DNA from: Burkholderiaceae bacterium
GTDB lineage: Bacteria > Pseudomonadota > Gammaproteobacteria > Burkholderiales > Burkholderiaceae_A
Direction of reading: 5' to 3'
NCBI GenBank assembly: GCA_023261135.1
Contig: JALRJP010000005.1
Span: 1 to 48,912, forward strand
DNA: 48,912 nucleotides
Positions 1 to 48,912 of this stretch are shown one piece after another. Both the position numbers and the translations under genes were made by a program. How positions within the stretch are numbered: the first letter of the stretch is position 1; the number at the start of each line of letters is the position of its first letter. The notes beneath the pieces are model-generated. The model searched no databases. It had not been told where the DNA came from and was given only the letters and a program-made list of their open reading frames with translations.

Positions 1-499
1 ATCCATGGCGGTCACGTAGCGACCGGCTCGCTCGCGAAAGCCAAGCAACAACCCCCCCTTCTTATCAACCCAACGGGCAGAAAGTCGTGCCCGAGCCCTG
101 TAGCCAAAGGCTGGTCCACGCAAGGGCGCAAGACGCTCAAACGCCTTAATGCGGCCAAGGTGCCAAAGGTTATCTTCGAGCACACGCTGCTTGTAGGCAA
201 GCTGAGCCGTGTCGGTGGCATGCTGCATGGAGCATCCTCCACAGACACCGTAGTGACTGCAGGCAGGCTGCCTTCGATCGGATGACTCGCGTCGGAGCGT
301 GGCCATTTGCGCCTTGATGTAGCTTGGGCGCTCACGGAGCACGTGAGCATCAAGCCTTTCGCCCGTTAAGGCGCCAGCAACAAAAACGACCTTGCCTTCA
401 AAATGCGCAACGCCCTGACCTTCCAGATCGACAGACTCAATGTGCAGGTTCTCAAGCAACCGGCCCGGCTTAGGCGGGCCAAGGGTACGGCGGCTCATA
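1..499 (-). CDS. rlmD: 23S rRNA (uracil-5-)-methyltransferase RlmD/RumA, N-terminal part, truncated by window start
   Basis: Minus-strand frame from ATG at 499 reads MSRRTLGPPKPGRLLENLHIESVDLEGQGVAHFEGKVVFVAGALTGERLDA...CSHYGVCGGCSMQHA...: TRAM-like start plus CxxCGGC Fe-S motif; open to the window edge (not listed in the ORF track). Confidence 0.9.
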
Positions 500-504
500 C
501 CCGA

Positions 505-1320
505 TTACTGGTTTGACCAGGCCTGAAGAAACCGTGTCCAGTGTGCGCCCTGAAGTGGACGGGAAGAATCGCCGATCAGCTTCGTGAGTGCTGCGCGCAC
601 CACTTCGTCTTCCTCTCGCCTCTGGGCTTCAGAGAGATCTCCTCGCATCACGCGAAACCGAAGGTAGAGCAGGTAGGTGTTGACAACATCGGTCTCGCAG
701 TAAGCGGCAACCTGCTCGTATCGATTCTCAAGGCAGGCCTGCCAGACCTTTGCACCATCTTCTCCAAGCTTACCGGGCAGGCCACAAAGCTGGCTCATGG
801 CATCAAGCGGGGCGTTGGCCCGGCCCGTGAAGTTGGAGAGAACATCCATAAGGTCAAGATGCCGCGTGTGATAGCGACTCAGGTAGTTGTTGTATTTAAA
901 GTCGCGGTCGTCATCGCCATTGTCGAAATAACGGTGGCCCATGCAGCCACGAACAAGGGCGCGATGATGCAAAACCGGCGCATCAAAACCGCTGCCATTC
1001 CAGCTAATAAGCTGAGGGCTGTGCTTGTCAATAATTCCGAAGAACTGCCGCAGCCTCTGGGTCTCCTCTTCATCGCTCGTGCCGGAGCCATCACCAAGGC
1101 AACGGACATGAAAACCGGAGTCGTCGCGAAAGGCGCAGCCAATGACCCAGATGCGCTGCAAGTAATGAGGAAAAAAATCAGACTGCCCCTTCTCGAGGCG
1201 CTCAGCCTGAACCTTTTCTACCCCTTCGGCATCTGAGACGTCACTAGGAATCTGACCAAGTTGCCGCAACCCCGCCACATCGGGAACGGTCTCGAGATCA
1301 AAGGCAAGAACAGGAGTCAC
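505..1320 (-). CDS. Predicted 3'-5' exonuclease, PolB-like (DNA_pol_B_exo2 family)
   Basis: 271 aa; VLAFDLETVPD exo I motif, SWNGSGFDAPVLHHRAL exo II region, YCETDVVNTYLLYLRF exo III region. Confidence 0.9.
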   Translation of the reverse strand: MTPVLAFDLETVPDVAGLRQLGQIPSDVSDAEGVEKVQAERLEKGQSDFFPHYLQRIWVIGCAFRDDSGFHVRCLGDGSGTSDEEETQRLRQFFGIIDKHSPQLISWNGSGFDAPVLHHRALVRGCMGHRYFDNGDDDRDFKYNNYLSRYHTRHLDLMDVLSNFTGRANAPLDAMSQLCGLPGKLGEDGAKVWQACLENRYEQVAAYCETDVVNTYLLYLRFRVMRGDLSEAQRREEDEVVRAALTKLIGDSSRPLQGAHWTRFLQAWSNQ

Positions 1321-1342
1321 AAAGTCAAAACGTCAAGGGACG

Positions 1343-2290
1343 CTAGCGGGTAGGCAAAAAGCTCATGGGGTCCACGGGCTTACCGCCCTTACGAACCTCA
1401 AAAAGGAGCATGGGACGGTCGGCGTCTGACATGCCAAGTTCGGCTATTTTCTGACCACGACGCACGGTCTGCCCCTCTTTTACCAGAATGGCCCGGTTAT
1501 GGGCATAGGCAGTAATAACGTCCTGCTCATGCTTAACAATAACCAAGTTGCCGTAGCCACGCAGCCCGCTGCCGCTGTAAACCACCTTTCCGGACTCGGC
1601 TGCAAAAACCGCCTCACCCGGTGCGCCGGCAATGGACAGGCCCTTGCTTCCTCCCTCGGCAAACCCGGAAATCACCTGACCATTGGCCGGCCATACCCAG
1701 CCCGTGGGGGCAGGCGCAATCGAGGCAAGCTCGGTTGAGGCAGGCGGGGGCGGGCTTGCTGAATCGGCAGCGGCAGATGGCGCGCTAGGCGCAGCCGGAT
1801 CCGCCATGGCCGAACTGCCCATGCCCACCGCAGGCGGGTCTTGACTGGGTGGTTGCGACTGCAAGGGGCGAACGCCCACACCGGAGCTTGGGGCCACAGG
1901 CTGGGCCTGCGCACCGGCGGTAGGCGGTGCAGAGGACTGAGCCAGTGCCGGGGACGTTCGAGGTGAGGGATCACTCACCCAGAGCACCTGGCCCGGCTCA
2001 ATAACATTGGGGTTGCTCAGCTTGTTCCAGCGGGCAAGGTCTTTCCAGTCGGCATTGTGATCAACCGCAATGCTGTAAAGGGTGTCCCCGCGACGCACTC
2101 GGTACTGGCCTTTGCCTACCGGCTCAAGACTGCCCAAGGGCCTGCCTGTGGCGCTGCGCTGTTCAGCAGGAAGGCTTCCGGGAACGGCACGCGACTCCAC
2201 GGGTGCAGGCCCCGTTGAGGCACAACTGGCAAGGAGCCCCACGCTGGCCAGCGCAATAAGTACACGGGAAACTCGGTCTTTTAGGGTCAT
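1343..2290 (-). CDS. nlpD: NlpD-like lipoprotein: LysM plus degenerate M23/LytM domain
   Basis: Lipobox LLASCAS; LysM YRVRRGDTLYSIAVDHNADWKDLARWNKL; C-terminal M23-like domain; next to pcm/surE. Confidence 0.88.
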   Translation of the reverse strand: MTLKDRVSRVLIALASVGLLASCASTGPAPVESRAVPGSLPAEQRSATGRPLGSLEPVGKGQYRVRRGDTLYSIAVDHNADWKDLARWNKLSNPNVIEPGQVLWVSDPSPRTSPALAQSSAPPTAGAQAQPVAPSSGVGVRPLQSQPPSQDPPAVGMGSSAMADPAAPSAPSAAADSASPPPPASTELASIAPAPTGWVWPANGQVISGFAEGGSKGLSIAGAPGEAVFAAESGKVVYSGSGLRGYGNLVIVKHEQDVITAYAHNRAILVKEGQTVRRGQKIAELGMSDADRPMLLFEVRKGGKPVDPMSFLPTR

Positions 2291-3078
2291 TTCTGTAGTC
2301 CTCTCAGAATAGGCACATAAGAGACTTCGTCGAACTCGCGACGTTCATAGGTCGGTCGGTCGGACTGGGTTTCCCCTGAAGTCACTCGAACCACAACCAA
2401 TTTCTGTCGTGGCGAGCCAATAGGGGCGACAAGCACACCCCCAGAGGTTAATTCTCTCAATAAATCGAGAGGAATGTCGGGCATGCCCGCAGCCAAGAAA
2501 ATGGCTTGAAAGAATCCTGAGCGTCCTGCACTGCTAAGGCCATCGCCGTGCAGCAGGTGCAAATTGGGTAGTGCAAGTGGAAAAAGGTTACGACGTGCCT
2601 GCTGATGAAGTCCGGCAATGCGCTCAACGGAGTAAACCTCAGCAAAGACTTTGGCAAGAACAGCAGCCTGATAGCCACAACCGCCGCCCACCTCAAGCAC
2701 ACGCCCTGGCGGCTCATCAAACGGCAGGTGGCTTAAGGCAAGCTCAATGGCCCGAGCAACAACATAGGGCTGGGAGATGGTCTGTGAATGACCAATGGGC
2801 AAGGCTGAGTCTTCGTAAGCGCGACTCGCAAGCGCAGCATCGACAAATTGATGTCGCGGCACGAAGGCCATAGCCTTCAAGACCCTTACGTTCTGAATAC
2901 CCTGGTCGCGAAGACGTTGAATCATGCGCTCTCGTAGGCGGTCACTGTCGAGACCCATCGCCCCAGCGGCAGGGCTTGCAGCGAAGCCGACCGGTGCAGG
3001 GGCGTCCTGCTCGGGCGCCCCCCATCGAGGCTTTAATTGAGTGGGCTGCGGGAAAGGACTGCTACGAGGGGGTTTCAC
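2287..3078 (-). CDS. pcm: Protein-L-isoaspartate O-methyltransferase
   Basis: RMIQRLRDQGIQNVRVLKAMAFVPRHQFVD, GHSQTISQPYVVA, VLEVGGGCGYQAAVLA; overlaps nlpD and surE starts/stops. Confidence 0.93.
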   Translation of the reverse strand: MKPPRSSPFPQPTQLKPRWGAPEQDAPAPVGFAASPAAGAMGLDSDRLRERMIQRLRDQGIQNVRVLKAMAFVPRHQFVDAALASRAYEDSALPIGHSQTISQPYVVARAIELALSHLPFDEPPGRVLEVGGGCGYQAAVLAKVFAEVYSVERIAGLHQQARRNLFPLALPNLHLLHGDGLSSAGRSGFFQAIFLAAGMPDIPLDLLRELTSGGVLVAPIGSPRQKLVVVRVTSGETQSDRPTYERREFDEVSYVPILRGLQK

Positions 3079-3824
3079 GGCAAGGACTGCAGCCAGTCAC
3101 TTAGGTCTGTATGGGCTGCGGAATCACCGAGGTCGACCCGCAAGGGGGTAATAGCCACTTTGGCATGGGCAAGGGCATGAAAATCGGTACCAGGCCCTGC
3201 ATCACGGACGCCACCTGGCGCACCCACCCAATACATGGGCTCGCCCCGAGGGGAGGCCACTTCAATCACGGGCTGAGCCACATGGCGCCTGCCCAGTCTG
3301 CAGACCTCGTAGCCCTTTAAGGCCCCAAGGCCAACACTCGGAATATTGACATTGAGCAGTTTGGGTTCCTTGAATGGCCTTTGAAGAACACCCGTCACAA
3401 CGCGCTGAACCACATGCACGGCGGTATCAAGATGATCAAAGCCACGATCAGCCAGAGAAAAGGCAATGGAAGGGATTCCTAGCAAGAACCCCTCCATAGC
3501 AGCAGCCACGGTACCCGAGTAAAGCGTGTCCTCTGCAACGTTCTGCCCGTTATTAATACCTGAGACAACGAGGTCGGGGCGAAAGCCTAGGAAGCCCGTA
3601 ACCGCCACATGCACGCAGTCGGTCGGCGTGCCATTGACATAAAAATACCCCGAGGAAGCCTTGCGAACATAAAGGGGCCGGTCAAGCGTCAGGGAGTTAC
3701 TTGCCCCACTGCGGTCGGCCTCGGGAGCCACCACCGTAACCTCCCCAAAGCCTCGCATGGCCTCGGCCAACGCAGCAATACCAGGCGAAAAATAGCCATC
3801 GTCATTAGAGATAAGAATGCGCAT
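3075..3824 (-). CDS. surE: 5'/3'-nucleotidase SurE
   Basis: MRILISNDDGYFSPGIAAL..., VVAPEADRSGASNSLTL, VVSGINNGQNVAEDTLYSGTVAAAMEG. Confidence 0.96.
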   Translation of the reverse strand: MRILISNDDGYFSPGIAALAEAMRGFGEVTVVAPEADRSGASNSLTLDRPLYVRKASSGYFYVNGTPTDCVHVAVTGFLGFRPDLVVSGINNGQNVAEDTLYSGTVAAAMEGFLLGIPSIAFSLADRGFDHLDTAVHVVQRVVTGVLQRPFKEPKLLNVNIPSVGLGALKGYEVCRLGRRHVAQPVIEVASPRGEPMYWVGAPGGVRDAGPGTDFHALAHAKVAITPLRVDLGDSAAHTDLSDWLQSLP

Positions 3825-4306
3825 TACTGTGCCTGACCCGAGCCATCGTCAGGCCAGTCGCGAATATAAGCCTTGAGCATCTGGTTCTCAAACTTTTGCG
3901 CCTCAAGCACGGCACGCGCAACATCGTGAAAAGAAACCACCCCAAGAACGGCCTTGTCGGCATCAACCACCGGAAGGTAACGCTCACCACAGGCATTCAT
4001 AACACTTCGCAATTCATCCACCGTCATATCGGGATGCGAGCAGGTGGGCTTTGAATTCATGACCTCTTGAACGGTGATGTGCGACATGGTGGGAGTGGGG
4101 CCGGTGCGGTGTTCACGCTGACGCTTTGCAAGCACTACGAGAATTTCCCGAAAGGTGAGCATACCTGCAAGCTTTCCCTCGGACAGCACCGCCAAGGACC
4201 CAATGTTCTCATCGGCCATGGTTACAACAGCGTCCGAAAGCAAAGCCTCGGGCGAAGTCTTAAAGAGCATGGGCTCTTTGAATTTTAAAATGTCGCGAAC
4301 CTGCAT
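3824..4306 (-). CDS. CBS domain-containing protein
   Basis: Two CBS repeats (VTMADENIGSLAVLSEGKLAGMLTFREI; RSVMNACGERYLPVVDADKAVLGVVSFHDV); TAATG overlap with surE start. Confidence 0.85.
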   Translation of the reverse strand: MQVRDILKFKEPMLFKTSPEALLSDAVVTMADENIGSLAVLSEGKLAGMLTFREILVVLAKRQREHRTGPTPTMSHITVQEVMNSKPTCSHPDMTVDELRSVMNACGERYLPVVDADKAVLGVVSFHDVARAVLEAQKFENQMLKAYIRDWPDDGSGQAQ

Positions 4307-4328
4307 GGCTTTCTCCTCTCTTTTTTAA

Positions 4329-5506
<1,178 letters not shown>

Positions 5507-5522
5507 GTACCCTTAAGACTTA

Positions 5523-5598
5523 GCCTCCGTAGCTCAGTGGATAGAGCATCCCCCTCCTAAGGGGAGGGTCGCACGTTCGATTCGTGCCGGAGGCGCCA
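5523..5598 (+). tRNA. tRNA-Arg, anticodon CCT
   Basis: Cloverleaf read by eye: GCCTCCG-TA-GCTC..GAGC-A-TCCCC-CTCCTAA-GGGGA-GGGTC-GCACG-TTCGATT-CGTGC-CGGAGGC-G-CCA; CCA encoded. Confidence 0.95.
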
Positions 5599-5638
5599 TA
5601 CGATTTCAATTTCGCAACAAGAAACAAGGACATCTTTC

Positions 5639-5893
5639 ATGGCCAAAACTATACGACTCGGTCGCGCTCTTACGCTCTGCAGTATGGTTCTTCTTTGCTT
5701 TAGTGCGTCCTCGGCGGCCTTGGCCCAGACCCAGCCCAAGAAAAAGACCATTAATTGCTACATTGGCGAACGCATTAAAAACCCCAACGGCCACATCACC
5801 TGTGTTTACAAGTGCCCGAATGGTAAACCGGCGAGCGAGAGTGTGGCTCCGGGCTACACCTGCCCGCCGATGATGAATGTGATTGACCGCTAA
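5639..5893 (+). CDS. Small secreted Cys-containing hypothetical protein
   Basis: 84 aa; Sec-type signal peptide (RLGRALTLCSMVLLCFSASSAALAQ), then a ~55 aa mature part with four Cys. Confidence 0.6.
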   Translation: MAKTIRLGRALTLCSMVLLCFSASSAALAQTQPKKKTINCYIGERIKNPNGHITCVYKCPNGKPASESVAPGYTCPPMMNVIDR

Positions 5894-5896
5894 GAA

Positions 5897-6124
5897 CTAG
5901 CCCATATTGGCGCCGCAGGTAAACCGACCGCCTTTCTTCTTGGCCGTCTCGCGGGCGGCCTTTTCACAGGCACTCTTCTCTTTGTGACAGTCACTGGAGT
6001 AGTCGCCAGACTTCTGATCAACCACACACCACACCGTGTTCTTCTTTGCAAGCGCGATGCTAGGAACTGAGAAAGAGCCAGACGCCAAAACGACTAGGCT
6101 CACGAATAATGCTGCTTTTTTCAT
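5897..6124 (-). CDS. Small secreted Cys-containing hypothetical protein
   Basis: Most likely start is the ATG at 6124: MKKAALFVSLVVLASGSFSVPSIALAKKNTVWCVVDQKSGDYSSDCHKEKSACEKAARETAKKKGGRFTCGANMG; signal peptide plus four Cys. The track ORF (to 6259) overlaps dusA. Confidence 0.6.
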   Translation of the reverse strand: MKKAALFVSLVVLASGSFSVPSIALAKKNTVWCVVDQKSGDYSSDCHKEKSACEKAARETAKKKGGRFTCGANMG

Positions 6125-6143
6125 ATGCAGTCCTCCGTGAGAG

Positions 6144-7187
6144 TTAAAAAGAACTTTTAAGGGTACCCGAGTTTTTTGCCAAAACAGTTGCAGGGCCGTG
6201 CCCCTCGGCCATGGCTCTGCGCCAGGCCACCGCACCTGGCTGGCCATGAAAGAGCCCATGCCAATGTCGGGTCATCGCGGTTGGTGGCACGCCCCCTTCT
6301 AAGCCCCGCTCGAAGTAGCGCTGCAAGGGCGCAATAACCTCTTCACGTAGGGCTAGCCGCCTTGCGTCGTCCGCAAACAACTGCTCATCTAAATCCCTTA
6401 GAAGCCAGGGGTTATGGTAGGCGGCACGGCCAAGCATGAGGCCATCTGCTGGCAGCGTGTTGAGCCACTGAAGGGCCGAGCTGTCGGTGAGACCGCCATT
6501 CAAAATAAAGCAGGCATTGGGGAAGTCACGCTTAAGAAGCTTAAGCCGGTCGTAATGCAGGGGCGGAATTTCTCGGTTTTCTTTCGGGCTTAGCCCCTTC
6601 AGCAAGGCTGCCCGGGCATGGACGATAAATACGGTGCAGCCTCGCGAATAAAGCGCCTCAACGAAACGAAAAAGAAAACGGTAGTCGGTCTGGTCATCCA
6701 CACCAATTCGATGCTTCACGGTGACTGGTACGGAGACCGACTCGCGCATCGCCTGAATACAATCGGCCACAAGCTCTGGCTCGCGCATAAGACAAGCACC
6801 AAAGGCTCCCTTTTGCACCCGGTCGCTGGGGCAGCCACAGTTAAGGTTAATCTCGTCATAGCCCATGGCCTGACCAATAGCAGCCGCCTGCGCCAAGGCA
6901 TCGGGGTCCGAGCCGCCCAACTGCAACGCCACCGGGTGCTCAAAGGCATCAAAACCAAGAAGACGGTCTCGCTTGCCATGAATGACGGCAGCAGCAGTCA
7001 CCATTTCGGTGTAAAGCATCGCGTTGGGCGCAAGAAGCCGATGAAAGTAACGGCAGTGCCGTGTGGTCCAGTCCATCATCGGCGCGACACAGAGACGGCG
7101 GGCACGATCGAGCTGGCTTGAACCCAGCCCAAGTTCTTGCTCGGGTGGGGCGTCAAGGGCTGGACTTAAATTCTGAGGGGCGTTCAC
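6144..7187 (-). CDS. dusA: tRNA-dihydrouridine(20/20a) synthase
   Basis: RLCVAPMMDWTTRHCRYFHR; LQLGGSDP; NLNCGCPSDRVQKGAFGACLM; LNGGLTD; MLGRAAYHNPW. Confidence 0.95.
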   Translation of the reverse strand: MNAPQNLSPALDAPPEQELGLGSSQLDRARRLCVAPMMDWTTRHCRYFHRLLAPNAMLYTEMVTAAAVIHGKRDRLLGFDAFEHPVALQLGGSDPDALAQAAAIGQAMGYDEINLNCGCPSDRVQKGAFGACLMREPELVADCIQAMRESVSVPVTVKHRIGVDDQTDYRFLFRFVEALYSRGCTVFIVHARAALLKGLSPKENREIPPLHYDRLKLLKRDFPNACFILNGGLTDSSALQWLNTLPADGLMLGRAAYHNPWLLRDLDEQLFADDARRLALREEVIAPLQRYFERGLEGGVPPTAMTRHWHGLFHGQPGAVAWRRAMAEGHGPATVLAKNSGTLKSSF

Positions 7188-7215
7188 GCCCTCCTTTTTA
7201 CATCATTCCCCTTGA

Positions 7216-9294
7216 TTACATCGTGCGCCTGTACTGCAGACCAAGAAGGTACTGTCGAGGTGCACCGGGTTCGTAGTAGCGCTCAAAGGCCTGATCAACA
7301 ATCACCGATCCTGCATAGAGTTTGTCAGTCATGTTCTCAACCGCCAGTTGCACAAGAACTTCGCCACCTAAAGCCAGGTAGCGCGAGCCAATGCGCAGGT
7401 TCCAGACATTGGCGCGGTCGGTGGCCTGGCTGTTGTCGGAATTCACATCCATTGCACCAAGGCTGACAAACTCAAGGGTGGCATAACGTGACGGCTGGCC
7501 GGCACTGGGTTTGTTGGCTTTGGTTGCCCAGGTGAGCTCGGCCTGAATACGGTCACGGGGTATGCCGGGAATTCGGTTGCCCGAGGCCACATTAATAAGG
7601 CTAGTGCCTCGGCTCACTGAAAGAGCTTGGTCGTACTCCGCCTTTATCCACTGAGCGGAAAGGCCCGCCCGCAAGCCTAGGCCCAGAGGCTGACGGGCTG
7701 AAAGCTCAAGCCCAATTCTGCGCGTGTCCGCGTTCTGCCAGACCGAATTACTGGTAGATAAGAGCTGCGGAACGATGTCATCTTGGGTCTGCGCACCAAA
7801 AACTGCGAATTGGGCATACCCCTGGGCAACTGTCCGGTGCTTAAGTCCTGCCTCCCATTGAATCGACTTCGCTGGATTAATGTTGGTGTTAAACCGGGCA
7901 TCACCCTGAGCCTGACCCGGAACAAAAACATAAAGCGTTTCGTTAAGCGTGGGGGTCTCAAAGGAGCTTCCGACCGTGGCGTATAGGTTGGTCGCGTCGC
8001 TAAGATGCCGAGTCATTCCAAGGTAAACCGCATTACCCGAATAACGACGGCTTCCACCACTGGTGTCCCCTGAGACAAGTTCATTGTCCGTGGCCATTAA
8101 ATAAACCGAGCTAAGCCGTAAACCTGCCGACACGCTAAGCGAGTCGGAGGGAAATAGCTCCATCTGTCCCCACAGGCCATAGGCCGTTGAGACATTGTCT
8201 CGACGATTCGAAATAACTGGCTTACCGGTCTGACGGTCGTCACTCACATGGTCAAACTCGAGCCCAAGGCTTAATCGAGCGGCAGAACCCGCAAAGTTTG
8301 ATGACTGCTGGTTTTGAAGCCCAAGACCCCATTGCACTCGATCGATCAAAATCTTGTTGTTGGGAATAGGGTTGTCAAGATCACGGGTTGCCACGTACGC
8401 ACGTGCCTGCCAAGTACCCGCACTGGAGGTTCGCTGCTCGTGCACTGCACCCACAATGCTCTGACGATAGGTCTTGCCAACACCTTGGGCCTTGCCGAAG
8501 GCATTTGCCCGGTAAGGTGCCGTTCGAAACTCGGTGAGCGTGCGACTACCAGGGTCTTCCCCCTTCGTCTGATCAAGCACGTTAAAAATAAAGTTGGTCT
8601 TACGATCTTCGCCCTTAACAACAAGCTTGCTGTTGAGATGGCTTCTCTTGGCCTCGCTGTATTCACGGAAGCCGTCATAACTTAAAAGCCCGTAGTCCAC
8701 CACGAAGCCATAATCACCCCGCGTATCAGAGTATTGGAATGAAGATCGGTACAAATTGTCCGACCCTGTGAAACCCGACAGCAAGAGTTCAGGATCTTCG
8801 GAGGGATCACGCGTAAACGCCTGAAGAACGCCGCCGCTAGCATTGCCATACAAAGAGGCAACGGGGCCTTTCAAGACCTCAATACGCGAGGTTGAGGTTG
8901 CAGCAAACTGCGAAGTCTGTCCTTGACCATCCGGTAGGCTCTGAGGAAGGCCGTCCACCATCAGACGAACACCCCGAACACCAAAGGGCGCACGAGCACC
9001 ATAACCGCGAATGGAGACCTGAAGGTCCTGGGCAAGATTGTTACGGTTCGCCACAAAAATTCCGGGGGCCATACCAAGGGCCTCACTTAAATTAATTTGC
9101 GGCCCCGATTGCTCGATGGTCTGGCGGCTTACTACGTCAATTGACCCGTGGGCATCAAAAGCTTTTTGCTCGGAGCGGCTGGCACTGACAACCACCTCAT
9201 CGAGCATGGACTGACCGTGGGATGCGAAAGGTACAAGCAAAAAAGAAGCTGCGAGTAGGGCGCTGTTGCGCTTCGTTAGTTTGAGCTTCGACAT
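7216..9294 (-). CDS. TonB-dependent receptor, YncD/PqqU-like
   Basis: Start probably at ATG 9294 (MSKLKLTKRNSALLAASFLLVPFASHGQSMLDEVVVSASRSEQKAFDAHGSIDVVSR...). Plug: INLSEALGMAPGIFVANRNNLAQDLQVSIRGYGARAPFGVRGVRLMVDGLPQSLPDGQGQTSQ; C-terminal barrel ends in aromatic-rich LLGLQYRRTM. The plug closely resembles my recollection of E. coli YncD. Confidence 0.88.
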   Translation of the reverse strand: MSKLKLTKRNSALLAASFLLVPFASHGQSMLDEVVVSASRSEQKAFDAHGSIDVVSRQTIEQSGPQINLSEALGMAPGIFVANRNNLAQDLQVSIRGYGARAPFGVRGVRLMVDGLPQSLPDGQGQTSQFAATSTSRIEVLKGPVASLYGNASGGVLQAFTRDPSEDPELLLSGFTGSDNLYRSSFQYSDTRGDYGFVVDYGLLSYDGFREYSEAKRSHLNSKLVVKGEDRKTNFIFNVLDQTKGEDPGSRTLTEFRTAPYRANAFGKAQGVGKTYRQSIVGAVHEQRTSSAGTWQARAYVATRDLDNPIPNNKILIDRVQWGLGLQNQQSSNFAGSAARLSLGLEFDHVSDDRQTGKPVISNRRDNVSTAYGLWGQMELFPSDSLSVSAGLRLSSVYLMATDNELVSGDTSGGSRRYSGNAVYLGMTRHLSDATNLYATVGSSFETPTLNETLYVFVPGQAQGDARFNTNINPAKSIQWEAGLKHRTVAQGYAQFAVFGAQTQDDIVPQLLSTSNSVWQNADTRRIGLELSARQPLGLGLRAGLSAQWIKAEYDQALSVSRGTSLINVASGNRIPGIPRDRIQAELTWATKANKPSAGQPSRYATLEFVSLGAMDVNSDNSQATDRANVWNLRIGSRYLALGGEVLVQLAVENMTDKLYAGSVIVDQAFERYYEPGAPRQYLLGLQYRRTM

Positions 9295-9313
9295 TGGTAC
9301 TCTCCAAAAACAA

Positions 9314-9658
9314 TTAGGTGCAAGGAAACTCGGTCGCGAGGGTCTCTCTGATAACACTGGCTGCATTAAAACGATGAATGTCGGGACGTGAAGTCAATTG
9401 CGCACGAACCAAGGTAACAACCTCATTCAGCTGAATCGCAGTTCTCACGCAGAGTCGCGGATCCTTGGCTAGGGTCAGCCCATCAAGAACACCCATAAGG
9501 TAGTGCTGCCCGGCCAGCTGCTCCTCGAGATGTTGCGACGTGAGCTTTAGAAATAAGTCACCTGCTGTAAGGAAACGAACAGATGAACTTGCCCAGCCGG
9601 CACTGGCCGGCAACAAGAAAAAAGGCAGAACAAAAATAAGGGAAGAAATCCTAACCAT
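9314..9658 (-). CDS. Small secreted protein with Rap1a/Tai-like domain
   Basis: 114 aa with signal peptide; YLMGVLDGLTLAKDPRLCVRTAIQLNEVVTLVRAQLTSRPDIHRFNAASVIRETLATEFPC matches the remembered Rap1a pattern (GVxDG...C....Q....V...L...P..H..A...v...L...FPC); start overlaps cytochrome stop (TAATG). Confidence 0.65.
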   Translation of the reverse strand: MVRISSLIFVLPFFLLPASAGWASSSVRFLTAGDLFLKLTSQHLEEQLAGQHYLMGVLDGLTLAKDPRLCVRTAIQLNEVVTLVRAQLTSRPDIHRFNAASVIRETLATEFPCT

Positions 9659-10020
9659 TAAGGATTGGGTTCAACAGTGATTTTTATAGAGCTGTACCAA
9701 GCCGCTAGGTTGGCAATATCGTCATCCGTGAGCTGCTTGGCAATAACAGCCATAACCTCGTGAGCTCTTTTGCCACTGCGGTAATTTCTTAGTTGCTGCG
9801 CAAGATAATCAGGCACCTGGCCCGCAAGATGAGGGGCCGAAGGCATTGAAGCCAAGCCCATAGGTCCGTGGCAAACCGCACAGGCCATCATGGCCTTCTG
9901 GCGACCAAGATTAGCGTCTGCCGCCGATGCTGGGGCTGAAAAATATAGAACCGTAAGCAAGGCGAGAGCAAAAGCCTGCCTTAGAACACTTAAGGTAAAC
10001 CGAGTCATCTGAGATCCCAA
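9658..10020 (-). CDS. Periplasmic class I cytochrome c
   Basis: Signal peptide, CAVCHG haem motif, distal Met region, single haem. Confidence 0.88.
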   Translation of the reverse strand: MGSQMTRFTLSVLRQAFALALLTVLYFSAPASAADANLGRQKAMMACAVCHGPMGLASMPSAPHLAGQVPDYLAQQLRNYRSGKRAHEVMAVIAKQLTDDDIANLAAWYSSIKITVEPNP

Positions 10021-10160
10021 AAAACGATTTCAAAAGAATTTAGCTGAACGCAAACGTGTCAAGGTAACAGCATGCTAATTCCCATCCGGGGCAAAGAACA
10101 TGAAGCGTCGACTCCTTTGCAAATACCTTTCAACCGACGCTTACGAGCGCCTCCAAATAA

Positions 10161-10190
10161 AGAAGGCCAGCCACTGCTGGCTGGCCTTCT
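10161..10190 (-). terminator. Probable intrinsic terminator after the PQQ dehydrogenase gene
   Basis: Perfect 13-bp stem AGAAGGCCAGCCA / TGGCTGGCCTTCT with CTGC loop, followed on the minus strand by TTATTTGG. Confidence 0.75.
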
Positions 10191-10207
10191 AGGCACCTGT
10201 GCTCAGC

Positions 10208-11488
10208 TTATTCCGAATAACTGATGCGATAGATCGCGCCCGCGTAATCGTCAGAGACAAGCATAGAACCGTCTTTCATAACAGCCACATCCACTGGCCG
10301 ACCACGATAGAGGCCCGTTTCCGAATCTAAAAAGCCGGAAGCAAAAACCTCCATTTTTCCAGCGGTGCCATCCGCCTTAATGGGCACGAACTGGACTTCA
10401 GCGCCACTTGGCTTGGTGCGATTCCAAGAGCCATGGGCTGCAACGAACACGCCGCCCTGATACTTAGAAGGAAACTTCTTGCCCGTATAGAAAGCCATTC
10501 CAAGCTGGGCCTGGTGAGCAGGGAATTCCACCTGAGGGAAGATGGCGCCCGCGGGTTCCTTCATGTCCTTGAGATCAGGCGCAGCCGGAGAACCAGCGAC
10601 TTTGAACTTCCCATTCCAATAGGGAAAGCCAAAATGTTGCCCAGCTTTCGTTGAGCGGTTCAGCTCACCGGGAGGAATATCATCGCCGAGCCCGTCAACC
10701 TGGTTATCCGTCCACCAAAGCGAGCCGTCCTTAGGATTGAAGTCCATGCCAACCGAGTTACGAGAACCCACAGCAAAGACCTCTCGCTTGCTGCCATCGA
10801 AGGCATTCATACGAACAATGCCGCCGATTCCAATTTTTTCGTAGCTGGCGATCTTATCTTTAGGTTGAACGTTATAAGGTTGACCTAGAGTCACATAAAG
10901 CATACCGTCGGGACCAATTCGGCAGGTCCGCGCACCGTGGTTAAAAGACTCTTCTTCAGCAGGAATTAAACCCCCTTTTGAAACAACCTCGATCACTGCA
11001 ACGTCCGGTCCCTCGTAGAAGAACTCGGCAGCAGGGAAATTCAACACTCTGTTGTGCTCAACAACCACCAAAAAACCGTCCTTCGTCCAGCAGACAGCGT
11101 TGGGATTGGTAAACTTGAGCGAGGGAGCAAAAGACTTCACCTCATCCGCCACACCGTCGCTGTTCCGATCGGTAACAGCCCAAACGGTCGTCTTGCGCGT
11201 TCCAACGAAAAGCATGTTAGTTGAAGGCGCAACTGCCATATGGCGGGCGTCAGGAACAATGGCAAAGAGCTCAATTTTAAAACCCGGGGGTAACTTGACC
11301 TTCTTCAGATTCTCCCGAATGGCGGCGGCATTCTTGCCCTCTTGAGGAACAGAAGGGATGTTGAGGTCTGTCGTAGCAACTTTCATCTGCTTAAGTGTTG
11401 CCAGGTTATCTGGGGCGGCAGATACCGGCCCCATCGACATTCCCGCGAGAACGGCGGCCGAAACCGCTGAGATTGCAATGCGATTCAT
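10208..11488 (-). CDS. PQQ-dependent sugar (glucose/sorbosone-type) dehydrogenase, periplasmic
   Basis: Signal peptide ending SAAPDN; VKLPPGFKIELFAIVPDARHMAVAPSTNMLFVGTR, FNHGARTCRIGPDGMLYVTLGQP, AVGSRNSVGMDFNPKDGSLWWTDNQVDGLGDDIPPGELN, HGSWNRTKPSGAEV, RPVDVAVMKDGSMLVSDDYAGAIYRISY. Confidence 0.88.
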   Translation of the reverse strand: MNRIAISAVSAAVLAGMSMGPVSAAPDNLATLKQMKVATTDLNIPSVPQEGKNAAAIRENLKKVKLPPGFKIELFAIVPDARHMAVAPSTNMLFVGTRKTTVWAVTDRNSDGVADEVKSFAPSLKFTNPNAVCWTKDGFLVVVEHNRVLNFPAAEFFYEGPDVAVIEVVSKGGLIPAEEESFNHGARTCRIGPDGMLYVTLGQPYNVQPKDKIASYEKIGIGGIVRMNAFDGSKREVFAVGSRNSVGMDFNPKDGSLWWTDNQVDGLGDDIPPGELNRSTKAGQHFGFPYWNGKFKVAGSPAAPDLKDMKEPAGAIFPQVEFPAHQAQLGMAFYTGKKFPSKYQGGVFVAAHGSWNRTKPSGAEVQFVPIKADGTAGKMEVFASGFLDSETGLYRGRPVDVAVMKDGSMLVSDDYAGAIYRISYSE

Positions 11489-11651
11489 AAAAAACGTCTC
11501 CTTGTAAATTTTTTCCAGCGCTCCTGAGTATCGGTAAGCCGAAATGTGGACACCACTAGCTGAGGCCGCGCAAGCAGAAGGATACGGATTTTTTAGCTAG
11601 ACAGGCTTAGCGTTTACCCACCCCTGAAAGGGCCATAATGAGGCTCTGCCT

Positions 11652-13166
11652 ATGAAAGAAATCGAAATCTGCCTTGGGCTTATAGCCAAGACCCCCCTGA
11701 ACGCTCGCCTTCTTTCGGGCTGGCCGGCCCTAAGCGGCCTGCGGCCACGCCGCCAGCTTCTCGTTGCCCACTATTTCGACACAAGCGCGGGACTTCTCGC
11801 GCGCCACCGCATGGGTCTTCGACTTCGGCGTGAGTCAGGCCGTTGGGTGCAGACCTTTAAGGCCGAAGTCAGCGGGCTTGAGCGGGTTGAACTCAACCAT
11901 CGCCTAAGCCAGCGTCAGGCGAGCCCGCCGCCGGCCCTATCTGCCGAAGGACTGCCCCGTAAAGATCAGTTGCTAGCCATGGGGCTGCGCCGCGGCGATA
12001 TCGCTGCGATTCTTGATCTGCAAACGCTTCGCGAGCAGTTTCAAGTCGAGGTCAGGCGTCAGACCTGGGCAGTGACATGGGGGCAGAGTCAGCTTGAACT
12101 GGCCTTTGACCAGGGCCTGCTACGAGCCAACAGCCAAGATCGGGCATTCACTGAGCTGGAACTTGAACTTAGCGCAGGGCAGGTGCGCGATCTTTTTGAA
12201 GCCACCCAGTCTTTATCTGCACACCTCGAAGGTCTTGGTCTTGAGGCATTCTTTGAAACACGATCAAAGGCAGAACGCGGCTTTCAGTTCGCAGCCCTTC
12301 AGAACGCAGAGGGCAGACACCCCAGAGCGGCTGCCCTTGCAAAAAGCCGTGCTAAAGAAAGAAGCCAAGACACGGGCTCTACCAAGACGAGCCCAATACT
12401 TAGCCTGCACCTTCAGAACGCGGCGTATCGGCTTAGCAAGGAAGTAATCGAGGTTCTTGAGACCCAAGAGCCCGAGGGGCCGCATCAGGCGCGAGTGGCC
12501 TTACGGCAAATTCGAACGCTACTTAAGTTACTGATTAACGCAGGGCTTATTGACCCAAGCGTGCGGCTCGAAGAAAAGGCTTCGGAACTTGCCGATGCCT
12601 TGGGTGAGCTGCGTGACCTTGATGTTGCCGAAGAAAAGCTGCTTCGACTGCTTGAGAGGCATTTGGGCTTTGATGCCTCGGTGACTGCGGCGGCCGTTGC
12701 CATTTCTGAGCAGCTTCAACAAACCCGAAGCACCTTGCGTCAAAGGCTTTTAACACATGACTGCCGGCAGTTTGTTCTGGATGTCCTTGCCTTTGCCAAT
12801 ACGCTCAAAGACCATGTCGGACTGCCCGAGGCACAGGTCTTCGCGAACGAACAGGCCACCCGGTTTCGCCGGCGCGTGAAAAAAAGAGCCAAGCTCGAGC
12901 CAACCGAAGAGAACCTTCACCGGCTGCGGTTAAGCCATAAGGCCTTGCGTTACGCCAGCCCAGTTTTACTGGCGCTTGGGGCTGACAACACCCTTGCAGA
13001 AGAAGCCCGAAAAGCAGCTAAAGCGCAGGATCGCCTAGGCAACGACCATGATCGTGCAGTCATGCTAACGACCCTTCAGAAGGCGCTAAGCCGGCAGACA
13101 CTGCCAGTGCATCACCAGGATCGCTTTCTTGCCCTAGCCCAAGGGCTTCTGGTTGGGATGAAATAA
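11652..13166 (+). CDS. CYTH domain plus CHAD domain protein
   Basis: N-terminal CYTH-like (EIEICLGL...YFDTSAGLLARHRMGLRLRRESGRWVQTFKAE) and C-terminal CHAD (HQARVALRQIRTLLKL...LRDLDVAEEKL...HRLRLSHKALRYASPVLLAL...DRLGNDHDRAVM). Confidence 0.9.
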   Translation: MKEIEICLGLIAKTPLNARLLSGWPALSGLRPRRQLLVAHYFDTSAGLLARHRMGLRLRRESGRWVQTFKAEVSGLERVELNHRLSQRQASPPPALSAEGLPRKDQLLAMGLRRGDIAAILDLQTLREQFQVEVRRQTWAVTWGQSQLELAFDQGLLRANSQDRAFTELELELSAGQVRDLFEATQSLSAHLEGLGLEAFFETRSKAERGFQFAALQNAEGRHPRAAALAKSRAKERSQDTGSTKTSPILSLHLQNAAYRLSKEVIEVLETQEPEGPHQARVALRQIRTLLKLLINAGLIDPSVRLEEKASELADALGELRDLDVAEEKLLRLLERHLGFDASVTAAAVAISEQLQQTRSTLRQRLLTHDCRQFVLDVLAFANTLKDHVGLPEAQVFANEQATRFRRRVKKRAKLEPTEENLHRLRLSHKALRYASPVLLALGADNTLAEEARKAAKAQDRLGNDHDRAVMLTTLQKALSRQTLPVHHQDRFLALAQGLLVGMK

Positions 13167-13185
13167 CGACATACAAGGAGAGACC

Positions 13186-14010
13186 ATGACTGAACTGCCC
13201 AAAAAAGTCTATGAGAAAGAACTGCTCCGACTTCAGATTGAACTGGTTAAGCTTCAAGAATGGGTCGTCGCGACTGGGGCAAGACTTGTTGTTATTTTTG
13301 AAGGACGCGATGCAGCGGGTAAAGGTGGTGCAATTAAACGCATCACCGAGGCTCTTAACCCTCGGGTCTGTCGCGTGGCAGCCCTGCCCAAGCCCAATGA
13401 ACGCGAGCGTGGCCAGTGGTATTTTCAGCGTTATGTGCATCACCTGCCCAGCCACGGCGAGATCGTTTTATTCGACAGGTCCTGGTACAACCGTGCCGGC
13501 GTAGAACGCGTTCTTGGCTTTTGCAGCCCTGACGAGCTGCACACCTTTCTAATGGGCTGCCCCTCGTTTGAGCGGTTACTTGTGGCAGAGGGTATTCAGT
13601 TGGTGAAGTACTGGTTCTCTGTGAGCCAGGACGAACAAGAAAAGCGTTTTCAAGAGCGCGCATCTAACCCATTAAAAACATGGAAGCTCAGCCCCATCGA
13701 CATTGAGTCGCGCAAGTACTGGGATGCCTATTCCCAAGCCAAAGACGACATGATGCAGGCCACCGATATTCCGGAAGCGCCCTGGTATGTTGTTGAGGCC
13801 GACGAAAAGCACAAGGCAAGATTGAACTGCATTCAGCATCTGCTCAGTCTTGTGCCCTATGAGCCGGTGCGCAAAGAATCCATCAAGCTTCCTGCAATCA
13901 AACTTAACAAATTAAAAAGCAAAAAGGCCTCAAGTCATACGAAGAAAACTCTTGACCGCCCTCCAAAAATTGCCCAACGCCTAGTGCCCGACTACATAGC
14001 GGCGCTCTAA
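13186..14010 (+). CDS. ppk2: Polyphosphate kinase 2 (PPK2) family protein
   Basis: FEGRDAAGKGGAIKRITEALNPRVCRVAALPKPNERERGQWYFQRYVHHLPSHGEIVLFDRSWYNRAGVE (Walker A/B). Confidence 0.94.
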   Translation: MTELPKKVYEKELLRLQIELVKLQEWVVATGARLVVIFEGRDAAGKGGAIKRITEALNPRVCRVAALPKPNERERGQWYFQRYVHHLPSHGEIVLFDRSWYNRAGVERVLGFCSPDELHTFLMGCPSFERLLVAEGIQLVKYWFSVSQDEQEKRFQERASNPLKTWKLSPIDIESRKYWDAYSQAKDDMMQATDIPEAPWYVVEADEKHKARLNCIQHLLSLVPYEPVRKESIKLPAIKLNKLKSKKASSHTKKTLDRPPKIAQRLVPDYIAAL

Positions 14011-14043
14011 CTTCAGGCCACCCCATAAGATTGCTCTCGTTTA

Positions 14044-14709
14044 ATGACTCAACCGAACTGGCTTCATCAGACGGCGCAAGCCATTTTTGAAATGGCGGGC
14101 CTGTTGGTTCGCATGCTTGCGGGTGGCAGTCACAACGAACAACCCCAAAGGCCTGCCATTGAACGGGCTATTGCAGAGCGCTGTCTGCCCGTGCTGCCTG
14201 GCTTTCTTTTGTTGTCCAGTCTGCTAAGCCTTGTCATCATTCGTATCGTGACGGTCACCGCCCAAAGCTATGGCTTGTCAGAGTTCGCCCTGGAGGTGCT
14301 GGTTCGTACACTGGTTCTAGAGCTTCTGCCGCTCTACTCCGCCATTTTCGTTGCCCTGCGCGTGAGCCTTCCAAATCGCAAAGCGCATACCGACCTTGCC
14401 CAGGCCTGGGCAGGACTTCTTGCGAGCCTCTTATTTACCAGCCTTGCCAGCATTCTGGCGGCAACACTTGCCTATGTCATGGTCTATGGCTTCTCGCCGT
14501 GGGGCCTTACAAGTTACATTGGCGCCATAGGAAAGATATTCACGCCGGCCATGTCTTTTATCTTCCTTTTAAAGACACTGGCCTTTAGCCTTGCAGTGGC
14601 GCTTTTGCCCGCTGGACTTGCTCGGGCCAACGAACTTCAGGCCTTCACTCGCCTGGTGGCGCTTTTGCTACTGGTTGAAGTTGTTTCGCTGATTGGAAAT
14701 TACGCATGA
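14044..14709 (+). CDS. MlaE-like ABC transporter permease
   Basis: 221 aa, about five hydrophobic helices, immediately upstream of an MCE protein with ATGA-type overlap; family assigned partly by context. Confidence 0.7.
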   Translation: MTQPNWLHQTAQAIFEMAGLLVRMLAGGSHNEQPQRPAIERAIAERCLPVLPGFLLLSSLLSLVIIRIVTVTAQSYGLSEFALEVLVRTLVLELLPLYSAIFVALRVSLPNRKAHTDLAQAWAGLLASLLFTSLASILAATLAYVMVYGFSPWGLTSYIGAIGKIFTPAMSFIFLLKTLAFSLAVALLPAGLARANELQAFTRLVALLLLVEVVSLIGNYA

Positions 14710-15653
14710 CAACCTTAACCGACGAACAGGTAGGCCGCAGGGCCAAGTCAGTTATGGTGGTAACGGCGCTTTTACTTGTGGGCTCGATTGCCTTCATTTT
14801 GTATGCAAGGGGGTTTTTTGAGTCAAGCCAACGGCTCACCCTGATTACCGAAGACTCCGAAGGGGCTACCGTGGGCATGAGTCTTACCTTTGCAGGGTTT
14901 CAGCTCGGGCGGGTGACACGTATTCGCCTTGGGGAAGATGGCAATGCTCACATCGAAGTTGATATTCCGCAGTCTGAGGCCCACTGGCTAAAAACAAGCA
15001 GTGTCTTTACGCTTGAACGCAATCTGCTGGGAGGAACGCGGCTTAAAGCCTTCTCGGGTATTCTCGATGACCCTGTGCTTCCAGATGGGGCCGTTCGTCC
15101 TTTGCTACGGGGCGATGCCACAGCAGACATTCCCAAAGTAGCCGGAACCGCCCGCGAGTTGCTTGAGAACCTTCAAGACCTAACGGGTAGCGACTCGCCG
15201 CTGGTGCGAAGCCTTCAAGCCCTTGAGGTCGCAAGCCAAAGACTCGCAAGCGACCGTGGTGCGTTGGCCTTGCTCATGGGCAATCTTGAAGGCGCCGATC
15301 ATCTTCAAGAGGCCATTGGCGACCTTCAACAGCTTATTGCCGCCACCAACCAAAAGGTTCTTGGCGTAAGCCCCAGCCCAGAAGGCTCGCCCAGCACGCT
15401 TGAGTCAATGAGCCAGACTTTGCAAGCCACCGAGGCTACTCTGCGTAAAGCCCAAGAAAGCCTTATCAAACTCGACGCCGTGCTCGAGGACACCAAAGCC
15501 ATTACTCAAAACGCGCGCACTGCAAGCCAAGACTTGGAGCAACTTCGTTACGAGGTTGAAACGAGCCTTCGAACGGCCGACAGCCTAATGCGTGACATTC
15601 AGAGGGTCTGGCCACTCTCGCAAGACCCGGAGAAAGGGCTAGCACTCCCATGA
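14706..15653 (+). CDS. MCE/MlaD family protein
   Basis: N-terminal TM then MCE domain (DSEGATVGMSLTFAGFQLGRVTRIRLGEDGNAHIEVDIPQSEAHWL...), long helical C-terminus. Confidence 0.85.
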   Translation: MTTLTDEQVGRRAKSVMVVTALLLVGSIAFILYARGFFESSQRLTLITEDSEGATVGMSLTFAGFQLGRVTRIRLGEDGNAHIEVDIPQSEAHWLKTSSVFTLERNLLGGTRLKAFSGILDDPVLPDGAVRPLLRGDATADIPKVAGTARELLENLQDLTGSDSPLVRSLQALEVASQRLASDRGALALLMGNLEGADHLQEAIGDLQQLIAATNQKVLGVSPSPEGSPSTLESMSQTLQATEATLRKAQESLIKLDAVLEDTKAITQNARTASQDLEQLRYEVETSLRTADSLMRDIQRVWPLSQDPEKGLALP

Positions 15654-16405
15654 CACCAAGGCGTTCATTCACGACGGCCTGGGCCGTTGGCCTTACCTTT
15701 GCAGCAAGCCTTGGACTGGCAGGCTGTGCAAGCTCACCCAGCCCACCCGGCTTTTTATCTGCAGCCCAAACCGCCATGGCCCGCGGCAGCCAGGCCTACC
15801 TTGAGGGCGATTCGCGCCGCTCTACCATTGAGTACCAACGGGCTGTTCAGCTCCTAAGCCAGACCGGCCGCGCCGACCTCATTGCTAAAGCCATTCTTAC
15901 AGAGTGCGCAGCCAAAGTCACAGGCCTTGACTTCGAGCCCTGCGCGGGCTTCACCAGTCTTAATCAAGATGCAACCCCATCCGACCGTGCCTATGCACGC
16001 CTGCTTAATGGTGAACTTCAAACGAAGGACGTTGCCAGCCTTCCCGAAAGCCATCGTCGAATTGGTCTTGCCATTGTGCAACTGCAGTCTCTTAAAAGGA
16101 CCGCAAAGGCCGAGGAAGCGTTCCTAGCAGCCATTCTCACCGAAGGACTCGCAGCCGCTGAGTCACAGCAGGGACCTTTCTCCCAGTTGCTCGCCCTTGC
16201 ACTTTTGCGCCGCTACGGCTGGCCCGATGGCCTGCTCTGGCCCTCGGCTCTGAACAAGGCCGAGCGGCAAGGGTGGCGCCGACCGCTGCTAGCCTGGATC
16301 GAAGTTGGTGTGCAAGAAAAAAGCCGCTCGGGCGATGTCATCACCCGTGAGCGGCTTTTAAGGCAGCGCCAACGAATTTTGGAATCGAGTTCCCGAGTTC
16401 GCTAG
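15650..16405 (+). CDS. Putative lipoprotein associated with the MCE system
   Basis: Lipobox LGLAGC; ATGA overlap with MCE gene; TPR-like N-terminal region. Confidence 0.7.
   Translation: MTPRRSFTTAWAVGLTFAASLGLAGCASSPSPPGFLSAAQTAMARGSQAYLEGDSRRSTIEYQRAVQLLSQTGRADLIAKAILTECAAKVTGLDFEPCAGFTSLNQDATPSDRAYARLLNGELQTKDVASLPESHRRIGLAIVQLQSLKRTAKAEEAFLAAILTEGLAAAESQQGPFSQLLALALLRRYGWPDGLLWPSALNKAERQGWRRPLLAWIEVGVQEKSRSGDVITRERLLRQRQRILESSSRVR
16317..16360. terminator. Bidirectional intrinsic terminator-like hairpin inside the 3' end of the lipoprotein CDS
   Basis: AAAAGCCGCTC (16319-16329) / GAGCGGCTTTT (16349-16359); minus-strand read gives GAGCGGC followed by T6, placing it downstream of the convergent phasin gene. 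Confidence 0.65.
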
Positions 16406-16425
16406 CCTAACTGGCTTTTAACCAA

Positions 16426-16992
16426 TTACTCGGCGCGCTTGCGACCTTTGGGGGCGGGCGAAACAACCGACTCACCGGCCTTGGTTACAGCCTCAACATT
16501 GGCTTCAACCATTTCAACAACTTGCTTAGACGCCTTGTTCATGGCTTCGTAGGCGGTGTTGGTTGCGCTGAAAGCCGACTTCATCAGGGCAATGACGCCT
16601 TCCGTACCTGCGGGTGCAGTCTTGGAGAGCTCATTAATCATGCCAGCCATGGACTTGTTCAGATCAGCAACCTGCTTTTCAGCAAGGCGAGCAACTTCAG
16701 AAGCGGTCTCGGCATTAATAGCGTAGGCTTGACGGGCATAGCCGGTGGCCTTCGCGGCGGCGGGCTGGGCAGCACCCTGGGCAACGCCATAAAGCTCTTG
16801 GGCATCCTTCACGCCAAGCATCTGGCTGGAAGCCTCGGCAGCGTCGGCCAAAGAGACACGGGCAGTCTTCAGGTTGAGGTCAATCTGCTTTTCCATGGCG
16901 TCAAAAGAGGTTGCAGCCAGTTGAGCCATGGCGGCATTTGCATTCTTAATTGCAGAGAGAAAGTGCTCGGGGGTAACAATGGACTGATTCAT
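16426..16992 (-). CDS. phaP: Phasin family (PHA granule-associated) protein
   Basis: 188 aa, Ala/Lys/Glu-rich helical protein; MNQSIVTPEHFLSAIKNANAAMAQLAATSFDAMEKQIDLNLKTARVSLADAAE typical of phasin_2 proteins. Confidence 0.88.
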   Translation of the reverse strand: MNQSIVTPEHFLSAIKNANAAMAQLAATSFDAMEKQIDLNLKTARVSLADAAEASSQMLGVKDAQELYGVAQGAAQPAAAKATGYARQAYAINAETASEVARLAEKQVADLNKSMAGMINELSKTAPAGTEGVIALMKSAFSATNTAYEAMNKASKQVVEMVEANVEAVTKAGESVVSPAPKGRKRAE

Positions 16993-17223
16993 GGTGAAGC
17001 TCCTTAAAAAGAGTTAGTTAAAAGACTTCCTGCATCTGGGATTACGTCCTAGGAATTTCTACAAAAGCCAAAAATGACGCATCACAGCAGAAGGACGGGC
17101 CTTATATAAAGCGCTTAGCGCATCCTTTTCACGAATTATATGGTGCGACGCACAAAAATTACAAGGCCTTGCAACCCAAAAAAATCTAGAAAAAGGTCAG
17201 ACTTTCTTTACTGAGGATCAAAC

Positions 17224-17244
17224 TATGTCAGAAAGCCTGACATA
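17224..17244. promoter_or_regulatory. Perfect inverted repeat TATGTCAG-AAAGC-CTGACATA
   Basis: 8-bp perfect arms, 5-nt spacer, in the AT-rich intergenic region between the phasin start and the response-regulator remnant. Confidence 0.45.
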
Positions 17245-17260
17245 TAGGGCGATATGCCGA

Positions 17261-17700
17261 CTAAAACGCCTCCGAGTCGGGGCGCTGAATGCCATATTTT
17301 TTAATGTAGTAATAGAGATGCTCCCGGCTAATATTCAGGCGCCGAGCCGTCTCAGAGGCATTAAAACCTGTATCCACCAAGACCGTTCGAACCAGGCGCT
17401 CAATCACTTCCTCACGAGCCTGCTTAAGACCCTCCTCGGTGGAGGCATCGGCCACGACCATCACGTAGAATTTTCGATCTTACGACCGCAGTGTTTTCTC
17501 AAACTGACTGAAAAGAACCGCCCGCTGCAAGGCCGCCTTCACCTGCGCCTGGCGGAAGGGCTTGGCCGGGGAATCAAAGGCCCCTCCTCCACACAGGAAG
17601 GCAAGGCGTCGTCATGGCCCTGACCCGTGACCCCCACAACCTTCAAAAAAGCATTCCAAAGCCAGGCCTCACGCAGAAATCGTACACCCTCGGAAATGCC
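17261..17700 (-). pseudogene. Response regulator remnant: partial receiver domain plus Fis-type HTH
   Basis: Receiver pieces GISEGVRFLREAW...KVVGVTGQGHDDALPSCVEEG then, after a frameshift near 17590, GAFDSPAKPFRQAQVKAALQRAVLFSQFEKTLRS*; in-frame TAA at 17480-17482; then HTH GFNASETARRLNISREHLYYYIKKYGIQRP. N-terminal receiver half absent. Confidence 0.8.
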
Positions 17701-18019
17701 CTGCAGAACCTTCTTTTCAATGCTATCAAGTACAGCAATGGCAGGCCTGTCGAACTTGACCTGTAGTGCGCAGGAGATCTTTTGTCTGTTGACATCATCG
17801 ACCAAGGGCCCGGCATTCCCGAGGCCGAACAGACCAAGCTCTTTAAAGCCTTTTCCCGGGGTGAGTCGGGTATGGCGAAGCCCGGCAACGGCCTTGGACT
17901 TTCCATTGCCGCGCGCCGCGCAGGCTATGGCTAACGAACTTCGCCTGGCTGCATCAGGCCCAAAGGGCAGTCGCTTTCGGCTCGAAATAACCTACCCCGT
18001 GCGAGCTCCTCAATCCTAG
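17685..18019 (+). pseudogene. Histidine kinase remnant (HATPase_c only)
   Basis: LGNALQNLLFNAIKYSNGRPVELDL* (TAG 17764-17766) CAGDLLSVDIIDQGPGIPEAEQTKLFKAFSRGESGMAKPGNGLGLSIAARRAGYG* then frameshift to ELRLAASGPKGSRFRLEITYPVRAPQS*. N, G1 and G2 boxes readable; no sensor or H-box. Confidence 0.85.
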
Positions 18020-18041
18020 CCAAGTCATCCATAATCACGAC

Positions 18042-19259
18042 ATGAACGCGCCTTTGCCCAGCGACCTTTTCCAACGGTTCTCAATCCTGCGCCGAAAGAT
18101 CCATTCGCGACCCGAGCTTAAGTTTGAGGAGTTTGAAACGGCGGCACTGGTCGCTAAAGAACTGCAGGCCATGGGGGTTGACGAGGTGCACACGGGCATT
18201 GGAGGTACAGGCGTGGTCGGAGTCCTCCGCGGCAACCAGGCCCTAAGCACCGACTCACCCTGCAAAGCCATTGGCCTGCGTGCCGACATGGACGCACTGC
18301 CCATGACCGAGAAAAACAGTTTTTCCCATGCAAGCCAGCACACCGGGAAAATGCATGCCTGTGGCCACGATGGCCACACCGCCATGCTTCTTGCCGCAGC
18401 CCAGCTTCTTGTGAACGACCGTGCATTTGCAGGCACCGTGCACCTCATATTTCAGCCTGCCGAAGAAGGCGGCGGCGGTGCCAAGGCCATGATTGACGAC
18501 GGTCTTTTTAAACGGTTCGACTGCGACCAGGTCTTTGCCATTCACAACTGGCCTGGCCTAGCTGAAGGCAGCTTTGGCTTTAACCCCGGTCCCATGATGG
18601 CCTCAAGCAACCAGTTTGAAATTCGTGTGAAGGGCAAGGGTGCTCATGCGGCCATGCCGCACCTGGGGGTGGACCCCGTGCTCGTGGCAAGCCATCTTAT
18701 TCAAGCCCTTCAAACCCTGGTCAGCCGAACAACCAAGCCCGTCGATGCCACGGTGGTCTCGGTGACCCAGGTGCAGGCCGGTGAGGCGGTCAACGTCATT
18801 CCCGACCACTGTCAGCTTAAAGGCACGGCTCGTACCTTCAGCCTCGAGGCACTCGACAAAATTGAAGAGGCCATGCAGCGTATCTGTCACCAGTTACCCG
18901 CTGCCTTTGGCGCCAGTGCCGACCTTGTTTTTGAACGCCAATACCCGCCCACCATTAACCACCCAAAGGCCACCGAAAAAGCGGCCGAAGTGGCCCGTGC
19001 ATTAGTGGGCAATGACAAGGTGATTCTGCCCATTGAACCTACCATGGGAGCAGAAGACTTCGCCTACATGCTGCTTGAGCGACCCGGGAGCTATATTTTT
19101 CTTGGTAACGGTGACTTCAATGGGCCTCACCGCGAGGCAGGCCATGGCCTTGGTCCCTGTGCACTTCATAACCCCAGCTACGATTTCAACGACAGGCTTA
19201 TTCCAGTTGGCGCCCGCTTCTGGCATGCCCTTGCGCATGCCTTGCTCAAACCGGTCTAA
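18042..19259 (+). CDS. M20 family amidohydrolase (hippurate hydrolase/N-acyl amino acid amidohydrolase-like)
   Basis: RKIHSRPELKFEEFETA; GLRADMDALPMTE; MHACGHDGHTAMLL; FQPAEEGGGGAKAMIDDG; PTMGAEDFAYML. Confidence 0.92.
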   Translation: MNAPLPSDLFQRFSILRRKIHSRPELKFEEFETAALVAKELQAMGVDEVHTGIGGTGVVGVLRGNQALSTDSPCKAIGLRADMDALPMTEKNSFSHASQHTGKMHACGHDGHTAMLLAAAQLLVNDRAFAGTVHLIFQPAEEGGGGAKAMIDDGLFKRFDCDQVFAIHNWPGLAEGSFGFNPGPMMASSNQFEIRVKGKGAHAAMPHLGVDPVLVASHLIQALQTLVSRTTKPVDATVVSVTQVQAGEAVNVIPDHCQLKGTARTFSLEALDKIEEAMQRICHQLPAAFGASADLVFERQYPPTINHPKATEKAAEVARALVGNDKVILPIEPTMGAEDFAYMLLERPGSYIFLGNGDFNGPHREAGHGLGPCALHNPSYDFNDRLIPVGARFWHALAHALLKPV

Positions 19260-19275
19260 ACAAACCAGTCTAAAG

Positions 19276-20196
19276 TTAGTAGGCTGAAGGAACAAACATG
19301 TCAGCCGGAACAGGCCTGCGAAAGTAGTCAGGGTTCTTCTCGCGGGCGGGCAGAACCACAAGTTCGTGAGGCACTTCTCCGTAAGGAATCTGGCTAAGCA
19401 GATGCGCCATGCAGTTCAGACGCGCTCGCTTTTTATCGTTGCCCTCAACCACCCACCATCGGGCCTCGGGAATGTGGGTGCGCTCCAGCATGAGTTCCTT
19501 GGCCTTGGTGTAAGCCTCCCATCGCCTGCGTGATTCCAGGTCCATGGGCGAAAGCTTCCATTGCTTTAAGGGGTCTTTAATGCGCATGGTGAAGCGCATG
19601 TGCTGCTCTTCATCGGAAATGGAAAACCAGTACTTAATCAGAATGATCCCTGAGCGCACCAGCATCTTTTCAAATTCGGGGACCGTACGAAAAAACTCCT
19701 CGTACTCCTCGTCTGTGCAAAAACCCATAACCTTCTCAACCCCTGCGCGGTTGTACCAGCTGCGGTCAAACAAGACAATTTCGCCCCCGGCAGGCAGGTG
19801 GCTGACATAGCGCTGAAAGTACCACTGGGTGCGCTCGCGCTCGTTAGGCGCAGAAAGCGCAGCCACACGGGCCACGCGAGGGTTCAGTCTTTGGGTAATA
19901 CGCTTAATGGCGCCACCCTTGCCTGCCGCGTCGCGGCCTTCAAAAAGAACCACAAGCTTTAACTTCTTCTCAACCACCCAGTCTTGCAGCTTTACAAGCT
20001 CACCCTGCAGACGAAAGAGCTCACGAAAATAAAGCCGGCGATCCATGGAGCCGTCAGCCCCTGGCCCCTGCTGAGGGCCGTCTAGCAAAAGCGCATCCAG
20101 CCGATCGTCATCGAGCTCCATCTCAAGCTCCTCGTCATAACTGTCAAGAAGGTCCAGATCGGCGCGCTGCTGAAAGCTCAATGGGGGCTTGGTCAT
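19276..20196 (-). CDS. ppk2: Polyphosphate kinase 2 (PPK2) family protein, second paralog
   Basis: FEGRDAAGKGGAIKRITQRLNPRVARVAALSAPNERERTQWYFQRYVSHLPAGGEIVLFDRSWYNRAGVEKVMGFC; acidic N-terminal extension. Confidence 0.95.
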   Translation of the reverse strand: MTKPPLSFQQRADLDLLDSYDEELEMELDDDRLDALLLDGPQQGPGADGSMDRRLYFRELFRLQGELVKLQDWVVEKKLKLVVLFEGRDAAGKGGAIKRITQRLNPRVARVAALSAPNERERTQWYFQRYVSHLPAGGEIVLFDRSWYNRAGVEKVMGFCTDEEYEEFFRTVPEFEKMLVRSGIILIKYWFSISDEEQHMRFTMRIKDPLKQWKLSPMDLESRRRWEAYTKAKELMLERTHIPEARWWVVEGNDKKRARLNCMAHLLSQIPYGEVPHELVVLPAREKNPDYFRRPVPADMFVPSAY

Positions 20197-20287
20197 AAGT
20201 GTCTGTCTTGTTAAAAATCAAAGCAAGGGCGTTACGAAAGCGGGTTCAGCATTCAAAGCCCTCACTGCCTGTAAGTAATCTAGCCCC

Positions 20288-23008
20288 TCATCGTGACGAT
20301 TCTGTGACATCGGCAAGGAAACGACCACAGACCTCGGCCAGATCCGCGGGCAGCCCCGGCGTCTCGGCCAGGCTCTGAATGGCCCTGTGCATGGCAAGCC
20401 TCCGCTGCGGCTCAAAGGCCTGCCAGCGATCTAGCGAGCGGGCAAGCCGCGAGGCCAGCTGACTGTTCCGATTGGCAAGCCGTGCCAACTGCTCACGCCA
20501 AAGGTCATAGCCTGCACCGTCACTGCGATGAAAGCCTGGCGAGACCTGCATAAAGAAGGGCCCAAGCAGAGAACGAATGCGATTAGGGCTTACCAGGTCG
20601 TAAAGTGGATGATTCAGAAGCTCCTGCACAGTTGCTATTAGATCAAGCCCTTCGGTGTCATGAAGCCGAATCGTTGCCACCTGCGCCGTGAACCATTTAT
20701 CGAGCGCCAGGTCATTGTCGCGGTAACGGTTCAGGAAATTGTCGAGGGCCGTCTGACAGGGTTTATCGGCAATACCCTGCAGACTCACAAGCCCGGCAAG
20801 GCATGCCATACGGCGTGTCATGTTGGTTGCCGCTAAGTAACGGTCTAGAAGTTGCTGCGCACGGTCGGGCGTGGGACGCAGAAGTGTAAGAAGTGACTGG
20901 GCTAAATGTTCCAGTGCTCGGCGGCCCGCCGCAGGCCCCGAGGGCTGATACGTTTCGGCAGGCTCTGGGGTATCCATTCCATCATCCAAGGGCTCCATTG
21001 ACGCCTCAAGCGCAATAGCCATGGCAAGCTTTAATGCCTCCAGTCGTCGACGAATGGCACTTGGGTCAATGGCATGACCTTCTAAGGACCAGTGCTCCGA
21101 CACCAGTGCCTCGGAAGGCGGTGTCAGGCATAAAAGCTTAAAGCCATCGCTTAAGGTCGCATCGGAAGCAAGCCCGGCAAGCGTCTGCATTAAACCCTCA
21201 CGATCCTCGGCAGACGTGGCCTCGGGCATTGACTGGGCAAGCATCAGGCGCTGGCAGGCCTCCCACCGGTTGAAGGCGTCGGCGTCATAGGCGGCAAGCG
21301 TCTGCAAGGCCTTGGCATTTAAGCTGTGTACGAGCTGAACAGGCGCCGAGAAACCCCGTAACAACGAGGCAATGGGCTCGGCCTTGCCTCGTTGACTGGG
21401 CAGATCAAAACGAAAAGACTGCTCTTCATCGGTGAGCACAATCACCTGATCATCCAGAAGTTGCTCACCCTGCTCGGTCAAAACGCCCGCTCGAATGGGA
21501 ATAACCAAGGGCTGTTGCGACGCGGCCAGGGACTGGCTAAGGGTTAGGGTAAGCCGGCCCTGCAAGCTATCCCAATGGGTCCTTACATGAACCCGTGGCG
21601 TACCTGCAGCGGAGTACCAGCGCATGAAAGGCTCAAAAAGCTCAGGCCTGTCGTTGGCATCAAGTATCGAGCTTACGAAATCCTCGCAGGTGGCCGCGCG
21701 GCCATCGTGCCTTTCCACGTATAGGTCCATACCCTTGCGAAAACCTTCTTGGCCAAGCAGGGTCTGAAGCATACGAATGACCTCGGCCCCCTTCTCATAG
21801 ACTGTGGCGGTGTAAAAGTTACGAATCTCTTGGTACTGCAAAGGCCGTATGGGATGCGCCATAGGGCCCGCATCTTCGGGGAACTGATGGGTGCGCAGGG
21901 TGCGTACATCTTCAATGCGTTTAATGGCCCGCGCGCTGGCTGCCTGCTCGGGGCTTAGGCCCTCGGCAAGACGATCGGCCGTGAACTCTTGGTCGCGAAA
22001 AACCGTGAGCCCCTCTTTTAGCGTCAACTGAAACCAGTCACGACAGGTAATGCGGTTGCCGGTCCAGTTATGGAAATACTCATGGCCAATCACCGCCTCG
22101 ACAAGCTCGTAGTCTTTGTCGGTGGCAGTGTCCGGATCGGCCAGAACATACTTGGTGTTAAAGAGGTTCAGGCCCTTGTTCTCCATAGCACCCGAATTGA
22201 AATCGGGCACCGCCACAATCATGAAACGCTCAAGATCAAGCTCAAGACCAAAACGTTGCTCATCCCAGGCCACCGAATGCTTAAGGCTCTCAAGTGCAAA
22301 GTCGGCCCGACCAAGGTCCTGCGCACGGGTGTAAACCTGCAGACGCTTCTGCGCCCCCGAACGACTTTTGACATACGCCTCGCGATACTGAAGATCAGCC
22401 GCCACCAGGGCAAACAAATAACTTGGCTTAGGAAAAGGGTCTTGCCATACACAAATGCGTGTGCCGTTCTCCTCACACTCTTCCACTAAATTGCCGTTGG
22501 AAAGCAGCACCGGAAATTGCGCGGCGGGCGCACGCAGCGTCACGGTGTAGACCGTCATGACATCGGGACGGTCTAGGAAATAAGTCATGCGCCGAAAGCC
22601 CTCGGACTCACACTGGGTGTAAAGCCCCCCGCGACTGGCGTAAAGGCCCATGAGCTCGGTGTTGGCCGAAGGCTTTAAACGCGTACGTAGACGAAGACGT
22701 CCTGCAGTTGCATTCATTAAACAAAACCGATCGGGCGACACCTGATAAGCATCGGCGGCAAGCGGCTCTCCGTTAAGCCAGGCACCCTCGAAGCACAGGC
22801 CATCGCCCGCAAGCACCAGGCTTTGCGCCTGGTCGGTCTGGGTATCGCCATGACCAAGCGGCTCAAAGCCAAACTCTGAGACAAGCCAGGTTTCGTCAAG
22901 TCCCAGGGCGAAGTCCAGCTTCAGGTCGGTGATGCAATGACTCGGGGGGCGGTAGTCGGACTGCCGAATGACCTGGGTGCTACCAGTTTGCACTTGACCT
23001 TCTTTCAT
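20288..23008 (-). CDS. pepN: Aminopeptidase N (M1)
   Basis: GAMENKGLNLFN, VIGHEYFHNWTGNRITCRDWFQLTLKEGLTVFRDQEF; 906 aa. Confidence 0.96.
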   Translation of the reverse strand: MKEGQVQTGSTQVIRQSDYRPPSHCITDLKLDFALGLDETWLVSEFGFEPLGHGDTQTDQAQSLVLAGDGLCFEGAWLNGEPLAADAYQVSPDRFCLMNATAGRLRLRTRLKPSANTELMGLYASRGGLYTQCESEGFRRMTYFLDRPDVMTVYTVTLRAPAAQFPVLLSNGNLVEECEENGTRICVWQDPFPKPSYLFALVAADLQYREAYVKSRSGAQKRLQVYTRAQDLGRADFALESLKHSVAWDEQRFGLELDLERFMIVAVPDFNSGAMENKGLNLFNTKYVLADPDTATDKDYELVEAVIGHEYFHNWTGNRITCRDWFQLTLKEGLTVFRDQEFTADRLAEGLSPEQAASARAIKRIEDVRTLRTHQFPEDAGPMAHPIRPLQYQEIRNFYTATVYEKGAEVIRMLQTLLGQEGFRKGMDLYVERHDGRAATCEDFVSSILDANDRPELFEPFMRWYSAAGTPRVHVRTHWDSLQGRLTLTLSQSLAASQQPLVIPIRAGVLTEQGEQLLDDQVIVLTDEEQSFRFDLPSQRGKAEPIASLLRGFSAPVQLVHSLNAKALQTLAAYDADAFNRWEACQRLMLAQSMPEATSAEDREGLMQTLAGLASDATLSDGFKLLCLTPPSEALVSEHWSLEGHAIDPSAIRRRLEALKLAMAIALEASMEPLDDGMDTPEPAETYQPSGPAAGRRALEHLAQSLLTLLRPTPDRAQQLLDRYLAATNMTRRMACLAGLVSLQGIADKPCQTALDNFLNRYRDNDLALDKWFTAQVATIRLHDTEGLDLIATVQELLNHPLYDLVSPNRIRSLLGPFFMQVSPGFHRSDGAGYDLWREQLARLANRNSQLASRLARSLDRWQAFEPQRRLAMHRAIQSLAETPGLPADLAEVCGRFLADVTESSR

Positions 23009-23296
23009 ACGTCTCTCTTTGAATGGGTTTGCATACGCCTAGTCTGCCCGTTTTTCAGGCATCAAAGGGCGGCAAACCTGTAAGAGTTTTTTGCATCGGC
23101 CATTTCGTGAGCTCCCCGTTTCCTGGCTGCAGCCTCAGAGTGGCGTCGTGCCAAGCCCTCAAGCGGGCCTCGGCCATTTGATTGCAATGCCGAGCCCAAA
23201 GAGAAGAAAAAGGCGCTGACCAAGATGCACATGAGGCCGGGCAAGGGGCCGAGCGTCTCTTGCGCTGCGAGCCCTTGCCCAGTGAGGCACCCGGAA

Positions 23297-24628
23297 CTAT
23301 TGAGCCGCGCCCATCATCTGGTTCGGAAGCCAGAGTACGATTTCAGGAAAGACAGAAAGAAGAACCATGGAGCCCATCATAATAAACACGAAGGGCATAG
23401 ACCCCAGCAGAATGTCTTTAAGGCTGACGTTGGGCACTACACCCTTCAAGACATAAAGATTCAAGCCCACCGGAGGAGTAATAAGACCAATCTCCATATT
23501 GATGGTGAGAATGACGGCAAACCAAATAAGGTCGAAATTATTCGCCTCAAGCACCGGTGTAAGAATAGGCATCACCATCAAGATAATGGCCACCGGGGGA
23601 AGAAACATTCCAGCGAGCAACAGAAACAAATTAATGACCAGCATCAAAACCCAGCGGTTGAGTTCAAGGTCAACCAGAAACTGGGCCGCCGTCTGCGTGA
23701 CATAAAGCAGTGACATCATGTAAGAGAAGACCGCAGCTGCTGCGATAATCATGAGAATCATGGTGGACTCTCGCACTGTTTCGCTAAAAATCTTCCACTG
23801 GTCTTTGCGACTGCTTGCCTTGTAAATAATAACGACAAAAACAAGGGCAAGCGCAGCGGAGATTGCCGCTACTTCGCTTGGTGTGGCAATACCACCGTAC
23901 ATTGCATAAGCAATAAAGAAAATGATGGCGAGAAAAGGAGAAACTCGAACGAGACCCTGCATTTTCTCGGCCCAAGTAAAGCGCTGCTGTTCGATATAAG
24001 CATTGAGTTTTTCAGAGCGCAGGCTCGAAAACCATGCATAAACAGCAAACAAGACCACCAATAGAATGCCCGGAACGACACCGGCGAGAAACAAGCGGCC
24101 GATGGAGGTCTCTGTGGCAATGCCGTAAAGGATCATGGTGATCGAAGGGGGAATAAGAATTCCCAGAGTGCCCCCGGCGCAGACCGAGCCTGTTGCTAGC
24201 CGAGCCGAAATATTTCGTCTCAGCATCTCCGGAACACCAGCCTTACCAACTGCCGCCGCTGTAGCCGGGCTTGAACCACTAATAGCACTAAAGATTCCAC
24301 AGGCAAGAATATTGGCAATTACGAGGCCGCCCGGCACCCTGACAAGCCATCGATGCAGTGACTCATAGAGGTCACGGCCCGCATTCGTTCCCCCAACAGC
24401 AGCACCCAAAAGAATAAATAAAGGAATTGTTAGTAGTGCGAAAGAGGCGAGCTCATCAAGCATGACCACAGCGATATTGTCGAGAAAACTCGGGCCCTCA
24501 AAAACGACAAGAAAGACAACTGAGACAAGCGTCAGACCCCATGCGATGGGAAGCCCCGAGAAAAGAACCGCAATAGTCGCGACAAGAATAAGAAGGCCAA
24601 TTTGAAGCTCAGACATCGGAGTGCTCAC
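23297..24628 (-). CDS. dctM: TRAP transporter large permease (DctM)
   Basis: 443 aa, polytopic; GIFSAISGSSPATAAAVGKAGVPEM, LGILIPPSITMILYG. Confidence 0.92.
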   Translation of the reverse strand: MSTPMSELQIGLLILVATIAVLFSGLPIAWGLTLVSVVFLVVFEGPSFLDNIAVVMLDELASFALLTIPLFILLGAAVGGTNAGRDLYESLHRWLVRVPGGLVIANILACGIFSAISGSSPATAAAVGKAGVPEMLRRNISARLATGSVCAGGTLGILIPPSITMILYGIATETSIGRLFLAGVVPGILLVVLFAVYAWFSSLRSEKLNAYIEQQRFTWAEKMQGLVRVSPFLAIIFFIAYAMYGGIATPSEVAAISAALALVFVVIIYKASSRKDQWKIFSETVRESTMILMIIAAAAVFSYMMSLLYVTQTAAQFLVDLELNRWVLMLVINLFLLLAGMFLPPVAIILMVMPILTPVLEANNFDLIWFAVILTINMEIGLITPPVGLNLYVLKGVVPNVSLKDILLGSMPFVFIMMGSMVLLSVFPEIVLWLPNQMMGAAQ

Positions 24629-25154
24629 CTTTAAAAAGAGGTAGCCGAATAAGCGCTATGTATTGCAGGGCTGTTAAGCCAAGGCCAATCGGCATAGTGG
24701 CAAACAAAGGCCACTTCGGTGGCGCCCAAGAGCTTTCAGTAACCTCCCCTTGCAAGAACGACTCAAGTGTCTTTTCGTAACCCATGTAAGCGAGAAACAA
24801 AACCACCCCCAGACCAACAATTTGGCTCGCGAACTTCAACCAGGCAGCGTTTTTTTGCGAGAGGGCCATCTCCAAAAGGCCTACTGCAACGTGCCCCTCT
24901 GTCTTGAGGCAATAGGGAGACCCAAGAAAAAGCGCAGCCACCATCATAAACACCGCAAACTCCAGTTCCCAGTCGGTTGAAAAACCCGTAGATCGACGAA
25001 CGATCATGTAGACGATAACCACGATAGCGAGCGCCAGCAAAACTCCTGCGACCACCGCGCATACGTCTGAAAGCTTCGAGACGACTTGCCGAAATTCCTT
25101 CAATCGAAAATTCCTTAAATTAAAAGGCGAAGGGTCTGTGGCTACAGACCACAA
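24609..25154 (-). CDS. dctQ: TRAP transporter small permease (DctQ)
   Basis: Four TM segments, upstream of and overlapping dctM; exact start uncertain (non-ATG start in track). Confidence 0.85.
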   Translation of the reverse strand: MWSVATDPSPFNLRNFRLKEFRQVVSKLSDVCAVVAGVLLALAIVVIVYMIVRRSTGFSTDWELEFAVFMMVAALFLGSPYCLKTEGHVAVGLLEMALSQKNAAWLKFASQIVGLGVVLFLAYMGYEKTLESFLQGEVTESSWAPPKWPLFATMPIGLGLTALQYIALIRLPLFKGEHSDV

Positions 25155-25155
25155 A

Positions 25156-25189
25156 AAAACCCCGGCACCTCGTCGATGGCCGGGGTTTT
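25156..25189. terminator. Intrinsic terminator-like hairpin between dctP and dctQ
   Basis: AAAACCCCGGC / GCCGGGGTTTT, 12-nt loop; minus-strand T run of 7 after the stem. Confidence 0.75.
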
Positions 25190-25200
25190 AGAGCTTTAAC

Positions 25201-26214
25201 TTACTTCGCTGCTTTTGAGGTCTCCAGCGCTTTAAGAATCCGCTTGGCTGTGGGTGAGATTGCCTCAAATTCAGGATAGGCAGTTTTTTTCGCAAGGACC
25301 ATCCAGTCTTTATACTCCTGATCGGTCATCTCACGTGGAGTGCCACCGGCTTTACGCCAAGCATCTGCCATTTTATTGGTTGCTTCACGTTGAACCGTAA
25401 GGAAGAAGGCGTCTGACTTATCGGCAGCGTCTTCGAAGATTTTTTTCTGCTTCGCCGAGAGCTTATCCCAATGCTGCTTGGACATCACCAAGGGTTGCAA
25501 CAACATCCACAAAGAATTGGCTCCACCGACGGTAGAGTACTTAGCCTGCTCATACAAACGCATTGAGACAAACGTTTCTGCAGAGGTAAGCGCGCCGGTT
25601 AACACACCCGACTGAAGGGCTGGATAGATTTCGGTGGAGGCCATTGCTGCTGTCGATGCGCCAGCCGCCTTCAGCATGGACTCGAATGTTGGGTCCGCGG
25701 CTCGGAGCTTTTGTCCCTTCACAGTCTCAGGACCACCTACCGGCGTATCTTTCGTGGCGAAAGCACCGGGCGTCCACCACCAGGTGACGATGTGAATGCC
25801 ATTGGCATTCGCAAGCTTTTGAATTTCTTTTTGATAGGCGGAGCGCTTGAGCTTCATTGCAACATCAAGATTGGGAATAGCCCCCGGTAGAATTACGCCA
25901 GAGAACTCCTTAGCCTTTCCGACTGCATAAGACATGGGGAAAATGGCCATTTCGAGGGTGCCATTTTGAAGTGCGTCGAGCTGTGCGACGGGCTTAATAC
26001 CTAAAGAGCGTGCCGGATAAATACGGAATTTAATACTAGGATCGGCCTTCTCGACCTCTTTAACAAAGAGACGGGCTGCGCGATCACGACCGTCAACATT
26101 GGCCTTCCACTGGTGGGAGATCTTGATCTCCATGGCGCTGGCCGATAAAGAAACCCCGGCGACAAGCCCAAGGGAAAGAACGGAGGTTAAAACCTTTTTC
26201 ACAACAGTTGACAT
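25201..26214 (-). CDS. dctP: TRAP transporter solute-binding protein (DctP family)
   Basis: Signal peptide; MEIKISHQWKANVDGRDRAARLFVKEVEKADPSIKFRIYPARSLG...; upstream of dctQM. Confidence 0.92.
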   Translation of the reverse strand: MSTVVKKVLTSVLSLGLVAGVSLSASAMEIKISHQWKANVDGRDRAARLFVKEVEKADPSIKFRIYPARSLGIKPVAQLDALQNGTLEMAIFPMSYAVGKAKEFSGVILPGAIPNLDVAMKLKRSAYQKEIQKLANANGIHIVTWWWTPGAFATKDTPVGGPETVKGQKLRAADPTFESMLKAAGASTAAMASTEIYPALQSGVLTGALTSAETFVSMRLYEQAKYSTVGGANSLWMLLQPLVMSKQHWDKLSAKQKKIFEDAADKSDAFFLTVQREATNKMADAWRKAGGTPREMTDQEYKDWMVLAKKTAYPEFEAISPTAKRILKALETSKAAK

Positions 26215-26444
26215 GCCTTGGTCTCCTCTACAGAATGAATAACAACTTCAAGACATCGAAACCATTTCGAGTTTCCGAGCAATGAGCCCCAACTGCCTTG
26301 CAACTGCTCGGTGTCATAGAAGTTATTGCGGAACAGGTCTGAGTTTGCCCTGTCTGCTTGAATGACGCATTGGGGAAATCCCCGCTCAGATTAACGACTA
26401 CCAACAGCGTCTTTGCTCCACTCAACAAAAAGGAGGACCGTCTC

Positions 26445-27044
26445 ATGTCCCAGCCTAGCGATTTTTGTGTCATTTACCTGCACGGCTTCCGAAGTTCGCC
26501 CGAATCCTCTAAGGCCCAACTGCTTGCCCAGTGGCTGGGTCAAGACGGTGTTCGCTATGACTGCCCTGCCCTTGATATTTCCCCGCTTGCCGCCATTGAC
26601 CATGCCTCGCAGACCGTTGAGCACGCCCTTTCTGAAGGCTTTCATATTCGCCTTATTGGAAGTTCCTTGGGTGGGTTTTATGCCAGTTGGCTTATGGAAC
26701 GACACCCCAAGCGCGAGGCTTTTAAGGCGGTGCTTATTAATCCGGCCTGCGCGCCTGCGCGGGATCTTGCCGACCAGGTTGGGCCCCTAAAGTCCTGGCA
26801 TTCCGAAGAAATTCTGCAGTTTCAGGCCGACTACATTGACGACCTGCGGTCCATGGAAGTACCACTCACCCAGCCCGAGCGCTACATGCTCGTTGCAGCC
26901 AAGGGTGACGAACTGCTTGACTGGAACGAAATGGTGGCTCGCTACCCGGGCGCTCTGCATCATGTGGTTGAAGGCTCGGACCATAGCCTTTCGGACTTTC
27001 CCGATCACTGGCCGGTGATGCGGGAATTTCTGCTAAGTCGCTAG
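26445..27044 (+). CDS. YqiA-like alpha/beta hydrolase/esterase
   Basis: Start at ATG 26445 preceded by AGGAGG; VIYLHGFRSSPESSKAQLL, IGSSLGGFYASWLMER, GSDHSLSDF. Confidence 0.85.
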   Translation: MSQPSDFCVIYLHGFRSSPESSKAQLLAQWLGQDGVRYDCPALDISPLAAIDHASQTVEHALSEGFHIRLIGSSLGGFYASWLMERHPKREAFKAVLINPACAPARDLADQVGPLKSWHSEEILQFQADYIDDLRSMEVPLTQPERYMLVAAKGDELLDWNEMVARYPGALHHVVEGSDHSLSDFPDHWPVMREFLLSR

Positions 27045-27089
27045 AGTCCAGGTTGAACCTAGCGGTGAGGCCTGGAGTATGGCCTTGAC

Positions 27090-28493
27090 CTAGGAAGAGG
27101 AACGCTCGGGAGCCTTTTGCGAGAAAGGTATTCGCACCAAAAGAATAAGACCGACCAAAAAAAAGAGACCTGTTAAGGCAATGGCCAGCCGGTGGTTGTT
27201 GTTGGAGAGCCAGCTTGTGAGGCCATACAAAAGCGGTCCGCAGACCGAGGCTAGGTTTACAGCAACCCCCCAATAGCCAAAGGACTCAGCCTGTCGGTTG
27301 GGCTCTGAAAGCGCGGCCACCGCCGCCCGCGCCCCGCTCTGGGAGGCGCCCATGGCCAGGCCTGCGAGGTTGGCAGCCAGCCAAAAGCCTTGCTCGGTGG
27401 TTGACAAGGCTGCAACAAGAACCATCAAGACCCAGAGCACAAGACTAAGTGCAAGGCTAGGCTTGTGGCCAAGCCTGTCCTGCAGAAAGCCAAACAAAAA
27501 AGCACCTAGGCTTGCCGTGACGTTCACCACAAGCACCAGTGCAATGGTCTGAGCCATGGAAAAACCCATGACCTGCTGGGCATAGATGGCCGCCAAGGTA
27601 ATCACCGTGGCCACGCCCGACTGGTAGACCGCAATGCAGACAAGCAGTTGGCGCAAGGGCTGACCGGCTGAGAGGCTGCTCCATCCCTGAGCCAGCCTGA
27701 GCCAGGCGCCACGCCATTTGGCCTGCGGCTGAGCGGGCTGATGGTCTTTCAGCACAAGCAAGGCAGGCAGCCCAACCAGAGCAAAAAGTAGCGCAGTCAT
27801 AACCATGGCACCCCCAACCGCCCACTGAGCGGAGAGCCCATGGTCTGTAACCGGATTGGCAAGGCCAAAAGCCTGGGCGAAAAAAGGTGCGAGCTCAGCC
27901 CCCAGGCCCTGCACCCAGGCCAGGGCAAGTCCAAGGCTCAGAAGGCCGCCCAGGTAACCCCAGGCCCAGCCGTAGCCCGAGAGGCGACCCAGTTGTTCAT
28001 GGGGGGCAAGTTCGCTTACGTAGCCGGCAACCAGATCTTGATGGCTGGCATAGGCCAGGTTTGAGATCACCAGCAAGACGGCCGCCCAGAGCCACTGGCC
28101 CGGACCCACACTAGCCAGAAGACCTGTGGCCGCAATGCAGGCAAGGCTTGCTAACCACAAGAGGCGGCGTTTGGCCTGGTATTGATCGGCCAAGGCGCCA
28201 AGCCAGGGGGCGGTGACCATGACCACCAAGTAGCTGACCGAGAGCACCAAGGTCCATGCCAGGGTGGCATGCAAGGCGTCTTGCATGACCACGGCAACAA
28301 AATAGGCATTGAAAACAGCCGTCAGAACAACGGTGGTATAGCCCGAGTTGGCAAAGTCAAGGCTCGCCCAAGCCCAGAATTCGCGGCGGCGCACACCTGG
28401 CTTCAGCAACCTCTGGGCTGTCGATTCCTGCAAAATAGTGGCTTTCCTTGCACCCAAGGCCCCCTTTTTAACATGACCAGATGAGAACGCCAT
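27090..28493 (-). CDS. MFS transporter, UMF1/Atg22-like family
   Basis: 467 aa, about 12 TMs; [30 protein letters not shown]; start may be downstream of 28493. Confidence 0.82.
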
Positions 28494-29856
28494 GACCGCT
28501 AAGCTCTACATACGCAGTTTTGGCTGCCAAATGAACGATTACGACTCGGGCAAGATGGCCGACGTTTTGCGCGAGTCGCATGGCCTTGAGACCACGAACT
28601 CACCCGACGAGGCGGACGTTATTCTCTTTAACACCTGCTCGGTGCGTGAAAAGGCACAAGAGAAGGTCTTCTCCGACCTAGGTCGGGCCCGCGATCTTAA
28701 GAAGTTAAAGCCCGGGCTCATTATTGGTGTGGGCGGCTGTGTGGCGAGCCAAGAGGGCGAAGCCATTGTCAAGCGCGCACCCTATGTGGACCTGGTGTTT
28801 GGGCCACAGACCCTGCACCGACTGCCCGAACTCATTGAGGCCCGCAAGGCCAGTGGGCAGTCGCAGGTGGATATTTCTTTTCCGGAAATCGAGAAGTTCG
28901 ATCACCTGCCGCCCGCCCGGGTGGAGGGCCCCAGCGCCTTTGTTTCTATTATGGAAGGCTGCAGCAAGTTCTGCAGCTTCTGCGTGGTGCCTTATACCCG
29001 TGGGCAAGAGGTCTCTCGTCGGGCCGAAGACGTACTGACCGAAGTGGCCGAGCTTGCCGGCCAGGGTGTGCGCGAAGTGACCCTGCTTGGCCAAAACGTA
29101 AATGCCTTTTTAGACCCCGATCATGGCCTGGACTTCACTGACCTACTTGAAATGGTGAGCGAGATTCCCGGCATTGCCCGCATTCGTTACACCACCTCCC
29201 ACCCCAAAGAATTTACTCAGAAGCTCATTGATGCCTACGGCCGGCTTTCAAAGCTGGTGAACCATATTCATCTGCCTGTTCAGTCGGGCAACGACCGGGT
29301 GCTTGCCGCTATGAAACGAGGCTACACCGCGCTGGAATATAAGAGCATTGCCCGGCGGCTTAAGGCCATTCGCCCCGACATTTGCCTGTCTACCGACTTT
29401 ATTGTTGGGTTTCCCGGCGAGAACGAGTCGGAGTTTGAAGACAGCATGCGGCTTATTGAAGCCGTGGGATTCGATCATTCCTTCTCGTTTATCTACAGCC
29501 CCAGGCCGGGCACGCCGGCGGCGGACCTTCAGGACGATACGCCAGCGAGTACAAAACTGGCTCGACTGCAAAGGCTTCAGGCTGCAATTGAGGCCAATGC
29601 CCGGGCCATTAGCCAGGCCATGGTGGGCCAGACCCTTCCCGTGTTGATTGAAGGCCGCTCAAAGAAGAACCCGGCAGAGCTTATGGGTCGCACAGAGAAC
29701 AACCGGGTGGTGAACTTTGCTGCGCCCGGCCATGCCACCCCAAGGCTTGTTGGGCAAATTCTTCCCATGACCATCACGGCAGCCCTTTCGCACAGCCTGC
29801 GGGGTGAGTTCCCGATTCGTGAACACGACGAGGTGCAGCCTGTTAGCCCAGTCTAG
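28492..29856 (+). CDS. miaB: tRNA-2-methylthio-N6-dimethylallyladenosine synthase
   Basis: [38 protein letters not shown] radical SAM motif; C-terminal TRAM. Confidence 0.97.
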
Positions 29857-30373
29857 CGCCGAGGTTCGATTCAGCCTGCAGTGGGACCGTCGGACCCTAG
29901 GCCCAGCCTGCTGGCCCGCTCAACGAGGCAGGCTTGGCCGGCTGTTGCAGGCCGCCCTAGCATGTGTTCAAACAATGCGGGCAACCAAGGCAGATGGGCG
30001 GTCAAAAAACGCTCACCCCCCCGCGCCAAAGGTCACGCTCGAGGTCACTCTGAGAATGGTCGGCAGTAAGGAATCGCAAGCATTGAACCAGCAATTCCGA
30101 GGTAGAGACGCACCAACCAATGTCCTTACTTTTAACTACGAAGCCCTTCCGCAGGCCTGTGCCGACCTTGTGCTCTGTCTGCCCGTTCTTCAAAAAGAGG
30201 CACGCGAGCAAAAAAAGAGTGTTAGTGACCACTTTCTTCATATGGCGCTTCATGGAACGCTGCATGCACTTGGGTTTGACCATCAGACCGAATCCGAGGC
30301 ACTGACCATGGAGGCTCATGAGCGGCAGCTGCTTGCTCGATTCGGCATAGCGGACCCCTACCGTGGCGGCTAG
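29804..30373 (+). CDS. ybeY: rRNA maturation endoribonuclease YbeY
   Basis: [41 protein letters not shown] (H3 motif); start (GTG) overlaps miaB end, exact start uncertain. Confidence 0.92.
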
Positions 30374-30414
30374 CTGTGGCAAACTAGCGGCGTGTTCCAC
30401 TTCCATGCCCCTGC

Positions 30415-31293
30415 ATGTCTGAACCCGACCCTAGGCCATCGGGCCTGAGTCAAACCTTCAAACGGCTCATCGACCGGCTTCTTGGCCGTACCGATGAAAA
30501 AGAGGAGCTGATCGAGCAGCTTCGCGAAGCCCAAGCCCATTCCGTGATTGACGCCGATGCTGTGTCAATGATGGAAGGCGTGCTGCAGGTGGCCGATCTT
30601 GCCGTGCGTGATCTTATGGTCCCCCGTGGCCAGATGGACGTGCTGGACATTAACGAACCGCTGGATGATCTTTTGCCTCAGGTTATCGAGGCCGCCCACT
30701 CGCGCTTTCCTGTTACCGATGGCAGCAAAGACAACATCATTGGCATTCTTCTGGCCAAAGACCTATTAAGGGTCTTGGCTAACGACGAAAAAGACATTCG
30801 TGGCCTTCTGCGGCCGGCTGTCTTTGTGCCGGAATCCAAGCGTCTGAATGTTTTGCTTCGCGATTTTCGAAACAACCGCAACCACATTGCCATTGTCGTG
30901 GACGAATACGGTGGCGTCGCGGGGCTTATAACCATTGAAGACGTACTTGAGCAGATCGTGGGCGATATTGAAGACGAGCATGACACCGACGAGGAAGAAG
31001 ACAACATCGTTGCCCTTGACCATGCGCCGGGGCAGTTTCGGGTTCGCGCACTCACGCCACTTGAGCAGTTCAATGAATTCTTTGAATGCCAGTTGGACAT
31101 TGAGGCCGCCGATACCCTGGGGGGTCTTGTCACCGATCATCTTGGCCGGGTGCCGCATCGCGACGAAGTGGTGAAGGCCTTTGGCTTTGAGTTTGAAGTG
31201 CAGAGGGCCGATGCCCGTATGGCCCATGTGCTTCTGGTGCGCAAACTCATTACCCCCGTTGAAGAGCCTAGCCCGGAGTCTGAAAGCCGTTGA
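30415..31293 (+). CDS. corC: HlyC/CorC family transporter-associated protein (CorC)
   Basis: VRDLMVPRGQMDVLDI; CBS pair; IAIVVDEYGGVAGLITIEDVLEQIVGDIEDEHD. Confidence 0.93.
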   Translation: MSEPDPRPSGLSQTFKRLIDRLLGRTDEKEELIEQLREAQAHSVIDADAVSMMEGVLQVADLAVRDLMVPRGQMDVLDINEPLDDLLPQVIEAAHSRFPVTDGSKDNIIGILLAKDLLRVLANDEKDIRGLLRPAVFVPESKRLNVLLRDFRNNRNHIAIVVDEYGGVAGLITIEDVLEQIVGDIEDEHDTDEEEDNIVALDHAPGQFRVRALTPLEQFNEFFECQLDIEAADTLGGLVTDHLGRVPHRDEVVKAFGFEFEVQRADARMAHVLLVRKLITPVEEPSPESESR

Positions 31294-32825
31294 CCCCTCA
31301 GCTTCCAGGCTGGTTTGCAAGCCTTGCTGTTCTGATTTTTCTTGCCCTGCTGATTCGTCTCTGGTGGAGCCCGCGGACCCAAAGCCCCTGGCTTGCCGCC
31401 GCGCTACTTATTCTTTTTAACCTGGTTGGCTTTCACTGGATCTTCACAAGCCTGCATGTCTACGGGCTCATGGCTGCACCCATTGCCGCCACCGCCACGC
31501 TGTTGCTTGCCCTTTATGTGAGCCTGTTCACGCTTGCAGCCGGCTGGTTCATTCGCCGCCACAAGCTTCGCCCGCTTGCCGTGGCCTGCGTCATTACACT
31601 GGCCGAACTGCTGCGGGGCTACTTGTTCACCGGCTTTCCCTGGCTTAACTGGGGCTATCTTCAGCTCGACAGCCTATTGGCCGGTTTTGCCCCTGTCTTT
31701 GGTGTCTACGGCCTGGTCTTTCTTGCAGCACTCTGCGCCGCATGGCTTGCGCGACTAAAACCCGGGCCGGCCCTCGCCGTGCTTAGCCTGCACCTGGCCG
31801 GTGGCATTGGCCTAAGCATTGAATGGACCAGGCCTTTGGGCGAACCCTTGCGCGTCGCTCTAATTCAGCCAAGCATTGACCAGCGTATGAAGTTTGACCC
31901 GGCCCATGCCAAGGCCACCGAACGCAGTCTTCTGGAGTTATTGGCTGTTGCGACACCGGCATCGGCAGGCAAGCCCCTGGCAGCCGACCTGGTGGTGCTA
32001 CCCGAAACCGCTTTTATCGACACCTGGCAAAGGCTTAAGCCTGAAACCCAAGAGTTGTTGCAGCGCCTGGTCGACCGCAGTGGCTCAGCGATGATCACCG
32101 GCCTGCCGCTTCGCGATACAAACGGCTGGTCGAACTCGGCCATTGCCCTTAAACCCAAATTGCAGGACCAGAACGCAACGGAGCCCCCGCCCGAGTCGCA
32201 GGCGATGTCAAGCGCACCAGTCCAGCCACAAAGGCCCAGCCAAGAGGCCTGGGCCTACCGCTACGACAAGCATCACCTGGTGCCTTTTGGTGAATTCATT
32301 CCCTGGGGCTTTCAATGGTTTGTTGATTTAATGCAAGTGCCCTTGGGCAGCTTTCGTTCAGGGCCCTTGGCTCAGCCGGCCTTTCTCATTCAGGACCAGG
32401 CCATTGGTCTGAACATTTGTTTTGAAGACCTGTTTGGCGAAGAGTTAATTGCGGCCTTGCAAGACAGCCGGCCCGCGAGCCAGCCGCCCAGCATCTGGCT
32501 TAACTTGAGTAACCTGGCCTGGTTTGGCGATTCCATTGCCTTGCAACAGCACCTGAATGTCGGCCGAATGCGCAGCCTTGAGACCGGAAGACCCATGCTG
32601 CGAGCTACGAACACTGGGCTCACCGCCATTGTCGATGCCAAAGGCCGCGTGCAAAAAAGCCTTCAGAGCCAGGACAGAGACATTTTGCTCGGTCAGGTGC
32701 AGGGCATGACGGGCGCAACGCCTTTTAACCGATGGGGCAACGCGGCCGTGTTTGTGTTGGTGGCCCTTGCAACACTGGCCGCCTGGCTTGAAGCGCGACG
32801 CCGGCAGAGACGCGCGGAACGCTAG
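31290..32825 (+). CDS. lnt: Apolipoprotein N-acyltransferase
   Basis: [46 protein letters not shown]. Confidence 0.95.
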
Positions 32826-32836
32826 AATGGAAGGTT

Positions 32837-33808
32837 ATGACCAAACCCCTTTTTCAAGACATTATTTTTACCCTGCAGCAGTTCTGGGCCCAGCAAGGAT
32901 GCGCGCTGCTTCAGCCCATCGACCTTGAGGTCGGCGCAGGAACCTCGCACACTGCCACCTTTTTGCGTGCCCTTGGCCCCGAGCCCTGGCGAGCCGCCTA
33001 TGTGCAGCCTTCGCGGCGCCCCAAAGACGGCCGCTATGGTGAGAACCCCAACAGGCTTCAGCACTATTACCAATTTCAGGTGGTCTTAAAACCCTCACCA
33101 AGCAACATTCTTGATCTCTACCTACAGTCCCTGCAGGCCCTTGGCATTGACCCTAAGGTGCATGACATTCGTTTTGTGGAAGACGACTGGGAGAACCCCA
33201 CGCTCGGCGCCTGGGGTCTGGGCTGGGAGGTCTGGCTCAATGGCATGGAAGTGACACAGTTCACCTACTTTCAGCAGGTGGGCGGCATTGACTGCCAGCC
33301 CATTACCGGCGAAATCACTTACGGGCTTGAGCGTCTGGCCATGTATCTGCAGGGCGTTGAAAATGTCTACGACCTCGCATGGAGCCAATGGCAGGACGCG
33401 AGCGCTAAGCAACGCCGCATTCTTTACCGCGATGTCTACCACCAGAACGAGGTGGAGCAGTCCAAGTACAACTTCGAGGCAAGCAACATTGAAACCCTGC
33501 TGCGTCGTTTCGGCGAGCACGAGTCGGACGCACAGGCCTTGCTGGAAAAAAGCCTCGCCCTGCCCGCCTACGAACAGGTGCTCAAGGCTGCCCACACCTT
33601 CAACTTACTGGACGCCCGTGGCGCCATTTCGGTTACCGAGCGTGCGCAGTACATTGGCCGCATTCGCAACCTGTCGCGTCAGGTTGCCCAGGCCTACCTT
33701 GATTCACGCGAGGCACTTGGCTTTCCCATGTACGACCCTCAAGACCTGCCGCAGGGCCTGAACAAGGCCAAACTTGGGCAGGCAGGCAGACAAGAGGTCG
33801 CGCAATGA
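32837..33808 (+). CDS. glyQ: Glycyl-tRNA synthetase alpha subunit
   Basis: [57 protein letters not shown]. Confidence 0.98.
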
Positions 33809-35934
33809 CCGCACAGAACAATACACTCAGCGTAGGCCAGACCCTTCTTGTAGAACTGGTAACGGAAGAACTCCCGCCAAAGGCACTTAAGGCGCTTGGC
33901 GAATCGTTTTCGCAGTCCATTTTAAAGAGCCTTCAGGCGGCCGGCCTCTGCGAGGCGCAGGCCGCTGCCGCCGCATTTGCCAGCCCGCGTCGTCTGGCGG
34001 TGCGTATTGCCGGTGTCTTGGCAAAGGCCAATGACCAGCCCTTGCGCGTCAAGCTACTGCCTGTTGCCATTGGCCTCGATACCAAGGGCGAGCCTACCGC
34101 ACCCCTTATCAAAAAGCTTGCAAGTCTTGGCCTTGTAGTTGGCGAGAACCTTGTACTCACCGACCTTCAACGCGAGAACGATGGCAAACAAGAGGTGTTG
34201 GTGGTGCAGACCACCAAGGCTGGCCTTGCCTTGCCTGAGGCCTTACAGCAGGCACTCGACGAGGCCCTAGCAGGCCTGCCCATACCCAAGGTGATGCGTT
34301 ACGCCATGAACGGCCAAGAAGTTAAGTTTGTAAGACCTGCCCATTTTCTTGTGGCACTTCATGGAACCGAGGCACTGAATGTTCAGGCTCTGGGTCTTCA
34401 GTCGGGTCGAACAAGCCTTGGCCATCGCTTTCATTGCCCCGAACCCTTAACAATTGAATCGGCCGAGAGCTGGCAGAGCCAGCTGCAGACGCAGGGTCAT
34501 GTTTTCGCCAACTTTGCCGAGCGACAGGCCCTTATTGTTGAAGCCCTTCAAAAAGCGGGGGGCACTGACCAGGTGGTCATGCCACAGGCCCTTCTTGATG
34601 AAGTCACAAGTCTTGTGGAATGCCCCGTTGTGCTTGAAGGCCACTTCGAGGAAGACTTTCTTCAGGTGCCGCAAGAATGCCTGATTCTGACCATGCAGCA
34701 GAACCAAAAGTATTTTGCAGTTACGGATGCCGAAGGGCGGCTGCGCAACCGGTTCTTATTGGTGGCCAACCTGGTTTCGCAGGACCCGCAAAAAGTGGTG
34801 CAGGGCAACGAGCGCGTCATACGGGCTCGGCTTTCCGATGCCAAATTCTTCTACGACCAAGACCGCTTAAAGCCTCTGGCCGACAGGCTTACAAGTCTTG
34901 ATGCGGTGATTTATCACAACAAAATTGGTAGCCAGGGCCAGCGTATTCAAAGGCTGGAACAACTGGCCAGCTCGTTCGCCACGGCTCTGCATGTTAATTC
35001 TGAAGATGCCGCGCGTGCCGCACGTCTTGCTAAGGCTGATCTCGCCACCGACATGGTCGGCGAGTTTCCAGAGCTGCAAGGCGTCATGGGTCAGTACTAC
35101 GCCCTGCACGAAGGCGAGTCGAAAGAGGTGGCTGCGGCCATTGAGGGCCACTACCACCCCCGGTTTGCGGGCGACAGCCTTGCCTCCAACGGCCTTGGCC
35201 TTGCGGTTGCCCTTGCCGACAAAACCGAGCTGCTTGTTGGCATTTGGGGTATTGGCCTCATTCCCAGTGGCGAGAAAGACCCCTTTGGTCTGCGACGCGC
35301 GGCGCTGGGGATTCTTCGTATGCTTATTGAAACGCCGGTTGAACTTTCGCTCTCGGAGCTTGTTACCCAGGGCCAGAAAAGTTTTGAGAAGGTCGTAGCA
35401 GTCAAGCCTGAGACCGAGGCGGTATTGAACTTTCTTCTTGATCGCGCCCGCGGCTACCTAAAAGACCAGGGCTACCCGGCTGAGGCCATTGAGGCTGTGC
35501 TTGCTGAATGCCCCGACAAGCCTTGGCAGTGGCTGCCTCGACTTCAGGCCGTCCATGCATTTTTAAGCAGCACCCATGCGGCCGCCCTGTGCGCGGCCAA
35601 TAAACGTATTGGCAACATTCTGAAGAAGGCAAGTGCCGACGACGTCATCTCTAGCGTGAAGTCTGAGCTTCTTGTTGAGGCCAATGAAAAAGCCCTGGCC
35701 CAGGCACTTGCGCAGACCGCCCCGCAGGCCGAGGCCTTAGCCGCCGCAGGCAAATACCAAGAGTCACTTGAAAGCCTTGCCTTGTTAAAGGCGCCGGTGG
35801 ATGCCTTTTTTGAAGCGGTCATGGTGAATGCAGACGATCTGGTCTTGCGTGCAAACCGCATTGCCCTTCTAGGTCAGACCCATCGCGCTATGAACCAGGT
35901 AGCCGACCTTGCGAGGCTTGCCGTAAACACGTGA
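33805..35934 (+). CDS. glyS: Glycyl-tRNA synthetase beta subunit
   Basis: [61 protein letters not shown]. Confidence 0.98.
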
Positions 35935-36683
35935 GCGCTTTTCTTCACCTTGTTCGGTCGCTGGGCTTTGGAGGGTTTCAGGTCGTAAGCCTTGTGGTCT
36001 GGGCCACACTTTTTATAACGACCGCACCTTTGCTCTCGCAAAGAAACCGCTACCGGCTCGCCATGAAATGGCCTGCCATGACCGTCCTCGCTGCGCGTTT
36101 TATTTTAGGTATTTCTTGGAGGATCGAAGGTCTGCAGCATTTAGAGGCGGCGAAAGATCAGCGACTCATTGTCTGTGCCAAGCATCAATCGTCTTGGGAG
36201 ACACTTTTCTTACCATCCTTTTTACCTCGCCCCCTTTGCTTTGTCTTCAAGGAAGAACTGCTGCGTATTCCTTTTTTTGGATGGGGTATTGGGCTGCTTG
36301 ACATGATTCATATTAATCGCAGTGACGGCCGCGATGCTTACCAGAGTATTGAATCGCAGGCGCAGATTAAACTGGATCAGGGCCGATGGATTACTTTTTT
36401 TCCTGAAGGGACACGCACGCAGCCTGGTGAACGGCGCCGATACAAAACAGGTGCTGCCCGACTTGCGCTTGCCCTGGGTGTACCTGTTCTACCAATTGCT
36501 CTAAACTCGGGTTTGTTATGGCCACGCAATGCATTCATCAAACGTCCGGGCTGTGTCGCCGTATCGGTTGGAGAGCCTATTTTTGCTCAGCCCAACGAAA
36601 CGCCCGAGGCCTTGATGTCACGCATCGAATCCTTCATTGAAAACGAAACCCAGCGACTCTCAGAACCAACTCTCTCTTCTTGA
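35931..36683 (+). CDS. plsC: 1-acyl-sn-glycerol-3-phosphate acyltransferase
   Basis: CAKHQSSWETLFLPSF (acyltransferase motif), FPEGTRTQPGERRRYKTGAARLAL. Confidence 0.93.
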   Translation: MSAFLHLVRSLGFGGFQVVSLVVWATLFITTAPLLSQRNRYRLAMKWPAMTVLAARFILGISWRIEGLQHLEAAKDQRLIVCAKHQSSWETLFLPSFLPRPLCFVFKEELLRIPFFGWGIGLLDMIHINRSDGRDAYQSIESQAQIKLDQGRWITFFPEGTRTQPGERRRYKTGAARLALALGVPVLPIALNSGLLWPRNAFIKRPGCVAVSVGEPIFAQPNETPEALMSRIESFIENETQRLSEPTLSS

Positions 36684-37530
36684 AGCCGAGGGCGTCGATG
36701 CCAATGCCGCGAGCTCGACCCAGGGCATCACAAAGACCCTCCAAGACCCCAAGCAGAATTCTTCAGGCCAAGGCGAGTCCACAGGGCGAGTGCGACGCAC
36801 CATTGAGCTGCGTCGATCTGGGCCCTTTATGGAGCTTGATGGTCAGAAGATTCCCATTGAACTCAACCGGAGTCGTCGACGTACCGTGGGCATGACCCTT
36901 CTGGAAGGCCGCATTAAAGTCACCGCTCCAAACTGGGTCCCCCTTGCCGAAATCGCGAACATTCTTGACTACAAGTCACGCTGGCTCACCAACCGCCTAA
37001 AAGAATGGCAGCTTCGACAGGCCAACAAGCTCGAGCCCGAGGCACGCTGGGCCCATGGAGCCACTATTCAGTTTCTTGGCCAGGCCTGTAGCTTAAGTCT
37101 TCGCGCCAACCTCGATGAAGTCATCTGGGACGCCAAGACTGCCACCATTTTTGTTCCTGCTGCCGGCGCACCCAACCACGAGCAGGTGCGGGACCGGGTG
37201 CATGGCTTTATGCAGGCCCAGGCCAAAGAGATCCTTAAAGAACGGCTTGATATTTTGGCCGAGCGATCGGGTCGCAGTTACAGCAAATTCTCCCTTACCC
37301 ATGCCCGCACACGCTGGGGCAGCTGCACCCAAGAGGGCCACATACGTCTGAACTGGCGGCTTGTTCAGTTCAGCCTGCAGGTTATTGATTACGTGGTTGC
37401 CCACGAGCTGGCCCATCTTAAAGCCATGGACCACAGCCGTTCGTTCTGGGACGAGGTGGCCACCATTCTGCCGGACTACAAGGCTGGTCAGCAGGGTCTT
37501 AAGGGTGTCACCTTTGAGTCAGTCAGTTAA
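36637..37530 (+). CDS. YgjP-like metallopeptidase (DUF45/M48-type)
   Basis: RTRWGSCTQEGHIRLNWRLVQFSLQVIDYVVAHELAHLKAMDHSRSFWDEV. Confidence 0.9.
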   Translation: MKTKPSDSQNQLSLLEAEGVDANAASSTQGITKTLQDPKQNSSGQGESTGRVRRTIELRRSGPFMELDGQKIPIELNRSRRRTVGMTLLEGRIKVTAPNWVPLAEIANILDYKSRWLTNRLKEWQLRQANKLEPEARWAHGATIQFLGQACSLSLRANLDEVIWDAKTATIFVPAAGAPNHEQVRDRVHGFMQAQAKEILKERLDILAERSGRSYSKFSLTHARTRWGSCTQEGHIRLNWRLVQFSLQVIDYVVAHELAHLKAMDHSRSFWDEVATILPDYKAGQQGLKGVTFESVS

Positions 37531-38309
37531 CTTGAATCCGCCAATTGATTGGCGAGTTTTGCGTATTGCTCCACCGTTAACTCCTCAGGCCGCTGGGTAG
37601 GAAGCGCATCCACAGCATCTAAGTCAAGCCGATCAAGCAGACCTGCCAGCGTATTTCGAACCATCTTTCGACGTGACGAAAACGCCTGGGTGACCAGCCC
37701 CGCAAAAATCTGCCAGTCACGAACAGTCTGTTGCTCTTCGGTCAAGGGCTGCATGCGCACCACCGCTGACTGCACCTTAGGCACTGGCCAAAACGATTCG
37801 GGCGGGACATGCAGGCACTTCTCAATGCCGTATCGGGCCTGAAGCATCACGGAGAGCCGGCCATAGGTCTTTGAACCGGGTTTAGCCACCATGCGGTCCA
37901 CTACTTCCTCTTGCAACATAAAGGTCTGGTCTTTGACAACGGAACTGTAGTCAAGTAAGTGGAAGAGCACAGGCGAAGAAATGTTGTAGGGCAGGTTGCC
38001 CACCACACGCAGGCGACTTGCCTGCAGTTGCGTGGCAAGCTGATGAAAATCAATGGTTAATACGTCCTGAGAGACAAGGTACAAGCCCTTGGGCTCGAAT
38101 CGCTGGCGCAGACCAGGAAGAAGATCTTCATCAATCTCAATGGCTGCAAGCCTGCCCGCCTGCTCAAGAAGAAGGCCAGTGAGTGCGCCTTGGCCGGGCC
38201 CAATTTCAACTATGGTCTGGCTAGCCAGGGGGTAAATGCACTGAACGATCGCACGAACAATACTCTGATCGCGCAGAAAGTTTTGTCCAAACCGACGCTT
38301 GGCCTTCAC
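37527..38309 (-). CDS. rsmA: 16S rRNA dimethyladenosine transferase RsmA/KsgA
   Basis: KRRFGQNFLRDQSIVRAIV; VEIGPGQGALTGLLLE; VVGNLPYNISSPVLFHLL. Confidence 0.97.
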   Translation of the reverse strand: MKAKRRFGQNFLRDQSIVRAIVQCIYPLASQTIVEIGPGQGALTGLLLEQAGRLAAIEIDEDLLPGLRQRFEPKGLYLVSQDVLTIDFHQLATQLQASRLRVVGNLPYNISSPVLFHLLDYSSVVKDQTFMLQEEVVDRMVAKPGSKTYGRLSVMLQARYGIEKCLHVPPESFWPVPKVQSAVVRMQPLTEEQQTVRDWQIFAGLVTQAFSSRRKMVRNTLAGLLDRLDLDAVDALPTQRPEELTVEQYAKLANQLADSS

Positions 38310-38324
38310 GCGTGTAAACGCCTG

Positions 38325-39749
38325 CTAAGGCTTAATCTCCACGTAACTGTTGGCTCGCACCTCGCGCATCCAGTCATTCACAGCCTCCGAGAGCTTTCGA
38401 TCACGCAAAGCAAGTCGAGCAGCCAGGCGAAACCGCTCTTCCGATAGAGGCTCGCGCTTTCGCTCGAGAAGTTCGATGAGGTGAAGCCCGAACATGGTGC
38501 GCACCGGAGGGCTCAGTTCGCCAGGCCTTAGCTGTGCCAAAGCCCGTTCAAACTCAGGAACAAGGTCCCCAGGATAGGCCCAGTCGAGCTCGCCGCCCTT
38601 GGGCGCAGAGCCTGGATCTTGCGAGATCGCTCGCGCCAGGCGCTCAAAAGGTTCGCCTAGACGCAGCCTCTCTCGAACATCGGCAAGCCTTCGTGCCGCC
38701 TGTTCCTCCGAGGTATTCGCATCGACACGAATGAGAATGTGTCGAGCCCTGTAGACATCGACGAGCTCACCACCAAGAGCAACACGTCGATCATCCACCC
38801 GCAAAAGGTGTAAGCCATTTCCACTACGAAGAGGGGGGGTAAGTTCACCAGCCTGAAGGTCTTTCACAGCCTGGAAAAAGAGTGCAGGCATACGCTCTTG
38901 CGAACGCCAGCCCAGCGAGCCGCCTTGAGAGGCCTCGGGGGATTTCGAGTGCCGTTTTGCAAGTTCTACAAAAGAGGCCTCTTCCTTACGAACAGACTGT
39001 GCCCAATCCATCATTTGCTGCGAGGCTGCGCGTACCTCTTGCTCAGAGGCATCGGCGGCAAGGGGGATAAGAATTTGAGAGAGCTGCCATTCCTGGACCT
39101 TGGCCAGGCTTTGCCCCTGCGATTCCAGAAAGGCATCGATCTCGGAGTCCGAGACGCGCAGACGGTTTTCTACATCGCGTTCACGTAACCTTGAGATGGT
39201 GATCTCATCGCGAATGTCTTCACGAAAAGCCTCAAAGCGGACCCCCTCGGTTCGAAGCTGGTTCTTAAGGGCAAGCACCGTTAAGCCATTGGACTCAGCC
39301 AGTCGGGCAATGGCGCGATCAAGACTAAGATCGTCCACACGAAGGCCCGCCTCAAGCGCGCGTTGAAGTAAGGCCAGGTCGGTTGTCATTCGGTCGAGAA
39401 CCTGCTCACGAAGCACCTGGTCGGGCGGTAAAGCCTGACCCGTACGTTGCAAATTGCGGCGCACCTGCTCGAGTCGTCGAAGCAGCTCACTTTCAACAAT
39501 CACATCGTTGTTTACAACCGCCACAACACGATCAAGCAGAACGGAACCACGGGCCTGATCACCGAGTGAAATGGAGGCTGGGGAAGAGCCGTAGCCGGAG
39601 CTGGGCATTGGCTGTGCAACAACTGATAAAGACGTGACAAGTAAAGCCAATAGGCCCAAGACGGCTCGAACAAGAGGGTCCATAACCACGCTACTGTAAG
39701 CCGTCTTTGGAGACCTTCCCAACTGAGTCACTAATTTTTGCAATGCCAT
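38325..39749 (-). CDS. surA: Periplasmic chaperone/peptidyl-prolyl isomerase SurA
   Basis: VVNNDVIVESELLRRLEQVRRNL; two parvulin domains; next to lptD and ksgA. Confidence 0.95.
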   Translation of the reverse strand: MALQKLVTQLGRSPKTAYSSVVMDPLVRAVLGLLALLVTSLSVVAQPMPSSGYGSSPASISLGDQARGSVLLDRVVAVVNNDVIVESELLRRLEQVRRNLQRTGQALPPDQVLREQVLDRMTTDLALLQRALEAGLRVDDLSLDRAIARLAESNGLTVLALKNQLRTEGVRFEAFREDIRDEITISRLRERDVENRLRVSDSEIDAFLESQGQSLAKVQEWQLSQILIPLAADASEQEVRAASQQMMDWAQSVRKEEASFVELAKRHSKSPEASQGGSLGWRSQERMPALFFQAVKDLQAGELTPPLRSGNGLHLLRVDDRRVALGGELVDVYRARHILIRVDANTSEEQAARRLADVRERLRLGEPFERLARAISQDPGSAPKGGELDWAYPGDLVPEFERALAQLRPGELSPPVRTMFGLHLIELLERKREPLSEERFRLAARLALRDRKLSEAVNDWMREVRANSYVEIKP

Positions 39750-39796
39750 TCCGATCTAATTTATTAAGCTATTTATTGTCATACAGCAGATACGAG

Positions 39797-42214
39797 TTAC
39801 TGAAAATTCTCAAACCTTGCAGAGCCAGGATCTAACTGATTCACCATGCGGTAGCTTGGAATACTGCGACGCAAAAGCCGCAAGGGGTCCGTGCCCACCC
39901 TCGCGATTCCATTAAGCTCAAGCTGCAAGAATACCGCTGTATTGGTCTCTTGCGCTGCCGTTGCAAACTGCTGCAAAACAACGCGCCCCACCCAGCAGCC
40001 ACCGTCGTACTCAAAACCAGCAATGGCCTCAACAAGACCCGCCTCCACCTGCACATCGTTTTCCTTGTGCGCGAACGAATAACTGTATCGACCCACCGCG
40101 TACCAATTTTGGGAGACGGGGGCCTGAAAAGCGAGGTCCATCACATTGACCGCATCACGGGCGAATCGATAGGAGGCAAAGCCCGAATAACCCGGCCTAG
40201 GGTCATAGCGCGCAGTAACTACCCCACCCTGCCATCGACTCTGACGCGCCGTATATTGGCCGACCGCATCAAATCGCCAATGTTCAAACGCTGAAAAACC
40301 GCCCTCGGCGAAAAGATCACTTTCCATGTCTTGACGCGGCGTCTGACCCGGCAAAACAACGCGCTGAGGAGAAAAATAAAAACGTTGTGCAACTGACCCT
40401 CGAAGCTGTTCCTCGCTTGTCTCCGCATCCAAGAGTCGCGCAGTTAAGGCTGTTGTAAGGTGGTCCTGATCGGCTACACGGTCATGCCCAGCAAAAACGC
40501 GATCGGAAAGGATTTGAGCAAAGCTCACAGTGGGCTGCCCGGAATCAAAAACAGGCAGGTCCGATTGATCTTTGTAGGGTGAGTAAACATAAAACACTCG
40601 GGGCTCAAGGGTGGCCACGGCATCTCCAGATCCATTGATGCTTAGAGGTTTCTCGAGCACCGTGGATGCGTCAATGCTCACAGTTGGAATAAAGCGGGTG
40701 TACGACTCCGTCTGGGCGCCCACATTCGATTGAAAGACCCCAAGGGCAGGGTTCGCAACACCCTCATAGAAGCGATTCGATGTCTTCTGCAGGTCTCCAT
40801 CTCGCCGATGCGCGTAGCTTGTCGCATGCATACGCAGTCTGGGTAATACGTCAACGACACCCGCCGTTATTGGGGCCTCGACTGAAACTTGGGTCACTAG
40901 GCGCTCACCTGTTGCCAAAGTGGGATGGTCGAAGGCGCTTGCCTCCACGTTAACGCTCCAATTCAACTGACGAGTAAGCTCGCCAATCGCGGGGCTATGC
41001 ATGTCGATTCGTCCCGACCGATCAGCCACAAAACGTGGCAGCCACGAGTAAGGGGAAAGAATGGGGAGCTCCGGGTCTTGTAGAACCTGAAACTCTTGCG
41101 CCTGAGCGCGCAGACGCCAGTCACCCACACTGAGCTTTAAGCCCACGGTCACCGGAAGAACGCGACGGGACGACCCAAGCAGCGAGCCTCCAAAATCCTC
41201 AAAGTAACGGTCGTCAGAAACCCTTGCGCCATTTAATTCAAGCCAGACATTCGAGCCCAGCTCTTTGGCTAACTGCAGTTCAAGCCGGTGACGGTCTTCC
41301 CCTCGCACCCTGTCGTTCGGCAGAAAATCAAGGTCGATAACCCCAGCAGCATCGTCTTCTAAGAACCGTGTCTCCGCGCCAAGCATGACCCCACGACGCT
41401 GAATGAGTCGCGGGCTAAGCGTCATATCGCGATTGGGAGCAATGTTCCAGTAATACGGCGTTTCAAGCTCAAAACCAAGGTTGGAAGTGACTCGGTAGAG
41501 AGGAGGCAAAAAGCCCGACTTGCGCTCGCGACCAATCGAGAAGGAAAGATCGCCCAAAGGCAATAAGGGGGTATCGCCCCAGTAAAGCTGGCTGCCCTTG
41601 CTGCTTGCCATTTCTCGTACCTGGTCGACAGCCAGGGTTTTGCTTTCAAGACGCCAGGCCGGACGGTCGACAGGGCAGGTGGTGAAGCTTGCATTCGAAA
41701 GCACAACTTCACCCGGCTGAATAAAGTCAATACGCTCGGCCTGCCCGGTTGCCCGAAGGCTGCTGAACTCATAGCTGACGTCACGAAACCAGCCCTGCTG
41801 AGTGCCCAGATCAAGCGAGAGCTCGGGGCCCTTATAGAGCTCGCCTTCACGAAACAGGGTGACATCGCCTAGTGCACGCAGACGGTTCGGGACGATCTCC
41901 ATGGTGAGCTGCTGGGCCTTGAGTGAAAAGCCGAGTTGACGTAACGCCACACCGCCGTCCATTTGGACCTGGTCTTGAAACTGGCCGTCAAGAACCTGGC
42001 CGAACAAATAGGCCGGGGTCTGACTCGTGGAGGGCTGCAGGTTAAGGCGCGGGTCAAGCCGCAAAGGCAAAAACCCAAGCGAAGCCGACGTAGAGATGCC
42101 CTGCATAGATTCGGAGGACAGAGCAGTCAGCCTGCATTCCGCGGCCCAGGAAGGATTAATTCCCAGAAAAACCAAGGGCAGGGCAAGAAGTGGCCACGAG
42201 GGCTTGAAAGGCAT
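39797..42214 (-). CDS. lptD: LPS-assembly protein LptD
   Basis: 805 aa; signal peptide, OstA-like N-domain, CWVGRVVLQQ region near the C-terminus. Confidence 0.93.
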   Translation of the reverse strand: MPFKPSWPLLALPLVFLGINPSWAAECRLTALSSESMQGISTSASLGFLPLRLDPRLNLQPSTSQTPAYLFGQVLDGQFQDQVQMDGGVALRQLGFSLKAQQLTMEIVPNRLRALGDVTLFREGELYKGPELSLDLGTQQGWFRDVSYEFSSLRATGQAERIDFIQPGEVVLSNASFTTCPVDRPAWRLESKTLAVDQVREMASSKGSQLYWGDTPLLPLGDLSFSIGRERKSGFLPPLYRVTSNLGFELETPYYWNIAPNRDMTLSPRLIQRRGVMLGAETRFLEDDAAGVIDLDFLPNDRVRGEDRHRLELQLAKELGSNVWLELNGARVSDDRYFEDFGGSLLGSSRRVLPVTVGLKLSVGDWRLRAQAQEFQVLQDPELPILSPYSWLPRFVADRSGRIDMHSPAIGELTRQLNWSVNVEASAFDHPTLATGERLVTQVSVEAPITAGVVDVLPRLRMHATSYAHRRDGDLQKTSNRFYEGVANPALGVFQSNVGAQTESYTRFIPTVSIDASTVLEKPLSINGSGDAVATLEPRVFYVYSPYKDQSDLPVFDSGQPTVSFAQILSDRVFAGHDRVADQDHLTTALTARLLDAETSEEQLRGSVAQRFYFSPQRVVLPGQTPRQDMESDLFAEGGFSAFEHWRFDAVGQYTARQSRWQGGVVTARYDPRPGYSGFASYRFARDAVNVMDLAFQAPVSQNWYAVGRYSYSFAHKENDVQVEAGLVEAIAGFEYDGGCWVGRVVLQQFATAAQETNTAVFLQLELNGIARVGTDPLRLLRRSIPSYRMVNQLDPGSARFENFQ

Positions 42215-42231
42215 AAATTATTATAAGGATC

Positions 42232-43308
42232 ATGACCACTTCCGACCCACGGCTCGAATCCGCCTGCGCCTGGCTTCAAAGCCTGCCCCAAGCCCTTGCC
42301 CCAAGCCTAAGCCCTGCCTCCGCCGACGCCTCCTTCCGGCGTTACTTTCGCCTTGACTATGTGGAAAGTCGCCCAGAGGGGGCGCAGGAGTTACGCAGCG
42401 CAATTCTTATGGATTCCCCACCCGATCGCGAGCCTGTCGAGCCCTTCTTACGGATCCAGCAGCTCTTTCTCAAGGCCGGCCTACGGGTCCCGAGGCTGCT
42501 TGCAGAGCAAGCCAACGACGGCTTCTTGCTTCTTGAAGACTTTGGGCAGACCACCCTTTTGCAGGCGCTTGAGGCCAACGAGTTCAACTCAGCTATGGCC
42601 GCTCCTTATTATCAGTCCGCCTATCAAGCCCTTATTAAACTTCAGACCTGGAGCCTTGAGACCGGTCAGGCAGAGCTTGCGGCAGTCCCCGTTTACGACG
42701 CTAAAAAGCTGGTGACGGAGATGCAGCTCTTTCCCTCTTGGTACCTTCAGGAGCAGCTTAAGCTTACGCTCACGGATGCTGAAAAAACCATGCTCGAGCG
42801 CATACAGACCCTGCTTGTTAACAGGGCGTTGGAGCAGCCTCAGGTACTCGTCCATCGCGACTACCACAGCCGTAACCTCATGGTGAACACCAATGAACCC
42901 TCCGAGGCCCCGGGCATTCTTGACTTTCAAGACGCGGTGGTGGGCCCAATAAGTTATGACCTGGTAAGTCTATTGCGCGATGCCTACGTGAAATGGCCAG
43001 AAGCCACGCAAATAGACTGGGCGATTCGTTACTGGCAAGACGGGCGGACTGCAGGGCTACCACTGCCCGAGGATTTTGCCGACTTTTACAAAGACTTCGA
43101 GTACATGGGCCTTCAACGCCACCTGAAAGTCTTGGGTATCTTTGCCCGCCTCTCGATTCGTGATGGCAAGCACGGCTACCTCCAAGACATCCCTAAGGTG
43201 CTCAAAGATGCCCAACAAGTCGCCAATCGCTACATTGAACTTGCCCCACTCGCAGCACTCTTAAACCGAGCCGAGGGAACCGTGGCGCAGACTGTTTACA
43301 GCTTTTAG
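42232..43308 (+). CDS. amgK: Aminoglycoside-phosphotransferase-fold sugar kinase, AmgK-like
   Basis: FLLLEDFGQTTLLQAL; VLVHRDYHSRNLMV...GILDFQDAVVGPISYDLVSLLRDAYV; followed by a murU-like gene. Confidence 0.88.
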   Translation: MTTSDPRLESACAWLQSLPQALAPSLSPASADASFRRYFRLDYVESRPEGAQELRSAILMDSPPDREPVEPFLRIQQLFLKAGLRVPRLLAEQANDGFLLLEDFGQTTLLQALEANEFNSAMAAPYYQSAYQALIKLQTWSLETGQAELAAVPVYDAKKLVTEMQLFPSWYLQEQLKLTLTDAEKTMLERIQTLLVNRALEQPQVLVHRDYHSRNLMVNTNEPSEAPGILDFQDAVVGPISYDLVSLLRDAYVKWPEATQIDWAIRYWQDGRTAGLPLPEDFADFYKDFEYMGLQRHLKVLGIFARLSIRDGKHGYLQDIPKVLKDAQQVANRYIELAPLAALLNRAEGTVAQTVYSF

Positions 43309-43310
43309 CA

Positions 43311-44093
43311 ATGCAAGCCATGATCCTTGCGGCTGGTCGGGGCGAGCGGCTTCGTCCCCTGACCGACCACTGCCCCAAACCCCTTATGCAGGTACATGGC
43401 AAGCCACTTATTGAATGGCACCTTCTGCGCCTTGCTCGACAGGGCTTTAAACAGGTTGTCATTAATACGGCGCACCTCGGCCTAATGATTGAAAACCAAC
43501 TGGGCATCGGAGACCGGTTCGGGCTATCTCTTCGCTACAGTCGAGAACCCGAAGGAGCACTGGAAACTGCAGGGGGTATTGCAACCGCCCAGCCATGGGC
43601 CAGCGAACATCAGCCCTTCTTGGTCATTAATGGGGACGTTCTCTGCGACTGGCCACTTGAACAGGCCCACGCGCTTGGCAATGCCTTCTCGGATGCTGAG
43701 CATCCTATTGATGCGCTGCTTGTTATGGTTAAAAACCCCCCGCACCATCCAAGCGGTGACTTTGTGCTCGCAAATGATGAGGAGGCTAGGGAGGCTCGGC
43801 AGGATGGGCAGCATACGCTCTCGCAACTGGCGAATCCGGTCGACGCTGTTGGTAACAGCAAAGACGAGCAGACCCTCACCTATTCAGGAATCGGTCTTTT
43901 TCATCCGCGACTTTTTGTAAATGTCCAACACGGTGAGCGGCAGGCCCTTGGCCCTTTACTAAAGACAGCCGCAACCATGGGTAGGCTTGCGGGCCTTTTG
44001 CACGAGGGGTTATGGGTGGACGTAGGCACCGTTGAGCGGCTTGAGTGGGTAAACAGCCAGAAAGATCTACCATCGCAGTTATGGTCAGCCTAA
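43311..44093 (+). CDS. murU: Nucleotidyltransferase, MurU-like
   Basis: MILAAGRGERLRPLTDHCPKPLMQVHGKPLIEWHLLRL; EGALETAGGIATA. Confidence 0.9.
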   Translation: MQAMILAAGRGERLRPLTDHCPKPLMQVHGKPLIEWHLLRLARQGFKQVVINTAHLGLMIENQLGIGDRFGLSLRYSREPEGALETAGGIATAQPWASEHQPFLVINGDVLCDWPLEQAHALGNAFSDAEHPIDALLVMVKNPPHHPSGDFVLANDEEAREARQDGQHTLSQLANPVDAVGNSKDEQTLTYSGIGLFHPRLFVNVQHGERQALGPLLKTAATMGRLAGLLHEGLWVDVGTVERLEWVNSQKDLPSQLWSA

Positions 44094-45508
44094 ATTCACC
44101 TGCAGTCTCCTCAAACGAAGCAGCCGCAGAGAACGCCGCGTTTTTCGAGCGGCTCGCCCGTCATCACAAGCCAGAGCCTGTGATGGGCCCCGTGCATGAC
44201 CAGGCACACCGGCATCGACGTCAGGCGCTTGCAAAGGCTATATCAAAGCAGTCCAAGGGAAAGCCTGCCCTTGTTCTTGCCTTTAGCGGCCAAGAGATTC
44301 TGCGTAACCGCGACAATCCCTATGCCTATCGTTCTAACAGCGACTTTTTCTACCTGACGGGCTTTCCCGAACCCGACGCCTGGCTGATCATGCGCATTGG
44401 TGAACATGGCGAGATGACCGATAGGCTCTACTGCCTGCCCCGCGATCCGGACCGCGAAATCTGGGATGGCGTTCGGGTCGGGCCGGAGCAGGCCGCCGAT
44501 CGTTATTACTTCGATGAATCCTGCGCGCTTACCGAGCTCGACCAGGACATGGCAGGGCTTCTTTTGGATAGGCCAGTACTGGTTGCACCCTGGGCCGAGT
44601 CGCAAAGCCTTGAGGCGCAGCTCCACAACTGGCTGCGTCAATGCCGCTCAAAGGCTAGGGCTGGCAAAAGAGCCCCCAGCGAGCTTTTGTCACTTGGGGA
44701 CCTGGTGGCCGAGCAGCGGCTTATTAAAGACAGCTTAGAAATACAAACCATGCGTAAGGCAGCGGCCATCTCGGCGCAAGCCCACTGCCTTGCCATGCAG
44801 GCAACAGCGCCAGGACTTGCCGAATATGCCATTGAAGCCGTCTTGCTTAACGAATTCCGAAGCCAGGGGGCCGAGTCGGTGGCCTACGGCTCCATTGTGG
44901 CCAGCGGTCCGCACAGCTGCATTCTTCATCACCGCGCAGGCCGCCGTGTCATGCGCGACGGCGAGATGCTTTTAATTGATGCGGGCTGTGAACTCAATGG
45001 CTATGCCAGCGACATCACGCGAAGTTTCCCCGTTTCAGGAAGATTCAGCCCCGAACAAAAAGCAGTCTACGAGGTTGTGTTGGCGGCACAAGAGGCTTCA
45101 AAAGAGGCCACGCGCCCTGGCATGGCCTTTACCGCTCCTCATGAGGCGGCGGTGCGGGTGCTCTGTCAGGGCCTTATCGACCTAAAGCTTCTTGGCGCAG
45201 GCAGTGTCGATGAGGCCATAGAAACCGAAGCCTATAAAGCCTATTACATGCATCGCACGGGCCACTGGCTTGGCATGGACGTGCATGACGTGGGCGACTA
45301 CAACGAGCCCCTGGCACCGGGGATGGTACTAACCCTGGAGCCGGGCCTTTACCTACGGCCGGCAGCGAATCTGCCGGAGGCCTTCTGGAATATTGGTGTT
45401 CGAATTGAGGACGACGCCCTAGTCACAAAAGACGGCTGCGAACTCATCACGCGCTGCGTGCCCGTAGACCCTCAGGCCATCGAAGACCTGATGGCCAAGA
45501 AGGCTTAA
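44081..45508 (+). CDS. pepP: Xaa-Pro aminopeptidase
   Basis: Likely start ATG 44081; RSNSDFFYLTGFPEPDAW; DAGCELNGYASDITRSFPVSG; HRTGHWLGMDVHDVGDY; LEPGLYL. Confidence 0.94.
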   Translation: MVSLNSPAVSSNEAAAENAAFFERLARHHKPEPVMGPVHDQAHRHRRQALAKAISKQSKGKPALVLAFSGQEILRNRDNPYAYRSNSDFFYLTGFPEPDAWLIMRIGEHGEMTDRLYCLPRDPDREIWDGVRVGPEQAADRYYFDESCALTELDQDMAGLLLDRPVLVAPWAESQSLEAQLHNWLRQCRSKARAGKRAPSELLSLGDLVAEQRLIKDSLEIQTMRKAAAISAQAHCLAMQATAPGLAEYAIEAVLLNEFRSQGAESVAYGSIVASGPHSCILHHRAGRRVMRDGEMLLIDAGCELNGYASDITRSFPVSGRFSPEQKAVYEVVLAAQEASKEATRPGMAFTAPHEAAVRVLCQGLIDLKLLGAGSVDEAIETEAYKAYYMHRTGHWLGMDVHDVGDYNEPLAPGMVLTLEPGLYLRPAANLPEAFWNIGVRIEDDALVTKDGCELITRCVPVDPQAIEDLMAKKA

Positions 45509-45520
45509 GAACGCAGAGTC

Positions 45521-46558
45521 ATGCTGCCGACCGAGCCTCTTCTGATTGGCCAACATGCGGTTGCCAACCGTGTCTTTGTTGCTCCTATGGCGGGGGTCAC
45601 CGACAGACCTTATCGGCAGCTCTGCCGCAGCCTAGGGGCTGGCTATGCGGTAAGTGAAATGGCGGCATCCAATGCGCTCCTGTGGGCCACTGAAAAGACC
45701 AGCCGCCGTATTAATCACGACGGAGAGCCCTCGCCCAAAGCCGTGCAAATTGCAGGTGGCGATGCATGCCTTCTTGCCGAAGCAGCCCGCTTCAATGCCG
45801 AACGCGGGGCTGACATTATCGACATCAACATGGGCTGCCCTGCGAAAAAAGTCTGCAACAAGGCGGCAGGTTCGGCCCTTATGCAGAATGAAAAACAAGT
45901 CGCCGAGATTCTTAAGGCCGTGGTGACGAGCCTTAAGGGTATGAATGTCCCGGTAACACTCAAGATGCGAACAGGCTACAGCCGCGCCCAACGCAATGCG
46001 GTTGAACTTGCGCGTATTGCTGAGTCCGAGGGTATTGCTATGGTCACCATTCATGGTCGCACCCGTGAGGACCAGTACCGGGGTCATGCGGAATACGAGA
46101 CGATTGCCAGGGTAAAGGCGGCCGTAGGCATTCCCGTTGTTGCCAATGGCGATATTGACTCGGGCTTAAAGGCCTTACAGGTTTTGCAACAAACAGGAGC
46201 AGACGCGGTCATGATTGGCCGAGCCGCGCAGGGCCGTCCCTGGCTTGCCGGCCATGTTGCACATTTCCTTGCGACCGGTGAGACCAAACCTTCACCCGAC
46301 CTCAAAGAAATCAGCAGCTGGTTACGGGCGCATCTGCTCGACCATTACGCGTTTTATGGTGAGGCGAAGGGCGTTCGCTCGGCCCGCAAACACATTGGCT
46401 GGTATCTGCAAGGCCTGCCCGGGGTTCGTCTTTTTCGTGAGACCATTTTTTCAGCCGAAACAGCCGAGGCGCAGTTGTCTGCAATTGATACCTTCCTTCG
46501 TAATCAAGGGCTGCCCGATTGCGAACTCCCCCACCAGGCGCTGGCTCATGCGGCCTAA
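45521..46558 (+). CDS. dusB: tRNA-dihydrouridine synthase B
   Basis: VFVAPMAGVTDRPYRQLCRSLGAGYAVSEM; DINMGCPAKKVCNKAAGSALM; MIGRAAQGRPWLAG. Confidence 0.97.
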   Translation: MLPTEPLLIGQHAVANRVFVAPMAGVTDRPYRQLCRSLGAGYAVSEMAASNALLWATEKTSRRINHDGEPSPKAVQIAGGDACLLAEAARFNAERGADIIDINMGCPAKKVCNKAAGSALMQNEKQVAEILKAVVTSLKGMNVPVTLKMRTGYSRAQRNAVELARIAESEGIAMVTIHGRTREDQYRGHAEYETIARVKAAVGIPVVANGDIDSGLKALQVLQQTGADAVMIGRAAQGRPWLAGHVAHFLATGETKPSPDLKEISSWLRAHLLDHYAFYGEAKGVRSARKHIGWYLQGLPGVRLFRETIFSAETAEAQLSAIDTFLRNQGLPDCELPHQALAHAA

Positions 46559-46841
46559 TCGCTCAAACTCGCCCGCAGCAAGGCTCGATGAGTCCCTAAC
46601 TGCCGCCCTTGACAGCTACTTTGAACAACTCGGCAACCAAAAACCGCATGCGGTTTACGACATGGTGACACTCGCCATGGAGCGCACCCTTCTGCCCTAC
46701 GCGCTGAATCGATGCCAGGGCAACCTAAGCCAGACCGCAGAGCTTCTTGGTATGACACGCAATACTCTTCGAAAAAAAATTCAGCTCCACAAGATTTCCA
46801 TTAATCCGTCATTTAAAACAAAAACCTATGGTCACTCTTAA
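46548..46841 (+). CDS. fis: DNA-binding protein Fis
   Basis: Start ATG 46548: [28 protein letters not shown]...[47 protein letters not shown]. Confidence 0.93.
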
Positions 46842-48525
46842 CGCAAGCCTTCTTGGCAATACACGCCCGAACTGGCTACCCGTACGTCGGGCCCTACTCT
46901 CGGTCTCCGACAAGAATGGTCTTGTTGAATTCGCAGGCCAGTTAAGCGAGCTTGGCATTGAGCTGGTCTCAACAGGCGGCACCGCCAAGGCCCTAAGTGA
47001 GGCGGGGTTCAGTGTCATTGCAGTCGATAGCCTTACCGAGTTCCCTGAGATGCTGGACGGTCGCGTAAAGACCTTACACCCCGCGGTGCATGGGCCCCTG
47101 CTTGCACGGCGCGACCTTCCCAGCCATATGGAACGTCTTGCTGCAATGGGCTACGCCGCCATTGACCTACTGGTTGTCAACCTTTACCCGTTTGAGGCCA
47201 CGCGGGCCAAACCAGGGGTTGGCTACCAGGAGCTTATAGAGAACATCGACATTGGTGGGCCGGCCATGATCCGCGCTGCTGCGAAGAATCACGATGGCGT
47301 GGCCGTTGTAGTGGACCCCTCGGACTATGCACGCCTGGCAGAAGCGCTTAAGACGAATCAAGGCAGGCTCAGCTGGGGGCATCGCCAAAGCCTTGCGGCC
47401 AAGGCCTTCGCACACACAGCAGGCTATGACGGGGCCATTGCCAACTTTTTAAATGGCCTTCCGAATGCTGCTCCCAATGCTGAAACAGTGCCTTCGAGTA
47501 ACGCCGGCAATTCCGACAACACCGTTGAAGCGCCTAATCCCTTAGACAGCCAGGCCCTGCCGCGCGTTCTGAGCCTGCAGTTCCATCAGGAACAGTCCAT
47601 GCGCTACGGCGAGAATCCTCATCAGTCGGCTGCCTTCTACAGTGCGCCCAAGGCGCCCCTGGGTGGGCTTGGGCACTACAAGCAACTTCAAGGCAAAGAG
47701 CTCTCGTTTAACAACCTTGCCGATGCCGATGCCGCATGGCTCTGCGCCCGCAGTTTCGATGACCTCGGGACGACCGCCTGTGTCATTGTGAAGCATGCCA
47801 ACCCCTGTGGTGTGGCGCTCGCCGACTCCCCCCTGAAGGCCTACGAAAAGGCTTTTAAGACCGACCCCACCTCGGCCTTTGGAGGCATTTTGGCCTTCAA
47901 TACCGAGATCGATGAAGACTCTGCAACCGCCATTGGCCAGCAGTTTGCAGAGGTCATTCTTGCCCCAAGCTATACCGAGCGGGCCCTAAAAGTCTTCTCA
48001 AAGAAGACCAATCTTAGACTGCTGCAGGTTCCCCTCGGGACGGAGGCGGGCCTCACTCACGGCCTCGACCTGAAACGAGTCACAGGTGGGCTCTTGGTGC
48101 AGACACCCGACTGGAACCGACTTCACGCCTCCGACCTTCGGTGCGTGACGCAAAAGGCGCCCAGTGAGCAGCAAATGAAGGACCTTTTGTTTGCATGGAA
48201 GGTGGGCACTTGGGTGAAAAGCAATGCCATTGTCTTCTGCAAGGACGGCATGACCATGGGTGTGGGTGCAGGCCAGATGAGCCGCCTTGACTCTGCACGT
48301 ATTGCCTCAATTAAGGCGGGTCACGCTGGCCTTAGCCTTAAAGACACGGTCGTGGCCTCTGACGCCTTCTTCCCCTTTCGTGACGGACTCGACGTGGTCG
48401 CCGATGCCGGCGCCACTGCTGTCATACAGCCAGGCGGCTCGGTTCGGGATGACGAGGTCATTGCTGCCGCCAACGAACGAGGTCTGGCCATGGTCTTTAC
48501 CGGGGTTCGGCATTTCCGGCATTAA
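46828..48525 (+). CDS. purH: Bifunctional AICAR transformylase/IMP cyclohydrolase
   Basis: [58 protein letters not shown]-like [11 protein letters not shown]. Confidence 0.98.
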
Positions 48526-48539
48526 CGCCAGGCCTGGCT

Positions 48540-48912
48540 ATGCGATTGCTTGGCATTGATCCTGGCCTTCGTCGAACGGGTTTTGGTCTCATTGAAACCG
48601 GTGGCTCCCGAGCAACAGGCAAGGCGGTCTATCTTGCAAGCGGAGTCATTCGCCCAGAGCCCACGGGCAGCGAGCCCCAGCGCCTCACCGAGCTTTATAC
48701 CGAAATGCGCGAGCTGCTCGCGCAGCTTCAGCCCGACTGCGCGGTCATTGAACGTGTCTTTGTAAATGTAAACCCGAAATCCACACTCTCTCTAGGTCAG
48801 GCACGCGGTGTGGCCATTGCAGCGCTGGCCGCCCAGGGCATTGATGTTCACGAGATCACACCGCTCAAAGTGAAGCAGTCGATCGTCGGTACAGGCCGGG
48901 CTGACAAGGCTC
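48540..48912 (+). CDS. ruvC: Crossover junction endodeoxyribonuclease RuvC, N-terminal part, truncated by window end
   Basis: ATG 48540: MRLLGIDPGLRRTGFGLIETGGSRATGKAVYLASGVIRPE...CAVIERVFVNVNPKSTLSLGQARGVAIAALA; open to window edge. Confidence 0.95.
   Translation, partial: MRLLGIDPGLRRTGFGLIETGGSRATGKAVYLASGVIRPEPTGSEPQRLTELYTEMRELLAQLQPDCAVIERVFVNVNPKSTLSLGQARGVAIAALAAQGIDVHEITPLKVKQSIVGTGRADKA

Follow-up and report, generated by a model that had tools for sequence, protein, structure and literature searches.

Our analysis indicates that four adjacent minus-strand genes in 48,912 nucleotides of DNA from a Burkholderiaceae bacterium (the window, meaning the whole stretch of DNA analysed) very probably constitute a module for acquiring and using PQQ. 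A sequence-only reading of this DNA had proposed such a cassette, and the comparison of genomes supported the proposal through the PqqU-like receptor, the PQQ ligands of the dehydrogenase, the lack of PqqC and the linkage of the genes; import, oxidation, dependence on PQQ, the substrate and the path of the electrons are what we infer from these. In the mechanism we propose, the receptor, energised by TonB, would capture scarce external PQQ and release it into the periplasm, where a secreted six-bladed dehydrogenase would bind it together with Ca2+, making an inner-membrane step unnecessary. The enzyme would then oxidise a sugar or a similar substrate, and the electrons would pass to a small cytochrome c and from there to the respiratory chain. 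Since the genome is apparently unable to make PQQ, the receptor would substitute for pqqABCDE.

The open reading frames of the whole window, together with Pfam, confirmed the order dehydrogenase, cytochrome c, Rap1a-like gene and receptor, with the terminator placed as first read (Table 1). The close packing reported for the last three genes was also found: the Rap1a-like start overlaps the cytochrome stop (TAATG), and a gap of 19 nt separates the Rap1a-like stop from ATG 9294. Judged by the GGAG ribosome-binding site ahead of it, this ATG is most likely the receptor start, the mechanical reading frame extending to 9366 and overlapping the Rap1a-like gene. Because of the overlap and the short gap with its ribosome-binding site, we regard these three genes as one tight operon. 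The dehydrogenase gene lies upstream of this operon and has its own terminator, a strong 13-bp hairpin ahead of the cytochrome gene, so that the four genes may not all be co-transcribed. All four products, read by eye, have a signal-peptide-like N-terminus, ending with AxA in the dehydrogenase, and the receptor plug quoted in the earlier reading matched the translation exactly. Directly downstream of the receptor is a dusA-type gene, found in the same place in three genomes of the same genus (G008, G009 and G004) and about 3 kb off in G001. On the other side, two polyphosphate-kinase-2-like genes and a CYTH/CHAD-like gene near the module suggest, from their translations, polyphosphate metabolism.

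Table 1. Genes and signals of the module and its neighbours, in window positions
Feature	Position	Strand	Evidence	Product length
Dehydrogenase	10208-11488	-	PF07995 2.9e-14, 53.5 bits	426 aa
Intrinsic terminator, between dehydrogenase and cytochrome	10190-10161	-	13-pair hairpin and T-rich tail	
Cytochrome c	9658-10020 (likely ATG start 10008)	-	PF00034 5e-7 / PF13442, one CxxCH, signal peptide	
Rap1a-like small periplasmic protein (optional part)	9314-9658	-	PF18602 5.8e-11	
PqqU-like TonB-dependent receptor	7216-9294	-	PF00593/PF07715 2.6e-27/1.9e-18	692 aa
dusA-type tRNA dihydrouridine synthase	6144-7187	-		
CYTH/CHAD-like gene	11652-13166	+	translation read	
Polyphosphate-kinase-2-like gene	13186-14010	+	translation read	
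Polyphosphate-kinase-2-like gene	19276-20196	-	translation read	

By sequence and predicted fold, the receptor was PqqU-like in every test run save the strict NCBIfam cut-off. NF041535 (PqqU) was the best of 17 NCBIfam models, about 200 bits ahead, at 326.6 bits against an equivalog cut-off of 1200 bits; we therefore call the receptor a PqqU-like homolog by the published residues, outside the narrow NF041535 equivalog. Among solved structures its best matches were 6v81 and 9c4o (YncD/PqqU; 1.5e-74 and 1.4e-73), the next best reaching 4e-11. Its AlphaFold model (pLDDT 84) was placed by Foldseek on PqqU with bound PQQ (9c4o, E 1.5e-63, TM 0.86/0.90), well ahead of FoxA, FhuA and FecA. In a tree with eight E. 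coli TonB receptors, the window receptor and E. coli PqqU formed a 100/100 clade apart from the seven others, with outgroups that were few and long-branched. These results uphold the resemblance to YncD first noticed in the plug, and a cobalamin, siderophore or copper receptor was ruled out by the NCBIfam, PDB, Foldseek, tree and contact-residue comparisons.

The PQQ contacts of PqqU have been mapped, with an import signature of an aromatic residue at 99 together with R304 and R365 (Munder et al., PMC12124388). After the E. coli numbering had been verified residue by residue, alignment to E. coli PqqU gave F104, R304 and R354 at the signature positions of the window receptor, and also Q89, Q126, K274, N451 and Y455 (Q84, Q121, K274, N477 and Y481 in E. 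coli), so that eight of the eleven contacts are kept. The equivalents of Q308, Q310 and the semi-conserved R536 (here N516) are replaced. The Y/F/W-R-R signature was present in all 41 receptor homologs and in none of the seven other E. coli TonB receptors. The three substitutions, which occur in the window clade, the score far under the PqqU cut-off and the ability of TonB receptors to switch ligand would all fit a PqqU-derived receptor that has moved on to a metal chelate or a different small anionic redox compound, in which case the linkage would reflect import of the substrate or metal of the enzyme. We consider this unlikely, given that the residues weightiest in mutagenesis (Y99 as F, K274, R304 and R365) are kept (PMC12124388), that the exclusion with pqqC at family level ties the receptor to PQQ and not to a substrate, and that the receptor partners three different dehydrogenase subfamilies.

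The receptor of one relative, G004 (L103), is 38% identical to that of the window, while the adjacent dehydrogenases are 85% identical. The sequences perhaps reflect very fast change of the receptor or its replacement in place. A phage-driven change is conceivable, given that phages use E. coli PqqU as a receptor.

For the dehydrogenase, PF07995 (GSDH) scored 53.5 bits against a gathering score of 25. The closest folds to its AlphaFold model (pLDDT 90) were the AA12 PQQ pyranose dehydrogenases 6jt5 and 6h7t, followed by PQQ sugar dehydrogenases, among them 3a9g, 2g8s and 1c9u, that come from archaea, Thermus, E. coli and Acinetobacter. The PQQ and Ca ligands of the AA12 enzyme CcPDH are R273, H363, R430, N431, D451, H539, H560, W563, N564 and R621 (PMC6881789). 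All ten were matched in the window dehydrogenase, by R82, H184, R243, N244, D265, H325, H352, W355, N356 and R397, the middle residues and the H325-N356 block being mapped by profile alignment, and R82 and R397 from motif position, not from superposition. Nine of the ten positions were invariant in 47 of 47 homologs, and H352 did not vary among the 33 close homologs. The window enzyme and CcPDH (6jt5) have an identical HGSWNR loop, which in CcPDH takes the place of Lys377, a contact in sGDH. From the modelled fold, we regard the protein as a candidate periplasmic six-bladed relative of the PQQ sugar dehydrogenases with a fold nearest to AA12. The earlier label "sorbosone-type" needs revision, the enzyme standing nearer to the AA12/aldose-sugar class than to classic sorbosone dehydrogenase. 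Given the modest GSDH score (53 bits), the lack of a characterised close relative and the unusual substrates of AA12 enzymes (PMC6881810), one might suppose a propeller that no longer uses PQQ, the scavenged cofactor serving elsewhere, for example as an antioxidant. This appears quite unlikely in view of the conserved ligands, of the presence of the enzyme tracking PQQ synthesis or import within the family, and of a genome without a TIGR03075 quinoprotein.

The small monohaem cytochrome c is a candidate electron acceptor of the dehydrogenase, and a cytochrome c gene lies beside the dehydrogenase gene in most related loci. The small secreted Rap1a-like protein, which the sequence-only reading had counted as part of the module, proved not to belong to its core: the gene was limited to the genus of the window, in four genomes (the window, G008, G009 and G004), and is an optional genus-level extra. 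A role as a core PQQ chaperone was considered and is unsupported, because no locus outside the genus has the gene. No peptidoglycan endopeptidase effector, the partner that Rap1a immunity proteins have in a T6SS setting, was recognised among the reading frames read around the PF18602 gene.

The small source genome appears, from its gene content, unable to make PQQ. A model search, which covered PqqC alone among the Pqq proteins, found no PqqC in the assembly, which is 92.5% complete. The assembly encodes seven radical-SAM proteins, no PqqE-like one among them as assigned by reading. A PqqE hidden among the radical-SAM proteins was rejected, all seven reading as housekeeping enzymes (MoaA twice, MiaB, RimO, LipA, HemN/HemW and RlmN). 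The earlier observation that pqqABCDE genes are missing from the window thereby extends, for PqqC and PqqE, to the genome. The 8-bladed PQQ alcohol dehydrogenase (TIGR03075) was likewise absent from this genome, and receptor-bearing congeners also lacked PqqC.

Within the GTDB family, ten of 26 genomes had the receptor, nine had pqqC, and none had both. The dehydrogenase occurred in 14 genomes, each with exactly one of the two, and the seven genomes with neither receptor nor pqqC all lacked the dehydrogenase. Fisher tests uncorrected for phylogeny gave p = 0.004 for the exclusion of receptor and pqqC and p = 0.001 for the dehydrogenase against one PQQ supply; the genomes are related, one genus making up eight of the nine with PqqC, and these statistics are therefore not independent. 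The relatives with pqqC in place of the receptor include G005 and genus g3 (e.g. L114), and a PQQ alcohol dehydrogenase was found in six of the eight g3 genomes and in none of the receptor-bearing relatives. In another genome (G010, L098), one receptor has a dehydrogenase on either side; the two belong to different subfamilies, and each is accompanied by a cytochrome c of its own.

We found the same pairing across the order. Among 398 genomes, the receptor was detected in 127, the dehydrogenase in 123 and PqqC above cut-off in 76. Receptor and dehydrogenase lay within 5 kb of each other in 26 genomes from ten families, where about 0.5 would be expected by chance, and 24 of the 26 were without pqqC; conservation of the neighbourhood, on which the cassette idea depended, is thus borne out. 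In 20 genomes the receptor was near pqqC, with zero overlap with the 26. The usual gene order was dehydrogenase, cytochrome c, receptor, with both orders and divergent arrangements occurring. The dehydrogenases of linked loci belonged to two subfamilies: that of the window, and another, about 40% identical to the first, that is accompanied by a longer cytochrome of about 190-200 aa. Linkage was seen in 27 of the 80 loci from named genomes, such as Limnohabitans, Rhodoferax and Piscinibacter. Hence, the module is widespread and not peculiar to the source genome. Of the 123 genomes with a dehydrogenase homolog, 27 had neither receptor nor pqqC; some homologs may therefore not need PQQ or may rely on diffusion, or the receptor was missed by the scan.

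The survey of Munder et al. found no identified PQQ enzyme in one third of PqqU bearers, named the Nitrosomonadaceae (n=40) among them and suggested an unknown use of PQQ (PMC12124388). Its enzyme search employed PF01011, PF13360, PF13570 and a custom model; the text names no GSDH, and sorbosone, PF07995 and YliI are absent from it. In our set, family f16 had AMO in 60 of 80 genomes, which marks it as one of ammonia oxidisers, and we infer that it is Nitrosomonadaceae. Its largest genus carries a PqqU-like receptor with the published signature but with E in place of K274, a change that PMC12124388 also mentions. Near this receptor the genus also encodes a full-length member of PF07995, matching E. 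coli YliI at about 1e-94 to 1e-102; of the 37 Nitrosomonas-like genomes, 31 have the two genes within 6 kb of each other (L252-L267 among the loci), where about 0.2 would be expected. In the three YliI-type sequences inspected, Ser stands where the catalytic Arg-Asn pair has its Asn, a point that calls for caution. That the receptor and the dehydrogenase act separately, as neighbours by coincidence or operon shuffling, is very improbable and already largely refuted, for although a terminator splits the dehydrogenase from the cytochrome-Rap1a-receptor operon and the two genes are unlinked in G017, Nitrosospira-like genomes and others, linkage in the 26 genomes and in the Nitrosomonas-like genomes far exceeds the expected numbers and comes in varied gene arrangements.

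We think it rather probable that the enzyme-less PqqU bearers, for example the nitrifying Nitrosomonadaceae, are generally explained by PqqU paired with a six-bladed quinoprotein of the GSDH/AA12 or YliI type, usually with a cytochrome c as well: this fold class was apparently omitted from the published survey, and its genes lie beside the importer. With a candidate for the missing enzyme adjoining the importer in both the window lineage and the Nitrosomonas-like genomes, the question becomes directly testable. The acquire-and-use module further suggests that bacteria with small genomes conserve the enzyme and trade the synthesis operon for an importer, and so come to depend on their community for the cofactor. 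In the open-access literature we found no described linkage of PqqU and GSDH, and PMC12124388 was the only PqqU survey that turned up. None of the parts is new in itself; the novelty lies in the module, in its mutual exclusion with PQQ synthesis and in what it suggests about PqqU bearers without known quinoproteins.

Compared with known systems, the window receptor shares with E. coli PqqU (YncD; PMC12124388) the fold, the sequence clade, the plug motif and the contacts Q84, Y99 (as F), Q121, K274, R304, R365, N477 and Y481, but is about 30% identical and has replaced the equivalents of Q308, Q310 and R536. In E. coli K-12, the divergent neighbour of pqqU is yncE (L136; NC_000913.3 1523307-1524368), annotated as a PQQ-like-domain protein. 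Whereas E. coli pqqU adjoins yncE, the window receptor shares its operon with a cytochrome c gene and lies beside a PQQ-type dehydrogenase. That enzyme resembles the AA12 proteins (Coprinopsis CcPDH and Trichoderma TrAA12) in the six-bladed propeller, the His/Arg/Asn catalytic trio, counterparts of the residues that bind PQQ and Ca and, for CcPDH, the HGSWN(R) loop; it differs in being only about 18-20% identical, bacterial and periplasmic, and in having a separate cytochrome c gene instead of a fused cytochrome b domain. With YliI/Asd (2g8s) and sGDH (1c9u) it shares the PF07995 fold, the catalytic His and the Arg-Asn pair, but identity by structure is 13-17%, and the Lys377-type carboxylate ligand of sGDH is apparently replaced by the AA12-like HGSWN loop. 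Finally, in some Burkholderiales pqqU is linked to the genes of PQQ synthesis (PMC12124388), whereas here the receptor is linked to the enzyme that would use PQQ.
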